Shown here: piece by piece, positions 1 to 64,000 of the stretch
How positions within the stretch are numbered: the stretch's first letter is position 1
How the letters are laid out: each line of letters begins with the position of its first letter
Assembly (NCBI GenBank): GCA_022796855.1
Contig: JAAWJM010000002.1
Location: 54,733-118,732, forward strand
Length of the DNA: 64,000 nucleotides
Direction: 5' to 3'
DNA from: Clostridia bacterium
Lineage (GTDB): Bacteria; Bacillota; Clostridia; TANB77; CAG-508
Translations under genes and position numbers: made by a program
The notes under the pieces: generated by a model
Database searches by the model: none
What the model was told of the DNA's origin: nothing
Seen by the model: the letters and a program-made list of their open reading frames with translations, nothing else

Positions 1-409
1 TCGGAAATACAGTGGTTCCAATATCTCGTCCTTCCATAACAACATTTTGTCCTTTGGCTAAGTTTCTTTGTAACTCCAATAATTTACTACGTACTATTTT
101 CAAAGAAGAAACACCTGAAATAAAAGCATTTACTTCTGGGGTTCGAATTTTAGAGGTAACATCTTCCCCATTTAGAAAAACCTCCAATTCTCCATTTTCT
201 TCTTTTAACTCAATTTGTATATCGCTTAATAACGCTTGTATTTTTTCTTCTTCCTCAAGGGCAATGTTTTGTTGTAACATAGCAAGTGTAACACAACGAA
301 ACATTGCTCCTGTATCTACATTTAACAATCCAAATTTCTCAGAAACCAATTTTGCAATCGTTCCTTTTCCAGTTCCTGCCGGACCATCAATTGCAACTAT
401 AAATGACAT
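1..409 (-). CDS. cmk: Cytidylate kinase, N-terminal part (runs off the window)
   Basis: Phosphorylates CMP/dCMP with ATP in cytoplasmic pyrimidine salvage. Read on the minus strand, about 136 residues are present. The N-terminus has a P-loop with the sequence IDGPAGTGKGT, followed by the nucleotide-binding signature VDTGAMFR and, near the cut end, MEGRDIGTTVFP, all typical of bacterial CMP kinases. The start at 409 follows GGAGG at a normal distance. It lies 2 bases after the stop of the Asp23-like ATPase, so the two are probably co-transcribed. The C-terminal part (about 85 residues in the usual 220-residue enzyme) is beyond the left edge. Confidence 0.93.
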   Translation of the reverse strand, partial: MSFIVAIDGPAGTGKGTIAKLVSEKFGLLNVDTGAMFRCVTLAMLQQNIALEEEEKIQALLSDIQIELKEENGELEVFLNGEDVTSKIRTPEVNAFISGVSSLKIVRSKLLELQRNLAKGQNVVMEGRDIGTTVFP

Positions 410-411
410 TT

Positions 412-1278
412 TTATTCCTCCTTTTTTACTGGTACTTCAATTCCTTTTATGACAACATCTATTTTTTGAACATTCATGGCGGTTAGTTGTTCAATTTCTT
501 TTTTTACTTTTTGCTTAAATTCTTGTACACTGGTAATTAAGTTATAGCCATAGCAAATAATGACTTCTAAATAAATATAGGGACCATCGCTGTCCTTGTC
601 TACCCTTGTTTTGGCAATTTTATAAATTGCTGGTGCCTTATTTGCCATGTATTGAATAATTTGCCTAAATACACTATCAGAAATGGTGAAATTTCCTAGG
701 TAACTAAAGGTTGGTCTTATAATAGATTTTTCTGAAATATATGGTTTTGCTCCATTTCCTTTGGATTTAAATATTTGTAATGGGTCTAAAATGTAACCTG
801 AAAAATCTTTTTTTAATTCAAAAGTAGGTACTGGTATAACATGTTTTCCTTCTGTTACACGAATACGCCTTGCTGTTTCCATTTCTTCTTTGGTAGCAAT
901 ATCAGTAATGTAAATAAACTTTGAAATTTCTGGTAACTCTAAACTTGCAGCTATTTTTTTTACCATATTATCCGAAGTTCCTAAAATTAAAATTTTATCT
1001 GGTTTATGTTTTTTAATTGCTTTTATTACTTCATCTTTTTCGCCACCTTCAATAAAGAGAGCCTGTTTTACGGTTTCAATTTTGGTAGGTGCTTTTTTAG
1101 CAGAATTTCCTGCTATAATTTCATTATCTTTAATAAATAGCCCATCATCAATAAGATAACTAATTCCATATTCACTTGCTACTAGTCCTGCTCGGTAGCT
1201 TTTTCCTGTTCCCGAAGGACCTACAAATGCGTATACTGTTGTTTTGGCCTTTGGTTCTAGTACATGATTAATAAGCAT
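412..1278 (-). CDS. P-loop NTPase fused to an Asp23/Gls24-like domain
   Basis: A 288-residue protein of two parts. Residues about 15-160 form a nucleotide-binding domain with the Walker A motif GPSGTGKS near residue 21. Residues about 185-285 resemble the Asp23/Gls24 (alkaline shock) domain found in Firmicute envelope-stress proteins. No membrane segment is visible, so it should be cytoplasmic or peripheral. The start has a clear AAGGAGG. It sits directly upstream of cmk with a 2-base gap. The fusion is known in Clostridia but its reaction is not; a kinase-like or ATP-switch role is inference. Confidence 0.75.
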   Translation of the reverse strand: MLINHVLEPKAKTTVYAFVGPSGTGKSYRAGLVASEYGISYLIDDGLFIKDNEIIAGNSAKKAPTKIETVKQALFIEGGEKDEVIKAIKKHKPDKILILGTSDNMVKKIAASLELPEISKFIYITDIATKEEMETARRIRVTEGKHVIPVPTFELKKDFSGYILDPLQIFKSKGNGAKPYISEKSIIRPTFSYLGNFTISDSVFRQIIQYMANKAPAIYKIAKTRVDKDSDGPYIYLEVIICYGYNLITSVQEFKQKVKKEIEQLTAMNVQKIDVVIKGIEVPVKKEE

Positions 1279-1384
1279 CTTTAACCTCCTTATAATGTCT
1301 TGCTAAGTTTTGACAATTATGTTTTAATTATTATACCATTATATTCGTGAATTGGAAAGAAAATTTTGAAAGGAAAATAAAAAT

Positions 1385-2032
1385 ATGAATACTGTTATTG
1401 TATCTGGCGGAGAAATTCATCTTGACCTATTAAAAAATGTTTATGAAACTAAAAAACCACAAATTATTATTGCTGTTGATAAAGGTTTGGAGGCATTACA
1501 TACCTTGCATATCATGCCAAATCATATTGTCGGCGATTTTGATTCTATTGATAAGACAATTTTGGAATATTACCAAAAGAATCCAAGGATTATACAACAT
1601 AAATATAATCCAAAAAAAGATTATACCGATACCGATATTGCACTAAAACTCGCTATTAGCTTACTTTCTTCTCATATTACAATCATTGGTGCTCTTGGTA
1701 ACCGTATGGACCATTCTCTTGCCAATATTCATATTTTAGTGAGTGCCTTAGAGTCACATATTCCTTGTGAAATAATCGATACCCATAATCGAATTTATTT
1801 AGTAAATGCATCTCATACCATAAAAAAAGAAGAGGCTTATGGAAAATACGTTTCCCTAATCCCTCTTACTTCTTCTGTTCAAGGCTTAACCTTAACAGGA
1901 TTTCAATATCCTTTAAACAATGCCACCTTAACGTTTGGAAAAAGTTTAGGCGTTAGTAATGAACTTGTAGACAATATTGCTTCTATTCATTTAACAAATG
2001 GTATTTTGATTGTTATTGAAAGCAAAGATTAA
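1385..2032 (+). CDS. thiN: Thiamine pyrophosphokinase
   Basis: Transfers pyrophosphate from ATP to thiamine to make the cofactor ThDP. The 215-residue length is normal for the family. Family motifs are in order: AVDKG near residue 30, GDFDS near residue 50, DYTDTD near residue 79 and a GNRMDH loop (usually GGRxDH) near residue 105. The C-terminal half is the beta-sandwich thiamine-binding domain. It is transcribed away from the Asp23-like gene, with 106 bases of divergent promoter region between them, and stands alone on the plus strand. Confidence 0.93.
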   Translation: MNTVIVSGGEIHLDLLKNVYETKKPQIIIAVDKGLEALHTLHIMPNHIVGDFDSIDKTILEYYQKNPRIIQHKYNPKKDYTDTDIALKLAISLLSSHITIIGALGNRMDHSLANIHILVSALESHIPCEIIDTHNRIYLVNASHTIKKEEAYGKYVSLIPLTSSVQGLTLTGFQYPLNNATLTFGKSLGVSNELVDNIASIHLTNGILIVIESKD

Positions 2033-2043
2033 CCTATTGTTTG

Positions 2044-2073
2044 CAAGTTATTTCTCAAATGCGAAATAACTTG
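2044..2073. terminator. Stem-loop between convergent genes
   Basis: A perfect 11-bp inverted repeat (2044-2054 with 2063-2073, 8-base loop) lies 11 bases after the thiN stop, between thiN and the convergent MFS gene. There is no good U-run on either strand, so it is a possible but atypical transcription end. Confidence 0.4.
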
Positions 2074-2191
2074 GCAAAGAAGATGATTAAAAACAACTTT
2101 CACGAAAACGACATTTTTATATCCTTATTTTTACACCAAAACGTATTTTTTTGCAATATCTATTTTTGGGGCTAAATAATTTTTTATCCTT

Positions 2192-3475
2192 TTAAAATTC
2201 CAAATCGTCTTTTGTATATTCTTCTGGTTTTAAGCCAAATCTTGTTCGCATATAATCCAAAACAACAATCATACTCGCTAATGCAAACAATCCAATTACT
2301 AGAAATGCATTTTCAACATCGAATACTTTTAACAATAATCCTCCTATAATTGAGAAAATGCTCGCTGCTATTCCTCCAATAAATTCGTATGAAAAAGTTA
2401 TTTTGTTTCTCATTTCTTCTTTGGTAAAATTTTTCAAATATTTACTTTCTAATATATACCATATGGAGGTATTTATTTTTTGTACAGCATACAGCATTAA
2501 TACAATCGGTATAATCATTTCACTTTTCCATATAATAGAAATTGCTCCTATTGCTATACACGCTCCTATATACATTAAGGATATAAAAGACAATGTTCTG
2601 TTTTTAAATTTTTTCTCTATTGGTCTTTTTAATGAAATGGCAATGCCACCAATCAAAGTAAGAATGGCAAATATCATGGAAAATTGTTCTTCTTGAATGC
2701 CTATATTTATAAGCAAGTCGCTATTATATGTATCTACAATTTCTATTACACTATAAAATACAATTTGAAATAGTACAAAAGCTTTCATTCTCTTTGATTT
2801 TAAAATAAATTTAAAGGAACTTTTTAAATCTTGTCCATATCCCTTTAAAACACCTTTTATTTTTATCTTTTCTTTTGTATCTTGTTTTACTTGATAGACA
2901 TCTTTAAACCCAAACGATAAAATTGTGGAAATTACAATAAATCCTAAACATATTAGCATTGGTATGTAATTATTAATTACAAATAAATATCCTGCTATCA
3001 ATGATGCAATTCCATCTAGTATATAATAGAAACTTCCTCCTTTTGCATCTAATTTTGAATAAAGTCCTTCTCCTCCTTTTGTTGAAACAGAGTCGTATAA
3101 TAAATTAGATTCCGAAATCGTTTTCATATCATATCCCAAAGAAAATATTAAATCTGCTATTATAATGCCAATTGCTCCTGGAATGCATAATAATGTTAAC
3201 ATATAAATAATCAGTAAAATATTGCCTAGTATGATGCTTTTTCTTTTTCCCAAAAAGTCGGTAAGTGCAACTGCTGGTATTTGCATTGCAATTCTAAATA
3301 ATAAATAAAAACCATTTATAATTAGTATTTCCGAAGCTGTTACTTTTTTGGTAATTGTATAAAATAAAAATTCAATTGAATAGAAGAATAATAAATCCCA
3401 TGAGAACATTTTATATATTGGATAAAGTTTTGCATTATTTCTTCTCATTTTACTTAATTTTAAACTATCTTCCAT
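2192..3475 (-). CDS. MFS-family transporter
   Basis: A polytopic membrane protein of about 427 residues with some 10-12 hydrophobic segments. The loop after the second helix contains the MFS-like pattern DFLGKRKSI. The substrate cannot be told from sequence. The open frame extends to 3559 and would overlap the upstream glycosyltransferase by 29 bases; I prefer the Met at 3475, which starts MEDSLKLSKMRRN just before the first helix. The Met at 3499 is an alternative. It is the last gene of the glycosyltransferase cluster, which suggests export or import linked to envelope glycan, but this is inference. Confidence 0.78.
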   Translation of the reverse strand: MEDSLKLSKMRRNNAKLYPIYKMFSWDLLFFYSIEFLFYTITKKVTASEILIINGFYLLFRIAMQIPAVALTDFLGKRKSIILGNILLIIYMLTLLCIPGAIGIIIADLIFSLGYDMKTISESNLLYDSVSTKGGEGLYSKLDAKGGSFYYILDGIASLIAGYLFVINNYIPMLICLGFIVISTILSFGFKDVYQVKQDTKEKIKIKGVLKGYGQDLKSSFKFILKSKRMKAFVLFQIVFYSVIEIVDTYNSDLLINIGIQEEQFSMIFAILTLIGGIAISLKRPIEKKFKNRTLSFISLMYIGACIAIGAISIIWKSEMIIPIVLMLYAVQKINTSIWYILESKYLKNFTKEEMRNKITFSYEFIGGIAASIFSIIGGLLLKVFDVENAFLVIGLFALASMIVVLDYMRTRFGLKPEEYTKDDLEF

Positions 3476-3530
3476 ATCTATGTTTCTTCCTTTTTCCATT
3501 TGAACTACCGAGAAATCCTCGGTAATTGGA

Positions 3531-5126
3531 CTATTCCATTTGATAAATATCACATGCATTCATTCTTTGTATGTGTTCATAGCCTGTTACATTTAGTGTT
3601 TCTGATATTTCTTTTAAGTAGGTTTCGTGTTCAAGTCCTTCATTGATGATGACAAAGAAGCCATTTTTGAAATTGATGTTTGTAAATATCTCTTTTAGTT
3701 TTTCTTTGGAAAACTCTTCTTTATCCATAATATACGATTGGTCACTTATTGTAAATAGATATAAATCATCTAAAAAACGATTTTGTTCTTTGTTAAATAT
3801 GTATAAAACTGGCTTATCTTGTTCTTGCTCTATTTTTGTAACAATCTCTTTTTTGTCTTTGTATAAGTAATAGAAAGGAATATCTAGTTTTATGATACTT
3901 GGTAAAATTAGCATAACCACAAATATAGCAGATAAAATATAGTATGTATTTTTCTTTGAAAATACTTTTTCTAGTAGTACTTTTAATAGGTAAAATCCTC
4001 CAATTACCAGAAGTGGGCATACTGGCATAATGTACCTAAGTTCTTGGTATGGTGAAACAAGTGCTACCATTGTAAAATAGATAACAGAAGGAATAAACAT
4101 TAACCAAAATTCTTTATTTTCAAACTTGATACTAAGTTTCTTATTTTTTATAAAGTGATATACTACTACTGCAACACTAACTAATACCATAAATAGTAAT
4201 ATTCCATTAAAGACATTATCGCAAAGAATGTTACAATAAGTTCTAAAGGAATTCCACATTTGATTTATATTCGTCAAACTAGAAATTGTCCCAGTTCCTC
4301 GATACCCCATAAACATATGAACAAACGAATATGGGAAAATGGCAAGTGAAATGATAGCAGAAATTATTATCATACTAACATAGCGAAGGATATTTTTTGT
4401 GTTTTTCTGTTTGATAAATTTTATTAGATACATTATAAACAAAATAAACAAGAACACAAGGTAATAGTAATGTGTTAAAGAACCAATAATTATGGCAATC
4501 GACATTATCGCTAACTCTTTACATGAAAGTTTACCCTTGTTTGTATTTTTAATATGTAAGTATGCAATAATTAGCAAATTCAAAGCATTTAGTGCGTACA
4601 TTCGAATAAAGATGGTGGTATCGATAGAAGCTAAGGTGAAACCATTTACCAATACCATAAATACGGCATAAATTTTGCTTTTGAATATTCGGTTGGCAAT
4701 TAGGTATATGAAAATACTTGTTAGAATAAAGATAACAATATTTAAAACAATACCTGTCCATTTTGAAAAAGAGCCTATGGTAAAACTAGAAGCAATTCGT
4801 AATAACAAATAATAAAATGGTGGATGAACATCATTTTTCTGGTTTTCATATACAGGAGTAAGATCCATCGCTTCTTTGCTTGAAATAGATAAATAATCCT
4901 TATAATATTCGCTTTTATGCCATGTATTATAAAAATCTTCGTTGTCCATAATATCAATTTTGTCGTAATTCATTAATCCATATGAATAACCTTCATCAAT
5001 ATGAAGATATGCCTTCTCAAAACCATACTCGATACGAAGAAGAACTTGTAGTAGAATGATTACCACAAGTAGAACAAGCAATATTTTGTTTTGATTACGT
5101 TTCACAAATTCTTTTAATTTTTCCAT
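3531..5126 (-). CDS. GT-C type membrane glycosyltransferase (ArnT/PMT-like)
   Basis: A 531-residue integral membrane protein. After the first helix an extracytoplasmic loop carries the acidic motif HIDEGYSYG (about residue 42), and a second loop has NDVHPPFYYLLLR (about residue 95). Both are characteristic of GT-C enzymes that use polyprenyl-phosphate sugar donors (family 39/83-like, PF13231). About ten further hydrophobic segments follow, then a soluble C-terminal tail of about 100 residues. It would add a sugar outside the membrane. It follows the GT2 gene in the same direction, but the GT2 terminator lies between. RBS GGGGAG precedes the start. Confidence 0.82.
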   Translation of the reverse strand: MEKLKEFVKRNQNKILLVLLVVIILLQVLLRIEYGFEKAYLHIDEGYSYGLMNYDKIDIMDNEDFYNTWHKSEYYKDYLSISSKEAMDLTPVYENQKNDVHPPFYYLLLRIASSFTIGSFSKWTGIVLNIVIFILTSIFIYLIANRIFKSKIYAVFMVLVNGFTLASIDTTIFIRMYALNALNLLIIAYLHIKNTNKGKLSCKELAIMSIAIIIGSLTHYYYLVFLFILFIMYLIKFIKQKNTKNILRYVSMIIISAIISLAIFPYSFVHMFMGYRGTGTISSLTNINQMWNSFRTYCNILCDNVFNGILLFMVLVSVAVVVYHFIKNKKLSIKFENKEFWLMFIPSVIYFTMVALVSPYQELRYIMPVCPLLVIGGFYLLKVLLEKVFSKKNTYYILSAIFVVMLILPSIIKLDIPFYYLYKDKKEIVTKIEQEQDKPVLYIFNKEQNRFLDDLYLFTISDQSYIMDKEEFSKEKLKEIFTNINFKNGFFVIINEGLEHETYLKEISETLNVTGYEHIQRMNACDIYQME

Positions 5127-5155
5127 TTCTTCTCTCCCCTACATAAATGACCTAA

Positions 5156-5176
5156 GTAATCGCCTTTGGCGATTAC
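5156..5176. other. Perfect 9-bp hairpin in the glycosyltransferase spacer
   Basis: A GC-richer perfect hairpin (stem 5156-5164 and 5168-5176, loop of three) lies about 30 bases upstream of the GT-C start. On the minus strand it follows a run of six T rather than preceding one, so it is not a standard terminator for the minus-strand transcript. It may shield the leader of the GT-C mRNA. Confidence 0.35.
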
Positions 5177-5195
5177 AAAAAATGGCTATGCGTTA

Positions 5196-5232
5196 GAATA
5201 AAATAGAGATATAGCAAAATATATCTCTATTT
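5196..5232 (-). terminator. Rho-independent terminator after the GT2 gene
   Basis: A perfect 13-bp inverted repeat (5201-5213 and 5220-5232, loop of six) starts 3 bases after the GT2 stop. On the minus strand it is followed by TTTTATT. This separates the GT2 from the downstream GT-C gene. Confidence 0.7.
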
Positions 5233-5235
5233 GTA

Positions 5236-6465
5236 TTAGGCAACATCGTTTATTTTGATATCGCGTACGTGTTCAATTTTCTCCCAAGTGGTATCTTTTT
5301 TGAATAAGCATTTAAAGTTAATTAATAACCACGAGCCCAAAAATAGTGGGTAACAAATCAGTCCTTTTATCATTGGTTTAATTGGCTTTTTATCTAATAA
5401 CATAATTAAAATTGCAGTTCCAATTGGTAGTAAGAAGGTTGGAATTAGGTATCTTAGGATATTGATGACAAGTTCTGTGGTATTAATTCCATTTCCTAAG
5501 TACATAATAAAGTTAATAGCAAGTAATACTAAGGTTAGTACGAACATTGGAATACTTCCAATAATATATAGGAAGCCATCAAAGTTCATAAGTGTTTTCT
5601 TTTCCTTGGTTGCAACTGCTAAGTCTTTGGTGTAGTTTTGGATACATTGTATATGTCCTACTGTCCATCTAGACCTTTGGGACCAACTTTGCTTAAAGCC
5701 TACTGGTTGTTCATCATATACAATAGCATCGGTTGCCCAACCTAGTTTCTTTCCTGCAATAATTCTTTTTAAAGAGAATTCAATATCTTCTGTTAAGGTT
5801 TTGGTATCCCAACCATGTGGTTTTACTACATCAAATTTTACCATAAATCCAGTTCCATTGATTAATGGTGATAAACCTAAATTGTATCTTGCTAAATGAT
5901 AAAAACGGTTCATGGTCCAGTAAAAAATAGCATAACCTGCCGATACCCAACTATCGGTTGGATTTTTTATATCACGGTAACCTTGCACCACATCTTCTCC
6001 TTGGCAAAGTTTCTTATTCATATTTTTTATAAAGTTTTCGTCTACTATGTTATCTGCATCGAAAACACAAAACGCATCATATGGTGCATCTTCTTCTATT
6101 TTTTGATTTAAAAACCAATTTAGTGCATGACCTTTTGTTTTATTTTCTTCATCAAAACGTTCATATACAATGGCTCCTGCTGTTTTTGCAATTTGTGCTG
6201 TAGCATCTGTACAGTTATCGGCAATCACATAAATATCAAATAATTCTTTTGGATAGTTTTGTTTATTTAAACTTTCAACTAAGTTTTTTATTACCGATTC
6301 TTCATTATGTGCAGGAATAATTGCCATAAAACGGTTTTGTTTTTCTTCTAAAATTGGTTTATCCTTTAGTTTTACTAAAGAACAGATACTAACAATTAAT
6401 TGGTATAACCAAAATATCGTTACCACCCACACTAATGCTTGTTGAATAATATATAGATATTCCAT
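5236..6465 (-). CDS. Family 2 glycosyltransferase, membrane-anchored
   Basis: A processive-type GT2 enzyme of about 409 residues. An N-terminal membrane helix (residues 1-25) is followed by the GT-A fold: IPAHNEE, the DXD-type motif FDADN (about residue 130), a TEDIEFSL region supplying the catalytic acid, and QRSRW (about residue 255), the acceptor motif of BcsA/NdvC-like enzymes. Three or four C-terminal helices follow. It likely transfers a sugar from a nucleotide donor to a lipid or growing polysaccharide at the inner face. The open frame starts with GTG at 6477, but that GTG overlaps the GAGGAA ribosome site of the ATG at 6465, which I chose. Confidence 0.85.
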   Translation of the reverse strand: MEYLYIIQQALVWVVTIFWLYQLIVSICSLVKLKDKPILEEKQNRFMAIIPAHNEESVIKNLVESLNKQNYPKELFDIYVIADNCTDATAQIAKTAGAIVYERFDEENKTKGHALNWFLNQKIEEDAPYDAFCVFDADNIVDENFIKNMNKKLCQGEDVVQGYRDIKNPTDSWVSAGYAIFYWTMNRFYHLARYNLGLSPLINGTGFMVKFDVVKPHGWDTKTLTEDIEFSLKRIIAGKKLGWATDAIVYDEQPVGFKQSWSQRSRWTVGHIQCIQNYTKDLAVATKEKKTLMNFDGFLYIIGSIPMFVLTLVLLAINFIMYLGNGINTTELVINILRYLIPTFLLPIGTAILIMLLDKKPIKPMIKGLICYPLFLGSWLLINFKCLFKKDTTWEKIEHVRDIKINDVA

Positions 6466-6602
6466 CTTTTTCCTCACTTTTATTACTTGTCTTTTTCTTA
6501 TATAGTGTATTTTATTGCTTGTTATATTATACTATTGTTATTGATTTTTTTCAATGTTTCGGACAAAATTCATAATTTCTTAATGTTTTTATATGTTTTA
6601 AT

Positions 6603-6738
6603 CTTCGAAGAACTCACAAGAAACCTCCTTTAACAAGGGAGGTGGCAGTCCGAAGGACTGACGGAGGGTTCTTAATACTTCTTTGAAGAACCCCCAGTCA
6701 GCTTACGCTGACAGCCCCCTTGTTAAAGGGGCTTTTTT
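6603..6738. repeat. GC-rich palindromic intergenic repeat (REP-like)
   Basis: A stretch of about 136 bases, far richer in G+C than its surroundings. It is made of two facing units. Each unit has a strong hairpin (around 6647-6661 and 6698-6712) and a block CCTCC..GGGAGG or CCCCTTG..AGGGG, and the whole folds on itself because the halves are complementary (CTTCGAAGAAC with its partner near 6680-6690). It ends in TTTTTT on the plus strand. Similar palindromes recur in many Clostridia genomes. It fills the gap between pnp and GT2, where no gene is seen. Confidence 0.6.
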
Positions 6739-6761
6739 GTATGTCTATGAAGCCTTTCTCT

Positions 6762-8879
6762 CTATTCTTCTTTGTCCTTCTCTTCTAAATCCTTCATTGT
6801 TAAATTAATTCTTCCTTGGTCGTCGATTTCGTATACTTTTACGTTTACGACATCGCCTACTTTTAAAACATCTTCTACTTTTTCAATTCTTTTATGTGAT
6901 ATTTTTGAAATGTGTACTAATCCTTCTTTTGCTCCTCCTAGTTCAATGAATGCTCCAAATGGCATGATTTTACTTACGGTTCCTTCATAGATAGCACCTA
7001 CTTCTAAATCTTTTCCGATGTCTTCTACCATTTTTAGGGCTTTTTGTCCGTTTGCAACGTCATTTGAGTAAATGAATACTCTTCCATCTTCTTCGATATC
7101 AATTTTTACTCCTGTTTCAGCAATGATTTTGTTAATCATTTTTCCACCTGGTCCGATGACATCTTTTATTTTGTCAACATTGATGATAGTTTTAATAATA
7201 TTGGGTGCATATTTTGATATTTCTGCTCGTGGTTTATCGATTTGTTTTAGCATAACTTCTTCTAAAATATATTTACGAGCATTTCTAGTTCTTTCAAAGG
7301 CTTCTTTAATAATGTCGTAGGTTAATCCATCAATTTTAATATCCACTTGAATAGCAGTAATTCCTTTTTCGGTTCCTCCTACTTTAAAGTCCATATCGCC
7401 AAAGAAATCTTCTAATCCTTGAATATCGGTTAGCATAATGTAATGGTTTGGGTCGTTTTCGTCTGTCACAAGTCCTGTTGAAATACCAGCTACTGGTCTT
7501 TTGATTGGAACACCTGCATCCATTAAAGCAAGGGTACTTCCACAAATACTTGCTTGCGAAGTAGAACCATTTGAACTTAATACTTCTGATACAACACGGA
7601 TGGCATATGGGAATTCATCTTCGGATGGAATTACTGGAACAAGTGCTTTTTCTGCTAAAGCTCCATGCCCAATTTCACGTCTTCCCGGTCCTCTGGATGG
7701 ACGTGCTTCTCCTACGCTATAAGATGGAAAATTGTATTGGTGCATATAACGTTTTGCATCTTCTTCATCAATACCATCTAAGGCTTGTTCTTCACTTGCC
7801 ATACCTAAGGTAACAACAGACATAACTTGTGTTTGTCCTCTTGTAAATAGTGCACTACCATGAACACGTGGTAATAGTCCTACTTCACAAGAAAGTGGAC
7901 GAATTTCATCAATTTTTCTTCCATCTGGTCTTTTTTGTTCTTCTAATATCATTTTACGTACTGATTTCTTTTCTAGTTTGTATAAACTATCTGCAATATC
8001 TTTCGCTTTTTCTTCAGCTACTTCTTCCCCATATTTTTCTACAAAATATGCCTTTACATCCTCTAATAACTTGTCCATAGCAGTATCTCTTACTTCTTTA
8101 TCTACTGCTTGTACATCTTGGTACATTCTTTCAGCATATTTTTCTTCAATTTCAGCATATACGTCATGATCAACTTCAAACGATTTATATTCAAATTTTG
8201 GTTTTCCAATTTCAGCCTTCATATTTTCAATAAAGTCACAAAGTTTTTTGATTTCAACATGTGCTTGTTTGATTGCTTCTAACATGATATCATCTGGTAT
8301 TTCATCAGCCCCTGCTTCAATCATCGCAATTTTTTCTTTGGTTCCTGCTACTGTTAAGGTTAATCTTGTTTTTTCTCTTTGTGCTAGGGTTGGGTTAATT
8401 ACAATTTGGTCATCAACATATCCTACATTAACGGCTGCTGTTGGTCCTCCAAATGGAATATCGGAAATGGATAGAGCAGCTGACGCTCCTATCATAGCAG
8501 CAACTTCTGGTGAATTGTCTTGTTCTACAGATAGAACCGTAGCAACCACACATACATCATTTCGGAAATCTTTTGGGAATAATGGACGTAGTGGTCTATC
8601 AATTGCTCTTGAAGTTAAGATTGCTTTATCAGCTGGTTTTCCTTCTCTTTTTTGGTAACTTCCTGGAATTTTTCCTACAGAATATAGTTTTTCTTCATAG
8701 TCTACAGATAATGGGAAAAAATCTATCCCATCTCTTGGTTCTTTAGATGCAGTAACATTGACCATAACAACGGTTTCTCCATATCTTACCATAACACTGC
8801 CATTAGCAAGTTCTGCAATTTTTCCTGTTTCAATACTCAATTTTCTTCCGGCAAGTTCAGTTTCAAATGTTTTAAACAT
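6762..8879 (-). CDS. pnp: Polyribonucleotide nucleotidyltransferase (PNPase)
   Basis: Phosphorolytic 3'-5' exoribonuclease of the RNA degradosome, cytoplasmic homotrimer. About 705 residues, the usual length. Domains in order: RNase PH 1 (residues 10-140), helical middle domain, RNase PH 2 (about 310-455, with GTSTQASICG-like substrate loop around [12 protein letters not shown]), KH (about 550-610, with GPGGKMI) and S1 (about 620-690). I place the start at 8879, 8 bases after GGAG; an ATG at 8885 is only two bases from it. It lies 3' of rpsO in the same direction, the conserved rpsO-pnp order. Confidence 0.97.
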
Positions 8880-9148
8880 AATCATTTCTCCTTTTTTGTT
8901 TTATTTGTATATTATTCGATAATAACTAAAATAGATGGTAACCTCTATATTGCATAAATATATTTTAAAATTATATAGAATAATGCTATTCATTTCATAT
9001 CCGTATTCGTTTATAATTTTATACGTTTAGTATTTCTATCTATTTATACAATATACAAGCTACTTCTATTTTCTATTATCGCTTATACCACTATTCTTAA
9101 TTATTTTTGCTATTATCATTTATATAGTTGTTATTTAAAATAGCATGA

Positions 9149-9176
9149 TAGGACGTTTAACTTCTTAAACGTCCTA
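9149..9176 (-). other. 12-bp perfect hairpin between rpsO and pnp
   Basis: The 307-base gap between rpsO and pnp contains no gene. It holds a perfect 12-bp inverted repeat with a GAAG loop on the minus strand, 10 bases after the rpsO stop, followed by a weak T-run (CTATTTT). It could be a leaky terminator, or a duplex cut by RNase III as in the rpsO-pnp region of other bacteria. The rest of the gap is very AT-rich. Confidence 0.5.
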
Positions 9177-9186
9177 CATAGTTTGA

Positions 9187-9450
9187 CTATTTACGTAATC
9201 CTAATTTTTCAACAATTTCTCTATATCTTTCAATATCTTTCTTTGCTAAGTAATTAAGTAAATTTCTTCTTTTACCTACCATTTTTAAAAGTCCACGTCT
9301 TGAATGGTTATCTTTTGTATGAACTTTTAAATGTTCTGTTAATTCGGTAATTCTTCCTGTTAAAAGAGCAATTTGAACTTCTGGTGACCCAGTATCCTTT
9401 TCATCTCTTTTGTAAGTTTTAATAATTTCTTCTTTTCTTTCCTTTGTCAT
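9187..9450 (-). CDS. rpsO: 30S ribosomal protein S15
   Basis: An 87-residue protein that binds 16S rRNA helices H20-H22. It has the family signature [16 protein letters not shown] near residue 20, then [19 protein letters not shown] and the C-terminal [11 protein letters not shown]. Length is standard. RBS GGAGG is seen 8 bases before the ATG. About 100 bases of leader upstream (9451-9560) contain self-complementary CTTAGCTTAAGG and could serve S15 autoregulation, but I cannot match a known fold by eye. Confidence 0.97.
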
Positions 9451-9588
9451 TTTAAATCCTCCTATATTTTATTTATTCCTTAAACTGAGCTAAAGAGGAG
9501 TTTTCATCCTTAAGCTAAGTATAAGGTATTTAACATATGTTATTTTACTACATTTATAAACAAAAATCAAGGTTTCTTAAAATTTTTT

Positions 9589-11256
9589 CTAAAATACTAC
9601 CATTCTAACCTCTTTGCCCTTAAATGCAAATACCATTTTGGTAATATTTTCAAATCCTCTTTCTTGTAAATTTTCTTCATATTTTTTCTCTTCTATCTGC
9701 TTTTTCGCATTTTCTATCGTATCTTCAATTGTCTTTTCTTCTTTGTTTTCTAACACTTTAAATTCCATAATAAAACTATTGGCTGTTTTATCTTTTGGTT
9801 CTAGCATAATATCATATCTACCATACCCAGATTCTCGGTTGGAATTGACATAGTAAGTGTCACGTAACCCCACTAATATTCCTAGTACAAAGGCATGGTA
9901 AAAGTTTTCGGCTGTATTTTCTCCTACATCCATAAAACTAAACATTTCTCTTACTAGTACATCAAATTTTTTCTCAAATTCTTTTAAATTTAATGTAACC
10001 AAATCTTTTAAAATACTTCTTAAATCATTTCCAATTACTTTATCATTAAACCAATTTCGTACAATGCTTCGGAACAATTCTTTTATTTCATTGTTTGGTA
10101 TTTTTACTTTATACAATCCTTCTGATTTATTAACGGTTTCAACTACTTTTAAATACCCTGTTCCTAGTAACAACCCCCATATATTATTTTCGTTTTGTTC
10201 AATATTAACAATAACAGTTTCCTGGTCGATATATACTTCTAATTCTTCATCTTGTAACAATCTCTCTATTTTTTCTTTTAATACCATGGAATTTTTTAGT
10301 GTCATTTTGATTAAGTCATTTGAACTCGTATTTACCCAATATGGTACTAATTCTCGATCGCTTAAATAATTTAATATGCTCCATGGATTGTAAATTTCTG
10401 TGAGATTTCCAATTGTATAGCCATCATACCATTTTTTGATATCTTCTTTCTTATCTTGAATTTCAAAATCTTTTATCAACTTATCCATTTCTTTTTCGGT
10501 TATTCCAAAATCATCACTAAACTCATTATCGAATACTGTATATACTTTAAAATTATTTGCTCCACTAAAAATACTTTCTTTGGCAACTCGACTTACTCCT
10601 GTTATTACAGTCTTTTCTAAGTATGGATTATCTTTAAATGTTGTTCCATAAAATGTTTTGAAAAATTTGATTACTTCTTCATAATAGCCTTCTACATAGG
10701 CATTTTGTAATGGCACATCATATTCATCTAAAAATAACATTACTGGCTTATCATAATGCCTGTTTAAATATTTCGAAAGTTGTCTAACACTGTTTTTTAA
10801 TGTGTTTTCATCTTCTTTGCACCATAGAATTTCTTTTATTTGTTCTTTTTCTTCTGGATAAATTTTATCACTATCTAATAAATAACGATGTTCTTGGTAC
10901 ATTTCTACTACTGCTGTTTTAAGGTTTAATAACATTTTTTCATAATTTGTATCGTTGACATCTTTTAGTGTCATATAAATACATGGATATGCCCCTAGTT
11001 TGGAGGTATATTGTTCTTCTTGCTCCATGATTTTTAAGTTAGCAAATAATTCTTCATTGTTTTTAGCGGTACAATCAAAATAGTATTTTAACATACTCAT
11101 ATTTAATGTTTTTCCAAATCTTCGTGGTCTTGTCACTAATATCACACTAGATTGATTGTCGATAATATCCTTAATATACAGTGATTTATCAATATAATAA
11201 TTGTTTCTCGTACGTAGCATTTTAAAATCACTGACACCTATTCCAATTCCTTGCAT
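9589..11256 (-). CDS. AAA-ATPase-like / PD-(D/E)XK nuclease family protein
   Basis: A 555-residue member of the PF09820 plus PF08011 (DUF1703) family that is greatly expanded in gut anaerobes. The N-terminal AAA-like domain begins GIGVSDFKMLR, then YIDKSLYI and a Walker A-like VTRPRRFGKT (about residue 43), with Walker B-like MLFLDEYD near residue 175. The C-terminal PD-(D/E)XK domain has GYGRYDIML (about 485) and FIMEFKV (about 500), giving the D..ExK triad. No physiological role is established. The frame is intact. It is flanked by rpsO and pyk and has no obvious partner. Confidence 0.85.
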   Translation of the reverse strand: MQGIGIGVSDFKMLRTRNNYYIDKSLYIKDIIDNQSSVILVTRPRRFGKTLNMSMLKYYFDCTAKNNEELFANLKIMEQEEQYTSKLGAYPCIYMTLKDVNDTNYEKMLLNLKTAVVEMYQEHRYLLDSDKIYPEEKEQIKEILWCKEDENTLKNSVRQLSKYLNRHYDKPVMLFLDEYDVPLQNAYVEGYYEEVIKFFKTFYGTTFKDNPYLEKTVITGVSRVAKESIFSGANNFKVYTVFDNEFSDDFGITEKEMDKLIKDFEIQDKKEDIKKWYDGYTIGNLTEIYNPWSILNYLSDRELVPYWVNTSSNDLIKMTLKNSMVLKEKIERLLQDEELEVYIDQETVIVNIEQNENNIWGLLLGTGYLKVVETVNKSEGLYKVKIPNNEIKELFRSIVRNWFNDKVIGNDLRSILKDLVTLNLKEFEKKFDVLVREMFSFMDVGENTAENFYHAFVLGILVGLRDTYYVNSNRESGYGRYDIMLEPKDKTANSFIMEFKVLENKEEKTIEDTIENAKKQIEEKKYEENLQERGFENITKMVFAFKGKEVRMVVF

Positions 11257-11368
11257 TGCATTGCACCTACTTTCTTTTTTATTCTACTATACCCTATACA
11301 AAAAAGCAAGAACTATTTTCACCTTCAGTTTAATCCTATCGTTTGATGAATATACTTCTAAAACCTTA

Positions 11369-11408
11369 CAAAAAAAGGAGATTTCTACTATGATAGTATC
11401 AATCTCCT
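11369..11408 (-). terminator. Terminator of the pyruvate kinase gene
   Basis: On the minus strand an inverted repeat (11401-11407 with 11377-11383, with inner ACTAT/ATAGT pairing) is followed by seven T. It lies 14 bases after the pyk stop. Confidence 0.75.
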
Positions 11409-11421
11409 CTTGTATTATTTT

Positions 11422-12858
11422 CTACACTCTAGCAACTCCACTTACGATTTTGCTTTCTTTAATGTTGTTGATTAGCTTATGTCCTCCAGAAATAACAACT
11501 AAATCCCCTGTTTCTAAAATTCCTTTTGTTTTTAATTTTTCAATTCCTGCTACTATCATGTCTTCTACACGTTCTTTTGTTTCAACATAAACTGGGTAAA
11601 CATTCCATGCTAATGCTAATTGGTTAAAGGTTCTTCTATTATCTGTTACTGCTAAAATTGGGCAACCTGCTCCCATTCCAGAAAATTTTCTTGCTGTATC
11701 GCCAGATTTTGTATAGCAAATAATTGCTTCTGCTTTTGTGTTTTTTGCCATAACACAGCTTGAATATACAATATTAGAACCTAAATCATTTAGTTCAATA
11801 TTTGTATTTTCTTCAAATTTTTTCCAATAATCAATTTCTGGTTCTACTCTACGTGCAATTTTAGTCATTGTTTGAACGCATTCTAGTGGGAATTTACCCA
11901 TTGCACATTCTCCTGAAAGCATGATAGCACTTGTTCTATCAAAAATAGCATTTGCTACGTCACTTGCTTCTGCTCTTGTTGGTAATGGGTTGCTCATCAT
12001 AGATTCTAGCATTTGTGTTGCTGTAATTGCTGGTTTGTTTGCACGATTTGATAGTTTAATGAATTTCTTTTGCATAACTGGTGGTTCGGTAAAATCAGTC
12101 TCAGTTGCCATGTCTCCACGAGCAATCATTTGAGCATCTGCTTTTTCTACAATAACTTCCATATTGCTTAGACCTTCTACGTTTTCTACCTTTGTGATGA
12201 TTTTAACATCTGTTCCACCATTGGCATCTAATACTTCTCTTACTTGACGAATGTCATCTTCATTTCTTGCAAATGATACAGCAACATAATCATAATCATG
12301 TTCACAAGCAGTTTTCAGGTCATTAATATCTTTTTCTTTTAATGCTGGTAAACGAATGGCTGTTCCTGGTAGGTTCATTGTTTTTCTACTTCCTAGTCCA
12401 TTTCCATGAACAACAGTACAAACAATATCTTTACCAACGATTTCGTCTACAACTAATTCGATAGCACCATCATCTATTAATACTTTTGATCCTGGTTTTA
12501 AATCTTGGTATAAATTTTTATAACTTACTGATACTCTATCTTTATCACCAACAATGTCTTCATTTACTAAAGTAAATTTTTGTCCATCTTCTAATTTGAT
12601 TTTTTCATTTTTTCCTGTAACAAGCATACCTGTTCTTATTTCAGGTCCTTGCATATCTAATATCATTGCAATTGGAATATCTAGTTCTTTTCTTAAACGA
12701 ATGATATCTTCTGTTTTCTCGGATTGTTCATCCCAACTTCCGTGTGAATAGTTAATTCTACATACATTCAATCCTGCATCAAATAAATCCTCTAGCATAT
12801 GTTCACTAGCAGGTCCAATGGTTCCAACAATTTTGGTCTTTTTTAAATCTTTTTTCAA
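11422..12858 (-). CDS. pyk: Pyruvate kinase
   Basis: Last ATP-forming step of glycolysis (PEP + ADP to pyruvate + ATP). About 478 residues, with no C-terminal PEP-utiliser extension. Motifs: TKIVGTIGPAS at the N-terminus, RINYSHG, the catalytic lysine loop IITKVENVEG, the Mg/substrate motif MIARGDMATE and ATQMLESM. The C-terminal allosteric domain contains CYTKSGDTARK. The frame opens at 12906, but that codon lies on the -10 element of the promoter. I therefore use the TTG at 12858, 6 bases after GAGGGA. Confidence 0.95.
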   Translation of the reverse strand: MKKDLKKTKIVGTIGPASEHMLEDLFDAGLNVCRINYSHGSWDEQSEKTEDIIRLRKELDIPIAMILDMQGPEIRTGMLVTGKNEKIKLEDGQKFTLVNEDIVGDKDRVSVSYKNLYQDLKPGSKVLIDDGAIELVVDEIVGKDIVCTVVHGNGLGSRKTMNLPGTAIRLPALKEKDINDLKTACEHDYDYVAVSFARNEDDIRQVREVLDANGGTDVKIITKVENVEGLSNMEVIVEKADAQMIARGDMATETDFTEPPVMQKKFIKLSNRANKPAITATQMLESMMSNPLPTRAEASDVANAIFDRTSAIMLSGECAMGKFPLECVQTMTKIARRVEPEIDYWKKFEENTNIELNDLGSNIVYSSCVMAKNTKAEAIICYTKSGDTARKFSGMGAGCPILAVTDNRRTFNQLALAWNVYPVYVETKERVEDMIVAGIEKLKTKGILETGDLVVISGGHKLINNIKESKIVSGVARV

Positions 12859-12894
12859 TTTAATTCCCTCTTTCCTAATTTTTTTCACGTAGGT

Positions 12895-12924
12895 ATTATA
12901 ACACAAATAAAATTATATATTCAA
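12895..12924 (-). promoter_or_regulatory. Sigma-A type promoter of pyk
   Basis: On the minus strand TTGAAT (12924-12919), an 18-base spacer and TATAAT (12900-12895) lie about 40 bases upstream of the proposed TTG start. The -10 box overlaps the longest open frame, which argues against the upstream start. Confidence 0.6.
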
Positions 12925-13126
12925 TACTATTTGCATAAAAATTTTGACATTTTTGTAGTTTTTTCACGAATATTAGATTTTACCATCGAAATTTTCTACA
13001 AATTGTTGTAATGCCTGTATGTGGTTTTTAGTAATTCTTCATATAATACTCTCTTTTATCCCAAATCGTTCCATTTCATTTCCCCCCACGTAAACATTAT
13101 AAACAAAATAAAACAAAATTGCAAAC

Positions 13127-13158
13127 CTAAAAAATAAGACCCGGTATGGGTCTTATTT
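13127..13158 (-). terminator. Terminator overlapping the stop of the 90-residue gene
   Basis: Perfect 11-bp stem (13132-13142 with 13148-13158), loop of five. On the minus strand it is followed by a T-run. The stem contains the stop codon of the upstream gene. Confidence 0.75.
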
Positions 13159-13425
13159 CGAAACTTTTTTGTTTTTAGTGTCATATTCTGCAAAAATTTG
13201 CTCTGCACAGGAAGCACATAGTCCCTCCACTTTTCCTAAAAATTCAAACACTCCCTTAGGCATGCAAAAGTTACTCAGAAATCTCTTGTGATTGCGTCCG
13301 ATTATACAGTAACCTTCATAAACTACCCTTTTCCAAAAAAATATTTTCCGTATAACCTGAAACTCAAAAACACAAACCTTTTCATTAACAATTGTAGGTT
13401 TTATCCTACTGCTAAAATCCTTCAT
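13153..13425 (-). CDS. Small hypothetical protein with CxxC
   Basis: A 90-residue basic protein I do not recognise. Its central part is aromatic and basic (IRKIFFWKRVVYEGYC), followed near the C-terminus by GLCASCAEQIF, which holds a CxxC pair that could bind metal. No signal peptide or membrane helix. I chose the Met at 13425 because GGAGG stands 4 bases upstream; the frame itself opens at 13473. It has its own terminator and is flanked by pyk and a small membrane protein of opposite direction. Confidence 0.6.
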   Translation of the reverse strand: MKDFSSRIKPTIVNEKVCVFEFQVIRKIFFWKRVVYEGYCIIGRNHKRFLSNFCMPKGVFEFLGKVEGLCASCAEQIFAEYDTKNKKVSK

Positions 13426-13596
13426 GTTGCCTCCATTTCTACTATGTAAAGTAGTATTCATAATTTCCCACATACATAGTTAAAACACATACCTATTTGC
13501 TACATATGAGATTATATCACTTTATGTCTATTTTTGCAAATCAACTCAAAATATGCTATAATAAAGTTATATTATAAACCCAAGGAGGAATGTATT

Positions 13597-13854
13597 ATGA
13601 CATTTAAAGAACAGCTCAAACAGGAACTCGCAAATACTCGGCGCTATACATTTAAGGATGTAGTTTTAAGAGTAGAGCACCCTCTTAAGTTTTGGGTACT
13701 ATTTTCTTTTTTAAGCTTTGTCGCCCTTAAAGTTTTAATTGCTTTTGGGGAAATACCCTCATATGAATTTTGGCATGCACTGATCTGGTTATCAGGAGTT
13801 TTCTTATGTGCAGTAGTGCTTTTGCCAGAAGAAGAAAGAAAATCGGACAATTAA
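13597..13854 (+). CDS. Small two-helix membrane protein, unknown
   Basis: An 85-residue protein with a basic amphipathic N-terminus (about 30 residues), then two hydrophobic helices (about 32-50 and 60-77) and a short acidic tail. No family recognised. The ATG at 13597 follows AAGGAGG; the frame extends upstream to 13534 without ribosome-site support. Codon use is slightly richer in GC than its neighbours and includes CGG and CGC arginine codons. It ends inside a strong terminator. Confidence 0.65.
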   Translation: MTFKEQLKQELANTRRYTFKDVVLRVEHPLKFWVLFSFLSFVALKVLIAFGEIPSYEFWHALIWLSGVFLCAVVLLPEEERKSDN

Positions 13855-13869
13855 GTCCGATTTTCTTTT
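13838..13869. terminator. Bidirectional terminator between convergent genes
   Basis: Perfect 11-bp stem (13838-13848 with 13855-13865), loop of six containing the TAA of the upstream gene, followed by TTTTC on plus and preceded by an A-rich tract, so it can also end the opposite transcript from glgP. Confidence 0.75.
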
Positions 13870-13873
13870 CTTC

Positions 13874-16447
13874 TTACTCACTAGTAATCCATTTTACTAA
13901 ATCCAAATTCGCACTGTCTAGTAGCATTTTGTGTTTTGGCATGACACGGAAGGTGTAGCCGTAGTTTCCTCCTGTGGTTAGTTCTATTTTGGCTTTGTAT
14001 AGGTAGGTGTTTGGTTTTCCTTCTATTTCTTCTACAAATTTCATTGGAATAATTTGCATGCTTTTTACGACTCCGTTATCTAGTATTTTTCCATAGTAGG
14101 TTTCTACTTCTATGTTTTCACGATCGATGTTTGGAAGTTCGACTGAGCAAGTTACTTCTATATTGTTTCCAGCATCTAGGGTAATGTTTTCTAGGTTGCT
14201 TTTTTGATGTATTTTGATGTCGTTCCAGTTATTGTATAGTTCATTTTTCCATGCTTGGAAAGAGGTTACTTCTTCTAAATCGTTAAAGTATTGGTTGGTT
14301 AGGTTCATAAGTGGCATGTATAATTTATCTACATAGTCTACTACCATTCTAGAAGTACTGTATTTTCCACCTGTGGAAATAATCGAATTTTTCATGTATT
14401 CCATCCATTTTGCCGAAATTCCATTTTTATCTTTTTCGTAATAGATTGGAATAATCTTATTTTCTAAGGTTTGATAAATACTTTGGCTATCGGCATTGTC
14501 TTGTGCCTCATAAGATGGGTATTGTTCATTGCTTCCTATTAACCAACCATTCTTCATATTATATCCTTCTGCCCACCAACCATCAGAAATACTAAAGTTT
14601 ACAACACCATTAACAGATGCTTTTTGTCCACTGGTTCCAGATGCTTCCATTGGTCTTCTTGGGTTATTTAGCCATACATCTACACCACTTACTAAATATC
14701 TTGCAATTTGGATATTGTAGTTTTCTAAAATAAAAATTTTTCCTTTAAATTGTGGTTTTAACGATATTTCGTGAATGTATTTAATTAAATCTTGTCCCTC
14801 TTTATCCGCTGGATGTGCTTTTCCTGCAAATATAATTTGAACAGGACGTTCTTGGTCATTTAGTATTTGAGTAATTCGTTCTAAGTCTCTAAAAATTAGG
14901 GTTGCTCTTTTATAGGTTGCAAATCTTCTTGCAAACCCAATCGTTAAAGCATTTGGATCCAATTTTGAAACAATTTCTCTTATTTCATCATAGCCACAAC
15001 CTGCATTTTTCATGCGGTTTGTTACATTTTCTTTTACTAAATTTAGTAGTTTTACTTTTCTATCTACATGTGCTTTCCACAATTCCTCATTTGGAATATT
15101 GGCAATTCCTTTCCAAGTTTCATCATCGTAAATGGCGTCTTGCCAGAATGGTGTTAGGTATTTGTTATATAGTTCTTTTAAGTTTGGGGCAAGCCAAGAA
15201 CAAGTATGAATTCCGTTGGTAATATGGGTAATTGGCGACTCATCTGCTGAAATATTTGGCCATACATCACCAAATAATTCTCTTGATACTTCCCCATGTA
15301 ATTTACTAACTCCATTTTTCTTTCCTGCAATTTTTAATGCTAGAATTCCCATATTGAACCCTTGCTCCAAATAATCACATGGTTTCATTCCAAGTTTTAA
15401 GAAGCTTTCTCTTTCTAGCCCTAACCTTGGCCAAAAGTCTTTAAAGTATTTTTCTACTAAATCAAGTGGGAAGATGTCATTTCCAGCTGGTACTGGTGTA
15501 TGTGTGGTAAATACCGTTTTGGAAGAGGCAATTTCTCTTGCAATTTCAAACGATACTTGTTTTTCTTCCATAATGTCTTTGATGATTTCTAATAATAAGA
15601 AAGAAGAATGTCCTTCGTTCATATGGTATACGGTTGGATTTAATCCTAATATTTTTAGAAGATGAGCCCCTGCCATTCCTAATACAATCTCTTGGCGAAT
15701 TCTCATTTCTTGGTCTCCACCGTATAGTTTTAGGGTAACTTCCCTATCCTCTGGGTTTGCGTTTTGGTCAATATCCGAATCTAATAAGTATAGAGTGACT
15801 CTTCCTACATTAATTTTCCATACCTTTAGATATACTTTTCTTTTTGGAAATTTGACATCGATAATCAAATCTTCTCCCTCTTTATTTTTTACGGGTAAGA
15901 TTGGAAGATTGTACAAATCGATGTTATGATAGATATTTTCTTGGTCACCATAGCGATTGATTTTTTGGTTGAAATATCCATTTTTATAAAGTAGACCAAT
16001 TGCCACAAAAGGTAGCCCAAGGTCACTTGCCGATTTTAAATGGTCACCAGAAAGAATACCAAGTCCTCCTGAATAGATTGGCACAATTTCATCTAGCCCA
16101 TATTCTGCTGAAAAATAGGCAATTAAATCATTTTTGTTGTTTGGATATTTTTTAGAAAACCAAGTATTTTTGCTATTCATGTATCCATCAAAATCATTTA
16201 CTACTTTATCATAGCTTTTTAATAAGGTTTCATTTGCTGCTGCTTGTTCTAATTTTTCTTGTGATACTTGTTTTAAGAATTTTACAGGATTTTTTCCGAT
16301 TGTTTCCCATAAATCAATATCAATTTCTTTGAATAGTCTTAAATATTCACTATTCCATGCCCACCATAAGTTGTTTGCCATTTCTGATAAACGGTTAATC
16401 CTTTTTGGTAATTGTGGATTAACGGTAATTCGATTAAACATATACAT
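13874..16447 (-). CDS. glgP: Alpha-glucan (glycogen) phosphorylase, DUF3417-containing type
   Basis: Releases glucose-1-phosphate from glycogen or maltodextrin, cytoplasmic. 857 residues, as in the AglP/GlgP-like subfamily with an N-terminal DUF3417 domain (residues about 5-110, NNLWWAWN near residue 25). The phosphorylase core follows: SAEYGLDE, SGGLGILSGDH, MNEGHSSF, GFARRFATYKRA and ASGTSGQKASVNG, whose lysine (about 609) is in the place of the PLP-binding lysine. An extra beta-rich C-terminal domain of about 120 residues follows. The first ATG (16447) is 9 bases after AAGGAGG. It is monocistronic. Confidence 0.94.
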   Translation of the reverse strand: MYMFNRITVNPQLPKRINRLSEMANNLWWAWNSEYLRLFKEIDIDLWETIGKNPVKFLKQVSQEKLEQAAANETLLKSYDKVVNDFDGYMNSKNTWFSKKYPNNKNDLIAYFSAEYGLDEIVPIYSGGLGILSGDHLKSASDLGLPFVAIGLLYKNGYFNQKINRYGDQENIYHNIDLYNLPILPVKNKEGEDLIIDVKFPKRKVYLKVWKINVGRVTLYLLDSDIDQNANPEDREVTLKLYGGDQEMRIRQEIVLGMAGAHLLKILGLNPTVYHMNEGHSSFLLLEIIKDIMEEKQVSFEIAREIASSKTVFTTHTPVPAGNDIFPLDLVEKYFKDFWPRLGLERESFLKLGMKPCDYLEQGFNMGILALKIAGKKNGVSKLHGEVSRELFGDVWPNISADESPITHITNGIHTCSWLAPNLKELYNKYLTPFWQDAIYDDETWKGIANIPNEELWKAHVDRKVKLLNLVKENVTNRMKNAGCGYDEIREIVSKLDPNALTIGFARRFATYKRATLIFRDLERITQILNDQERPVQIIFAGKAHPADKEGQDLIKYIHEISLKPQFKGKIFILENYNIQIARYLVSGVDVWLNNPRRPMEASGTSGQKASVNGVVNFSISDGWWAEGYNMKNGWLIGSNEQYPSYEAQDNADSQSIYQTLENKIIPIYYEKDKNGISAKWMEYMKNSIISTGGKYSTSRMVVDYVDKLYMPLMNLTNQYFNDLEEVTSFQAWKNELYNNWNDIKIHQKSNLENITLDAGNNIEVTCSVELPNIDRENIEVETYYGKILDNGVVKSMQIIPMKFVEEIEGKPNTYLYKAKIELTTGGNYGYTFRVMPKHKMLLDSANLDLVKWITSE

Positions 16448-16641
16448 AGTAATATTTCCTCCTTAGTTCTTTTACAAATATTTTTCTTTTTGTATCGACA
16501 TACTTATTATCCATTATAATAAATAAAAAGTCAAATACTTTTTAGGAAATTTTTTGACTTTTTTAAAAATTTGTGTTATCCCTTAGAAGTATGTCAAAAT
16601 CTTTCATAAAATTTTGACATACAATAACTTCCAATTCCTTG

Positions 16642-16663
16642 CTATTCGGTTACAACCGAATAG
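16642..16663. promoter_or_regulatory. Perfect 10-bp palindrome in a 409-base gene-free gap
   Basis: The gap 16448-16856 between divergent glgP and the XRE gene holds no gene. At 16642-16663 two 10-bp arms CTATTCGGTT/AACCGAATAG meet with a two-base centre, an operator-like dyad. A second, weaker hairpin (AAAACC/GGTTTT, about 16692-16712) follows, then a stretch 16730-16770 with GGTAATCTTAAGG that I cannot place. The dyad could bind the adjacent XRE regulator. Confidence 0.4.
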
Positions 16664-16856
16664 TCGCTAATCTCTCATAAAAAACGCCCAAAAACCGCAA
16701 AGGTTTTAATTACGCTAAAGGTAATTTCTGGTAATCTTAAGGGGTTAACGTTGCTTTTTTATGCATAAAATTCCGTATAATATCCACAATAACTATCAAA
16801 TATCTTCCTTCCCTTCTAAAATTAGTTTTGTTATTTTATATTACAGGTGATTAATA

Positions 16857-17198
16857 ATGAAAGTAGATAAAAAGAACACAACAATCAAAATTGGAGATTT
16901 ATTAAGAAGAACAAGAAAATCTCTTGGCTACACCCAAGAAGATGTTGCAGAAAGATTAGATCTAGCTTCAAGATATGTTTCCGATATTGAACGAAATAAA
17001 ACAAAAGGTAGTATTGATACATTGGTAAAACTATGTAACATTTATCACATTACTCCTACTTATGTATTACAAGAATACTTGGAATTAAAAGATGAATTTA
17101 AAATTGACCCAGATTTAATCGGATTCTACAAGTTAGATAGACGAGAACAAGAAGTTGTTTTAGCACTCATTCAATATATGAATATAACAAAAAAATAA
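16857..17198 (+). CDS. XRE-family transcriptional regulator
   Basis: A 113-residue single-domain DNA-binding protein. The helix-turn-helix covers residues about 12-66: IGDLLRRTRKSLGYTQEDVA, then RYVSDIERNKT as recognition helix, then KLCNIYHITP. The C-terminal 45 residues may dimerise. The start follows AGGTGA. It resembles the regulator at 60896-61246 in the second mobile element (same SRY..IE.N.T.GSI pattern). It sits divergent to glgP and next to an operator-like palindrome. Confidence 0.85.
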   Translation: MKVDKKNTTIKIGDLLRRTRKSLGYTQEDVAERLDLASRYVSDIERNKTKGSIDTLVKLCNIYHITPTYVLQEYLELKDEFKIDPDLIGFYKLDRREQEVVLALIQYMNITKK

Positions 17199-17226
17199 AG
17201 TGATACGGAAATCACTTTATTTTTTT
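17195..17226 (+). terminator. Terminator of the XRE gene
   Basis: Perfect 10-bp stem (17195-17204 with 17211-17220), loop of six, followed by TTTTTT. The stem overlaps the stop codon. Confidence 0.8.
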
Positions 17227-17238
17227 CTGCTAGTAAAT

Positions 17239-17919
17239 TTAGTCTATGGTTGTGGCAGTTCTTCCACTTCCTACTACATTTTCTTGTAAAGAACGCCATG
17301 TGTTACAACCAATAATGCCATCTACTGCTAATCCTCTACTTGCTTGGTATCTTCTTACTGCATTATAAGTGTTATTTCCAAATATTCCGTCTAAACCACC
17401 TGTCGTGTAGCCTAATGTGTTTAAATCGTCTTGAGCAATTAGTACATAGACACTTAGACTACCTCTACGAAGCATTGGATACCCTCCGCTTGAACAAGCA
17501 GGTGGGCTTTGTCTTCTATCGAAATGTACCCATGTTGGGGATATGCTTACTGGTTCTATATAACTCCATAACCCAGAGTTTTTGGCACTATTTCGCAATG
17601 TTGCTCTTTGAGCATTTGTCCATAATTGTCCTACATCAAAAGCAGTTCCAGCATAATGTTGGGATTGCCCTGCATGACCTCCCTCCCATGGTCTTCGAAA
17701 GGCATAACCTACTGGGATTGGTCCTCCATACAATTTTCTTTGCGAATTCCATGAGGTCATGGTTCGCTTTGTCGTCCATAAAGTATTGCTTCTACTAGCA
17801 CCACGGAATTCTCTTACTGTAAGGGTTCGTCCTGTATTATATGGCATTGCTTCCGATAAATCTCGATAATATATTTCCATACGATCTGTATCGTTATTAT
17901 ATACAATAATTTTTGCCAT
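17239..17919 (-). CDS. M15-type peptidase with peptidoglycan-binding domain
   Basis: A likely zinc D-Ala-D-Ala carboxypeptidase or endolysin-like wall hydrolase of 226 residues. The catalytic part has QHYAGTAFDVG (His and Asp ligands, pattern HxxGxAxD, about residues 85-95) and WVHFD (third ligand, about 130). A PG_binding_1 repeat follows (about 155-210): QDDLNTLGY, DGIFGNNTYNAV, DGIIGCNTW. No signal peptide is present, which is unusual for a wall enzyme and resembles phage endolysins or spore enzymes. The start at 17919 is supported by AGAGGTG; the longer frame to 17985 would run through a terminator hairpin. Confidence 0.82.
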   Translation of the reverse strand: MAKIIVYNNDTDRMEIYYRDLSEAMPYNTGRTLTVREFRGASRSNTLWTTKRTMTSWNSQRKLYGGPIPVGYAFRRPWEGGHAGQSQHYAGTAFDVGQLWTNAQRATLRNSAKNSGLWSYIEPVSISPTWVHFDRRQSPPACSSGGYPMLRRGSLSVYVLIAQDDLNTLGYTTGGLDGIFGNNTYNAVRRYQASRGLAVDGIIGCNTWRSLQENVVGSGRTATTID

Positions 17920-17976
17920 GAAATCACCTCTACTTATTTTATGACTACCTAATAGAATATGTGATTTTAAATGGCG

Positions 17977-18019
17977 AAAAGCCAATTACAAGTCCATACT
18001 TCTCTTGTAATTGACTTTT
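17977..18019 (-). terminator. Terminator after the BlaI-type gene
   Basis: A 10-bp stem (18004-18013 with 17983-17992), extended by AAAG/CTTT pairs. On the minus strand it is followed by a T-rich tail. It separates the BlaI-like gene from the M15 gene. Confidence 0.65.
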
Positions 18020-18027
18020 CTTATAGA

Positions 18028-18330
18028 TTACAAATTTGCGATGTCCTCCTTTGTGATACCAAATATATCGCAAAGAACAGCTACTTTCTGTCTTAAATAG
18101 TCTTCTTTACTCACTAATACTTTGTAATAGAAAACTCTTCCGATTCGATAGCACTCTAAATATCCTTTTCCTCTCAGTCTAGTAAGGAAAGTGCTCACCG
18201 TTTGCGATTTCCACTCTTGATCAAACCGCCTGTTTACTGCTTCCGTAATCGGCAACAAGGATTCTTCTTCTCCTTTGTCCCAAATCACCGACATCACCAT
18301 TTCTTCACATTTTGTCATTAACTCCATCAT
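18028..18330 (-). CDS. BlaI/MecI/CopY-type winged-helix repressor
   Basis: A 100-residue protein with the BlaI-type winged helix: EEMVMSVIWDKGEE, then the recognition region WKSQTVSTFLTRLRGKGYLE and the wing YRIGRVFYYKVLVSKEDY. It is about 20 residues shorter than BlaI and so has a small dimer domain. No BlaR-like sensor protease or beta-lactamase is adjacent. It may act on the M15 wall peptidase downstream or on genes elsewhere; that is inference. Confidence 0.85.
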   Translation of the reverse strand: MMELMTKCEEMVMSVIWDKGEEESLLPITEAVNRRFDQEWKSQTVSTFLTRLRGKGYLECYRIGRVFYYKVLVSKEDYLRQKVAVLCDIFGITKEDIANL

Positions 18331-18410
18331 TGTCCCTCCATTTTAATGTAATCTATTATTTTGCAAAGTGCCTATCTATATTATACTATATTTATACATA
18401 ATTTGCAAAC

Positions 18411-19274
18411 TTATGTAAATTTCTCTTTTTTGTCTGTTTCAATAAACTTTAATTTTTCGATAGTTTCTTCTCCTATAATCTCATTTGCTAATTGCACTAG
18501 TTCTTGATATTGTTGTATTTGTTCTTTAAAATGGGCATCCACACCATAAAGGACTGTTACTTTATATTGTGCTACAATCTCCCAAAAATCTCTATATGGA
18601 TATTCTACATTTATTAGCTTTTTTCGTTGTTCTTCTATTGGTTGATGGTTTAGTTGTTTGTTTTCAAAATACGTTTTATTAAAAATTCTGCACAAGTTAA
18701 TTTCCAGTGGTATATTATATTTTTCAGCTGTTTTACCTATCATATTTGCTACTATTTTCTCTGGTTCACCAAAGTTTCTTCTACTTAACATATAAATATC
18801 TGGATGTGCTATTACATCTGGAATCCCCAAACTCGAAGCTGTTTCAATATATTCTGCATAACGAATTATTTCCTCATCTGAAAAAGTAATTCTTGAGTTT
18901 AAAATTTTTAATTCCTTGTTATCATCATAAATAAAATGTTGCCCCAAAATTAACTTATCTGTTTCTTGTTTTAATTCTCTAATATTGTCTTCTTCTCCTG
19001 GCAAATATTCTACTTCATACCCAGATTCAATTTGTATTTTTCCTTTATACTTTTCTTTTAATTGTCTTATACTTTCTAAATACTCTTTCCTTTGGCTATA
19101 TTGCATACGTATATTATTTCTAACATCAATTTTATTCTTTTGTGGGCAGTGATCTGTAAAAGCAATCTTATGAAATCCCATTTTAATAAATTCTTCTACA
19201 TATTCCTCATCTTTCAAATTTAAGTCTGCATGTCCGCATCGATACGTATGAGTGTGATAATTAAATGTTTGCAT
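18411..19274 (-). CDS. PHP-domain histidinol-phosphatase family protein
   Basis: A 287-residue metal-dependent phosphoesterase of the HisJ/HisK type. Metal ligands: NYHTHTYRCGHA at the N-terminus, IAFTDHC near residue 37, a GYEVEYLPGEE segment, VIAHPD near residue 155, and GVDAHF near residue 245. It probably hydrolyses histidinol phosphate, but no his genes are near, so another phosphoester is possible. Its start overlaps the end of the MmcQ-like gene by 14 bases with GGAGG inside that gene, so the pair is translationally coupled. Confidence 0.85.
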   Translation of the reverse strand: MQTFNYHTHTYRCGHADLNLKDEEYVEEFIKMGFHKIAFTDHCPQKNKIDVRNNIRMQYSQRKEYLESIRQLKEKYKGKIQIESGYEVEYLPGEEDNIRELKQETDKLILGQHFIYDDNKELKILNSRITFSDEEIIRYAEYIETASSLGIPDVIAHPDIYMLSRRNFGEPEKIVANMIGKTAEKYNIPLEINLCRIFNKTYFENKQLNHQPIEEQRKKLINVEYPYRDFWEIVAQYKVTVLYGVDAHFKEQIQQYQELVQLANEIIGEETIEKLKFIETDKKEKFT

Positions 19275-19623
19275 ACTTACTCCTCCTATCTCTTATTTTT
19301 TTGGTTAATTCATAACTTTGTGCCATTAATTCTTTTACAATATTTTCGTCTGTATTGTCCCCTATAATAATCGTATTCCAATGTTCTTTATTCATGTGAT
19401 ACGCTGGAATAATATAGTCATATGCCTTTCTTAGTATATCAGAATAATCGGGAGGTGTTTTAACATTCACATACAATTTACCTTGTACTTTCATAATTAG
19501 GGCAAACCATTTGTGATTGTTTTTATGTTTCATTGTTACAGAAAAGCGGTCTTCTGGAAAAGGATAATCTTCGTAGGTATTTGGTAATGATAACGCATAT
19601 TCTATAATCTCTTCTTTTTTCAT
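19261..19623 (-). CDS. MmcQ/YjbR family protein
   Basis: A 120-residue single-domain protein of the MmcQ/YjbR fold: PNTYEDYPFPEDRFSVTMKH at the N-terminus, NVKTPPDY in the middle and YHMNKEHWNTI near the C-terminus, which are the conserved positions. The family has a DNA-binding-like fold and no defined reaction. It is 11 bases after the Nudix gene and overlaps the PHP gene, so the three are an operon. Confidence 0.85.
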   Translation of the reverse strand: MKKEEIIEYALSLPNTYEDYPFPEDRFSVTMKHKNNHKWFALIMKVQGKLYVNVKTPPDYSDILRKAYDYIIPAYHMNKEHWNTIIIGDNTDENIVKELMAQSYELTKKIRDRRSKYANI

Positions 19624-19634
19624 ATTTTCCCTCT

Positions 19635-20147
19635 TTATATGTTCTCTCCTATAAAATCTTTTATAATATCTTTAATATATTCCCATCTATTTTCCATAAA
19701 TTGATTATGAGCAAATAATTCTTCTATTTCTTTATAAGTCGCCCATTTAACTTCACATACTTCCTCTTCTTGCATGATAATATCTTTTAAATCAATATCT
19801 TGTTTTATCAAATATGTATCTAACCATACTGTTCCTGTTTTATATTGTTTTACTAACTTGATGTCTTTCATATTTAAACTAATACCAAGTTCTTCTTTTG
19901 TTTCTCTTTGAATTGTTTGTAAACTTGTTTCTCCTCTTATAACACTACCACCTGTCATTGCCCATACATTTGGTGAGTTTCTTTTTTGTGGAGAACGTTT
20001 TTGTATTAAAATTTTATTCCCAGAATTGATAATCCATACGTCTGCACCTTGATGATAAAATCCTTCTGGTAGTAATCCTTTCTTCATTATTCTTCCTGTT
20101 TTATTCCCTTTTTCATCTAATATATCCCATACTTCTTCCATTAACAT
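19635..20147 (-). CDS. Nudix hydrolase
   Basis: A 170-residue protein of the IPP-isomerase-like/YfcD Nudix type. The N-terminus EEVWDILDEKGNKTG is typical of that subgroup. The Nudix box is at about residues 67-90: GGSVIRGETSLQTIQRETKE then ELGI, matching GX5EX7REUXEEXGU. It should cleave a nucleoside diphosphate linked to another group; the substrate is not predictable. First gene of the Nudix/MmcQ/PHP operon. Confidence 0.9.
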   Translation of the reverse strand: MLMEEVWDILDEKGNKTGRIMKKGLLPEGFYHQGADVWIINSGNKILIQKRSPQKRNSPNVWAMTGGSVIRGETSLQTIQRETKEELGISLNMKDIKLVKQYKTGTVWLDTYLIKQDIDLKDIIMQEEEVCEVKWATYKEIEELFAHNQFMENRWEYIKDIIKDFIGENI

Positions 20148-20162
20148 TTCTCTCCTAACTGA

Positions 20163-20300
20163 TTATCCATTAATTACATTTTCTATTTCCTGAAAACTAG
20201 AATTGTCTGTTAGTACAATATCAAATGTTGACTTATATAATTCTAAGTTTTCCTTTGTTAACTTTATACTATCTACTTTTTTTGAATTAATATATTTCAA
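20163..20300 (-). CDS. 45-residue hypothetical protein (TTG start)
   Basis: A short frame opening with TTG seven bases after AAGGGGG. The product is hydrophilic, ends QEIENVING, and has no recognisable domain. The ribosome site and position between two same-strand genes (19 bases after the PPase-like gene) favour translation, but it may be a remnant. Confidence 0.4.
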   Translation of the reverse strand: MKYINSKKVDSIKLTKENLELYKSTFDIVLTDNSSFQEIENVING

Positions 20301-20318
20301 TTTATATCCCCCTTAATA

Positions 20319-20723
20319 TTAGTTCATAATTATACTCTCAAAAAATCTTTCTTGAAATTCTGTCAATGCTCGAATTTCAGTATTTGTATAATTTTTATTT
20401 TCTGGTACTAAAACTAATTTATCATCATTATCATTTAATCTATGTATTACTGCTATACATTTTCCTGTAAAACTTTCTACGGGTTCAAAAATCCCTAATA
20501 TGTAGCAATCTAATTCTTCTCCATCTCCACTTATTGTATTTGGTATATAGCCATAATTAATTGGATATATAAATCCATATTGGGGATGTTTTGAACCCAT
20601 TTGTCTGTCTATTTTAGCTGTAATTGTTTTTCCTATATATGATTTTGTATCAGTTTTATTTATATCTTTATCTAGAAATAACTTTTTTAATTTTTCAAAT
20701 TCTTCTATTTTTCTAAATTCCAT
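20319..20723 (-). CDS. Inorganic pyrophosphatase-like protein
   Basis: A 134-residue protein resembling a compact class I inorganic pyrophosphatase. The core contains GSKHPQYGFIYPINYGYIP (about residues 42-60) followed by SGDGEELDCYILG, the region with the metal-binding DxxxD-type acids, and a VIHRLND turn. It is shorter than the usual 160-180 residues and lacks the second acidic cluster, so activity on PPi is uncertain; it belongs to a small Firmicute subgroup annotated as inorganic diphosphatase. Confidence 0.75.
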   Translation of the reverse strand: MEFRKIEEFEKLKKLFLDKDINKTDTKSYIGKTITAKIDRQMGSKHPQYGFIYPINYGYIPNTISGDGEELDCYILGIFEPVESFTGKCIAVIHRLNDNDDKLVLVPENKNYTNTEIRALTEFQERFFESIIMN

Positions 20724-20817
20724 TATTCTCCAATCTTTACTATATCTAGTAACTCTCTTTATTTATATTACAGTTTTACAATTTTTTATAGTATTTTACA
20801 AATAATTACAAAACTAT

Positions 20818-22303
20818 TTATATGCTTACATATTTTTGATTCTTATGATTTGGTTTTTCTGGTATAGTCATCTGTAACAATTCTTTTTCTAATAAAGGTT
20901 TTAAGTATAGCATTGTAAAGTTTCTTGCATGTTTATATTCCATGTATTCCATTATTTCTTTTTTGCTATGTGGTTCTTTACAAAATTCTAATATCTTTAT
21001 TTCTTGTTCATTTAACTTGGTCGGTTCTTGGTCGGTCTTTTATCTCATTTTCAAATCCATCATGCACAAATATTGTCGTAATAAAATAATCTCTTGTTTC
21101 ATTTGTTTCAAACTTTGGCTCTTTTGAACCATTATTCTTTAATGCTCTTTTTATTTTTGGAACACCTGTATTTCTACCTTCTGTTAGTTTTAATTCTTTT
21201 AAAAATTCTCCAATTCTACGATTTCTATATTTTCTTGCTATCATATTTTTATCTTCAATTGATTTTTCGCTTATTGAGCGATCTGGTCCTGGGTAGCTTA
21301 CAATATGGATTCTATCTTCCATTATTCTTACTTCTACTGGCTCTCTTACATCATATCCTCTGTGATAAACTGCATTTACTAAAGCCTCTTCTATTGCTTG
21401 ATATGGATAATTAAAAAATCTTACCGCTTCTGCCTGTCCATCTATCTTTAATATTTTTTCTATAATAACAGTATTTTTAATATATGTTAAAGCACTTTTT
21501 ATCATACTATCTATTGGTCCTTTAAATATTTGCTCTGTCATATCGTCACCTTCTGGACCATTTCTTAAATCTACTACTTCTATTTGTGAATATGGGAAGA
21601 ATTTTTGCGGCTCATCATTGAAAAACATTAAGCCAACATTCAAAGGTTTCATATATTTTGGTGTTCCATCTACAATTCTCATACTTTTGCATAAATCCAT
21701 AAAATCCATTGTTTCAGATTCTTTTAGTAAATCACTTTTGATTTCATATAGATAATTTTGAATTAGTGGCAATTTTAAATCCCTAATTTCTGCTTCGTGA
21801 TTCATTCTATCATCAAAAGGTATTGTTTTTGCCATATCATATAGTTCTTTTTGTTCTGTTTCTGTTGCTTTTACTGTGCTTGACATTTTTCTAATATAAT
21901 ATGAATATCCTTTTGAAAAGTCTTTATCTAATGTTGTTGGACATTTATATGGTCTTGTTTGTCCTCCAAAGCACCATACCACTAATATATTTTTCTCTTT
22001 ATATTGTGCAACATCTACTATTGGTGTATATGATGGTTGAATTAACTTACATTTTGCTAATAATTCCTTTTGAATTTTATCTATTTCAGACAATTCAAGT
22101 CCTGATATTGGCATTTTAGGTCTACCATTTTCTTCTTGGGCACCAATTAAAATATATCCTCCACCCCAATTATCTATATCATTTGCAAATGCACATATTG
22201 TATGTAGTATCGGTTCTGGATTCCAATTTTTCTTTAATTCTAATCTTGCATTTTCTACAATGTTTTCATTTAGTATATTTTCTATACTTGTAGGTAATTT
22301 CAT
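20818..22303 (-). pseudogene. AlbA_2/ATPase regulator (Schlafen-AlbA_2 type), frame broken near the C-terminus
   Basis: The intact part (431 residues, ending at 21008) has an N-terminal AlbA_2 domain (ELKKNW, then WGGGYILIG, about residues 20-110) and a GHKL-like region (EALVNAVYHRGYD and RNRRIGEFLKEL). These proteins are putative DNA-binding regulators often ending in a winged helix. Here the frame ends at TDQVK followed by TGA. Removing one base near 21014-21015 lets it continue as TDQVNEQEIKILEF and a normal winged-helix tail (SKKEIMEYM, YLKPLLEKELL, IPEKPNHKNQKY) down to 20818. So the gene is one base too long, by mutation or assembly error. Confidence 0.75.
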
Positions 22304-22340
22304 ACTTTCACCTCTTTAATTTTTGCTTTATTCAATGTTT

Positions 22341-23719
22341 TTAATAATCTTTATTATACTTTATCAAAGTTTCTTTTAGCCAATTATAAACTCTTATAGT
22401 TGATGAGATACTAACTCGTTCATTTACACTATGGCAATTATCAATTGTTGGAGCAATCGTACAAATATCTAAATTATCTATATTACTTGATATTATTCCA
22501 CCTTCCATACAAGCATGAATTTTTTTTTTAACAGTTGTTTCTCTATTATATAATTCTTTATATGTATTTGCTAGTAATTCTCTTATATATGACTTTTCTT
22601 TATATGGAAAGAAAGGTTTTTTTACATCTAAATTAAACATCAAATTGTACTTATTACACAATCCTTTTATTCTATCTAGTTGCTTTTCTTCTTTATACTC
22701 ATCAGAACTTCTTACACTCATTTTAATAATAATCTTATTATCAAGTATATTGATTTTTCCAATATTAGAAGATAATAAAGGAAAATTATCTTCTTTAAAT
22801 CTTTCTATTAATCCATCATCTAACTCATTTATAAAATTAATTATTTCATTATAATTGCTTATTTTTTTTAATTTTGATTACATTGTACTACACTCAACTT
22901 TAAATTATTATCATCTCTTGATAAATTATAAGATAAACCTTTTAGTGTTTCATTTATCTTATCTAAATCAAAATTACTACTAAAAACTATAACACCATTA
23001 TTAGGTATTACATTATCTTTTTCACCAATATCGACATGATATAATCCTGTACATTTTAGTTTAGAAATGATGTTAAACCCTAATTTAACTGCATTACATC
23101 TATCTTTATGTATATCATCTCCAGAATGTCCTCCCATCAATCCTGATATGTTCAATTTGTACTTAATATCATTACTTTCTTCATTCAATATTTCTTTACT
23201 TATAGTAATCGAACACATCCCTGCACTAGAAGATTCTATATCGGCTTCCTTTATACCATCTAAACTAATTAAAGTTTTCCCATTAAGTAAGCTATAATCA
23301 AAATTACTAGCACCTAACATTGTTGTTTCTTCTTGAGTTGTTATCATTACCTCAATATTAGGTATATTTTCATTTTCTTGTAAAATAGCAAGAATAATTG
23401 CAATTCCAATACCATCATCTGCACCCAAAGATGTATTTTTAGATTTATAATAATCTCCATCTTTATAAAAAGGTATTCCTCTATTTTCAAAATCATATTC
23501 ATCATTTGATACACATACCATGTCTGAATGTGCTTGCAATATTATAGTCTTATTTGAGTTACTATTTTTCTTTAAAAATACAGTATTATATTTTCCTAAA
23601 CTATATTCTATATTATTCTTTTTAGCATAGTTGACAAGATATTCAGCAATTTTCTCTTCTTTTCCTGATTCTCTTGGAATTTTCATTATCTCTTCAAAAT
23701 ATTCTAATGTATTCTTCAT
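22341..23719 (-). pseudogene. pepD: Aminoacyl-histidine dipeptidase (PepD, M20), frameshifted
   Basis: A cytosolic zinc dipeptidase split in two frames. The first part (22868-23719, 283 residues) carries ILQAHSDMVCV, TSLGADDGIG, TTQEETTMLGA and SGLMGGHSGDDI, which are PepD metal and lid motifs. The second part (22341 to about 22866) continues without loss: VRSSDEYKEE, the C-terminal HACMEGGIISS and CTIAPTIDNCHSVNERVS. The break is in an A-rich tract at about 22865-22882 and needs one added base. The joined protein would be about 458 residues, near the usual 480. It may be a recent pseudogene or a sequence error. Confidence 0.82.
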
Positions 23720-23761
23720 TTTTCCTCCACTATATTCTTGTTTTACCTATATTATCATAAA

Positions 23762-23796
23762 AAAGCAAAAAAAGAAAGCCTTTTACCAAAGACTTC
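23762..23796 (-). terminator. Terminator of the truncated gene at 23835
   Basis: On the minus strand an 8-bp stem with one G-U pair (23796-23789 with 23784-23777) is followed by a long T-run (23774-23762). Confidence 0.55.
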
Positions 23797-23834
23797 CAAT
23801 TTAAGTTTTATCTCCAAACATATATATTATATAA

Positions 23835-23999
23835 TTATACTACTCCGCATACCATGTCAACCTCTATCGTTACTTTAATTTTATTATTTTCAACTCTTTT
23901 AACCTTATTTTTGCCTTTTTTCTCAAAACTGATAAAATTCTCAAAAGCAGTAAACTCAACTATTTTGTCTAATTCTTTAGATATAGCACCGAGCAACAT
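23835..23999 (-). pseudogene. 3' remnant of an unidentified gene, cut by the mobile element
   Basis: On the minus strand a frame of 54 residues runs from MLLGAISKELDK to a TAA at 23835 and is followed by a terminator. The open frame extends back only to the att core at 24022. Composition looks protein-coding (charged, FENFISFEKKGKNK), but I recognise no family. It could be the 3' end of the gene the element entered, though the frame does not read cleanly into the sequence beyond attR. This gap (23720-24094) holds nothing else. Confidence 0.35.
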
Positions 24000-24014
24000 T
24001 CCACGTGGCTCACA

Positions 24015-24044
24015 GGAAGTTCATATTCATGTCTACGCACTACC
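24015..24044. other. Left attachment site (attL) of the 13-kb element
   Basis: The 11-bp core CATATTCATGT (24022-24032) also occurs at 37197-37207. To its right lies CGCACTACC (24036-24044), the inverse of GGTAGTGTG found left of the other core, as expected for the two halves of an attP. To its left GGAAGTT would be the attB half. An additional imperfect inverse copy (TAGTGCGAGTAG, 24062-24073) and a repeat of TCATGTCTACG (24027-24037 and 24074-24084) lie between the core and the recombinase stop. Confidence 0.65.
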
Positions 24045-24094
24045 TTAAATCATACAATATTTAGTGCGAGTAGTCATGTCTACGATACACATTG

Positions 24095-25867
24095 CTATAT
24101 ATCTGAACATATCTTAATGTGAATTTTGTTTATAATATCTTTTCTTTTATAACCATTTTCTTTTACATTAAATACTTCAAAAAATACCTCTGCATCTAGC
24201 TCTGTTATTAATGTTTCATCTATATATGTGATTCGATTTTCTTTATCTATTGTATTTGTACCTATATTATCAGAATTTAATATAAATTTCAAGGCAAATG
24301 GCTTAACACTTCCATCTTTATTGTAATCACCTACAATAATTTCTTTTACCATACATTTAAAAGAATTGTCTTCAAACTCATTAATTAATTCGTTATTGCT
24401 ATTAATATTCTTTCTCATTGTTTGAACTCTTTCTTTTACTTTTTCTTCTAATTTTGATGTAGATATTGCTTTTTCAATCTTTTTATTACAATTTTTTATT
24501 TCGTCTTCTAATTCTTGTCTTTTCTTTGTATATGTTGCATCATCTATAATTCCATTTAGATTCTTTTCTACTAATTTTTCCGTTTGTTTCTTGCAATTTT
24601 CTTTCTTAGCTTTTAAATCTTCTATTAAAGAATTTACATTGTATTTTGTTAATAGCTTTTCTATTTTATTAAAAAAGTTATCTACTACATTTTTATTATT
24701 CTTTAGTAATTCGTTATGAACTGTAATAAAGCATTGTTGCAAAACTTGTTCTGGTATTCCTCTACTATTTGGACAGTTTTCTTTTCCATGTTTAATTGAT
24801 GATACACAATTCCAACCTACTTTTAAATTATCTTTTTGTCCCCAAGTTTTTCTCGAATATATTCTGCCACAAAAAGCACATTTAATTTTACCACTAAAGG
24901 CATATTTATTTTCAAGTGTAACTTGTCTTTCTCCTGGTTTTGCTCTTGATTTCATTATTTCTTGTACTTTATTCCATATTTCTTCTGATATTATCGCTTC
25001 ATGATTATTTGTAGTATAATATTGGTCTACCTCTCCCATATTAATCATCCTTTTGTGTGAAATTGGATCTACAGTAAATGTTAAACCTTGTATTAAATCA
25101 CCTTTATATTTTACATTTTTTAATATTTTCCTTACACTATTATCAGACCATACTACATTTCCTAGTTTTGTTTCTACTCCTAAATCTGTTAATTCTTTTG
25201 CTATAATTGTAGCTCCTGCTCCCTGTAAATATCTATTATAAATATACCTTACCGTCTTTTTTTCCTCTTCATTTATAGTTATAGAATGATTTTCTCTATC
25301 ATAATCATATCCTAAACACCCATTGAATCCAATTAGTTCTCCTCTTTCCATTTTTGCTTTAAATCCTAATTTTACATGGTTAGATATGTTCTCACTTTCT
25401 TGTTGTGCTACTGAACTTAATATTGTTAATACAAATTCGCTAGACATTTCTAATGTATTTATATTTTCTTCTACAAAATATACTGCTATGTTCTTTTCTT
25501 TTAACATTCTAACATATTTTAATGTATCTACTGTATTTCTAGCAAATCTTGATATTGATTTTGTAATTATCATATCAAATTTTCCACTAAGTGCATCATT
25601 TATCATTCTCATAAAATCACTTCTTTTATAGTCCAATGTCCCACTAATAGCTTCATCCGAGTACATATCAACATATATCCAATCTGGATTTTCTTTTATT
25701 TTTGATTTAAAGAATAATAACTGCGATTCATAACTATTCTTTTGGTCTTCATCATCTGTACTTACTCTAGCATAAGCTGTTACTCTTAATAGTCTATTAA
25801 TAACACCTCCATTCCTTCTATCAACTCTTCCATCGACTTTTTTTATTACTTTTACTTTAGCCCCCAT
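24095..25867 (-). CDS. Large serine recombinase (integrase of the 13-kb element)
   Basis: A site-specific recombinase of about 590 residues. The resolvase domain (residues 20-160) has the nucleophile in YARVSTDDEDQ and the catalytic block SRFARNTVDT. Then come the recombinase domain (about 180-290, GYDYDRENHSI, DNSVRKILKN), a zinc ribbon (CAFCGRIY with the later CPNS), and a coiled coil (about 395-480) typical of large serine integrases. It would join attP and attB in one step and excise with a directionality factor. The start at 25867 is 7 bases after GGAGG. It ends 51 bases from the att arm at 24044. Confidence 0.93.
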   Translation of the reverse strand: MGAKVKVIKKVDGRVDRRNGGVINRLLRVTAYARVSTDDEDQKNSYESQLLFFKSKIKENPDWIYVDMYSDEAISGTLDYKRSDFMRMINDALSGKFDMIITKSISRFARNTVDTLKYVRMLKEKNIAVYFVEENINTLEMSSEFVLTILSSVAQQESENISNHVKLGFKAKMERGELIGFNGCLGYDYDRENHSITINEEEKKTVRYIYNRYLQGAGATIIAKELTDLGVETKLGNVVWSDNSVRKILKNVKYKGDLIQGLTFTVDPISHKRMINMGEVDQYYTTNNHEAIISEEIWNKVQEIMKSRAKPGERQVTLENKYAFSGKIKCAFCGRIYSRKTWGQKDNLKVGWNCVSSIKHGKENCPNSRGIPEQVLQQCFITVHNELLKNNKNVVDNFFNKIEKLLTKYNVNSLIEDLKAKKENCKKQTEKLVEKNLNGIIDDATYTKKRQELEDEIKNCNKKIEKAISTSKLEEKVKERVQTMRKNINSNNELINEFEDNSFKCMVKEIIVGDYNKDGSVKPFALKFILNSDNIGTNTIDKENRITYIDETLITELDAEVFFEVFNVKENGYKRKDIINKIHIKICSDI

Positions 25868-25947
25868 ATGTTCAACCTCCATATAGTGCTTGCTACATCA
25901 TATATTGTATACTCTTTTTATTAACGAATCAACTTCAAAAAATTTTT

Positions 25948-26067
25948 TCACAGAATCTTCTTTAAGTGTTCATATTCCTTATCTTTAAGCAATTTTTGCT
26001 TATATAAAAAATTCAAAAAGTATATTTCTGTGCTTTTTATTAATAGTTTATTGATGTTTTCATCCAT
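25948..26067 (-). CDS. 39-residue SHOCT-like protein upstream of the integrase
   Basis: A tiny gene with a strong ribosome site (GAGGAGATGAGAAG before ATG). The product ends LYKQKLLKDKEYEHLKKIL, the short helical SHOCT-like pattern of small proteins that often precede serine recombinases in Clostridia mobile elements. It ends about 80 bases before the integrase start, in the same direction. It may be an accessory or directionality factor, which is inference from position only. Confidence 0.6.
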   Translation of the reverse strand: MDENINKLLIKSTEIYFLNFLYKQKLLKDKEYEHLKKIL

Positions 26068-26231
26068 TCTTCTCATCTCCTCATATATGACTGTATCAAG
26101 CCTTATTAATGTTTATTTTGCAAAATAAATAAGTGAAAGAGTTTTACCCCCTCACTTATTTGCTCACTAAAGTCGATTTTGTACTCCCCTGTTTTAAAAA
26201 ATTTTTTATTTTTTTTGAAATTTAAAAGTCT

Positions 26232-26344
26232 ATAGGACGAATTTTTTGAATTTTCCGTCCTATGAATTTTTATAGGACGAAATTTTTATTTTTTTCGTCC
26301 TATGGATTTTTATAAGTCAATTTTTTTGACTTTTTCGTCTTATA
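26232..26344. repeat. Three tandem 40-bp hairpin units
   Basis: Units start at 26232, 26272 and 26312, an exact 40-bp period. The first two hold ATAGGACG ... CGTCCTAT (arms 26232-26239/26256-26263 and 26272-26279/26296-26303). The third has diverged to TATAAG ... CTTATA with an inner GTCAA/TTGAC. Loops are T-rich. They lie between the Fic stop and the small SHOCT-like gene (26068-26348 has no gene). They could be serial terminators or binding sites. Confidence 0.65.
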
Positions 26345-26348
26345 ACTT

Positions 26349-27488
26349 TTATTTTAAAAATAAATCTATATAATTTTGAAAAGCAAATACTTGATTTCTA
26401 CTATATCCAGTTGTTTCTACTATTATATTATTTTCTAATAAAACATTTACTGTATCTTTTAATGTTGATGGTTTCATATCAGTTATTTCCATTAATTTTT
26501 TTCTATTTATTATTGGTTCATTATACAAAACATCAATTACTTTCTTTGCATTTTCTACTTTGACTGGTAAATCTATTATAATTTTATCCATTTCCATTGT
26601 AAGTTCAACGACATTTCTAAATTTCTCTTTAGCAATTTTTGATGTTTCAATAACTGCTTCTAGGAAAAATTTAATCCATCCAATCATATCATTGTGAGTT
26701 CTTACTCTTGTAAGCATATCATAATATGTATCTTTATTCCTTTCGATATAATCTGAAATATATAAACAAGACTTTTCAAGCATTCCTCTACTTTGAATAT
26801 ATAATGGTATAATTAATCTTCCTATTCTTCCATTCCCATCTAAAAATGGATGTATTGATTCAAATTGATAATGTAAAATTGCGATTTTTATTAAATCTGG
26901 TGTGTCTATTTCTTCATTATTTATAAATTTTTCAAAATCAGATAGGCATTCTGCAATTTCTGTATGTGGTGGTGGAACATATACTGCTGTACTCGGCATA
27001 CTGCCTCCAATCCAGTTTTGTGATGTTCTAAATTCTCCTGGTGTTTTATGTTCTCCTCGAACTCCTTGCATTAATATATTATGTATTTCTCTTATTAATC
27101 TAGTGCATACTGGAAAACCTTCTTTTATTCTTTCTACTCCATAATTTGTAGCTTTCACATAGTTTTGTACTTCTTCCCAATCATCTCTCTTTTCTGGATT
27201 AATATCTGTAACATCTAATAAATCTTCCTCTACCGTTGTTCTTGTTCCTTCAATTCTGCTTGATTTATTGGCTTCAATTTTTACATGCATTTTAATGTAT
27301 AAATCCACATTTGGTATTAATAATGAATAAGCATTTAGTTCTCCAATTTGCCTATTTGCTTCTGCTAATAGCTTGTCCAATTTTGTATCATCCCATCCCC
27401 AGTTGTAATTTATTTTACTTGGAATAAATGCTTTATAGTCATTCATTTTTATATATTCACCTGATTTATATTCTTCAAGTTTCATCAT
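26349..27488 (-). CDS. Fic family protein (class II, with inhibitory helix and C-terminal winged helix)
   Basis: A 379-residue Fic protein that probably AMPylates a protein from ATP. The active loop HPFLDGNGRIGR is complete (about residues 213-224). The N-terminal inhibitory motif SSRIEGTR (S/TxxxEG/N type, about residue 77) is present, so the enzyme should be self-restrained. After the Fic core, residues about 300-375 form a winged helix (MEITDMKPSTLKDTVNVL), suggesting DNA binding or self-regulation. RBS GAGGAAG. It is 47 bases after the nuclease-fold gene and may be part of a defence or toxin unit with it. Confidence 0.9.
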   Translation of the reverse strand: MMKLEEYKSGEYIKMNDYKAFIPSKINYNWGWDDTKLDKLLAEANRQIGELNAYSLLIPNVDLYIKMHVKIEANKSSRIEGTRTTVEEDLLDVTDINPEKRDDWEEVQNYVKATNYGVERIKEGFPVCTRLIREIHNILMQGVRGEHKTPGEFRTSQNWIGGSMPSTAVYVPPPHTEIAECLSDFEKFINNEEIDTPDLIKIAILHYQFESIHPFLDGNGRIGRLIIPLYIQSRGMLEKSCLYISDYIERNKDTYYDMLTRVRTHNDMIGWIKFFLEAVIETSKIAKEKFRNVVELTMEMDKIIIDLPVKVENAKKVIDVLYNEPIINRKKLMEITDMKPSTLKDTVNVLLENNIIVETTGYSRNQVFAFQNYIDLFLK

Positions 27489-27535
27489 ATCACTTCCTCT
27501 AATATAATTTTTCTCTACTTTATTTTTTTAATTTT

Positions 27536-28405
27536 TCATGAGTCTAACATATCCCATTCACATCCTAACACCCATCTCAAAGCAGATAATTTTCCATTTA
27601 TCATTCCCCACTCAAAATCACTATATGGTCCAACATCGTCTTCTCCATATTTATTTATTAGTTGTTCCGCAGATTTTTGAGCTTCTTCTAGAATCTTATC
27701 ATCAATTGTATCGTTTCTTCCATAGCAGTTATTCATTAGCATTAAGTGTCTATCTAACCAAACTCTTTCATAAAATTCATTTTCAGCTTTTGATATTTCA
27801 TCTATACTTCTAGTTTCATTCTCGTTTTTAATAGTATCATATATCTTCTTTGAATATTCCAAATTATTATTTAATATTTTTTCAATTTTACTATATTTTT
27901 CTTTTAATTCAGACATAGAATCAAAATATGCAAGTTGTTCTTCTTTTGTCATATCTATATCTAAAAATTCCATTCTAATCCCATAATTCATTGGACTATT
28001 TAATATATTATTCAGACTTTCCAAGTGTATTATTTTTAAATCTATATCTTTCCTTAAGTTACTCAAATCCATTCTTTCTGATAATTTTAATTCTTGATTA
28101 GTTATAAAAACTAAACCTTTAGCATTATTTTTCTTTATTCCTTCTATATCATGTTTAAATTTATCTTTTATGATATTCAATGTTTGTTGTCCTCTTGGGA
28201 AAAAAACTGCTGCTATCCATTTTTTTCCTTTATAAGTTAAACATATATCCTTTAATCCATCTTTTCCTCCTAATGGATGTGATGGCTCTATTTCTTTGTA
28301 TCCTTCAACTTTTAAAATTAAAGCTGCTAATCTTTCAGAAGCCGCTTGCCCTCTATCCCATTCTAATAATCTATGCCATGTTTCCTGTCCTTCATTTCTT
28401 CTCAT
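27536..28405 (-). CDS. Protein with restriction-endonuclease-like N-terminal domain
   Basis: About 289 residues with no named family I am sure of. Residues 1-140 follow a restriction-endonuclease-like layout: ERLAALILKVEGYKEIEPSH, then PLGGKDGLKDI, then KKWIAAVFFPRGQ. The position where a nuclease would carry ExK or QxK reads AAVFF, so catalysis is doubtful. The last 75 residues (ERVWLDRHLMLM to GKLSALRWVLGCEWDMLDS) form a compact conserved-looking domain. I use the Met at 28405 because a promoter (TTGAAT, 17 bases, TACAAT) lies within the longer frame and AAAGGA precedes this Met. Next to Fic; a defence role is inferred. Confidence 0.6.
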   Translation of the reverse strand: MRRNEGQETWHRLLEWDRGQAASERLAALILKVEGYKEIEPSHPLGGKDGLKDICLTYKGKKWIAAVFFPRGQQTLNIIKDKFKHDIEGIKKNNAKGLVFITNQELKLSERMDLSNLRKDIDLKIIHLESLNNILNSPMNYGIRMEFLDIDMTKEEQLAYFDSMSELKEKYSKIEKILNNNLEYSKKIYDTIKNENETRSIDEISKAENEFYERVWLDRHLMLMNNCYGRNDTIDDKILEEAQKSAEQLINKYGEDDVGPYSDFEWGMINGKLSALRWVLGCEWDMLDS

Positions 28406-28570
28406 ATTATTATATCCTTTCATCAATATATCTGCAATCTTTTTTGCGAACATTTGTATTGTATCATGTTTTTTTATAACATTCAATCTTTTTAGCAAAA
28501 TTTGTAAAATTTTATTGATAATGAAACAAATTACATTATAATGGTTTTACATTTAATTGTTGTACACTTA

Positions 28571-28635
28571 TAAAGTGTGGAGTTCAATTCATCTTTTATA
28601 AAGATGCTTTTAAGCCTTCTTTTGATAGAAGGCTT
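28571..28635. terminator. Row of hairpins after the ALDH gene
   Basis: Hairpins at 28612-28620/28627-28635 (9 bp) and about 28590-28608 (CATCTTT/AAAGATG) lie in the gene-free gap between the ALDH stop and the upstream end of the nuclease-fold gene. T-runs are modest on both strands. Confidence 0.5.
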
Positions 28636-28658
28636 TTACTTAAACTATAAATAACTTA

Positions 28659-30026
28659 CTACTTTTCAAATGCAACTACTTTAATGTTGCATAATCCTCT
28701 TAATCCCCATTTTCCACGAGTTCTTCCTAAACCTGATTTTTTAACTCCACCAAATGGATTATAAGGTGCAGAATATGCTAAATTATTGCAAGCCACCATT
28801 CCAGTTTTTAATTCTTTACTTATTTTCTCAAAATTTTCTTTATTAGTAGTAAACACATATCCACCTAAACCATAAATCGTATCATTTGCAAGTTCAATTG
28901 CTTCTTCTATAGTCTTAAAGCTAACAATAGGTAATATAGGTCCAAATACTTCTTCTTTCCATACTTTCATATCTTTTGTAATATTCGTTAGAATTGTTGG
29001 CACAAAATAATTTCCTTTTTCTTCTGGTTGTTTTCCATCACAAATAACATTTGCTCCTTTATTTACTGCATCATCAAATTGCTCTAACAAAGTATTAATT
29101 TGCTTTTCATTTACAAGAGGTCCTATTGTGGTATTTCTATCAAGTGGATTTCCTATAATTTGTGATTCAGCAATATTTTTAAGTTTACTAACTACTTCAT
29201 CAAATATACTTTCATGAACAATTAACCTTTTTAATGCATGGCATAATTGCCCACTATTTGAAAATTTCTTTTTAAATATACCTGCAATAACATTATCAAT
29301 ATCAGCATCTTCACATACAATTCCTGGTGCAGAACCTCCTAATTCCATAAGAATTGGATTCATTTTATTTGCTGCTACTTTATATAGATATTCTCCTGTT
29401 TTTGTATTTCCTGTAAAACAAATCATTTCAATATCTTGTTCTACTAAAAAACTTCCTATTTCTTTTCCTCCAAATACAAATTGCCATACTCCCTTTGGTA
29501 ATCCTGAGTTATTCAATAGTTCTTCTAAAAGTTTATAAAGAAGTGGTAAATTAGGATCTGGTTTACTAATTACAACATTACCAACAATTAGATTTTGAAA
29601 AGCTACTGCACAGCATAATGAAAATGGATAATTAAATGGCGAAATTGCTACAACTATACCTTTTGGTTCATAAAAAACTTTTTGTATTTCTTTATCACTT
29701 TCAAATGTTATTTCTGGAGCAATACAATTCTTTGCATTTTCTAAATCCCATTTTATATTTTTTAATGTAGACTTTATTTCATTTTCTGATTGAACAATTG
29801 GTTTTCCCATTTCTAATGATATTAAATTCGCAATTTTATCTGTCTTTTCTTCAAATTTGTTATATATTTCTTCTAATATTTCAATTCTTTTATCAATATC
29901 TAAATTAGCCCATTCAGTTTGTACAGACTTTGCTAAATTCACTTTTTCTATAACCTCTTCCTTTGTATTTTCTTCAATTTCCCCTAAAATTTCATTATTG
30001 CTTGGGTTTGTAGAAATTATTTTCAT
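28659..30026 (-). CDS. NAD(P)-dependent aldehyde dehydrogenase (succinate-semialdehyde dehydrogenase-like)
   Basis: Oxidises an aldehyde to the acid. 455 residues. Motifs: cofactor-site SPFNYPF (about 130), CFTGNTKTG (about 220), catalytic glutamate in MELGGSAP (about 243), catalytic cysteine in NSGQLCHALKR (about 277), EEVFGPILPIV and C-terminal NPFGGVKKSGLGR. The closest described group is the succinate-semialdehyde/short-chain aldehyde dehydrogenases. It follows the NIF3-domain gene by 30 bases and should share its four-box promoter. Its aldehyde may come from the second operon of the element, which is inference. Confidence 0.9.
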   Translation of the reverse strand: MKIISTNPSNNEILGEIEENTKEEVIEKVNLAKSVQTEWANLDIDKRIEILEEIYNKFEEKTDKIANLISLEMGKPIVQSENEIKSTLKNIKWDLENAKNCIAPEITFESDKEIQKVFYEPKGIVVAISPFNYPFSLCCAVAFQNLIVGNVVISKPDPNLPLLYKLLEELLNNSGLPKGVWQFVFGGKEIGSFLVEQDIEMICFTGNTKTGEYLYKVAANKMNPILMELGGSAPGIVCEDADIDNVIAGIFKKKFSNSGQLCHALKRLIVHESIFDEVVSKLKNIAESQIIGNPLDRNTTIGPLVNEKQINTLLEQFDDAVNKGANVICDGKQPEEKGNYFVPTILTNITKDMKVWKEEVFGPILPIVSFKTIEEAIELANDTIYGLGGYVFTTNKENFEKISKELKTGMVACNNLAYSAPYNPFGGVKKSGLGRTRGKWGLRGLCNIKVVAFEK

Positions 30027-30056
30027 ATATTTACACCTCTTTCATCTTTCCATCTA

Positions 30057-30395
30057 TCATAAATCTTCTTCATCTATTAGAGGAATTATATCTATTGCTG
30101 GTTCTTCATAAGGATGAACTTCTCTTAATCTTTTTAATACTTTTTTCACTATATTAATATTACATCTTGCTTCTAATTTTTCCTCTTCTACAAATTCTAA
30201 TTTATTATTTTCTCCAATGTATGGATTAGCATTATCGGAAGGTTTAAAAGTTCCTATGCACTTTGTAGCTATAGTACAATATGTATAGTTTCCTATAATT
30301 CCTGCTCCTTCATCACATATAGCATTTCTTATTTCTTTGATATTCTCGACTGGTGCAGTTACAATAATTTTTACTTTTTTAACATCAAATCTCAT
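30057..30395 (-). CDS. Stand-alone NIF3/YqfO insert-type (CutA-like) domain protein
   Basis: A 112-residue protein equal to the ferredoxin-like domain inserted in NIF3/YqfO proteins: IIVTAPVENIKEIRNAICDE, GAGIIGNYTYCT, GTFKPSDNANPYIGE, and HPYEEPAIDIIPL at the end. The domain resembles PII/CutA folds and is thought to be regulatory or ligand-binding; the catalytic NIF3 dinuclear-metal parts are absent. First gene of a two-gene operon with the aldehyde dehydrogenase. RBS AGAGGTG. Confidence 0.85.
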   Translation of the reverse strand: MRFDVKKVKIIVTAPVENIKEIRNAICDEGAGIIGNYTYCTIATKCIGTFKPSDNANPYIGENNKLEFVEEEKLEARCNINIVKKVLKRLREVHPYEEPAIDIIPLIDEEDL

Positions 30396-30504
30396 CTTTT
30401 TAACACCTCTAACTCTCTTCTAAATGTTCTTTTATATTGTCCTCCTATATACATTTATCCTTTTCTAATACAACACACATTATTTTTTTACCCTTTCTAC
30501 TTTT

Positions 30505-30662
30505 CCTGTGTTATCTCCTTATACTCCACACACCCTAAATCTCGATTTTGCTTTATTTTTCAAGTTTTATAATAGTGTCAAAATGTCCAGTTGAGTTGTT
30601 GAAAAAATAACTTTAAATGGACATTTTAACCTATCCATTTAAACCTCGTTTTGTGTCCAGTT
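30505..30662 (-). promoter_or_regulatory. Four-box promoter and conserved leader, copy 1 (NIF3/ALDH operon)
   Basis: Four boxes of the form TRTCCRKTT lie at 30584, 30615 (inverted), 30632 and 30654. On the minus strand a TATTAT -10 (30574-30569) overlaps the first box region, and a leader of about 65 bases follows (30505-30568, containing TTTAGGGTGTGT and TATAAGGAG). The leader and box spacing are shared with 34117-34276. The -35 is poor here, which fits activator dependence. The gap 30396-30758 otherwise holds no gene. Confidence 0.6.
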
Positions 30663-30758
30663 TTACATTTTTTGTTTAGTAATTTATATTTATTAAGATA
30701 AAATAGAATTGTGCTATTTACACTCTCATTTGCTATATGTCTATAATTTTTTCTGTTC

Positions 30759-30946
30759 TTATAATAGCTTTTCTATTTCTTCGCCTTTTAAATATACATC
30801 ATTTATTTTATTGATTTGTTCCTTAGCTTCTTCTATTCTATTATTAGCTAGTAAATATCCAACTATATATACAAAAGAACTTTTTAAAGTTCTACTTTTG
30901 AACATTTATCTAAAAATTTAATTTCTTTCTTTAAAGAATCAAGCAT
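30759..30946 (-). pseudogene. Small helical protein after RidA, frameshifted
   Basis: The ATG directly follows the RidA stop (TAGATG) with GGAG upstream, so it is translationally coupled. It reads MLDSLKKEIKFLDKCSKVEL and stops at 30884-30886. With one base added in the T-run there, it continues KSSFVYIVGYLLANNRIEE and ends GEEIEKLL at 30759, giving about 62 residues. Predicted all-helical; no family recognised. The break may be real decay or a base-call error. Confidence 0.5.
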
Positions 30947-31345
30947 CTATTTCTCCTTAATTGCTATTACTTCTATTTCTATTTTACATCCTTTTTTAAC
31001 TAGACTATTTACTTCAACTAATGTACTTACTGGTTTACTATTTGCAAAATATTTATTTCTAATAGGCGATACTTTAGCAAAGTCATTCATATCTGTCAAA
31101 AAAATTTGAGTTTTTACTACATCATCTAAATTTGAATTTGCTTCTTTTAATATTCTTTGAATGCAATTAAAAACATATTCTGTTTGTCCTTCAATATCTT
31201 CACATACAACATTCCCTTTTGAGTCTTGTGCAATTTGTCCAGTAACAAATATCATTTCTACAGTACCTATATCTACTTTTATTCCATGAGAATAAGCCCC
31301 CATAATTTCTGCTGAATCTTCTAGTATGATACTTTCTTTAAACAT
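30947..31345 (-). CDS. RidA/YjgF family protein (imine/enamine deaminase)
   Basis: A 132-residue trimeric cytosolic protein that hydrolyses reactive enamines and imines from PLP enzymes. Visible family positions: FVTGQIAQDSKGN, the helix QRILKEANSNLDDVVKTQIF, and the C-terminal KGCKIEIEVIAI. The arginine that binds the substrate carboxylate (usually RxxxE pattern near the C-terminus) is not obvious: the aligned stretch reads KPVSTLVEVNSL, so activity is less certain. Start at 31345 after GAGGAGG. It is 14 bases after the SDR gene in one operon. Confidence 0.88.
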   Translation of the reverse strand: MFKESIILEDSAEIMGAYSHGIKVDIGTVEMIFVTGQIAQDSKGNVVCEDIEGQTEYVFNCIQRILKEANSNLDDVVKTQIFLTDMNDFAKVSPIRNKYFANSKPVSTLVEVNSLVKKGCKIEIEVIAIKEK

Positions 31346-31359
31346 ATTCTTTCCTCCTC

Positions 31360-32124
31360 TTAAATACTCTTTCCTCCATCTACAAGATATATTGCTCCAG
31401 TTGTCCATAATGACTTATCTGATAGTAAAAATTCTATTGTTGGTGCTATATCTTTTTTAGCATCTCCAATTCTTCCTAATGGATATAATGGTGCTTTTTC
31501 TTCTGACCATTTATCATATCCTTCTTGTGTATAGTCTCCACTTGCTACATAAATGTTAGTATATACTGCTGCAGGATTTACACTATTTACTCTTATATTA
31601 TATTTTCCAAGTTCTTGACCCATATATTTAGTTAGCATATCAACTCCTGCTTTACTTGCACAATAAGCTATTGAGCCTCCTGCTCTTTCTGATGACATTG
31701 AAGAAATATTTACAACCGATGTATTTGTTCCTTTTTTTAATAAAGGTAATAGTGTTTTAGTTAATGCAAATATTCCTGTTAAATTTATATTTATAGAATT
31801 ATTCCATTCTTCAATAGTTTGCTCTTCAATTCCACCTAATTTAATAATTCCTGCTGAATTTACTAATCCATCTAGTTTTCCATATTTTCTATCTATTTCA
31901 TTATATATCTTTTTGCAATCTTCTATATTACTAATATCTCCTTGTAAAAATGTAACTTTGTCAGAATTACTACCGAATTTTTCTTTTGCTAAAGATAAAT
32001 TTTTATCTCCTCTTGACAGAGAAATAATCTCATAATTTTCTTGTTCCAATAAATATTCTATTGTTCCAAGACCAATACCACTTGTTCCTCCTGTTACTAA
32101 AACAACTTTTTTATTATCTAACAT
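31360..32124 (-). CDS. Short-chain dehydrogenase/reductase (SDR)
   Basis: A 254-residue classical SDR. NAD(P)-binding TGGTSGIG near residue 11, NSAG near residue 88, catalytic serine in NISSMSS (about 140) and YCASK (about 153). C-terminal IEFLLSDKSLWTTGAIYLVDGG is the usual ending. It oxidises a hydroxyl or reduces a carbonyl; the substrate is unknown. RBS GGAGG. It lies between the 2-hydroxyacid dehydrogenase (36 bases upstream) and RidA. Confidence 0.92.
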   Translation of the reverse strand: MLDNKKVVLVTGGTSGIGLGTIEYLLEQENYEIISLSRGDKNLSLAKEKFGSNSDKVTFLQGDISNIEDCKKIYNEIDRKYGKLDGLVNSAGIIKLGGIEEQTIEEWNNSININLTGIFALTKTLLPLLKKGTNTSVVNISSMSSERAGGSIAYCASKAGVDMLTKYMGQELGKYNIRVNSVNPAAVYTNIYVASGDYTQEGYDKWSEEKAPLYPLGRIGDAKKDIAPTIEFLLSDKSLWTTGAIYLVDGGKSI

Positions 32125-32160
32125 TTTTTACCTCCAATAATTTTATTTATTCCTATGTTT

Positions 32161-33054
32161 TTATATACAAGCATTTTTTATATTATTTATGATTTGCTCA
32201 GTTGCTCTTTCAAGACATTGTTTAGTTACTCCTGAATGAACATTAGTATAAATTACATTATCATAATTTAATATTTCTTTTATATCATCATTTACTGTAG
32301 CATCATCGCATATATAATAATTATCTTTATTTTGTAGCCATTCTTTTAAGGTATCTAATTCATAGCATTTTCCAATTGCTGTGTTTATTATTGCTTTTTC
32401 ATTACCATATTTCTTTAAATTATCTTTTCCAATTAAACAAACATCTCTATTTACATTTATCGAAATTATATCTACTGTTTTTAGCAATTCATCTAATTCT
32501 AAGTATTTTATATTTAACTCTCTTTCTATGTTTTCTTTTCTAGTTCTACTATAGTAATAAACATTTGTATCAAGAACTCTAAGAGTTCTTGCAATCTTTG
32601 TTCCAAGATCTCCTAAACCAAGTATTCCTACTTTTATGCCAGTTAAGTCATATGCTTCTTCTTTTAATCTTCTTCCATAAAATCCGTGTACTAAATTTAT
32701 TATTTCTGCAACAACATATTCCACAGTTCCATTATCTCCATACTCTGATAAATATGAATATGTAATTCCTTTTTTCTCTGCTGTATCTATATCAACTTTT
32801 GAAAATTGCTTACCATAAAAAGAACAACATAGTGCTATATGTTTTAAATTTCTACAATTTTCAATTATTTCTTTACTTATTGTTGTACTCCAAGATACTA
32901 AAATGCAATCTGCATCTCCAATTCTTTTTATTGTTTCTTTTTCATCTGCTACATTAGTATCATAAACGACTAATTCAGTACAATATTCTTTTAATTCATT
33001 TTCTTTCTTTTTTTCCATAAATACTGGCTCTACAATTACTATCTTTTTAAACAT
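32161..33054 (-). CDS. D-isomer 2-hydroxyacid dehydrogenase family protein
   Basis: A 297-residue NAD-linked dehydrogenase of the D-2-hydroxyacid/phosphoglycerate dehydrogenase fold. Rossmann motif GILGLGDLGTKIA near residue 140; ISINVNRD replaces the more usual substrate-arginine segment; C-terminal NVHSGVTKQ offers the catalytic histidine. The conserved arginine/glutamate pair is imperfect, so the substrate may be unusual. I use the Met at 33054, 9 bases after GAGGAG, not the longer frame to 33096. Second gene of the hydrolase/dehydrogenase/SDR/RidA operon. Confidence 0.83.
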   Translation of the reverse strand: MFKKIVIVEPVFMEKKKENELKEYCTELVVYDTNVADEKETIKRIGDADCILVSWSTTISKEIIENCRNLKHIALCCSFYGKQFSKVDIDTAEKKGITYSYLSEYGDNGTVEYVVAEIINLVHGFYGRRLKEEAYDLTGIKVGILGLGDLGTKIARTLRVLDTNVYYYSRTRKENIERELNIKYLELDELLKTVDIISINVNRDVCLIGKDNLKKYGNEKAIINTAIGKCYELDTLKEWLQNKDNYYICDDATVNDDIKEILNYDNVIYTNVHSGVTKQCLERATEQIINNIKNACI

Positions 33055-33188
33055 TGTCATTTCTCCTCTATAAGTTTTTTTAAATTTTCTAACCACTCGA
33101 CCCCCTCATTATCCAATGCTGTAAGCACATTATTAAAGTTACGAACTTCTAACTCTTATTATTTTTTTAATTAGTATTAGAATACAAA

Positions 33189-33968
33189 TTAAAGTATCTC
33201 TTTTATAAAATCAATCGTTTTATTAATTGCATATTTTAATGCTTGATTATCCATATCAAATGTATGACTTCCATTTTTAATAAGCTCTAATTTTGAATTT
33301 GTACATTTACTATGTACTTCTACTGAGACTTTATATGGGACTGTTTCATCTGCTAACCCATGAACAAATAGTTTTGGAAGATTTATTGTTTGAATTTTAT
33401 CTTTTGGCTTATATCTATCAATCTCATTAAATAATGGAATTCCAAATCTAAATATTTTTCCAGCTTTATTATGTGATTTATAAAAACCATCTTTTAAAGC
33501 AATCTCTTTATTTCTTTCTGATAAAAAGTTATCTTTTCTTAACACATCATAATTATCTAAAGCTCCATACCATAAAATCAATGCTTTTACTTCATCAAAT
33601 TTTGAATAATCAACTAAAGAAACTATACTTGCTCCAAAACTTGCACCTAATATTATTATTTCTTTATATCCTTTACTTTGTAAAAATTTAATTACAGATT
33701 CTATATCTTCTATTTCTTTTGAAATAGTCATTTCATAATCAATACCTGTTGATTCTCCATGAGCTCTAAAATCAATTCTTATTGTACTATAGCCTTCTTC
33801 TTGAATTGCTTTGGCAAGTGCTCTAAAACTTCCTCTTTCGTCTTTATCTCCTCTAATTCCATGGCAAAGTAATATTACTTTATCTAGTGAAATATTCGCT
33901 ATTAAAGCACACAATTTAATATTATCAGTACTATTAATATAAATCTTTTCTTCCATTTCTATTTCCAT
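33189..33968 (-). CDS. Alpha/beta hydrolase
   Basis: A 259-residue serine hydrolase of the lipase/peptidase S9-like alpha/beta fold. Oxyanion-region CHGIRGDKDERGSF near residue 34, nucleophile serine in GASFGAS (about 107), acid in HGLADETVP (about 207) and histidine in NGSHTF (about 237). No signal peptide, so cytoplasmic. First gene of the second metabolic operon and directly behind the second four-box promoter. It may open an ester or lactone that feeds the two dehydrogenases; that is inference. Confidence 0.88.
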   Translation of the reverse strand: MEIEMEEKIYINSTDNIKLCALIANISLDKVILLCHGIRGDKDERGSFRALAKAIQEEGYSTIRIDFRAHGESTGIDYEMTISKEIEDIESVIKFLQSKGYKEIIILGASFGASIVSLVDYSKFDEVKALILWYGALDNYDVLRKDNFLSERNKEIALKDGFYKSHNKAGKIFRFGIPLFNEIDRYKPKDKIQTINLPKLFVHGLADETVPYKVSVEVHSKCTNSKLELIKNGSHTFDMDNQALKYAINKTIDFIKEIL

Positions 33969-34116
33969 TCTAAATAATTTTTACATTTAATTTATATCAC
34001 ATTTTACCTCATTTTCATAGTCTTTTACAAATATTTTTATATTACTCATTATATCCACTTCTTCTTTCACATCTATTTTAATAAGACACACTCTATTTTT
34101 TACTTTTTCCGTTTAC

Positions 34117-34276
34117 CCTGTGTCACACTCCTTATACTCTACACACCCTAAATCTTAATTTTGCTTTATTTTTCAAGTTTTATTATAGTGTCAAAATATC
34201 CGTTTTCAATTTTCAAAAAAAGCCCCTAAACGGATACTTTGCACATATCCGTTTGACACTAATTTTGTATCCGTAA
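34117..34276 (-). promoter_or_regulatory. Four-box promoter and conserved leader, copy 2 (hydrolase operon)
   Basis: Boxes TATCCGTTT at 34197 and 34246, the inverse at 34228 and TATCCGTAA at 34268. On the minus strand TTGAAA (34209-34204), 16 bases and TATAAT (34087+100, i.e. 34187-34182) form a good promoter, with the first box inside the spacer. The leader 34117-34181 is almost identical to copy 1. The two inner boxes form a perfect 9-bp hairpin. The gene-free gap 33969-34518 also holds the direct repeat at 34381. Confidence 0.65.
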
Positions 34277-34380
34277 TCATCTTATTGTCTTTGCATAGTT
34301 AAATTTTATTTCTTTATCTTTACATCAAATTTTTCATATTACCTTTACTTATTTATAATATAATTAAAGTCTATTTATAT

Positions 34381-34509
34381 TATCATACTAAGCAATTCTG
34401 CTCATATGGTATTGCTTATTTTGCTTATAGGGGTATTGTTTATTCTGCCTATAGGGGCACTTATAAAATTAATTTTCATAACCAAATTTGAAAAGATAAA
34501 ATATCTCTT
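34381..34509 (+). repeat. Direct repeat, left copy (degenerate hydrophobic peptide)
   Basis: About 129 bases, roughly 85% identical to 37006-37138. It encodes HMVLLILLIGVLFILPIG and continues, but the first ATG of the other copy is ATA here and the stop after ITK is lost, so the frame runs into the 3' end of the primase-helicase gene on the other strand. It looks like a decayed copy. Confidence 0.65.
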
Positions 34510-34518
34510 GAATAGGAT

Positions 34519-36861
34519 TTATTCTATAATTTCATATCCAGCAATTTTATATCCTTTCAATCTTCTATTATACATCTTATCCAAAACTTTCATATTATCT
34601 AAATAATCATAAACAATCACCTTTTCTTTATTTTCATGTTCTCTATGAAGTCTTCCTACATATTGTATAATTCTTCCTTTCCATGAAACTGGCATCGTTA
34701 AAAATAAAGTATCTAATCTATTGTCATCAAATCCTTCTCCTATAGAACTACTCGTTGCTAAAATAATCCTTGATTTATCATTTTCGTCCGCTTCTTTTAT
34801 AATATTTTGAATCTCTTTAGTTTTCTTTTTCCCCATATTTCCTTTATAGATTACAACTGGAACTCCTAAACTTTCTAAATTCTCTTTTAGTATTTTTAAA
34901 TGTTCCACTCTTTCTGTTAAAACAATTGGTATTCTTCCTTCTAGCACACATTTCTTTATATCTTCTATAATCATATTGTTTCTAAAAACATTGTGACACA
35001 TGTCATTTAATATTTCTGAGATTTGAATTTTATCTTTTTCTTCTATTGGAATATACTTATAATTAGTTTTTTTCACAATTACAGTATGTTCCATTTCCCT
35101 ATTTTGTTTTAATTCTCGATTTGCTACTCTAACTCTTATATCTCCACACTGCATATAAATTATTTTATGCCATCCATCTTTTCTTGTCGGAGTCGCTGTT
35201 AATCCATATACATATTTAGCCTTAATTTGTTTTAATACTTTTTCAAAACTAAATGCTGCTGCATGATGACACTCATCTACTATTACTAATCCATATCCTT
35301 TTACTAATTCTTCTAAATTATCTTTCTTAAATAAAGATTGAAAACTTGCTATATCTAACTTTCCATTTGGCTTTTCTTTGCTTGCACCTATTTGTCCAAT
35401 TTCTTTCTTATTGATTCCTAAAAAGTATGACAATCTTTCTTTCCATTGTTCTAATAAATTATTTCTATTAACGATTATTAATGTATTTGTTTTTAATTCT
35501 GAAATAATTTTTGCTCCTATAACTGTTTTTCCAAATCCTGTTGTTGCACAAAGTACTCCTGTTTCATGTTCTAATAATTGGCTTTTTGCATTTTCCTGTT
35601 TCTTATTTAGTTTACCTATAAATTGATAATCTGTTTTTTCTCCTAATTCTCTAGTATCTTTTATTATTAATTTAACATCACTTTTTTCACAGATTTCTTT
35701 TATTTTTTCCATACATCCTCTTGGTAAAATTAAAAATCTCTCATCTTCTTCAAAACAACTTATAATTCTAGGAGTAGTTTTATAAAATATTGGCATTCTT
35801 AACTTTTGTAATTCATAAAATTTAGGATTAGTAAAACTTGCTAATCTTTTTAGATATGTTATTTCGTTTGGTAATAATTTCAATTTTTTTATATAAATTT
35901 GATGGTCAAATATACATTCAATATTATTAACAAATACCATGTCTTTTAAATTTTCTTTTTTAGGAATTTCATCATCAGAAATTTCATCTATTTCTGGTTC
36001 ATTATAGTCATCTTCTTTATACTTACTAACAAATTCATATATTTGTTCTTTACTCATTCTTTTTATATTTGTCAAAATTTCTATTTGATTTTTCTCTGGC
36101 TCAAAATATTTATTTACAAAAACTGTATTCCCATTTTTCGAACTATTTCCTTGAAATGGTAATGCTATTAGATTTCCAAATCCACCTTTTGGCATTATAT
36201 CTTGGTTTGGAAGTATTCTATCATACGAATCTAATTTTAATGATGCCTTTTCCATTGTTTTAGACAGCAATATATTTCCCATTTTCCTTGCAATATTAGC
36301 AAGCATACTTTCTTCAAAGAATATCCAAACATGAGCTCCATTTCCAGAACGTGATCTTTCTACATATATTGGTATTTTTAATTCGTCACATGTATTCCAA
36401 AATGCTGTAACATCTCTTTCACAATTTTCTTTATCAAAATCAATTGCCAAAAAGTTACACATATCTCCTGGTAATAATGGATATATACCTATTGTTATTT
36501 TACCTTGCAAATGTTTTAATATAATTTCATCTGTTAATGGTTCTAATATTCTATTGGGACATTCATTACATTTTACTCTTGGCTTATCACATTTGTATGT
36601 ACTAAACTCATTTTTACATACAGGTGAATATCCAGATTTTCCTGTTTTGTTGCTTGTCCATCTTTTAGCATATAAATCTGTTCTTCCTTTAAATAAATCC
36701 ATAAATATTTTTATTTTCTCTTCGCTGGAAATAGTTTTTGTTTCTTTAGGTATTTCTTTTTCTTCAACTTTTCCATATATTTTTTCTTTAAGTTGTTTAT
36801 TTTCTTCTTCTAACTTTTCTATTATTTGTATTAGTTCCTTTTTATCCAAACTTTCTAACAA
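34519..36861 (-). CDS. TOTE-type archaeo-eukaryotic primase plus SF2 helicase
   Basis: A 780-residue two-part enzyme. After an N-terminal coiled coil (EKLEEENKQLKEKI), residues about 45-250 hold an archaeo-eukaryotic primase domain: a CNECPN-type cysteine cluster, FLAIDFDKE (catalytic acids, about residue 140) and RSRSGNGAHVWIFF (basic and histidine residues). Residues about 410-780 are an SF2 helicase: TGFGKT (Walker A), VDECHH (DExx box), GLTATPTRKDG, and QYVGRLHREHE (motif VI). This is the layout of TOTE conflict systems. The TTG at 36861 is 8 bases after AAGGAGG. It sits between direct repeats. Confidence 0.88.
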   Translation of the reverse strand: MLESLDKKELIQIIEKLEEENKQLKEKIYGKVEEKEIPKETKTISSEEKIKIFMDLFKGRTDLYAKRWTSNKTGKSGYSPVCKNEFSTYKCDKPRVKCNECPNRILEPLTDEIILKHLQGKITIGIYPLLPGDMCNFLAIDFDKENCERDVTAFWNTCDELKIPIYVERSRSGNGAHVWIFFEESMLANIARKMGNILLSKTMEKASLKLDSYDRILPNQDIMPKGGFGNLIALPFQGNSSKNGNTVFVNKYFEPEKNQIEILTNIKRMSKEQIYEFVSKYKEDDYNEPEIDEISDDEIPKKENLKDMVFVNNIECIFDHQIYIKKLKLLPNEITYLKRLASFTNPKFYELQKLRMPIFYKTTPRIISCFEEDERFLILPRGCMEKIKEICEKSDVKLIIKDTRELGEKTDYQFIGKLNKKQENAKSQLLEHETGVLCATTGFGKTVIGAKIISELKTNTLIIVNRNNLLEQWKERLSYFLGINKKEIGQIGASKEKPNGKLDIASFQSLFKKDNLEELVKGYGLVIVDECHHAAAFSFEKVLKQIKAKYVYGLTATPTRKDGWHKIIYMQCGDIRVRVANRELKQNREMEHTVIVKKTNYKYIPIEEKDKIQISEILNDMCHNVFRNNMIIEDIKKCVLEGRIPIVLTERVEHLKILKENLESLGVPVVIYKGNMGKKKTKEIQNIIKEADENDKSRIILATSSSIGEGFDDNRLDTLFLTMPVSWKGRIIQYVGRLHREHENKEKVIVYDYLDNMKVLDKMYNRRLKGYKIAGYEIIE

Positions 36862-37011
36862 TACTATTCCCTCCTTTATATACATTTATATTATACTCGA
36901 TTTACACGTTCTTTGCAAATTATGTAAATTTAATTTTTGTTATCTTTTTATTGTTTGCATAATTTAACTTTTTTACAGTATTACCAATGGTCGCCCTTGT
37001 ATATTTTTATT

Positions 37012-37128
37012 ATGCTAAGCTATTCTACTCATATGGTATTGCTTATTTTGCTTATAGGAGTATTGTTTATTCTATCTATAGGGACACTTATAGAATTAAT
37101 TTTCATAACTAAAATTAAAAAAAGATAA
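37012..37128 (+). CDS. 38-residue hydrophobic peptide in the right repeat copy (type I toxin-like)
   Basis: In the right copy of the direct repeat (37006-37138) an ATG opens a 38-residue frame: a short polar start, one long membrane helix (VLLILLIGVLFILSIGTLIE) and a basic end ITKIKKR. Size and layout match single-helix peptides of type I toxin-antitoxin or holin-like toxin groups. No clear ribosome site is visible, so translation is uncertain. It lies between the primase-helicase and attR. The gap 36862-37326 holds nothing else but attR. Confidence 0.4.
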   Translation: MLSYSTHMVLLILLIGVLFILSIGTLIELIFITKIKKR

Positions 37129-37187
37129 AGTATCTCTACTCTATCTCTTGTGTAACAAGCACTTTCCTTATTTTTTTATTTATAATA

Positions 37188-37218
37188 GGTAGTGTGCATA
37201 TTCATGTTTCCACATACC
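37188..37218. other. Right attachment site (attR) of the 13-kb element
   Basis: Element-side arm GGTAGTGTG (37188-37196), core CATATTCATGT (37197-37207), host-side arm TTCCACATACC (37208-37218). It lies about 110 bases downstream of the RNA methyltransferase stop, so the element does not break that gene. Confidence 0.65.
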
Positions 37219-37326
37219 CTGTTATTTTTGTTTTTATGTCTACTTTGCTTTTTTTGCCATTTTTTTGTGTTTTTTTCGCCTTTTTTTATTTTTTCAAAAT
37301 TCTTTCAATTCCTTTTATATCAACGA

Positions 37327-38706
37327 TTATACAGTTTTCTTTAAATTTAGAACTGATACACACTCGACGTGTGACGTAAACGGAAACATATCTACTGGTT
37401 GCAGTTCTCGTATATCGTATTCTTCTTCTAATTGCTTCAAATCTCGCATTAGAGTGGCAGGATTACAACTAATATATATTAGCCTCTCTGGTTTTCGTTT
37501 TCGGATATTTCGAATGGTTACCTCATCTAGCCCTTTTCTTGGTGGGTCTACGAAAACAACATTTGGTGCCATTTTTTCTTTTTGTATTACTTTTTCTAAC
37601 ATTTTTTCTACATCGCCACAATAGAATTGTATGTTTTGGATTTTGTTTATTTTGGCGTTTTCTTTTGCGTCCCCAATGGCTTGCTCTACTACTTCAATTC
37701 CGTATACTTGTTTTACATGGGGAGAAGCAAAAATTCCTATGGTTCCTATGCCACAATATAAATCTAATACAATGTCCTTTTTTTCTAAATTTGCTTTCTC
37801 AATTGCTAAATGATATAACTTTTCTGTTTGAATTGGATTAATTTGATAAAACGATAGTGGTGAAATCGTAAAAGTAAAATCTCCTAGCTTATCTTGTATA
37901 TAGCCATTTCCATATAATATGTAATTTTCCTTTCCCATAATGACATTTGTGTTTTTGTTATTAATGTTTTTCACAATTGTTTTAATTTCGGGAAATTTCT
38001 GTTTTAAGGCTTCTACTAATTTGGTTTCGTTTGGCAAGTCTTTCTCGTTTGTAACAAGAATGCACATTACTTCACCTGTATGAAGTCCTATTTTTACAAT
38101 AATATGACGGAGTTGTCCATTTCCTGTTTTTTCGTTATAAGCAGAAATTCCGTTTTCTTTTATCCATTGCAAAATGAATTTTGCAATTTGCTCCGATATT
38201 GGCATTTGAATACTACATGCGTTTATTTCAATAATTTCATGGCTTCTTTTTGCATATACTCCTGTTACCATTTCTCCATTTTTGTTGTACCCTACTGGGT
38301 ATTGTGCTTTGTTACGATAATGATATGGTTTTTCCATCCCGATGGTATCTTTTACAATAAGTTTGGTTTTTAGTGATTTATCTACCAAATTTTGTACCAT
38401 ATTCTTTTTTAATTCTAAGGTTTCTTTGTATTTCATATGTCGCAAATTGCAACCACCACAACGCTGATACGTTGTACAATCTGTGTCTTGCCTTGCTTTT
38501 GAAGGTGTTATGATTTCAAGAACTTTTCCGAAAGCATGTGATGTATTTACCTTTACGATTACAATTTTTACCTTCTCTTCTTTCATAGCTCCTGGAATAA
38601 AAACGGTAAAATTGTTAATTTTAGCAATTCCTTCTCCTTCACATCCATAATCAATTATGGTAACAATATATTCTTCGTTTTTTTGTACTGGTACATTATT
38701 TTCCAT
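37327..38706 (-). CDS. 23S rRNA/tRNA (uracil-5-)-methyltransferase, RumA/RlmCD family
   Basis: Makes 5-methyluridine in RNA with SAM. 459 residues. N-terminal TRAM domain (about 8-60), four-cysteine cluster region CTTYQRCGGCNLRHM (about 78-92) that can hold an iron-sulfur cluster, SAM-binding DLYCGIGTIGIF (about 300), DPPRKGLD (about 377), and catalytic cysteine in YISCNPATLMRDL (about 400), ending VDMFPFTSHVECVSVL. In Firmicutes such enzymes methylate U747/U1939 of 23S rRNA. It flanks the right end of the mobile element. Confidence 0.93.
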   Translation of the reverse strand: MENNVPVQKNEEYIVTIIDYGCEGEGIAKINNFTVFIPGAMKEEKVKIVIVKVNTSHAFGKVLEIITPSKARQDTDCTTYQRCGGCNLRHMKYKETLELKKNMVQNLVDKSLKTKLIVKDTIGMEKPYHYRNKAQYPVGYNKNGEMVTGVYAKRSHEIIEINACSIQMPISEQIAKFILQWIKENGISAYNEKTGNGQLRHIIVKIGLHTGEVMCILVTNEKDLPNETKLVEALKQKFPEIKTIVKNINNKNTNVIMGKENYILYGNGYIQDKLGDFTFTISPLSFYQINPIQTEKLYHLAIEKANLEKKDIVLDLYCGIGTIGIFASPHVKQVYGIEVVEQAIGDAKENAKINKIQNIQFYCGDVEKMLEKVIQKEKMAPNVVFVDPPRKGLDEVTIRNIRKRKPERLIYISCNPATLMRDLKQLEEEYDIRELQPVDMFPFTSHVECVSVLNLKKTV

Positions 38707-38749
38707 CTTTTTTACTCTTTTCTTTAAACTTTTTTACGATTTCTTTGCT

Positions 38750-41737
38750 TTAGAATTCTTGGTTAATACTACCTTTTCCCATAATGTAATTCTTAATTTT
38801 TACGTAATCCGTCGCATAGACATTATTGTCGTTATTAATATCTGCTGCTTTTAGGTATGCTCCTGTTAATGTTGCTTTTCCCATGATGTGATTTTTTATT
38901 CGGACATAATCGGTCGCATAAATGGATCCATCCCCATTTACATCACCTTTTACTACAACCGTATAATAGTGTTCTTGCTCATTAAACTGAAGTACAAATT
39001 TCATATTGGTTGCTATGGTTCCTTCCGAAATCTCTTTTCCTGTGTAATCTTTAAAACCAATAAGTTTTACATTCGGATAACTTGAAAGAATGCTTTTTAT
39101 ACTAGATACACTACTTCCCACTTTAAACCCTACTACATATCCATCTTTTTTCGTTAATCCAAAATGTTTTAATGCCTCTGTTTCTGAAACCGAATTCGTA
39201 ATGTTTGTTATATTGCTTACCTTCACTTTTGTTTGCATTCTCATATTTTGTGTCCCTACCTTTAAATCCACATAAATTAGAGCATTACCATTTTTCATTC
39301 CTTGTAGTTTGTTATTGTCATATCGAACCACACTCGTATCACTGGAATAAATTGAAAATGGAAGAGAAGTACTAGGCTTGGTTGTTATGGTATAGGGAAT
39401 TTCTCCTGTTTTATCAATGTTTACTTCTTCTGGAACAGAAATTCCAACTATTCCTTTTTCCAATTCTTCCCTAGATGGTAGTTTTAAATCTGGTATAAAA
39501 GATACTACTCCTCCCACAGCATTTGCTATTTTTGTTTTGGAATAGTCAAAATACACATTTTGCGGTACTTTATATGGTTGACCATCTACATATTGTAATC
39601 CAATAAAACCACCCACATTGGCATTTGCTTGAAGGGTCCCATTGGCATAACTATTCTTAATGACAGCATTTGAATTCATTCCAATAAAACCACCTACATT
39701 TTTTTCAGAAGAAACTGTAAGCGAAGTCGAACAATTATCAATAATCGTTGTATCATAAACATTTCCTACAAATCCACCAGTAGAGGCTAAATCATTTCCT
39801 TGCAGGCTTTTTATGTTTTGAACCGAACCTGTTTTTAAGTGAATATTCCTTAGTGTCGTATTTTCAACTGCATTTGCAAAACCGCCAAGAGCTTCTCCTT
39901 TTCCCGGCTTTATCTTTATGTTTTCGATGTTTATATTCTCGATAATAGAAGGAACTGTAAAATCTCCTACTGTATTAAATACGCCTGTTCCTACAGCAGA
40001 TATATTCTTTAATGTTTTATTGTTTCCATTCAAATTACCTCTAAACTCAATTTTAGGATATTCTTGTATATTAGCAAAATCCAAATCATTCATGAATTGA
40101 TAATACTGGTTTTTGGTTTCCATTTTCATTAAGTAGAAAAAGGTATCTACATCATAAATTAAGTAAGGTTTTTCCTTAGTTCCTTCTCCTTGTAAGTTTG
40201 GAAATGTTACATTAAAGGTAACCGATTCATTTGTTTGGGATGTTACCTCAACAACAATTCCAGAATTACTTCCATCCGAATAATAAATCGTCTTATTATC
40301 GAATGCATCATTATTTTTATCAATTGCTTTTCCTAAAACAGTACGTGTACTATTTAAAGTTGCTTGTTCTAAGTTTCCTTTTCCATCTCCTAAGCCAGTT
40401 TCATTTGGTCGAAATACAAATATATGATCATTTTCTCCGTGATTTCCTTCATAAGCATTACCATAACCTTTACGTGATTCATTCACACGGTATACAATAA
40501 TTCCACTTTGATCAGCACAGTAACCTTGGTATGTAGCTTGCTTTTCATGATATTCAATCACAAAATATTCGTCACTTCCTGCATATTGTTGTATTTTAAT
40601 CGCACGTTTTTCATTATCATCCACAAATTTAGGCTTATTTAATGTAATTGAATTAGTGGTTTTCGTAATAACTGGTAATGGTTTATGCCAATTCGTTTGT
40701 GGACGATATTCACTTGTAAAATACGCCAATAAGTTTTGTGGATTAGAACCTACGGTATTTCCCATAACATCATAAAAACCAACTGGTCTATTTCCGGAAG
40801 CATTATGCCTATATAAATCCATATATCCTAACGTATGCCCAAATTCATGAATAATGGTACCATAAGTACTTCGATTTAACGAAAATATACTTGCTGATTG
40901 GGTATAATCTTCTACATAAATAAGATTGTATGGTATTACTTCCTTTCCTAATATTGTTTCAGTAATCCCTTTATTATCTAGCTTATGTGACCATAGTATA
41001 TCCCCCCAAGCTGGCTTAGTTTGTAAATTATTTTGTCCTTCCACAAAAAATGAAATAGCATCTACAACATTATTACCATCTGCATCAATTTGTTCTTTTG
41101 TTATTCCCGCATTTTCAATTTGCTTTGATACCCATGCAACTGCTTCATTCACTAATTCCGTTTCTCTTTGCAAAGCTTCACTAGCATTTTTATATCCCTG
41201 TGGATTTTGGTCACTCTGTCTTAAATAATATCCTATTGGTTGTGATGTTTCATAAGCGACTACTTTATCTCCTTGTCTAGGAAATATTTCCGTTGTAATC
41301 GATAATTTCCCATAACTTTGTGTTTCATAATATTTTTTAAAAGAAGGTACTTTCATTTTGGTTTCTGTATTCCCATTTACTGTAGTCATTTCAAACAATT
41401 CATCACTGTTAAAAATTGTTTTGGCATTTTTAACACAATCCTCATCCTCTATTTTGTGTTGATTGGTATTATCTTTAAATTCGATAAAAACAGCCAAATA
41501 TTTTATGTTTTGATGGTTTGACCTGCTTTCTTGGCTTAACGCAATTTGAGTATCTTCTAATGGTTCTATTCCATATAATTCATTATAATTAGCAATGCTT
41601 TGTGGTCTATCTTGTTCTTCTTTTATTGTTTCTGTTTTAGGATTAACTGTTTCAACACCATTTGCATAACTATAACAAGTAAAACTGAACTGAAAACATA
41701 GTAATATAGCTACTAAAAAACTAATGCACTTCTTCAT
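38750..41737 (-). CDS. Secreted M6-family metalloprotease with GLUG repeats and dockerin
   Basis: A 995-residue exported zinc protease (immune inhibitor A-like). Signal peptide: KKCISFLVAILLCFQFSF. M6 domain (about 75-440) with the zinc site IIHEFGHTLGYMD (about 297). Then GLUG-type repeats (GGFVGN, GGFIGMN, GGFIGLQ, about 640-730), a bacterial-Ig-like stretch (about 770-860) and a type I dockerin at the C-terminus: DVNGDGSIYATDYVRIKNHI and DINNDNNVYATDYVKIKNYI, two calcium repeats. It should act outside the cell, anchored through a cohesin. Its ATG overlaps the end of the Ig-like gene by 17 bases. Confidence 0.9.
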   Translation of the reverse strand: MKKCISFLVAILLCFQFSFTCYSYANGVETVNPKTETIKEEQDRPQSIANYNELYGIEPLEDTQIALSQESRSNHQNIKYLAVFIEFKDNTNQHKIEDEDCVKNAKTIFNSDELFEMTTVNGNTETKMKVPSFKKYYETQSYGKLSITTEIFPRQGDKVVAYETSQPIGYYLRQSDQNPQGYKNASEALQRETELVNEAVAWVSKQIENAGITKEQIDADGNNVVDAISFFVEGQNNLQTKPAWGDILWSHKLDNKGITETILGKEVIPYNLIYVEDYTQSASIFSLNRSTYGTIIHEFGHTLGYMDLYRHNASGNRPVGFYDVMGNTVGSNPQNLLAYFTSEYRPQTNWHKPLPVITKTTNSITLNKPKFVDDNEKRAIKIQQYAGSDEYFVIEYHEKQATYQGYCADQSGIIVYRVNESRKGYGNAYEGNHGENDHIFVFRPNETGLGDGKGNLEQATLNSTRTVLGKAIDKNNDAFDNKTIYYSDGSNSGIVVEVTSQTNESVTFNVTFPNLQGEGTKEKPYLIYDVDTFFYLMKMETKNQYYQFMNDLDFANIQEYPKIEFRGNLNGNNKTLKNISAVGTGVFNTVGDFTVPSIIENINIENIKIKPGKGEALGGFANAVENTTLRNIHLKTGSVQNIKSLQGNDLASTGGFVGNVYDTTIIDNCSTSLTVSSEKNVGGFIGMNSNAVIKNSYANGTLQANANVGGFIGLQYVDGQPYKVPQNVYFDYSKTKIANAVGGVVSFIPDLKLPSREELEKGIVGISVPEEVNIDKTGEIPYTITTKPSTSLPFSIYSSDTSVVRYDNNKLQGMKNGNALIYVDLKVGTQNMRMQTKVKVSNITNITNSVSETEALKHFGLTKKDGYVVGFKVGSSVSSIKSILSSYPNVKLIGFKDYTGKEISEGTIATNMKFVLQFNEQEHYYTVVVKGDVNGDGSIYATDYVRIKNHIMGKATLTGAYLKAADINNDNNVYATDYVKIKNYIMGKGSINQEF

Positions 41738-43088
41738 CTACTTTTTCCTTTCTTAGTTTAAAAACTACAATTGCAAATCCAATAATAGCTACTCCTATTA
41801 CCGTTATTAAACTATATATTATAATTTGTTGATTCTTGCCTTTCGATATTAATTGTTCATATTCCTCATATTTAACAGGAGCACTACCTAAATATCGTTG
41901 CAAAGTACCTTCTTTTGCTTCATATAAATATTCAAGCCTTTCTCCCTCCTTGTTCATTACCGATAATAAAAAATAATCAGCAAATCCATTCTTAAACTGA
42001 TATCCCATTATCTCTTTTTCCTCAATTGTCCTAGAGGATATTTCAAAACCTTCTTTTTCTTCTTGCCAATCACCTAGAAAAAAGAAATGGTTTTGAATGG
42101 TTATTGGAATTATTTTATAAATACATTCATTTTTCTCCATATCTACCATATAAAAATTCTTATTATTTTCATGGTCAACACCATAAATCATAGAAAAATG
42201 ACCATTATCATACACACGAATTTCTTGTTCATTTACCTTATGTTGCTTTTCCGAAAAACCCTCTGGAATAACCACATCTCTTAAATTTCGAACAACTCCA
42301 ATCTGCGTATTCTTATAGGTAAGATATACATTTGGTGTTTCATCAACATATGCTTTTAACATATATTTTCGTTCTTCTCCATTTTCAGCAACTACCGTAA
42401 TAGCAATTATATTTTCTCCTGCTTCAACCGAAATGTCCCCTATTCCTGTTACTGTAGCTTTACTATCTTGGCATACAGCTTGAAGAGAAATGGTCTTTGC
42501 CTCTTTTGGTAACTTCACACTATATTCAGTAACATTAGCATTAAATTCTGGCTCTAATGTTCCCATATTAATACTTAATGATGATAATAAATTATTAGAA
42601 GATTTCTCTTGCACCACTGTTTGTTGATTATTTACTGTAGGCTTTGTTGGATTTTTATTTGGTTGTGTATTTGGTTTTCCTGAAGGTGTTGTGTTAGGAT
42701 TACTAGAACCTCCAGAAGGTGTAGAAGGTATACTTGGTACATCAATTGTAACTGTCACACTTCTTGCCCCTGGCTTATACTCATTTCCATCTGCATCCGA
42801 AAATCCCACAGTAGGTGTTGCGGTTACAGTAACACTGCCACTACCACCAGCCTTTACATTTACTGTTTGAGAATTCTGTTCTACCCAAACACTACTCTGA
42901 GATAGTGTTCCGTTTTTTACACTTAAATTAACTCTACCAATACAATCTCCTCCCACCGAAACACTAAATGTTCCATTTGGATTTACCTTAGAAGCAGAAG
43001 CCGTTATTCTAAAAGATGCTGCCTCTACACATCCTCCACATAACATTAGCACAAAACTAAATAGTAAAATAGCAAACCATTTTTTCAT
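41721..43088 (-). CDS. Surface protein with Ig-like/cadherin-like beta-sandwich domains and C-terminal anchor
   Basis: A 455-residue membrane-anchored protein. Signal peptide (1-23, with a lipobox-like LCGGC). Residues about 24-115 are an Ig-like domain rich in Ser/Thr (SASKVNPNGTFSVSVGG). A Pro/Asn/Ser-rich linker follows, then a cadherin-like beta-sandwich (PF12733-type: LSSLSINMGTLEPEFNANVT, about 167-255), an unclassified region, and a C-terminal helix (about 425-445) with basic tail. The layout resembles cell-surface scaffolds; whether it binds the dockerin of the coupled protease is an open question. RBS AAGGAGG. Confidence 0.75.
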   Translation of the reverse strand: MKKWFAILLFSFVLMLCGGCVEAASFRITASASKVNPNGTFSVSVGGDCIGRVNLSVKNGTLSQSSVWVEQNSQTVNVKAGGSGSVTVTATPTVGFSDADGNEYKPGARSVTVTIDVPSIPSTPSGGSSNPNTTPSGKPNTQPNKNPTKPTVNNQQTVVQEKSSNNLLSSLSINMGTLEPEFNANVTEYSVKLPKEAKTISLQAVCQDSKATVTGIGDISVEAGENIIAITVVAENGEERKYMLKAYVDETPNVYLTYKNTQIGVVRNLRDVVIPEGFSEKQHKVNEQEIRVYDNGHFSMIYGVDHENNKNFYMVDMEKNECIYKIIPITIQNHFFFLGDWQEEKEGFEISSRTIEEKEIMGYQFKNGFADYFLLSVMNKEGERLEYLYEAKEGTLQRYLGSAPVKYEEYEQLISKGKNQQIIIYSLITVIGVAIIGFAIVVFKLRKEKVDEEVH

Positions 43089-43313
43089 AAATCCTCCTTA
43101 TATAAATAGCTATTAAAAGAGATTGGTCTTCTAATAGCTACTTCCTTGCGATATATTACATAAAAATTTTAACATATTTTCTTATACTTTGCAACAACAA
43201 AATACACTAACATTTTTAATTTACTCGTTTAATCTATTGCTATAATCTATAATTATTCTACGTAGCTCATTTTAAGCACCATGCCTTTTTTGAGTTGGAA
43301 TAATTTTGGGTAC

Positions 43314-43347
43314 AAAAAAATACCATTCTTTTTAGAATGATATTTTA
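43314..43347 (-). terminator. Terminator downstream of tRNA-Leu
   Basis: On the minus strand, a 12-bp stem with one mismatch or wobble (AATATCATTCT with AGAATGGTATT) is followed by seven T, about 36 bases after the tRNA 3' end. Confidence 0.7.
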
Positions 43348-43382
43348 TGTATCTGTTCTATAAAGTTCGAACCGATACATGT

Positions 43383-43466
43383 TGGTGCGGATGAAGGGAC
43401 TCGAACCCCCACGTCGTTGACACTGGTTCCTAAGACCAGCGCGTCTACCAGTTCCGCCACATCCGC
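43383..43466 (-). tRNA. tRNA-Leu (anticodon UAG)
   Basis: A class II tRNA of 84 bases including an encoded CCA. Acceptor arms GCGGATG/CATCCGC pair perfectly, the anticodon stem is CTGGT/ACCAG with the loop CTTAGGA (anticodon TAG, codon CUA), a long variable arm follows, and the T loop is GTTCGAGTC. It stands alone in the 43089-43581 gap with its own terminator. Confidence 0.97.
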
Positions 43467-43581
43467 ATTTTCTATTGACAATGTATATATTAGCACATTT
43501 CGGCTTTCGTTGTCAATAGAAATTTTGTATATTTTTTAATTTTAGTCACCATTCGGTCACTGTTTGTCAACCATCTGTCAA

Positions 43582-43767
43582 CTAATTCTTTGGTGTTTGT
43601 GCGTTTTCGTCATAACGATAGCTTGAACACATGGATTCATCTGGGTTTTTGGTAGTACATTCTTGTATTGGTGTTACAATGATTTGTTGCAATGAGCATT
43701 CTTGTTCTTGATTTTTGTTGTATTTACAACTGGTTACTGTGCAATTAATTTTTTGATTTCTTTCCAT
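43582..43767 (-). CDS. DUF1540 cysteine-rich protein
   Basis: A 61-residue cytoplasmic protein of the DUF1540 family common in spore-forming Firmicutes. Conserved start INCTVTSCKYN, then CSLQQIIVTP and CSSYR; five cysteines suggest metal binding. The ATG at 43767 follows AAAGGAGG; the longer frame to 43809 lacks such a site. It is the next gene after the truncated peroxiredoxin, 52 bases away, and may share its promoter history. Confidence 0.88.
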   Translation of the reverse strand: MERNQKINCTVTSCKYNKNQEQECSLQQIIVTPIQECTTKNPDESMCSSYRYDENAQTPKN

Positions 43768-43819
43768 AAAATGACCTCCTTTTTTTATTAGTATGGTCAT
43801 TTTTTTCATTTCTATTTGC

Positions 43820-44452
43820 TTATTTTATTTCTTTTTTATCTTCGATTTGTTTTACTTGATTTTGTTCAAGACTACGATTACAACATTCTTCTGGTTGTTT
43901 AAAACTTAAATACCAATTAAATCCATTTCGATTTTTTTGAATCATGTTCATTCTTTCTTCTAAAGCTTGATAGGTTTGTGGCATTGGTACAATCATTGGC
44001 TCATATGGACACCAATTAGCAGGTGTCGCCTCTTTATTACAATCTGCAATTTGTAACGCTTGTAACACTCTTAATATTTCTGGAATACATCTTCCTACAT
44101 TCATTGGGTATACTAAGATTGCTCTTACAATTCCTTTATCGTCAATAATAAATACATTTCTTACGGTTTCTGTATTACTAATGTCATTTGCAATCATACC
44201 ATATTTTCTAGCAATCGTTCCATTTCGATCTGCAATAATTGGAAATGGTACTCGAATTCCTGTTTTACAGTAAATATCATATAACCATGCTAAATGAGAA
44301 GCATTACTGTCTATACTAAGCCCCAACAAACAAGCATTTTGCTGTTTGAAATATGTATCCGCTTTACTAAATGCAATCATTTCCGTGGTACACACTGGGG
44401 TTACTCTATCTTCACTTTTCAAACTTTTTTGGAAGAATAAAAAAATTTGCAT
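43820..44452 (-). pseudogene. Peroxiredoxin (AhpC/Prx6 type) lacking its N-terminus
   Basis: A thiol peroxidase cut by a mobile element. From TPVCTTEMIAFSKA onward the sequence is normal: the peroxidatic cysteine, LGLSIDSNASHLAWL, PFPIIADRNGTIARKYGM, RNVFIIDDKGIVRAIL and a C-terminal NWCPYEP with resolving-type cysteines. The 35-40 residues that should precede TPVCTTE (thioredoxin-fold beta strands) are missing; instead MQIFLFFQKSLKSEDRV is encoded by DNA next to a serine recombinase. The missing 5' end was not found in the rest of the window. The remaining frame might be translated but should not fold normally. Confidence 0.8.
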
Positions 44453-44464
44453 TTTTACTCTTCC
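44431..44464. other. 13-bp imperfect dyad at the recombinase 3' end
   Basis: GGAAGAATAAAAA (44431-44443) and TTTTTACTCTTCC (44452-44464) are inverse with one mismatch, 8 bases apart. The dyad covers the recombinase stop codon and abuts the peroxiredoxin junction. It may be the element-side arms of an att site or a terminator. Confidence 0.4.
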
Positions 44465-46170
44465 AATTTTATTGAAATTGTATTTTCAACAAGTTTTGAT
44501 TCTTTATATTTTAATTCATTGTTATCTTTAATAATAAATTTTTCTTTCATATATTCATTTAATTGCAATCTAAAATCTATTTCGTATCTATCATTAAATA
44601 TTCTAACTTCTTTGATTATTTCAGAAAGTAACATCTTTTTTACGTCTAAATCAGCCATTTCAAACTCTTTTCGCCATACTGGTATCCTATCTTTAATTTG
44701 TAATATTTCTTCATCTTGTAATTTTTTTTGATTTATCTTACTTATAATTTCACCCTTTAAAGTAATTAGTTTTAATTTCTTTTCTTCCTTTTCTGTTATT
44801 AGCTCATTTAATAATTCTGCTGTAAAACTACTTTCTCCTGTTAATGTCTTAACAACTTCATCTTTCAGTACATTTATATTAGCTTCTGTTTCTTCAAGCT
44901 CTTTTTCGCATTTCTTTAAATCTTTTTCTTCATTTTCACAACTATTTAATATACCTTTTTTTATTGCTTTTGATAAATCTATCTTTCTTAAACTATCTAA
45001 AAAATCATAAACACTTTTTAATATTAATTCTTCAAGAATTTCTTTCTTTATGTTCTTTTTTTCTAGTCCACAAGTATTAGTAAATCTTGTACTACTACAT
45101 CTGTAATATGAATGTTTTACAATATCACCATATTTATTTTTCTTTTTTGAGCTTGCTGTCGTAAACGCATATCCACATTCACCACACTTTATTATTCCTA
45201 TAAATAATAATTCTGATTTTGTTTGTCTAGGTTTTACATCTTCTTTTTCATTATTATAATTTGATTTATCATTTCGACAATTTCTAATTTTCTTAGCTTC
45301 ATACCATATTTTTTCATCTACTATTGCTAGATCATTAACTCTCTTCTCTGGTAATATCCATGTATCAAATGGTTGTTTTTTTGACGTTGCCACATTTACT
45401 GTTGTCTTTTTTCTATATGCTGGATAGCCCATATATAATGGATTTTCTAGCATTTTTCCAACTGTTGATGTACTCCATAGTTTAGATCTTCTAGGTTTAA
45501 TTTTTTTATCATTAAGATATTTAGCTATTCTACCTATTCCATATCCTTTTTTTACATATAAATTAAATATTTCTTCTACTATTTTAGATTCTGTTTTATT
45601 GATTATAAGTTTCTGTCTTTCCACTCCCTTTTTGGTATATGTTCCACTTTTAATAAAATCATATCCAAAAGGTGCATTTCTTTCTCCTCCATAAGTAAGT
45701 ATTCCTTTTTCTGCCATTTGAACTTGTACTTCTCTTACCCTTATTGAAGTTTTTTCACTTTCGCCTCCTGCTTGCCAATATGTAAGATAATTAATTAATT
45801 TATCGGCTCGATTTTCTATTTTCCTTTGTCCTTCTTTTACAGACCAAACTTCAACCCCTTCATTAATCAACCATTCTACAACAAAAGGCGTTTCTTCTTC
45901 TCTTCTTCCAATTCTATCAAACATAAAAACAAGTAATATATCTATTTCTTTATTTAATACATCTCTTTTTATGTCTTGTAAAACATCTCTTTTAGACTCA
46001 CTCAGTTTATATCCAGATACTCCTAATTCCTTATATTCTTTTGTAAATTTCCAATTGTTGTGTGATTTTATAAAATCTTTACATGATATTCTTTGCATCG
46101 GAATATCATTTTCTTCAACTTGTTTTAAGGTTGAAACCCTATACAAGCATCCAACTTTTTTCATATCCAT
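44455..46170 (-). CDS. Large serine recombinase B
   Basis: 571 residues. Resolvase domain with nucleophile in GCLYRVSTLKQ (about residue 12), FMFDRIGRREEE (about 82) and a recombinase domain (APFGYDF, GYGIGRIAKYL, STSTVGKMLENPLY). A zinc ribbon follows (CGECGYAF about 345 and later CGLEK), then a coiled coil and a beta-rich tail. It starts 5 bases after the stop of recombinase A and is its paralogue over the catalytic domain, so the pair is an operon. It ends at the element boundary. Confidence 0.92.
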   Translation of the reverse strand: MDMKKVGCLYRVSTLKQVEENDIPMQRISCKDFIKSHNNWKFTKEYKELGVSGYKLSESKRDVLQDIKRDVLNKEIDILLVFMFDRIGRREEETPFVVEWLINEGVEVWSVKEGQRKIENRADKLINYLTYWQAGGESEKTSIRVREVQVQMAEKGILTYGGERNAPFGYDFIKSGTYTKKGVERQKLIINKTESKIVEEIFNLYVKKGYGIGRIAKYLNDKKIKPRRSKLWSTSTVGKMLENPLYMGYPAYRKKTTVNVATSKKQPFDTWILPEKRVNDLAIVDEKIWYEAKKIRNCRNDKSNYNNEKEDVKPRQTKSELLFIGIIKCGECGYAFTTASSKKKNKYGDIVKHSYYRCSSTRFTNTCGLEKKNIKKEILEELILKSVYDFLDSLRKIDLSKAIKKGILNSCENEEKDLKKCEKELEETEANINVLKDEVVKTLTGESSFTAELLNELITEKEEKKLKLITLKGEIISKINQKKLQDEEILQIKDRIPVWRKEFEMADLDVKKMLLSEIIKEVRIFNDRYEIDFRLQLNEYMKEKFIIKDNNELKYKESKLVENTISIKLEE

Positions 46171-46175
46171 AAATG

Positions 46176-47720
46176 TTAAACTTTTTCCTTTACAAGTATC
46201 ATAGATATTGGATATTTAACTTTTATTTCTACTTTATCATTGTACAAATATATCTGTTCTATCAGTTTATCTAAAATTTGTCTTTTTATTTCTAAAGGTG
46301 CTTTTTCAAATTCTTTACTCCATGTAGGGATGTATTCTTTTAAGCTATTAATTTCTTGATTATTAAGATTAATTTCTTCTTTTATTGTTGTTAGCTGTTC
46401 GTTTAACTTATTTAACTTATTCATTTCATCATTAAATTCTTGACTTATTGCTTTATTTCGTTCTTTCTCCCCTGACATAAGAGCTGAAACAATATCTGTT
46501 TTTAACTCTATAAGCCTATTTTCAGAATAGCTAATTTTTTTATTTAATATTCTAATTTTTTCCTCTCTTCTTTTTATCCTCTTTACCCTTTTTACTATTG
46601 CATTTTTAAAATCAATTTTTTTATATGTGTCTAAATATTTTTTTACTTCATTACTTACTATTGTTTCTAAAATATCAACTCTATAATTTCTATGATATTT
46701 ACAATCACCAGTTTTTTGCTTACCCTTACACAGCATATAACAATATTTTGTCCTTCCTTTAGGTACAATATGGTTGTTGCAATAACCACATCTAGTATAT
46801 CCTGATAATAATCTTAGAAGTCTACTTCCTTTCCTACTTCTGCTATCTATTAATTCATTTGCAGTTTGCCATAATTCTTCTGAAACAATTATAATATCTG
46901 GATTTTGTTTGTCAGCAATAATCCAAGTGTCTTTGCTTTTTCTAATATTTCCATCTCTATTTCGCCTTCTTTTTCCAAATGATACATAGCCTTTGTAAAT
47001 AGGATTTCTGACAATTTCTAAAATTATATTTGAATCCCATAAGCAATTTTCTTTTCTTCTTTTAATTCCTTTTCTATTTAGGTAAATTGCCACTTTATCA
47101 GTTCCATATTCTTTTATAGCAATAAGCTCATAAATTTGTCTTATGATTTCTGCTTCTTCTTCATATATAATAGGTATTTTTCTTTGTTTTCCTATTTTAC
47201 TATACAAATCACTATCAATCATTTTATATCCATATGGAGCATAATTACCAAGATAAATTCCTTTTTTAGTTAATCGTATTTTTTCCTCTTTAGATCTAAC
47301 TGATATTTTTTCGCTTTCTCCTTCAGCTTGCCAATATGTAATATAGTTTATTAATTTGTCATAATTGTCCTTTATTTCTCTTTGCCCTTCATTAACAGAC
47401 CATACCTCAATTCCTTGGTCAATTAGCCATTTAACAACAAATGGTGTTTCATCTTCTCGACGTCCTATTCTGTCAAATAAAAAAACTAATAGAACATCAA
47501 TCTCTTTATTGCATACATCCTTTTTTATTGTTTGTAAAACATCTCTTTCTTTTTCTCCTAGCTTATATCCTGAAACACCTAATTCTGTATATTCCTTTGT
47601 TAGTATCCAATCATTTTTTGTTTTTATAAATTTTCTACAAGCCTTTTTCTGTACAGGAATATCGTTGTTATATGTTTGCTTTTTAGTAGAAACTCTATAT
47701 AAGCATCCAATTCTCTTCAT
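46176..47720 (-). CDS. Large serine recombinase A
   Basis: 514 residues. Catalytic domain GCLYRVSTKKQTYNND, LGVSGYKLGEKERDVL, FLFDRIGRRED; recombinase domain APYGYKM, IRQIYELIAIKEYGTDKV, NIILEIVRNPIYKGYV; zinc ribbon CGYCNNHIVPKG with CK; coiled coil (about 385-460). The first 130 residues closely follow recombinase B, with more divergence after it. Strong RBS AAGGAGG. Tandem recombinases occur in some Clostridia elements and in ccrAB of SCCmec, where both proteins are needed; whether these cooperate is inference. Confidence 0.92.
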   Translation of the reverse strand: MKRIGCLYRVSTKKQTYNNDIPVQKKACRKFIKTKNDWILTKEYTELGVSGYKLGEKERDVLQTIKKDVCNKEIDVLLVFLFDRIGRREDETPFVVKWLIDQGIEVWSVNEGQREIKDNYDKLINYITYWQAEGESEKISVRSKEEKIRLTKKGIYLGNYAPYGYKMIDSDLYSKIGKQRKIPIIYEEEAEIIRQIYELIAIKEYGTDKVAIYLNRKGIKRRKENCLWDSNIILEIVRNPIYKGYVSFGKRRRNRDGNIRKSKDTWIIADKQNPDIIIVSEELWQTANELIDSRSRKGSRLLRLLSGYTRCGYCNNHIVPKGRTKYCYMLCKGKQKTGDCKYHRNYRVDILETIVSNEVKKYLDTYKKIDFKNAIVKRVKRIKRREEKIRILNKKISYSENRLIELKTDIVSALMSGEKERNKAISQEFNDEMNKLNKLNEQLTTIKEEINLNNQEINSLKEYIPTWSKEFEKAPLEIKRQILDKLIEQIYLYNDKVEIKVKYPISMILVKEKV

Positions 47721-47786
47721 TTTACTCCTCCTTTCAACTTAAAATTTTATTTTAAGAAAAAAGGATAATCAATTTGAGAAAAAATT

Positions 47787-48017
47787 TCATGTTAATTTTT
47801 TTACATTTCTTTGGATATACAAATCACTCAACACATTTATAATATAATCTTCAATTTCCTTTGAATTACCTTTTGATACATTTTTCAATATCACACTTAT
47901 CTCTTGCTTACCTATATTTTCAATTTTACTTAATTGTTCTTCTCCCTTTTTAGTTCTGATATATTCATAATTTTCATTGCCCAACAAAACATCTCTTCTT
48001 TCTATAACATTAACCAT
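47787..48017 (-). CDS. 76-residue hypothetical protein upstream of the recombinases
   Basis: A small charged protein with no recognised family: MVNVIERRDVLLGNENYEYI, then a helical C-terminal half (SKEIEDYIINVLSDLYIQR). GAGGTG precedes the ATG. It lies 66 bases upstream of recombinase A in the same direction, where directionality factors or recombinase regulators are often found; that role is only inferred. Confidence 0.6.
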   Translation of the reverse strand: MVNVIERRDVLLGNENYEYIRTKKGEEQLSKIENIGKQEISVILKNVSKGNSKEIEDYIINVLSDLYIQRNVKKLT

Positions 48018-48118
48018 TAAATCACCTCAACTAATTATATGAGCTATAGTTCTAATTTATTAATATATGTAATAGATTTGCAACAGCCACTATAACTTAG
48101 AATAGTATTACTAATAAG

Positions 48119-48394
48119 TTAAGTTTTGTTTTCCAAATCAACTATGTTATATTTAGAATAGATTGTTGGTAAAATATCTATTTGTGCAAGTATATCTTTT
48201 AATGTAATTTTTAAATTTCCACTTTTTATCATATTATGAACTGCAATTTTTGAATATGTTATATATTCCATTATTTCTTCATTTAAGACATTTTTCATCT
48301 CAATTTCGATATTTTCTTCACTCAAAGTTTTATTTGAGTTTATTACCCTTTTATATGCTTTTCTCATATATTTTTTACATTCTTGTTTATTCAT
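48119..48394 (-). CDS. 91-residue hypothetical protein
   Basis: Mostly helical, hydrophilic: MNKQECKKYMRKAYKRV, then NVLNEEIMEYITYSKIAVHN and KITLKDILAQIDILPTIY. Not recognised. I use the Met at 48394, 4 bases after GGGGGT; the frame opens at 48406. It lies between a terminator and the recombinase region and is probably part of the integration module. Confidence 0.6.
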   Translation of the reverse strand: MNKQECKKYMRKAYKRVINSNKTLSEENIEIEMKNVLNEEIMEYITYSKIAVHNMIKSGNLKITLKDILAQIDILPTIYSKYNIVDLENKT

Positions 48395-48409
48395 TTTTAC
48401 CCCCATAAT

Positions 48410-48440
48410 AAAAAGTCAGACTAATCTGACTTTTTAATTT
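48410..48440. terminator. Terminator between small genes
   Basis: Perfect 11-bp stem (48410-48420 with 48425-48435), loop CTAA, with T-runs at both outer ends, so it can work on either strand. Confidence 0.6.
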
Positions 48441-48539
48441 TTATTCTTTTTTATCTGCTTCTTTTGCAATAATTAGTATACAATGAAGTGCTATTCCTAA
48501 TATTGCACCTATCAACACTCCAATAAATAATAATATCAA
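48441..48539 (-). CDS. 32-residue DUF3789-like membrane peptide (TTG start)
   Basis: Too short for most gene finders. TTG start 5 bases after GAGGTGAG. The product is one membrane helix (LLFIGVLIGAILGIALHC) followed by IIAKEADKKE, matching the tiny DUF3789-type proteins of Clostridia phages and elements, which have no assigned role. It lies just before the terminator at 48410. Confidence 0.6.
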   Translation of the reverse strand: MILLFIGVLIGAILGIALHCILIIAKEADKKE

Positions 48540-48551
48540 TTATCTCACCTC

Positions 48552-48718
48552 TTAAATTTCTATAAAGGTTATTTGATTTTTTCTACATAGATCTACAATT
48601 ACATTTAGTTCTTTGTACTCATGCCTAACATCGTAAAAATATTCATAATTAGTAAATCTATACTTTTGTTTCTAATATCTTGTATAAGCTGATATATCTA
48701 TCTACATTTTCTCTTTTT
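48552..48718 (-). pseudogene. Possible out-of-frame C-terminal tail of the HTH gene
   Basis: Directly after the HTH stop, other frames read FKKRENVDRYISLYKILETK and then YRFTNYEYFYDVRHEYKELN to a stop at 48552. Two single-base deletions (near 48717 and 48665) would join all into one protein of about 190 residues. No start codon precedes the tail, which supports it being a severed extension. This is inferred from coding appearance only. Confidence 0.35.
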
Positions 48719-49135
48719 TTAAACTTTTATATATGATGGAAAATCAGCAGGTTTTAATAGGTTTTGTGTATCAAACTCATAACGGTTTTTCTTTGAGTTG
48801 TATTTGTAAGCACTTCCACACCACTTTCTTAAAGCCTGATTTCCTATTGTTGAATGTTTAGATAATTCCATTGTTGCCTGTTCATGCTTATTTTTTAAGT
48901 TTATATAGTCTATGTCTATTTTAGTTTTTCTCATACTGTAAATCAAATCTTTTTGTACTTGTTTCCTTTTTATTAAATTTTCTTTTTTTCTCTTTTCTTT
49001 TTCAACTTTATACATCTCATTTTTTCTTAATATCTTTGAAATATAACTTACTGATGTATTTATTATTTCTGCTATTTCTGTTAATGTCTTCTTTTGTATA
49101 AAATACAGATCATTTATTATAGCAATTTTTTGCAT
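48719..49135 (-). CDS. Helix-turn-helix DNA-binding protein
   Basis: 138 residues. A resolvase/sigma-like helix-turn-helix is at residues about 15-40 (KTLTEIAEIINTSVSYISKI), followed by a highly basic helix (KVEKEKRKKENLIKRKQ) and a C-terminal segment NQALRKWCGSAYKYNSKK that ends PADFPSYIKV. I do not know a name for this family. It is divergent to the DUF6076 gene, across a gap with a 14-bp inverted repeat, and may regulate both. Confidence 0.65.
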   Translation of the reverse strand: MQKIAIINDLYFIQKKTLTEIAEIINTSVSYISKILRKNEMYKVEKEKRKKENLIKRKQVQKDLIYSMRKTKIDIDYINLKNKHEQATMELSKHSTIGNQALRKWCGSAYKYNSKKNRYEFDTQNLLKPADFPSYIKV

Positions 49136-49194
49136 ATGAAAAAGTCTCCTTTCCTTTAGTTCAAAAAGTGTTTACACATTTTTTGACATAGTTT

Positions 49195-49318
49195 GTCTAT
49201 ATAGACTTGTCTAGAATTTGCCTATATTGATTTTTTTATAAACATATAGTATAATTTGATTGATTTAAAAAGAATAAAACTCGCTTATACTATATGTTAT
49301 ATGTGTGTTAAGAACACA
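49195..49318. promoter_or_regulatory. Operator-like inverted repeats in a divergent promoter region
   Basis: The 320-base gap between the HTH and DUF6076 genes has three dyads. GTCTATATAGAC (49195-49206) is a perfect palindrome. AACATATAGTATAA (49241-49254) is inverted perfectly at 49285-49298, 30 bases apart. GTGTT/AACAC is at 49305-49317. The 14-bp pair looks like two operator half-sites for a looping regulator, or arms of a hairpin. No gene is seen here. Confidence 0.5.
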
Positions 49319-49455
49319 ATTTGTTGTGAAATTGTTTCTAACTATTCGCATTATAATTTTCTATTCCTTGAAAGTCAATAAGTATTGGTAAAAAGCGATT
49401 GTAACACGGAATGGATTTTTATCTAATTGGTGTTCATAACAAAATGGAGGTTAGA

Positions 49456-50466
49456 ATGGAAGAAAATACTTATATCTTAGACATTTTATCTGGTCTAGGA
49501 TTAGCGATAAATGAAAAAAATAATAGCGAGATTGTTATAAATTATCCTATAAATTTCGATAAAAAAACTATGAAATTTGTTATTGATTCTAATTATAAAA
49601 TAACTTTTCAAGAATTAGGATGCTTTTTAGCAGATTTTCTAAATACTGACTTTAACGAATATAATGATTTTCTAAACTTTTTTACAAAGTATTCTTTATC
49701 TTTATTAAATTATAATAGACTAAGAAAAGTATTCAAAAATGAATATTGTACTGAAGAAAATTTTAAAGATTTCGTTTTAGATTTACAAACTAAAAATAAG
49801 AATCTATTAAATAAGTTGCAAGAACAAACAGACATGATACTAGATTACTGTTTATTGAACCCCAGTAAAAAAGCGAAAGAATATAAACCAATAGAAAGAT
49901 TTTATGTATTAAGAAGAATCTCGCCTAATCTTACAATACTGAATGAAAATAAATCAGCGTATTACTCTATTAACCTATTTTCTTCATATCCTGGCACTAC
50001 AGAAAAAGATATTTATTCATTTTTACACAAAAAGAAAAATGCAGTCATAGAATATGATTTAATTCTGCCTTACAATATTTCTAGCATACTATACAAATCC
50101 ATTTGTAGTATTCTTAAACAAAATGTATATTTGAAATCTTGTAAAAATTGTAATAAGTATTTTGTAGGCACAAATAAAGCCTACAATTATTGTGAAAACA
50201 TTGCACCAGGAGAAACATTTAAAACTTGTAGAGATATTGGAAGAAAAGCAGCCTTTGAAAATGCAAAATCGAGTGATCCCCTCTTAGAACGTTATTATAA
50301 GATATATAGTAGAAAATCAATGATGAAGTCAAGAAATCCTGACATTTTAAAATATGTAAATGACTTTAACAAATTTAAAGAAATTGGAAAAAGGAAAGTA
50401 GCTCAATATAAAAGTGGTACTCTGTCATTAGATGATTTCAAAAAGTGGATTGAGAAGAATAGCTAA
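49456..50466 (+). CDS. DUF6076 domain protein
   Basis: A 336-residue protein of a family common in Firmicute phages and elements, function unknown. The C-terminal third has a zinc-finger-like set of cysteines: SCKNCNKYFVG, then YNYCENIAPG and FKTCRDIG (about residues 230-265), followed by a basic helical tail (KIYSRKSMMKSRN). The ATG at 49456 follows GGAGG; the frame opens 15 codons earlier. It is one of the few plus-strand genes in the element. Confidence 0.75.
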   Translation: MEENTYILDILSGLGLAINEKNNSEIVINYPINFDKKTMKFVIDSNYKITFQELGCFLADFLNTDFNEYNDFLNFFTKYSLSLLNYNRLRKVFKNEYCTEENFKDFVLDLQTKNKNLLNKLQEQTDMILDYCLLNPSKKAKEYKPIERFYVLRRISPNLTILNENKSAYYSINLFSSYPGTTEKDIYSFLHKKKNAVIEYDLILPYNISSILYKSICSILKQNVYLKSCKNCNKYFVGTNKAYNYCENIAPGETFKTCRDIGRKAAFENAKSSDPLLERYYKIYSRKSMMKSRNPDILKYVNDFNKFKEIGKRKVAQYKSGTLSLDDFKKWIEKNS

Positions 50467-50480
50467 TTCAAGCTATTCTT
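50455..50480 (+). terminator. Terminator after DUF6076
   Basis: 10-bp stem (50455-50464 with 50471-50480) overlapping the stop codon, followed by a short T-rich stretch. Confidence 0.6.
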
Positions 50481-50487
50481 TATTAGA

Positions 50488-50670
50488 TTATACTGTTTTT
50501 CTTATTTTTTTCAATAATTCTCTAAAACTTAAACCAGTTATACAGTTTAAGGTAGTAGAACTTAATAAATCTAATTCTTTCGCAATATTTCTATACTCCT
50601 TTTGACTTTTTAATGTTTTCAAATTTTTAATAGCTTGAATAGTATCTTTATACCTATTATCATACCACAT
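50488..50670 (-). CDS. 60-residue hypothetical protein
   Basis: A small basic helical protein (MWYDNRYKDTIQAIKNL, then SFRELLKKIRKTV). The middle (KEYRNIAKELDLLSSTTLN) has the spacing of a short helix-turn-helix, but this is weak. GGGAG stands about 10 bases upstream. It converges on DUF6076. The following 268 bases (50671-50938) show no gene. Confidence 0.45.
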   Translation of the reverse strand: MWYDNRYKDTIQAIKNLKTLKSQKEYRNIAKELDLLSSTTLNCITGLSFRELLKKIRKTV

Positions 50671-50938
50671 TTTTCATCACTCCCAATTTCATTTTATCAT
50701 ACTTTATCATTTCTTTATGTCGAAATGTGTCGGTTTATAAATAAAATATTATATTTAGCTATTTTTATGTCTGTTATTCTATATTCTCTTCCATTTTTTT
50801 CCATTTTTCCTAATCTTTTTTAATCCTTTTCAAATTTTATTTACTAACTTCAATCTTCACTCATATCTTTTTAATTTTTATTAATCTTTATAATACTTTT
50901 AAGCCTTTACTTTTTATAATCTCATCAAGGTGATATTT

Positions 50939-51070
50939 TTGAGAAAGCTTAAAAAATATACTAAAAAGCAATGTTCTGAAAAACAAAAAAAGAAACTTGA
51001 AATGCTAAATAAATTTCAAGATGATGTTGCAAAAAATTTTTTTAGTTCTAAATTTAAAAACAAGAACTAG
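50939..51070 (+). CDS. 43-residue basic peptide (TTG start)
   Basis: TTG start after AAGGTGAT. Product is very lysine-rich (LRKLKKYTKKQCSEKQKKK) and helical. No family. The strong ribosome site and the terminator directly after it suggest it is expressed. Confidence 0.45.
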   Translation: MRKLKKYTKKQCSEKQKKKLEMLNKFQDDVAKNFFSSKFKNKN

Positions 51071-51089
51071 TCATTAAAGTTCTTGTTTT
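51057..51089. terminator. Bidirectional terminator between convergent genes
   Basis: Perfect 12-bp stem (51057-51068 with 51078-51089), loop of nine, T-run on both strands. It ends the 43-residue gene and the response regulator. Confidence 0.75.
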
Positions 51090-51093
51090 GTTT

Positions 51094-51783
51094 TTAATTT
51101 CCAACATAATATTTTACCATTGCGATAACATTTTTACTGCTTGGCTTATCACATTCTCCTAGTCTTAATATTCTTCTTGTTCTTTCTTTATTAGTATATT
51201 TCCACATGTTATTGATTGCTGTATTAATGTCTGATTTTATGGTATTCATATTTTCTCCCTTTGCTTTTGCTATTTCATTGTAGATATTTTTTACATTGTC
51301 TTCTTTTTTAATAATTGAGTATAGTATACAATCATTAATCAGCTTAGTCCCCTTTAAAGAATATGTAAAACCTAGTCTAAAAAGTATTTCTATTATTTTT
51401 TCTTCAGTATTCTTGTTTGATATTTCTTCTACTATTCTTTCTAATTCTCTTGTTATCTCTTCTACTGGTGTTAGTTTAGAGAAAAACCTATCAACACATT
51501 TGTACTTTATAGCTAAGGACATTTCTTCTACTGCACCTGAATATATGAATATCTTAGCTTTTATCTTTTTGTCTACTTCAATTTCTTCTAAGATTTCAAG
51601 TCCATTTTTATCCGGCAACTTTAGATCAAGTATTACTACATCTGGTTTTATTTCTTTTATTTTTTGATACACATTAGTTCCTTCATTTAATATTCCGACA
51701 CATCTTACATTTTTGGTATTAATCTTGTTTGCCAGATATATACTTATTTGGACATCATCTTCCACAATAAGAACATTTAGCAA
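51094..51783 (-). CDS. Spo0A-like response regulator 1
   Basis: 229 residues. Receiver domain (1-120) complete: acidic pair VEDD, phosphoacceptor in VVILDLKLPDKNG (about residue 52), serine in IYSGA and lysine in FFSKLTP. The C-terminal domain (about 130-225) follows the Spo0A DNA-binding layout: LGFTYSLKGTKLINDCILYS, the AKAKGENMNTIKSDINTAIN region and KPSSKNVIAMVKYYV at the end. It is not the cell's master Spo0A (too divergent). No cognate kinase is near, so it may draw on the host phosphorelay; this is inference. Confidence 0.8.
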   Translation of the reverse strand: MLNVLIVEDDVQISIYLANKINTKNVRCVGILNEGTNVYQKIKEIKPDVVILDLKLPDKNGLEILEEIEVDKKIKAKIFIYSGAVEEMSLAIKYKCVDRFFSKLTPVEEITRELERIVEEISNKNTEEKIIEILFRLGFTYSLKGTKLINDCILYSIIKKEDNVKNIYNEIAKAKGENMNTIKSDINTAINNMWKYTNKERTRRILRLGECDKPSSKNVIAMVKYYVGN

Positions 51784-51857
51784 ATTTTATACCTCCAATC
51801 TTTAATACTTTACATAAATTTTACCACTTTTTCCTTTTTTTGTAAATATGTAAACTA

Positions 51858-52754
51858 TTAATTGCGACTTTCGGGCTTATTTTTTCTATACTCTTCTCCT
51901 CCTGGATGAGTATAAATATCTGTTGCATTAGATGAATGACCTAAAAATTTTTTCAACATTAAATCAGAATAACCTTCTTCATATTTTTTTGTACCAGAAT
52001 CATGTCTCATGATATGTGGATTTATCTTATCTTCATTTACCTTAATGCAATATTTAGCCAAAATATTATTTATTGTGGTTCTCGCCATAGGTTGATTGGT
52101 ATTAGCTGTTTTATTACTTACAAAGAGATATTTATTTTCTTTACCATTTAGTAGTTTTTCTCTTTCTGGCAAATAATCATTAATTGCATCAAATATAATT
52201 TGCTCCATAAAAATGCTTCTAATTTTATTCCCCTTCCCCAAAATATGAATTGAATACATATTAAAATCTATATCCCTTTCTAATTGCAATCCAATCAGTT
52301 CCGATACTCTTAGTCCCCCCTCATCACATAAAACAAACATTGTATAATCTCTCTTATTTTCTCTTCCAGCTTTCAATCTAACCTTTTTTATCGTTTCTTT
52401 AGGTAACATCTGCGAAGTAATTATAGGTCTTTCGATTTTATAAAAATCTTTCTTCTTTATGACTTTTGATCTATTTTTCTTAATCTCATTTTCTATTAAA
52501 AAATCTTCATATACTGACAACGAGGAAGTCTTGCGATTTATTGTCGCAAATTTATATTGTAGGTCATCAATCATATGTTTTTTGTATTCAATATAATCTG
52601 CATTGGAAAACTCTATAATCGTTTCTCCAAAATGTTCTTTGAAATATTTTAAAAACTGTTCCACGTCTTTCATATAAGCATTAATTGTATTTCTTTCTCC
52701 TGAAGTATCATAATTCTCCTCTAAATATTTTTTAAATTGTTCTAATATCTCCAT
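51858..52754 (-). CDS. Tyrosine recombinase (Xer/phage integrase family)
   Basis: 298 residues with an N-terminal SAM-like core-binding domain (1-110) and the catalytic domain. Catalytic set: Arg in GGLRVSELIGL (about 150), Lys in GKGNKIR (about 175), HIMRHD (His-x-x-Arg, about 247), His in LGHSS (about 270) and Tyr in ATDIYTHPG (about 279). Size and layout are those of XerC/D-type enzymes. RBS GGAGTG. The 130 bases upstream hold four copies of a 13-bp motif that look like its target sites. It is distinct from the two serine recombinases and may invert or resolve DNA. Confidence 0.93.
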   Translation of the reverse strand: MEILEQFKKYLEENYDTSGERNTINAYMKDVEQFLKYFKEHFGETIIEFSNADYIEYKKHMIDDLQYKFATINRKTSSLSVYEDFLIENEIKKNRSKVIKKKDFYKIERPIITSQMLPKETIKKVRLKAGRENKRDYTMFVLCDEGGLRVSELIGLQLERDIDFNMYSIHILGKGNKIRSIFMEQIIFDAINDYLPEREKLLNGKENKYLFVSNKTANTNQPMARTTINNILAKYCIKVNEDKINPHIMRHDSGTKKYEEGYSDLMLKKFLGHSSNATDIYTHPGGEEYRKNKPESRN

Positions 52755-52770
52755 TTTTTCACTCCTTTAT

Positions 52771-52879
52771 TTATGTAGTATTTTTTTATAACCATTATTG
52801 TTATTTATGTAGTATTTTTTGTTTGGTTATTATGCTTTTCGTTTGAAAAATACTACATAAGTGTAATTATGTAGTATTT
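52771..52879. repeat. Four copies of TTATGTAGTATTT, including a loxP-like 13-6-13 site
   Basis: Direct copies at 52771-52783 and 52805-52817 (34 bases apart), an inverted copy at 52848-52860 and a direct copy at 52867-52879. The last two form a perfect 13-bp inverted repeat around GTGTAA, the shape of a tyrosine-recombinase crossover site. All lie within 125 bases upstream of the recombinase start. The gap 52755-53138 holds no intact gene. Confidence 0.7.
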
Positions 52880-52956
52880 ATTATAATATTGTTGTTCTAC
52901 TTTATAAAGTTGAGAAAAAATATGAGCTTATTGTAGTAAGCTTTTAAAATTTATGA

Positions 52957-53064
52957 TATATTACTGTAACTTCAATGGGAGCATACTACGTTCAATTTAG
53001 TGGAAGAAATAGTCAAGTATATAATTTTAGCTTAAATTCTAAATGCTTTCTTACTCATATATAA
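52957..53064 (+). pseudogene. Fragment resembling the C-terminus of the 143-residue secreted protein
   Basis: A short frame reads TVTSMGAYYVQFSGRNSQVY then NFSLN. It matches in pattern the end of the secreted protein at 55902 (GGAYYISFGSRKTAYRFNYS). There is no start upstream (a TGA stands at 52954), so it is likely the tail of a decayed paralogue. Confidence 0.4.
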
Positions 53065-53098
53065 TATGATAGCTACTTAAATTCAAATGTCTAATATT

Positions 53099-53138
53099 AA
53101 AGAGCAACTCCTATATAAATTGAAGTTGCTCTTTATCT
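53099..53138. terminator. Bidirectional terminator
   Basis: Perfect 11-bp stem (53099-53109 with 53124-53134) with 14-base loop; T-rich on both outer sides. It ends the minus-strand gene at 53139. Confidence 0.7.
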
Positions 53139-53663
53139 TTATAATATTGCATCAAAGCGTGCTCTTAACTCTATATCACCTTTTATATTACTATATGCTG
53201 AATCTAAAAATTCTTTTAGTATATTGCTTTCTTCTTGTGTTAAATCTTTTTCTTCTAATACATTTAAAACTAATTTGTACAGTTCTTTTTGTGTTTCAGA
53301 TGCTGAGTTATAATATATTATATTTTCATTATCTATTTTTTGCAAAATTAGTTTTAACTCATTAGGATAAAATTTATTTATTATTGAAGTAATTGCATCT
53401 TCTTCTTTTTGAGTTTCTGCTTTAATTTTTTCATTTTCCTCAATTTCTGATAAGGACATTGAAGAATAAACTTCTGGTGTATCTATTCTTCCATTTTCTA
53501 CATCATTTAAAAATTTTTGTTTTCTTTCTAAAAGTATATGCTCCACTTCTTTATCTGAAGGTGCTATGTAAATAGGTGTTCCTAATTTATTTGATGCAAA
53601 AATCACTACTGGAACTAATATTACTATTGCTACTAATAAACCTAAAATTACTTTTTTGTTCAT
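53139..53663 (-). CDS. Hypothetical membrane-anchored protein
   Basis: 174 residues. One N-terminal helix (VILGLLVAIVILVPVVIF, residues 5-22) and an extracellular, acidic, mostly helical domain (KEVEHILLERKQKFLNDVEN to the end). No family recognised. It begins 14 bases after the lectin-amidase stop with RBS AAGGAGG, so they form an operon; it could be an anchor, chaperone or immunity-type partner of the amidase. That pairing is inferred only from position. Confidence 0.65.
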   Translation of the reverse strand: MNKKVILGLLVAIVILVPVVIFASNKLGTPIYIAPSDKEVEHILLERKQKFLNDVENGRIDTPEVYSSMSLSEIEENEKIKAETQKEEDAITSIINKFYPNELKLILQKIDNENIIYYNSASETQKELYKLVLNVLEEKDLTQEESNILKEFLDSAYSNIKGDIELRARFDAIL

Positions 53664-53677
53664 GACATTACCTCCTT

Positions 53678-54883
53678 TTATAGTGTCATTTGAAATAATA
53701 TAAAATAATCATTCGGATTCTCTTTACATATTTGAAGGAAAGGTTTACCAGGTTCTTCGCGTGAATGTCCTGTTACTACATAGCTAGATTTTGCCTCATA
53801 TGTAGTATAACCTGTTATATACATTGTATGTGTAGAATTACCCATAACACCTAAGATATTTTGAGCCTGTTGCATAACATCTCCTTCTTTTATATTAAGA
53901 TTCATCACTTCTTGGGGATGTTCATAAGCATATTTTCCTTGAACTGCATAATAATATCCAACATCTTTCCAATAAGTTCCAAACTCTCTCGCACTAGTCC
54001 ATGGACTTGTCTTTGGTGGGCATAATTCCCATGAATTATCTAATTGTTCTCTGTTAGCAGGTTGTGGATAATTATTATTCTTTCTATATATTTTCCAATC
54101 ATTTTGATAATGCATCCCTCCTGCTAACATACACTGCGAAGCAAAATTTGCACAATCTCCTAAAGGATTAAGATTTGGATAGCACATTACATACTGATTA
54201 TAATTTTGTTTTGCATATTCCACTCCTAAAATAGGATTTTTTGAAACTGGTTCTAGTATCCAATATTCATTGGCATGAGCTTGAAATGTATATTGGTCAA
54301 CATTTTGTCCTTGATTACATGTTGGTCCATTTAAAACAACTACTTTTGAAAAATTACTTGCTTTTGTATATAATATAAACGTAGAATACACCGATAGTCC
54401 TATTTTGAATTTTTGGGCATCTGATCCATTTATTTCACGTATTTGAATATTAGCATAATTTTCACCAGAACCATTATTTACCTCTAAAGCATACCTATAT
54501 GCTCCATTATTTCCTAATCGTGTATATATACAAAATGTTCCATCTCCATTATTCCTTAAATACCATCTTTGGGAATCTGTACCATTAAGTTTATATTGTT
54601 GTACATTTCTTCCATTTTCAGCTATCCCTCCTGAAACATCTAAATACTGTCCTGTGTACATGTTTTTTATAAAAAATTCCTTTCCGCTAATATCTGAATA
54701 TTTTAATGATAATGGTTGAATATTAGATGATTCATATTCCGTTATTGTAGTATCTTCCATTAATAAAATATCATTTACGAAATCACCTGATTTTGCCTTT
54801 ACTGGCATTAAAATTGTTACTAATATCATGAGAAAAATAATAAAACTTGAAATTATACGCTTTTTTTGTTCTTTTACTTTCAT
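53678..54883 (-). CDS. Secreted ricin-type lectin plus amidase domain protein
   Basis: 401 residues. Signal or anchor helix at 10-30 (ISSFIIFLMILVTILMP). Residues about 60-215 form a ricin-B-type beta-trefoil (KEFFIKNMYTGQYLDVSGG; DSQRWYLRNNGDGTFCI; DAQKFKI). Residues about 216-401 resemble the Amidase_6 domain: GVEYAKQNYNQYV, catalytic cysteine in GDCANFASQCMLAGG (about 243) and histidine in STHTMYITGYT (about 352). It should bind sugars and cut an amide bond, perhaps in peptidoglycan of other cells, outside the producer. Co-transcribed with the membrane protein downstream. Confidence 0.85.
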   Translation of the reverse strand: MKVKEQKKRIISSFIIFLMILVTILMPVKAKSGDFVNDILLMEDTTITEYESSNIQPLSLKYSDISGKEFFIKNMYTGQYLDVSGGIAENGRNVQQYKLNGTDSQRWYLRNNGDGTFCIYTRLGNNGAYRYALEVNNGSGENYANIQIREINGSDAQKFKIGLSVYSTFILYTKASNFSKVVVLNGPTCNQGQNVDQYTFQAHANEYWILEPVSKNPILGVEYAKQNYNQYVMCYPNLNPLGDCANFASQCMLAGGMHYQNDWKIYRKNNNYPQPANREQLDNSWELCPPKTSPWTSAREFGTYWKDVGYYYAVQGKYAYEHPQEVMNLNIKEGDVMQQAQNILGVMGNSTHTMYITGYTTYEAKSSYVVTGHSREEPGKPFLQICKENPNDYFILFQMTL

Positions 54884-55025
54884 ATAACCTTCTCCTTTCT
54901 TAATAAATATGGATATTATCCATATAGACCTCCTTTCTAATTAATCTACGTTCTTTTAGAAATTGTTTATTGTTACTTTTATAATATACTATCTTCATAA
55001 ACTTCTATAAAAAGATAACTTCTTT

Positions 55026-55736
55026 TTATAATATTTTATTTAAAACTGTATATACTACTGTCTTTGTCGTTGGTTTCCTGTCATCGTAAAAACTAAAATA
55101 CTCTTTTAGAAATCTAGCTTCACATTTATAATACATTGCTTCTGTTGCATTATTAATATTACACTTTATGTTGTTTATTGTTTTGTGATAAGTTTTTGCG
55201 ACTATTGGATATATATCTCGTTGTAAATTATCTATAAAAAATTTCTGTTTTTGATACATTTGGAATATTACATCAATTAAATATGTAGTTCCTTTATAAT
55301 TTATATCATATCCTATCTTTTCTATTTCACCAACAATTTGTTTTCTTTTGTATAGAAGATTTTTGCTTTCTACTAGTTTTTGTATCCTAGATGTTATCTC
55401 TTCTTTTTGGGTTTTCTTTATAATATAATCAAACACTAATGGATTACCAATTAGTTGTCCCATAGAATATCTATCTTCAGCCATAACAATAACTGATCCT
55501 CTGTATTTATCTTTTTGTACATTAGCTAGTTCCTCTAATACCTTTATTCCGTTAAAAGTTGATAAATCTAATATTACTATGTCAATCTTAGCAGTTTTTA
55601 AAAAATCCAAAGTCTCTTTTTCATTTGTACACATTTTACAGATTCTTATATCTGTACTATCTAAAATATCATTAACTAATCCTTTTAAAAAATTCACATC
55701 ATTACCGGCTATTAATCCTTTAACCAAATTTATCAC
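55026..55736 (-). CDS. Spo0A-like response regulator 2
   Basis: 236 residues. Receiver-like domain with phosphoacceptor in VILDLSTFNG (about residue 57) and lysine in YIIKKTQ, but the N-terminal acidic pair is weakened (IAGNDVNFL), so magnesium binding may be altered. The C-terminal half follows Spo0A: IGYDINYKGTTYLIDVIFQM, YPIVAKTYHKTINNIKCNIN (recognition helix region) and KPTTKTVVYTVLNKIL. It is a distant paralogue of the regulator at 51094. It is divergent to a secreted-protein gene across a 20-bp inverted repeat. Confidence 0.78.
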   Translation of the reverse strand: MINLVKGLIAGNDVNFLKGLVNDILDSTDIRICKMCTNEKETLDFLKTAKIDIVILDLSTFNGIKVLEELANVQKDKYRGSVIVMAEDRYSMGQLIGNPLVFDYIIKKTQKEEITSRIQKLVESKNLLYKRKQIVGEIEKIGYDINYKGTTYLIDVIFQMYQKQKFFIDNLQRDIYPIVAKTYHKTINNIKCNINNATEAMYYKCEARFLKEYFSFYDDRKPTTKTVVYTVLNKIL

Positions 55737-55817
55737 CTCTACTTAATAAGATACCAAAATCTTACAATAAGGTTTCATTTTTATCTTTTTTTATCTTTTT
55801 TATAATTCAACTTTACT

Positions 55818-55845
55818 TTATGTTACTATATCATTAGTAACATAA
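55818..55845. promoter_or_regulatory. Perfect 10-bp inverted repeat in a divergent promoter
   Basis: TTATGTTACT (55818-55827) and AGTAACATAA (55836-55845), 8 bases apart, lie between response regulator 2 and the secreted-protein gene. This is operator-like. It is not the classic 0A box. Confidence 0.5.
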
Positions 55846-55901
55846 TTTCTTACCAGTAGTAATAGGAATTAGATTAGTGAGCATTAAAAAGGAGGCATCT
55901 T

Positions 55902-56333
55902 ATGAAACTACTGAAAAAAATACCTAAAAGAGCAACTGCATTTGTTTTGGCTATGGCATTGTTGTTTGGCATGAACACCATGTCAGCATTTGCTGCCACA
56001 CCTGACCCTGGCATAAGTCCTCAGACGGTTATTACTCCGTGGCATGGACCTATTACTGTTCAGGGTAATTCGCAAAAGACTTCTGGTATTGGTGTGAGAC
56101 CTGGTGAAACAATTCGGTTAGATTTAACTATTTTGGGAATTGCTGATTATGTGGATTACTCTCCTTTGCAGGTTTCTTTGTGTAAGCGAGATGGAACCCT
56201 TGTTGAGTTGATTACGTATTCTGCAACTGGCAGTTATTCTCATACCTTTACGGCTGTAGATGGTGGAGCATACTATATTTCCTTTGGTAGCCGTAAAACA
56301 GCTTACCGTTTCAACTATTCTGTAACTTTCTAA
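55902..56333 (+). CDS. Secreted beta-rich protein of 143 residues
   Basis: Signal peptide at 1-32 with AxA cleavage (ATAFVLAMALLFGMNTMSAF then AAT). The mature part (about 110 residues) is beta-rich: GIGVRPGETIRLDLTILG, SPLQVSLCKRDGTLVEL, GGAYYISFGSRKTAYRF. It resembles small exported proteins of Firmicutes with no assigned role. RBS AAAGGAGG. Its codon use is clearly richer in G+C than its neighbours, including an in-frame CGG arginine, so it arrived separately. A decayed relative lies at 52957. Confidence 0.8.
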   Translation: MKLLKKIPKRATAFVLAMALLFGMNTMSAFAATPDPGISPQTVITPWHGPITVQGNSQKTSGIGVRPGETIRLDLTILGIADYVDYSPLQVSLCKRDGTLVELITYSATGSYSHTFTAVDGGAYYISFGSRKTAYRFNYSVTF

Positions 56334-56367
56334 CTAACAATTAACTCACTAATCTTAATTCCATACG

Positions 56368-56401
56368 AAATGGTTGGCTTATTACGGCCAACCATTTTCT
56401 T
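56368..56401. terminator. Terminator between convergent genes
   Basis: Perfect 11-bp stem (56368-56378 with 56387-56397) followed by TCTT on plus; it ends the secreted-protein transcript and abuts the stop of the DUF4179 gene. Confidence 0.7.
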
Positions 56402-57515
56402 AAATACATTTTAATATCTCTATCTCGTTAATACCTCTAATTATAATTTTTAATTCATCTGATACATTATTTCTATTAACATCAAAATTCACTTTTACTA
56501 TCCTATTGTCTATTATGTCTAATGTTGTTGGATTAATATAATATTTATGCTTCTTATCAAAAATTTGTATACTCCCTAAATCTGACATATCAATTATTTG
56601 TGTTAAATTTTGATTTCCTACGTATTCTATTTTTAATTGTAACTGTAAATTACTCAATTCTGCTTCCATTACTCTAAATTCTTGTTTATTATGTTCTAAA
56701 TCTTTTGTTACATATCTCGTTATTTCTCTATTTACAAGTTTTGAATTTAAATCTATTTCAAAATTCCATTTACCTTGTATTCGTTTTACTATGTTTTGAC
56801 GGTTTTTTAATTCAATATCTTCTAATTGAATATATATTTTTTTACTTTTAGGAAACTTTTTAAAATCTATACCTGAACCTAATACTATAGTTCTTTTTAA
56901 TCTATTATCTTCTATGTTTCGATATGTCGATTGATAATTGCCTGTTAATACCTTTGTTGTTTCTTCTAGTGTTTCTAATTCTTCTATTATCATATTTGTA
57001 CTTTCACCATATTTTAACAAATCTTTATAACTACGCCTTTCAGCTTTCTTTGACGAATAAGCCATATTACTTGGTTCATTACTATTTTTAAATATAATAT
57101 TGTTTTGTTCATCTTTTATTAAGATTTTAGACTCAGCTTGTGTAATCGGTTCTGTGTATACATATTCTACGTCTAACTGTATAGTAAAATCATCCATACC
57201 AATACTATTAATTCTAACTGAAAGATTATTTATTGTTTGGTATTCATTTTCGACTATTTGAATATATTCATTATTTCTTTCATCACTAGTATTCTTTTTG
57301 AACATATTACTAATCATTTCGGAAATTTGTCTTCCAAATGTTATTCCTCCAATTGTGCTTATGCATAAAATTATAATTGCTACCTTTTTTAAGATATTAT
57401 ATTGATTGGTTCTTGTATAATTTTTAAACGTATTTCTTATTGTTTCTTCGTATTTAGGTGGCTCAATTATCTTTTTATTGACAACCTCTAATATCTTTTT
57501 ATCTAATTCATCCAT
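56400..57515 (-). CDS. DUF4179-type membrane protein, probable anti-sigma factor
   Basis: 371 residues. A short cytoplasmic N-terminus (about 45 residues, MDELDKKILEVVNKK) precedes one membrane helix (VAIIILCISTIGGITFG, about 48-64) and a large external beta-rich domain with DUF4179-like SIGMDDFTIQLDVEYV. Such genes follow ECF sigma genes and are thought to hold the sigma factor at the membrane. The start at 57515 overlaps the sigma gene by 8 bases and follows GAGGAGGTG, so expression is coupled. Confidence 0.78.
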   Translation of the reverse strand: MDELDKKILEVVNKKIIEPPKYEETIRNTFKNYTRTNQYNILKKVAIIILCISTIGGITFGRQISEMISNMFKKNTSDERNNEYIQIVENEYQTINNLSVRINSIGMDDFTIQLDVEYVYTEPITQAESKILIKDEQNNIIFKNSNEPSNMAYSSKKAERRSYKDLLKYGESTNMIIEELETLEETTKVLTGNYQSTYRNIEDNRLKRTIVLGSGIDFKKFPKSKKIYIQLEDIELKNRQNIVKRIQGKWNFEIDLNSKLVNREITRYVTKDLEHNKQEFRVMEAELSNLQLQLKIEYVGNQNLTQIIDMSDLGSIQIFDKKHKYYINPTTLDIIDNRIVKVNFDVNRNNVSDELKIIIRGINEIEILKCI

Positions 57516-58050
57516 TTTTTTGCACCTCCTCATATAATTTCTTTATTTTAATCTTAGCTCTACTTAGTCTTGTCTTTATAGTATTTTCATTTGTATTCAA
57601 TATCTTACTAATTTCTTTTTGTGTAAATCTTTCTTGATATAATAAAATTATTATAATTCTTTCTTCATAACGCAAGTTTTGTATCAATTTGTAAAAGTCA
57701 ATTGTATTTTCTATTTCTGTAATATCATTACTCTCTTCTTTATACATTTCGTAATATCCTTCTAAATCATAATCTTCTGTAATCTCCTTATATTTATGCT
57801 TTCTATTATAGATTTTATTGCAATTACTAATTAAAATTTTTATAATCCACGCTTTAAATTTAGATGGATCTTTTAGCTTCTTCAAGTATTTGTATGACAT
57901 TATCATTGTTTCTTGTATAGCATCATCAACATCATCATCATTGATAAATCGTGTTTTTGCTATCTTATACAAATCATTCTTCATATTTAGTATTAATTGT
58001 GTATATGCCACTACATCTCCTTCTTTAGCTTTTATTATTATTTCTTCCAT
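57508..58050 (-). CDS. ECF-type RNA polymerase sigma factor
   Basis: 180 residues. Region 2 (about 10-80): AYTQLILNMKNDLYKIA, DDAIQETMIMSYKYLKKLKD and FKAWIIKILISNC. Region 4 (about 120-175): LIQNLRYEERIIIILLYQER, FTQKEISKILNTNENTIKTR and LSRAKIKIKKL. It lacks other regions, as is normal for group 4. It likely directs its own operon and the genes around it. Downstream is the overlapping DUF4179 gene. Confidence 0.92.
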   Translation of the reverse strand: MEEIIIKAKEGDVVAYTQLILNMKNDLYKIAKTRFINDDDVDDAIQETMIMSYKYLKKLKDPSKFKAWIIKILISNCNKIYNRKHKYKEITEDYDLEGYYEMYKEESNDITEIENTIDFYKLIQNLRYEERIIIILLYQERFTQKEISKILNTNENTIKTRLSRAKIKIKKLYEEVQKNG

Positions 58051-58297
58051 TTTTCTCCCCCTATGTATTACACCTTATACTTATATGATACTTAATTCAA
58101 ATAAAAAAGTTTCGCTAACTTAATTTTTATTTTATTTTTTTATGTGTTCTATGTAATTATTTATTGGTTAAAAGAATAACATTTGCCCTAAAACAAATGT
58201 TATTAAAACTTTATTCTATACTTTTATTCTCTATTACTGAATATATTTTTACTCCAATGCTATAAAAAACATATGCTACTACCCTATTCTTTTCCAT

Positions 58298-58630
58298 TTA
58301 CTCACCTTCTTTACAAATCAGCTTTCTTAATAAATCAAATTTATACTCTTCAACCTTCTCTATTTCTTCTTCATATTCTTTGCAAAATTCCGTAGTATTA
58401 ATATTTATTTCAGGTTTATCAATAAAATGGATTGAATACTTATCTATGTCTATTTTCTTCTTTGAAAATCCCATTAGCAGAATAGTTATAAAGTAAGATT
58501 GCATAATAATTTCAAAATTGCTTATTGTATAAGTTTCTTCATTATACCTTTTTGCTATCTTAGTAATTAGCTTTTCACATTCCTCCTTTCCAATAATTAA
58601 TTCTAAAATCTTTTGGTAGCTTTCTTCCAT
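58298..58630 (-). CDS. 110-residue hypothetical protein
   Basis: Helical and acidic, with one hydrophobic stretch (YFITILLMGF, about 47-56) that is too short for a firm membrane call. No family recognised. RBS AAGGAGAG. It lies between the sigma factor and the zinc-finger operon, on the same strand. Confidence 0.55.
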   Translation of the reverse strand: MEESYQKILELIIGKEECEKLITKIAKRYNEETYTISNFEIIMQSYFITILLMGFSKKKIDIDKYSIHFIDKPEININTTEFCKEYEEEIEKVEEYKFDLLRKLICKEGE

Positions 58631-58751
58631 AAAACTTCTCTCCTTTTCTTCTATGAATTTATCATTCTTATTTTAAATATTCTAAATGGACATGTCTATT
58701 TGAGAAAAAATTTTAGAAATAATTTTCATTCTTCTTATTATTTACAACATT

Positions 58752-58925
58752 TTATTCCACTTTCTCGCAGTCTTGAACTGCTACTTCGTAAACTATTTTT
58801 TCATTTTGTACAGACATTATTTTACATCTTCGCTCTTCACTGCTTTCTAACAAAGCTATTACTCTATACTTTTGTTCCTTATATATAACTATATCTCCTA
58901 TTCTAAATCCATTAAATATTCTCAT
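58752..58925 (-). CDS. 57-residue hypothetical protein coupled to the zinc-finger gene
   Basis: A small beta-rich protein, MRIFNGFRIGDIVIYKEQKY at the start and VAVQDCEKVE at the end; the GDIVIYKEQKYRVI pattern resembles a small SH3-like barrel. Its ATG overlaps the end of the upstream zinc-finger gene by 14 bases, so translation is coupled. Not recognised as a named family. Confidence 0.55.
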   Translation of the reverse strand: MRIFNGFRIGDIVIYKEQKYRVIALLESSEERRCKIMSVQNEKIVYEVAVQDCEKVE

Positions 58926-59277
58926 TTACTTTTCCTCCTAGTATTAGTCGTAGCAAAATTATCTTTTCACTTATGTGTATCTCCGTAGAGGTCATATCTT
59001 CTAAAGCTTGTGTACATTCCTTACAAGTTTTAAGATGTTCCTGAATATATTTATTTGTAGTTTTGTATGTCATTTTTTCTATATAATTAGGCAATAAGTC
59101 TTGTATTATTGCACATCCTCTTTTATCAACTGTTACATTTCTAATCTTTTCTAATTTTCTTTTACATTTATTACAATATCTAAGATGCTTTTCTATATAG
59201 TCATTTGTAACACCAGTTGTCAAATCTTCTATGTATATTTCTAATAAATCTTGTACTATTTTACACTCTTTCATCAT
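58912..59277 (-). CDS. Double zinc-finger (zf-HC2-like) protein
   Basis: 121 residues with two repeats of the anti-sigma zinc-finger type: CKIVQDLLEIYIED ... HLRYCNKCKRKL and CAIIQDLLPNYIEK ... HLKTCKECTQAL, each with the C...HxxxCxxC set. Single copies occur at the N-terminus of anti-sigma factors; here two are joined without a membrane helix, ending in a short hydrophobic tail (KIILLRLIL). It may bind the ECF sigma factor nearby. The next gene overlaps it. Confidence 0.8.
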   Translation of the reverse strand: MMKECKIVQDLLEIYIEDLTTGVTNDYIEKHLRYCNKCKRKLEKIRNVTVDKRGCAIIQDLLPNYIEKMTYKTTNKYIQEHLKTCKECTQALEDMTSTEIHISEKIILLRLILGGKVNENI

Positions 59278-59517
59278 TTCTCCTTTGTTTAATATTTTAT
59301 TTTAATTTTCATTAGATTTCATAAAAATGGAAACAATATGATTGATTTCTATGTCGTTTCTATTTGTCCTGATTGTTCCTTTGTTACATATTTTTATTTT
59401 TTTTATCCAAAATAGTAAGAATACTAAATTACTTGTTATTGTTTAGGCTATATTTATAGCCTATTGTGTCAAAAAAAATTGCTATACTTTTCTTAAATTG
59501 TTAGAAAGGAGCACGCT

Positions 59518-59774
59518 ATGGAACTAAGTGATGCTATTAAACATAGAATCGACTATTTTTTAAAAAGAAAAGGGTTATCTTCTTTATGGGACTTGTATAA
59601 AACAAGCGGTGTTCCTAAATCAACTATTAATGCTTTATTAGGAACGCAAAAAAATAAATTACCTCGTCTTTCAACATTACTTCATATTTGTGAAGGTTTA
59701 GATACTACATTAATGGAATTTTTTAATGATCCTATGTTTATAGACATGAAGATTCTTCTGAGGATACCTTATGA
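59518..59774 (+). CDS. XRE-type regulator with a probable frame error at the end
   Basis: A small helix-turn-helix protein: HRIDYFLKRKGLSSLWDLYK, SGVPKSTINALLGTQKNKL, PRLSTLLHICEGLDTTLMEF. The frame as read runs to 59808 with an odd hydrophobic tail after FIDM. Shifting by one base near 59746 gives FID, then EDSSEDTL and a stop at 59772-59774, the acidic ending usual in this group. I therefore give the shorter end. RBS AAAGGAG. Confidence 0.72.
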
Positions 59775-59829
59775 TTTGAAATGCATTTTGTTCCTTTTTA
59801 TATTATAATCTTTATTTTTGTTCTTAATA

Positions 59830-59925
59830 TTACATTACCCTAATATCTAAATATGCATAAGCTTTTTCTCCTAATTCATTTATTTTTTCTAGCAAAATTC
59901 TATTATGGCTACTTTCTACTTTTGA
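59830..59925 (-). other. In-frame coding-like stretch after the AbrB stop
   Basis: Directly after the AbrB-type stop (TAA), the same frame continues for 31 codons (SKVESSHNRILLEKINELGE then KAYAYLDIRVM) to the next stop. It has coding character but no start of its own. It may be a former C-terminal extension or a remnant of another gene. Confidence 0.3.
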
Positions 59926-60183
59926 TTAATGGTTATCAGGACAATTTTTCATTTCATCAATGCACTTTTTACATACCAAATTATTTCTAAATCTTATAAT
60001 ATCTTTTGTTTTTCCACAAAACAAACATGATATTTGATATTTTTGGAATACAATTTTATTAGCATCTACAAAAACTTCCATTTTTGTACCCTCAACAATT
60101 TTTTGTTCCTCCCTTATTTCAACTGGAATTACTACTCTTCCTAGTTCATCTACTTTTCTAATGATTCCTGTACTTTTTAACAT
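59926..60183 (-). CDS. AbrB/SpoVT-like regulator with C-terminal zinc ribbon
   Basis: 85 residues. N-terminal swapped-hairpin DNA-binding domain: MLKSTGIIRKVDELGRVVIP, then EGTKMEVFVDANKIVFQKY. C-terminal CLFCGKTKDIIRF and LVCKKC supply four cysteines for zinc, as in AbrB proteins of Clostridia. It probably binds promoters in the element as a transition-state type regulator. The Met at 60183 is 8 bases after AGGAG; the alternative Met at 60189 is only 2 bases from it. Confidence 0.9.
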   Translation of the reverse strand: MLKSTGIIRKVDELGRVVIPVEIREEQKIVEGTKMEVFVDANKIVFQKYQISCLFCGKTKDIIRFRNNLVCKKCIDEMKNCPDNH

Positions 60184-60327
60184 TTTCATTTCTCCTTTTC
60201 CTATTATTTGTAATTTATTCTTATTTTTCATTTACTCATTCTTTATACATTCTAAAAGCCGTTTACAACATCTTTTATCCTAAAGACTAAAATGATAGTA
60301 TTAGGATATATTATAAAAGAGGTTATT

Positions 60328-60687
60328 ATGCAAATTGATAATGAAGAAGTAAAATTAGTATTGAGTAAAAATATAAAATTAGCTAGAAATATGTTAGGTT
60401 TAACACAAGAAACTTTGTCCGAGAAAGCTGAAATTTCATTAAGCTTTTTAAAAGATGTAGAGTCTACAAGATCTAGTATAAGCCTATCAACTTTAATATC
60501 TCTTTGTCAATCATTAGAAACTACTCCTAATCAACTTTTAAAGAGTTTCTTTGTTGATAGTATAGATACTTCTGATAATATCTTACAACAAATCAATCTT
60601 CTAAGTGATTACCAAAGAAACGCTATTTTAACACTAATTCATTATTTTAATACTCATAATTCTAATAAAACTATTTCAAAGGACTAA
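60328..60687 (+). CDS. XRE-family transcriptional regulator
   Basis: 119 residues. Helix-turn-helix at about 15-65: NIKLARNMLGLTQETLSEKA, SLSFLKDVESTRSSISLSTL. The C-terminal part (LLSDYQRNAILTLIHYFN) resembles that of the regulator at 16857 (REQEVVLALIQYMN). RBS AGAGGT. It is divergent to the AbrB-type gene, a typical lysogeny-switch arrangement. Confidence 0.85.
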   Translation: MQIDNEEVKLVLSKNIKLARNMLGLTQETLSEKAEISLSFLKDVESTRSSISLSTLISLCQSLETTPNQLLKSFFVDSIDTSDNILQQINLLSDYQRNAILTLIHYFNTHNSNKTISKD

Positions 60688-60713
60688 TCTATTCCTAGTA
60701 GATTAGTTTTTTT
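60683..60713 (+). terminator. Terminator after the XRE gene
   Basis: Perfect 9-bp stem (60683-60691 with 60699-60707) followed by seven T, overlapping the stop codon. Confidence 0.75.
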
Positions 60714-60895
60714 ACTTTTTCATCACCTCTTTTTTCCCTTTAGTTTTATTACAATATTTTACATTTTTATACTATCATAAAGAAATATAAATTTCAAGTA
60801 TTTTCCAAAAAACGTTTGTTATATTTCTGGTTTGTTTTTTTTATTTCCTTTTCGATTTTCAATTTCTTTGCTATTTTATACGAGGGAGGGAATTA

Positions 60896-61246
60896 ATGAA
60901 AAAGATAAGTACCTTGAATCTTAAAATTGGTAAAAAGTTAAAAACTGCACGAATTACTGCTGGATATACTCAAGAACAGATTTCTGAAAAATTAAACTGT
61001 TCTAGTAGATATATTGGTTTGATTGAAACAAATCGAACCAATGGAAGTATTGAATTCATTATAGAACTTTGTAATCTTTATGGGATTTCTCTAAATGATG
61101 TTTATGGTGATTACTTAACAATTAAGTACACTAATGAAATGAAAAATCTCTCTAGTATTATAGGTTATAATCAACTAAGCGAAGAATATAAGTCTATTAT
61201 TGATAACAATATTGAATATCTAAATATATTACAAAAAAGAAAATAG
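60896..61246 (+). CDS. XRE-family transcriptional regulator
   Basis: 116 residues. Helix-turn-helix at about 10-66: IGKKLKTARITAGYTQEQIS, CSSRYIGLIETNRTNGSIEF, ELCNLYGISLNDVY. It is the closest relative in this window of the chromosomal regulator at 16857. RBS GAGGGAGGG. It ends in a strong terminator shared with the convergent methyltransferase gene. Confidence 0.85.
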   Translation: MKKISTLNLKIGKKLKTARITAGYTQEQISEKLNCSSRYIGLIETNRTNGSIEFIIELCNLYGISLNDVYGDYLTIKYTNEMKNLSSIIGYNQLSEEYKSIIDNNIEYLNILQKRK

Positions 61247-61272
61247 AGCATTAAATCACTGCTCTATTTTCT
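61238..61272. terminator. Bidirectional terminator
   Basis: Perfect 12-bp stem (61238-61249 with 61261-61272) between the XRE gene and the convergent methyltransferase gene; T-rich on both sides. Confidence 0.75.
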
Positions 61273-61278
61273 TCTCTT

Positions 61279-62044
61279 CTATTCCTTGTAAAATACTAAT
61301 AGCTTAGTTCTAACTCCTGTTCCACTTTCTTTAAAACTATTTGGTGGTAATATATACTCACTACCGTTTACTTCTTTAAACCATTTTAAAAATTCTTTGC
61401 TTTTTTTACTCTCTCTACTTAAAATCATATTACTTGCAACTGTTATTAGTATTCCGTTTTCTTTTATAAATTTATAAGCATATCTTATATGTTCTTGTTC
61501 TTCTGAAAACGGTGGATTCATTAGAATAACATCCATTCTTTTATCTGTATTAAATTCTAAAAAATCTATATTTAATGGATGGTAACCTTTGTTTCTTAAA
61601 AATTCACAATGAATTGGATTTTTTTCTATGCATGTTATACTAGCATTTGGGAATTCCTCCTTTACAATATCTAGTATATGCCCTTGTCCGACAAGATGGT
61701 TCCAGAACTTCTATTTTGTCGTATTTATTATCTTGTATTAAGCCTAACATTTCATATATTACTTCCTTTGGTGTATAAAAAAAGTCAGTTGATTTTTTCC
61801 AATCAGTTACTTCTTTTGTTTTTATTGCATTTCTTAACATAGCACTTATATCATATTCAAACTTGTGTGCTTTTAATTTTTTATCCCATTTTGCTCCCAT
61901 TGCTACAAGAACTTTATTTACTCTTTCATACAACATTCTTTCTAATTGTCCTTTTGGTAAAAAGAATAAATTTCCTTCAATATATCCTTCTTTTAATATT
62001 TCAATTACATCATCTTCCAATTCTATTCTTATATTTTTTGACAT
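61279..62044 (-). pseudogene. Phage-type class I (adenine-specific) DNA methyltransferase, frameshifted
   Basis: Two frames make one enzyme of about 255 residues. The first (from 62044) has an N-terminal helical part and TDFFYTPKEVIYEML, then EVLEPSC. One base (at the CCG 61688-61690) breaks the SAM motif, which should read EPSCGQGHILDIV. The other frame continues ITCIEKNPIHCEFLRNKGY, then the catalytic MNPPF (NPPF, adenine-N6 type) and GTGVRTKLLVF. Removing one base restores the whole. RBS GGGAGG. The break creates an in-frame CGG. Confidence 0.8.
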
Positions 62045-62063
62045 ATTTTTCCTCCCTAACTAA

Positions 62064-62099
62064 AAAATCACTTTAGCTTTAATACTAAAATGATTTTTA
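62064..62099 (-). terminator. Terminator after the 159-residue gene
   Basis: 14-bp stem with one G-U pair on the minus strand, ending in five T, overlapping the stop of the upstream gene. Confidence 0.65.
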
Positions 62100-62576
62100 T
62101 ATAAATGTAGATAATATAGCTTGTATTCCTTCTACATCATTTATTGATTTTCCAAAATCTCTCATCGCTATCATAGTTTCTGTTTTTATATCATCGTTAT
62201 GTAATATATGTAATTTTATTTTTTTGGTATTTATGTCCTGAAATGCTTTAAATTCGTTAATACAGGCAAATATAATACTCCTGTTATTATCAAATACTGT
62301 TAAGAAGTAAAATATATATTTGTACTTTTCCCATATCGTTTTAACAAAGGTTCTTATTTCAGGAATCATATAGATTTCTCTTACATCATTATTATATCCA
62401 TCAAATGTAAGATATAATTTTCCTTTTGCATCTTTTCCTGCCTTCTTTAATATTTCTAAACTTTTTTCTATTCGCTTAAAATCTCTTTTTACAACTTCTC
62501 TTTTACTAGCTGAATATAGTATTATTTCAACTCTTTTTACTTGTTCTATACTTTCAATAGAATCATATACTCTCAT
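62097..62576 (-). CDS. 159-residue hypothetical protein
   Basis: Unrecognised soluble alpha/beta protein: MRVYDSIESIEQVKRVEIIL, a basic segment SKREVVKRDFKRIEKSLEIL, LYLTFDGYNNDVREIY and IFYFLTVFDNNRSIIFACIN. RBS AGGAGG. It lies between the methyltransferase and PAPS-reductase-like genes on the same strand and is probably a phage-type accessory protein. Confidence 0.6.
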   Translation of the reverse strand: MRVYDSIESIEQVKRVEIILYSASKREVVKRDFKRIEKSLEILKKAGKDAKGKLYLTFDGYNNDVREIYMIPEIRTFVKTIWEKYKYIFYFLTVFDNNRSIIFACINEFKAFQDINTKKIKLHILHNDDIKTETMIAMRDFGKSINDVEGIQAILSTFI

Positions 62577-62595
62577 TTTATTCCTCCTAATATTT

Positions 62596-63576
62596 TTATA
62601 TTTTAAAACTCCAAACTGGAATACTGATTTTAGTTTTTCTACATTCTAACCAATACCCTTGCTTTTTTTCTTCATCCATTGTACCTAATCCGTATCTTAC
62701 ATACATCTCTTCTTCAGATGGTATGATTTTTTCTGTATTTAATTCTCTCTTTGCTAGTTCCACTGCTTGTTCTTTTGAATATTTTTGCTTTGAAACTGCA
62801 ATTATACATTGCCCTTCTTCATCATAAAAAACATCATAGTTAAATTTACTCACTCTAAATCTCACTCCTTCCAATTTAATCCAAAACTTATATGCATTCT
62901 CTTCTAAACTACTATTTGTAGCATTAATCCATATTTCATATGTCAATTTACGTATCTTTTCAAAGTATTTTGGTAAATACAGATAGTAATTCTTTAATTC
63001 CTTATTATTTTTATTAGAGCAACACCAACAAGAAACTCGATCAAGTACATCATATAAACGAATATTGTTCTCTTTCCAGAAAAAACCTTTTTTATAGCAA
63101 TACTCTAAACAATCTTTCTCTTTCATACTCCATTCTACTAATGGTAATAATTTATGCTTGTTATTTTCTTTCTGAATTCTTTTCTGTTCATCTACAGCTA
63201 TACCGTATATATTCTTGATAATTTTCTCCATAGTTTGTTTTTAAATATTTTGCAATTGTTGTAAGCTTTTCAGTTGTTCCCCATCGACATTTTCCACCGA
63301 CATAAACCATATCCATATTGAATTCTACCATCTCTTTTATGAACCTCTTTCTTTAGCATTTTATATAAAAACGTCTCTTTCGGTTTTAATTCTGTAAATT
63401 TTATGTTTTCGTTTTTTAGAATTTCTTTAACTTTATCTCTTGTATCATAAATAGCCTGAAATTCCATTCCGTGTATCATAGAATATAACCTCGTTTATTG
63501 GATATTTTTTCTCTATTAATAATAAAAGCATTGATAAACTATCTTTACCGAAGCTAACACTTGCTATATATTTCAT
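62596..63576 (-). pseudogene. Phage-type PAPS-reductase-like PP-loop protein with three +1 breaks
   Basis: Restored length about 325 residues, matching the phosphoadenosine-phosphosulfate reductase-like proteins of phages and elements (ATP-binding PP-loop family, often near DNA modification genes). In order: MKYIASVSFGKDS (PP-loop), FYDT|GMEFQAIYDTRDKV, GYGLC|GGKCRWGTTEKL, YI|GIAVDEQKR, LLPLVEWSMKEKDCLEYCY and DRVSCWCCSNKN. Bars mark single extra bases at 63469-63471, 63297-63299 and 63204-63206. Only the last frame (63231-62596) is long as it stands. Each extra base creates an in-frame CGG just before a glycine codon. Confidence 0.8.
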
Positions 63577-63757
63577 AACTAGCCATAATTCTATCCATTA
63601 TGGCGAATAAGCCTGTCCTCCCAAGCTACTTACAAAAATGTTTTCACGCTGTTATGGCTTATTTTATATAATAATTCCCAACCTTTATTACAACCCTCTT
63701 CAGGGATAGTTATGATTTCACTTCCTTTCCTTTTTGCATATCTTCCTTAAATTTTAA
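63577..63757 (-). other. Gap with a coding-like remnant
   Basis: Between the PAPS-reductase-like start and the terminator at 63758, one minus-strand frame reads KRKGSEIITIPEEGCNKGWE then LLYKISHNSVKTFL and stops near 63655. It lacks a start codon. It may be a broken phage-type gene; nothing else is seen. Confidence 0.3.
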
Positions 63758-63789
63758 AAGGATATAGAAATTCTATTCCCTATATCCTT
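63758..63789 (-). terminator. Terminator after the last gene
   Basis: Perfect 10-bp stem (63758-63767 with 63780-63789); on the minus strand it ends in TTTT. Confidence 0.7.
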
Positions 63790-63794
63790 ATTTT

Positions 63795-63995
63795 TTAATT
63801 TTCTTTATAAGCATAATGTTCATTGCTAAGTTTATAAACATTAGCTTTGCTTTCGAGTAATTTTTCCATTACATTTTTATTAGTATCTTCCGTTGTTATA
63901 TTTATTTCTAGTATTCTATCTATTAAATTAACTGCATCATTTAGTTTCTTTATGTCGAGAATATAGATATATTCAAACAACTCTTTTGCTTCCAT
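63795..63995 (-). CDS. 66-residue hypothetical protein
   Basis: Helical and acidic (MEAKELFEYIYILDIKKL, then VMEKLLESKANVYKL). The start codon is 5 bases from the window edge, so the ribosome site cannot be seen and the true start may be further upstream. Followed by a good terminator. Confidence 0.5.
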   Translation of the reverse strand: MEAKELFEYIYILDIKKLNDAVNLIDRILEINITTEDTNKNVMEKLLESKANVYKLSNEHYAYKEN

Positions 63996-64000
63996 TATAA

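Follow-up and report, generated by a model that had tools for sequence, protein, structure and literature searches.

A tyrosine recombinase gene of a Clostridia bacterium and the conserved four-copy repeat array upstream of it: a candidate TnpI/irs-like resolution module on a mobile element

A tyrosine recombinase gene and the four-copy array of a 13-bp motif in front of it, located in a window of 64,000 nucleotides (the whole stretch of DNA that was analysed) from a gut Clostridia bacterium, quite probably form a TnpI/irs-like, autoregulated single-recombinase resolution module on a mobile element. This reading is based on the layout and spacing of the array, its conservation among relatives, the covariation of its letters with the recombinase, the single core in the genome, and the presence of such arrays on plasmids and integrative elements. 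Strand exchange by tyrosine recombinases occurs at a core in which two inverted arms flank a centre of 6-8 bp. In the proposed mechanism, the recombinase would bind all four 13-bp motifs, and strand exchange would take place at the 32-bp core formed by two of them (52848-52879, the predicted site of cleavage), with the asymmetric 6-bp centre giving the core a direction. The other two copies, DR1 and DR2, would serve as accessory binding sites, giving the reaction a selectivity for pairs of sites in direct repeat on a single molecule. Such a reaction would serve to resolve the mobile element where it is present as dimers, tandem copies or cointegrates, and the bound recombinase would also repress its own gene. 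The recombinase and the parts of the array are as follows.

51858-52754, minus strand: XerC/D-like tyrosine recombinase, 298 aa (Pfam PF00589/PF02899)
52771-52783, plus strand: copy 1 of TTATGTAGTATTT, exact match; on the minus strand the accessory direct copy DR2 (AAATACTACATAA), starting 34 bp after the start of DR1 and ending 16 bp before the start codon
52805-52817, plus strand: copy 2 of TTATGTAGTATTT, exact match; on the minus strand the accessory direct copy DR1 (AAATACTACATAA), starting 62 bp after the start of the core left arm
52848-52860, minus strand: copy 3 of TTATGTAGTATTT, exact match; the core right arm, which reads TTATGTAGTATTT in gene orientation
52861-52866, minus strand: core central region, 6 bp, TTACAC in gene orientation, asymmetric
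52867-52879, plus strand: copy 4 of TTATGTAGTATTT, exact match; on the minus strand the core left arm, which reads AAATACTACATAA in gene orientation

In gene orientation (minus strand), the order is thus core left arm, centre, right arm, DR1, DR2, 16 bp and the ATG at 52754, and DR2 starts 96 bp after the start of the core left arm. An earlier, sequence-only reading of this DNA had described a 13-bp motif occurring four times in 110 bases, with two copies in a perfect inverted repeat around a 6-base centre (52848-52860 and 52867-52879), two direct copies 34 bases apart from start to start (52771 and 52805), and all of them in the promoter region of the recombinase. This description was confirmed: four exact copies of TTATGTAGTATTT lie within 109 bases (52771-52879), between the ATG and a point 125 bp upstream of it. 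The inverted pair had been termed “loxP-like”, but the core is better called dif-like, with its 6-bp centre flanked by CATAA and TTATG. The four repeats are real and not a product of chance. The window locus obtained 72 of 72 in a search for the best-scoring array of four parts, compared to a maximum of 53 among 300 shuffles of the region that preserved dinucleotides, and the scores of two unrelated tyrosine recombinases from this genome fell within those of their own shuffles. A whole-genome motif search, a check that the earlier reading had proposed, found no further exact copy of TTATGTAGTATTT in 1,808,062 bases, and one-mismatch matches genome-wide stayed at the level of a reversed-pattern control. 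Similarly, a whole-genome search for core-like sites found no second core elsewhere.

The recombinase consists of two domains recognized by Pfam, a SAM-like core-binding domain and a catalytic domain (Phage_integrase). A family alignment shows that the catalytic residues R149, K174, H247, R250, H273 and Y281 are present, and R149, K174, R250 and Y281 are among the invariant columns. Judged by its domains and residues, the protein is a simple, Xer-like tyrosine recombinase without an arm-binding domain, as it combines a core-binding and a catalytic domain with the catalytic R-K-H-R-H/W-Y set that characterizes the class of simple tyrosine recombinases (as defined in PMC8138268). Its closest solved structures by sequence are the archaeal XerC-like/XerA proteins and E. 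coli XerD. It scores 126 and 123 bits against the NCBIfam XerC and XerD models, far below both curated equivalog cut-offs (335 and 330, respectively), and consequently is not assigned to the XerC/XerD recombinases of chromosome dimer resolution.

Relatives were gathered at each rank from the family of the window genome up to its phylum, as well as from plasmids. The sequence-only reading had named related recombinases lacking the motif as evidence against its interpretation; instead, all close relatives have the array, with different letters. The same layout is found upstream of the recombinase in every clade member for which upstream DNA is available (35 loci, 26 distinct arrays), at 32-84% protein identity. 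The spacing is nearly invariant: the start of the core left arm and the start of DR1 are 62 bp apart in 34 of the 35 loci (61 bp in L040), and DR1 and DR2 are 34 bp apart except in five loci, where the distance is 36 bp (two Bacillaceae plasmids, L024, L052 and L033). The orientation of the array is identical in all 35 loci, and an alignment of 21 loci is free of gaps across the array. Conservation is concentrated in the motifs, with a mean top-base frequency in motif columns versus the columns between motifs of 0.96 versus 0.72 in clade A, and 0.92 versus 0.63 in clade B. The core centre reads CTACAC, ATACAC or TTACAC in 14 of the 26 distinct arrays of the relatives. The array is not confined to integrated elements, as pGEOTH02 and pBM19, circular free-standing 19-kb Bacillaceae plasmids, carry it directly upstream of the recombinase; a further match, L086, resides on a 20-kb contig. 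The contigs of L027, L028, L051 and L119 stop at the array or recombinase or no more than about 300 bp away, a pattern that would be seen if assemblies tended to break there.

Not all related plasmid recombinases have the layout. The four-part array search found no array of such layout at ten more distant plasmid recombinases, indicating that plasmid resolution does not require it. Likewise, there is no such array at a Monoglobus recombinase, a Staphylococcus recombinase, or the two unrelated recombinases of the window genome, and nothing comparable at L060, a Priestia recombinase beside a Tn3 transposase. The more distant recombinase L088, whose gene lies on a complete chromosome, has an upstream inverted pair and direct copies of TTTGCAACAAA in a different geometry. 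Among viral contigs, no relative of the recombinase was found by protein pattern, and a search with two versions of the core gave no match. Contigs from IMG/VR (L120:492-517) harbor a near-perfect symmetric core, CATTCAACATAA-CTGCAC-TTATGTTGAATG, shortly upstream of a tyrosine recombinase open reading frame, with no direct copies seen nearby.

The letters of the motif change along with the recombinase. Different branches have the variants AAATACTACATAA, AAATAATACATAA, AAATTCTACATAA, AAATGTAACATAA, AAATGTTACAGAA, ATATGTnACATAA, AGTTAAACATAA and ATTCAACATAG, and the variant letters are mostly common to all four copies of a locus, with a mean identity between motif copies of 0.91 within a locus versus 0.75 between loci. 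When copies were permuted among loci, the observed within-locus identity was never reached, neither in 5,000 permutations overall nor in 20,000 each inside clade A and inside clade B, a comparison that takes out the effect of shared ancestry only in part. In clade B, the right core arm is often unlike the other three copies (ATGATAC versus GTAAC), making the core asymmetric in this clade. In a maximum-likelihood protein tree, the bearers of the array form one clade (support 98/96), and the nearest protein outside of it is L053, a Thermoanaerobacterium plasmid recombinase, which has no array. The covariation extends across clades whose downstream neighbor genes differ. The simplest reading of these patterns is that one protein, the recombinase, would bind all four copies, with its specificity changing along with them.

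The surroundings of the gene are those of a mobile element, and three neighboring features are relevant.

43820-44452, minus strand: peroxiredoxin gene without its N-terminal part (the AhpC-TSA match starts at profile position 37)
44455-47720, minus strand: two adjacent large serine recombinases, with homologues in L027, L028, L064, L065 and L070
51094-51783, minus strand: response regulator with a Spo0A C-terminal domain, the next gene downstream of the recombinase

The serine recombinase pair likely represents the integrases of the window element, separate from the tyrosine recombinase. The truncated peroxiredoxin gene, the 5' part of which is missing, abuts this pair, and the junction between them near 44452 is likely one end of the element and its attachment site. 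In addition to the array recombinase, relatives have the same serine recombinases or a tyrosine integrase of 450-571 aa. As the elements thus possess separate integrases, the array recombinase would not be the integrase, and has another job. The contig of one relative contains genes of a type IV secretion system, a VirD4/TraG coupling protein and a VirB4-like ATPase, at a distance of 35-50 kb, which suggests that this element is conjugative; the window element is integrative and probably conjugative. The remainder of the window contig encodes ArdC-like and methyltransferase-like proteins, and one contig protein clusters with SSB-like proteins of relatives, an affiliation by clustering only. 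The Spo0A-like regulator at 51094-51783 is in an apparent operon with the recombinase. This pair is kept in L025-L028, L066 and L067, and in clade A a Spo0A-like response regulator is usually next after the recombinase gene. In clade B, a DUF6809-like gene precedes the recombinase in 7/7 neighborhoods. The window element has a second Spo0A-like response regulator at 55026-55736, and it is possible that the two regulators link the element to host sporulation or stress signaling.

The position of the array bears on the expression of the recombinase gene. In nearly all clade A and B relatives (including L025, L026, L027, L035-L037, L016, L018 and L021), a conserved AT-rich hairpin (e.g., CTCTATATATAAAATATAGAG), often followed by a T-run, is situated about 20 bp upstream of the core, and in most of them the array lies between this hairpin and the start codon. 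With the hairpin upstream of the core, only the array region is left for a promoter, and autoregulation is therefore expected: any recombinase promoter in or against the array should allow the bound enzyme to repress its own gene. In the window, the hairpin has been lost, and the following element adjoins the core.

52880-52908, minus strand: promoter-like sequence TTTATA-17-TATAAT, a match to the consensus only, abutting the core in a region that is not conserved in relatives

The transcription start predicted from this sequence lies inside the core. Of the three roles that the sequence-only reading had offered, autoregulation fits the position of the array between hairpin and start codon, and the resolution of element multimers fits the conserved layout, the covariation with the recombinase and the presence on circular plasmids. 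The third, an invertible promoter, found no support.

Since conserved layout and covariation are also expected of a pure operator, the array might be only that, with the recombinase or its Spo0A-like partner regulating the recombinase gene and recombination taking place elsewhere. Consistent with this idea, in most relatives of clades A and B the array takes up all the space in which a promoter could lie, its distance to the start codon is 14-19 bp in most relatives, and in the window a promoter-like sequence abuts the core. The inverted pair, however, has the geometry of dif (CATAA-6 bp-TTATG) with an asymmetric, partly conserved centre, the genome contains no other core-like site, and regulation by the partner is at odds with motifs that covary with the recombinase whichever genes lie downstream. 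An array with a purely regulatory function is thus unlikely. A different role for the core, as an attachment site for integration or excision of the element by the recombinase or for its exchange of modules between elements, is brought up by the finding that DNA homology to relatives stops at 52880-52886, at the outer core edge. Beyond this edge, the window has 5.3 kb of cargo (52880-58208; an amidase with a ricin-type lectin domain, the second Spo0A-like regulator, a secreted protein and a sigma-factor-like gene) where L025 has a regulator gene and the hairpin, and upstream neighbors vary among relatives as well. The outer core edge may therefore be a breakpoint of module exchange. Nevertheless, the serine pair or the larger tyrosine integrases are at hand for integration, the single core is without the flanking second core that insertion of a cassette would leave, and the core and gene stay together inside the elements of relatives, so that a function of the core in attachment is very unlikely.

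Recombination among the four copies that inverts or deletes a promoter would require more than copies in both orientations, which the array does have. Inversion of a segment takes two oppositely oriented full sites flanking it, and the genome contains one full core only. The other copies are half-sites and as such unusable for recombination by a tyrosine recombinase, so that DR1 and DR2 cannot recombine with the core. Furthermore, an invertible segment is expected to occur in both orientations, but one orientation and one spacing have been kept in the 35 loci. The inversion or deletion of 52771-52879 that had been envisaged is accordingly improbable in the extreme. Resolution by an autoregulated recombinase is the preferred reading of the array.

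Within the literature searched, irs-type resolution is known only from a few Bacillus Tn3-family transposons (three with TnpI, PMC7157771). The same logic would now extend to free plasmids as well as integrative elements, where a constant scaffold carries at least seven variants of the motif. A broader reading, possible though somewhat less likely than not, is that these loci make up a hitherto undescribed family of irs-type resolution modules, each self-contained, which has spread on integrative elements of gut Clostridia and on plasmids of Bacillaceae. Within such a family, the enzyme and its four-part site would co-evolve, yielding many specificities distinct from one another with a geometry that is constant to the base pair, and the core edge may additionally be a joint for module exchange between elements. 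A literature search, with subscription papers mostly outside its reach, found no published description of such modules on integrative elements or on pBM19. The presence of these modules suggests that the elements need multimer resolution, and the loci provide a natural series of recombinase-site pairs for understanding the recognition of DNA by tyrosine recombinases and the way in which topological selectivity arises from accessory sites.

The closest parallel among described systems is provided by Tn4430 and Tn5401, Tn3-family transposons of Bacillus thuringiensis. The irs of Tn4430 consists of an IR1-IR2 core with DR1 and DR2, located upstream of tnpI and proximal to it; in Tn5401, the irs contains the promoters, which TnpI modulates (PMC7157771). 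The window system shares with these the tyrosine recombinase, the upstream IR1-IR2 core with DR1 and DR2, and the one motif common to all, as judged from published descriptions. It differs in that the window genome has no Tn3-family transposase gene tnpA (a PF01526 search of the whole genome gave no match, and there is no such open reading frame in the window), and in that arrays of the window type reside among other genes, on integrative elements or on free plasmids. As tnpA is absent from the genome, the window system is not classified as a TnpI transposon. In the TnpI system, the core by itself recombines unselectively, and it is the DRs that limit the reaction to resolving direct repeats; by analogy, the same would hold for the window system.

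The XerCD/dif, XerS/difSL, XerH/difH and XerA/dif systems resemble that of the window in their core-binding and catalytic domains, with XerA/XerC-like proteins and XerD as the closest solved structures. The 6-bp centre with inner CATAA/TTATG matches E. coli dif, and TTATGT is also found in B. subtilis dif (PMC3025954). In contrast to the Xer proteins, the window recombinase is encoded by a mobile element and scores far below the XerC/XerD cut-offs, its core arms are symmetric, for one enzyme, and its accessory sites repeat the motif of the enzyme itself instead of being targets of FtsK, PepA or ArgR. In Cre/loxP of phage P1, one recombinase acts on two 13-bp inverted arms, resolving dimers of a mobile replicon. 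The single recombinase and the two 13-bp inverted arms have their counterparts in the window system, but the loxP centre is 8 bp, accessory sites are absent, and the arm sequence is unrelated. The plasmid multimer resolution sites cer and psi combine a core with accessory DNA, through which recombination is limited to direct repeats (PMC5357621), as it would be in the window array. Whereas cer and psi depend on the host XerCD and further host proteins, the window recombinase and its accessory sites are self-contained.
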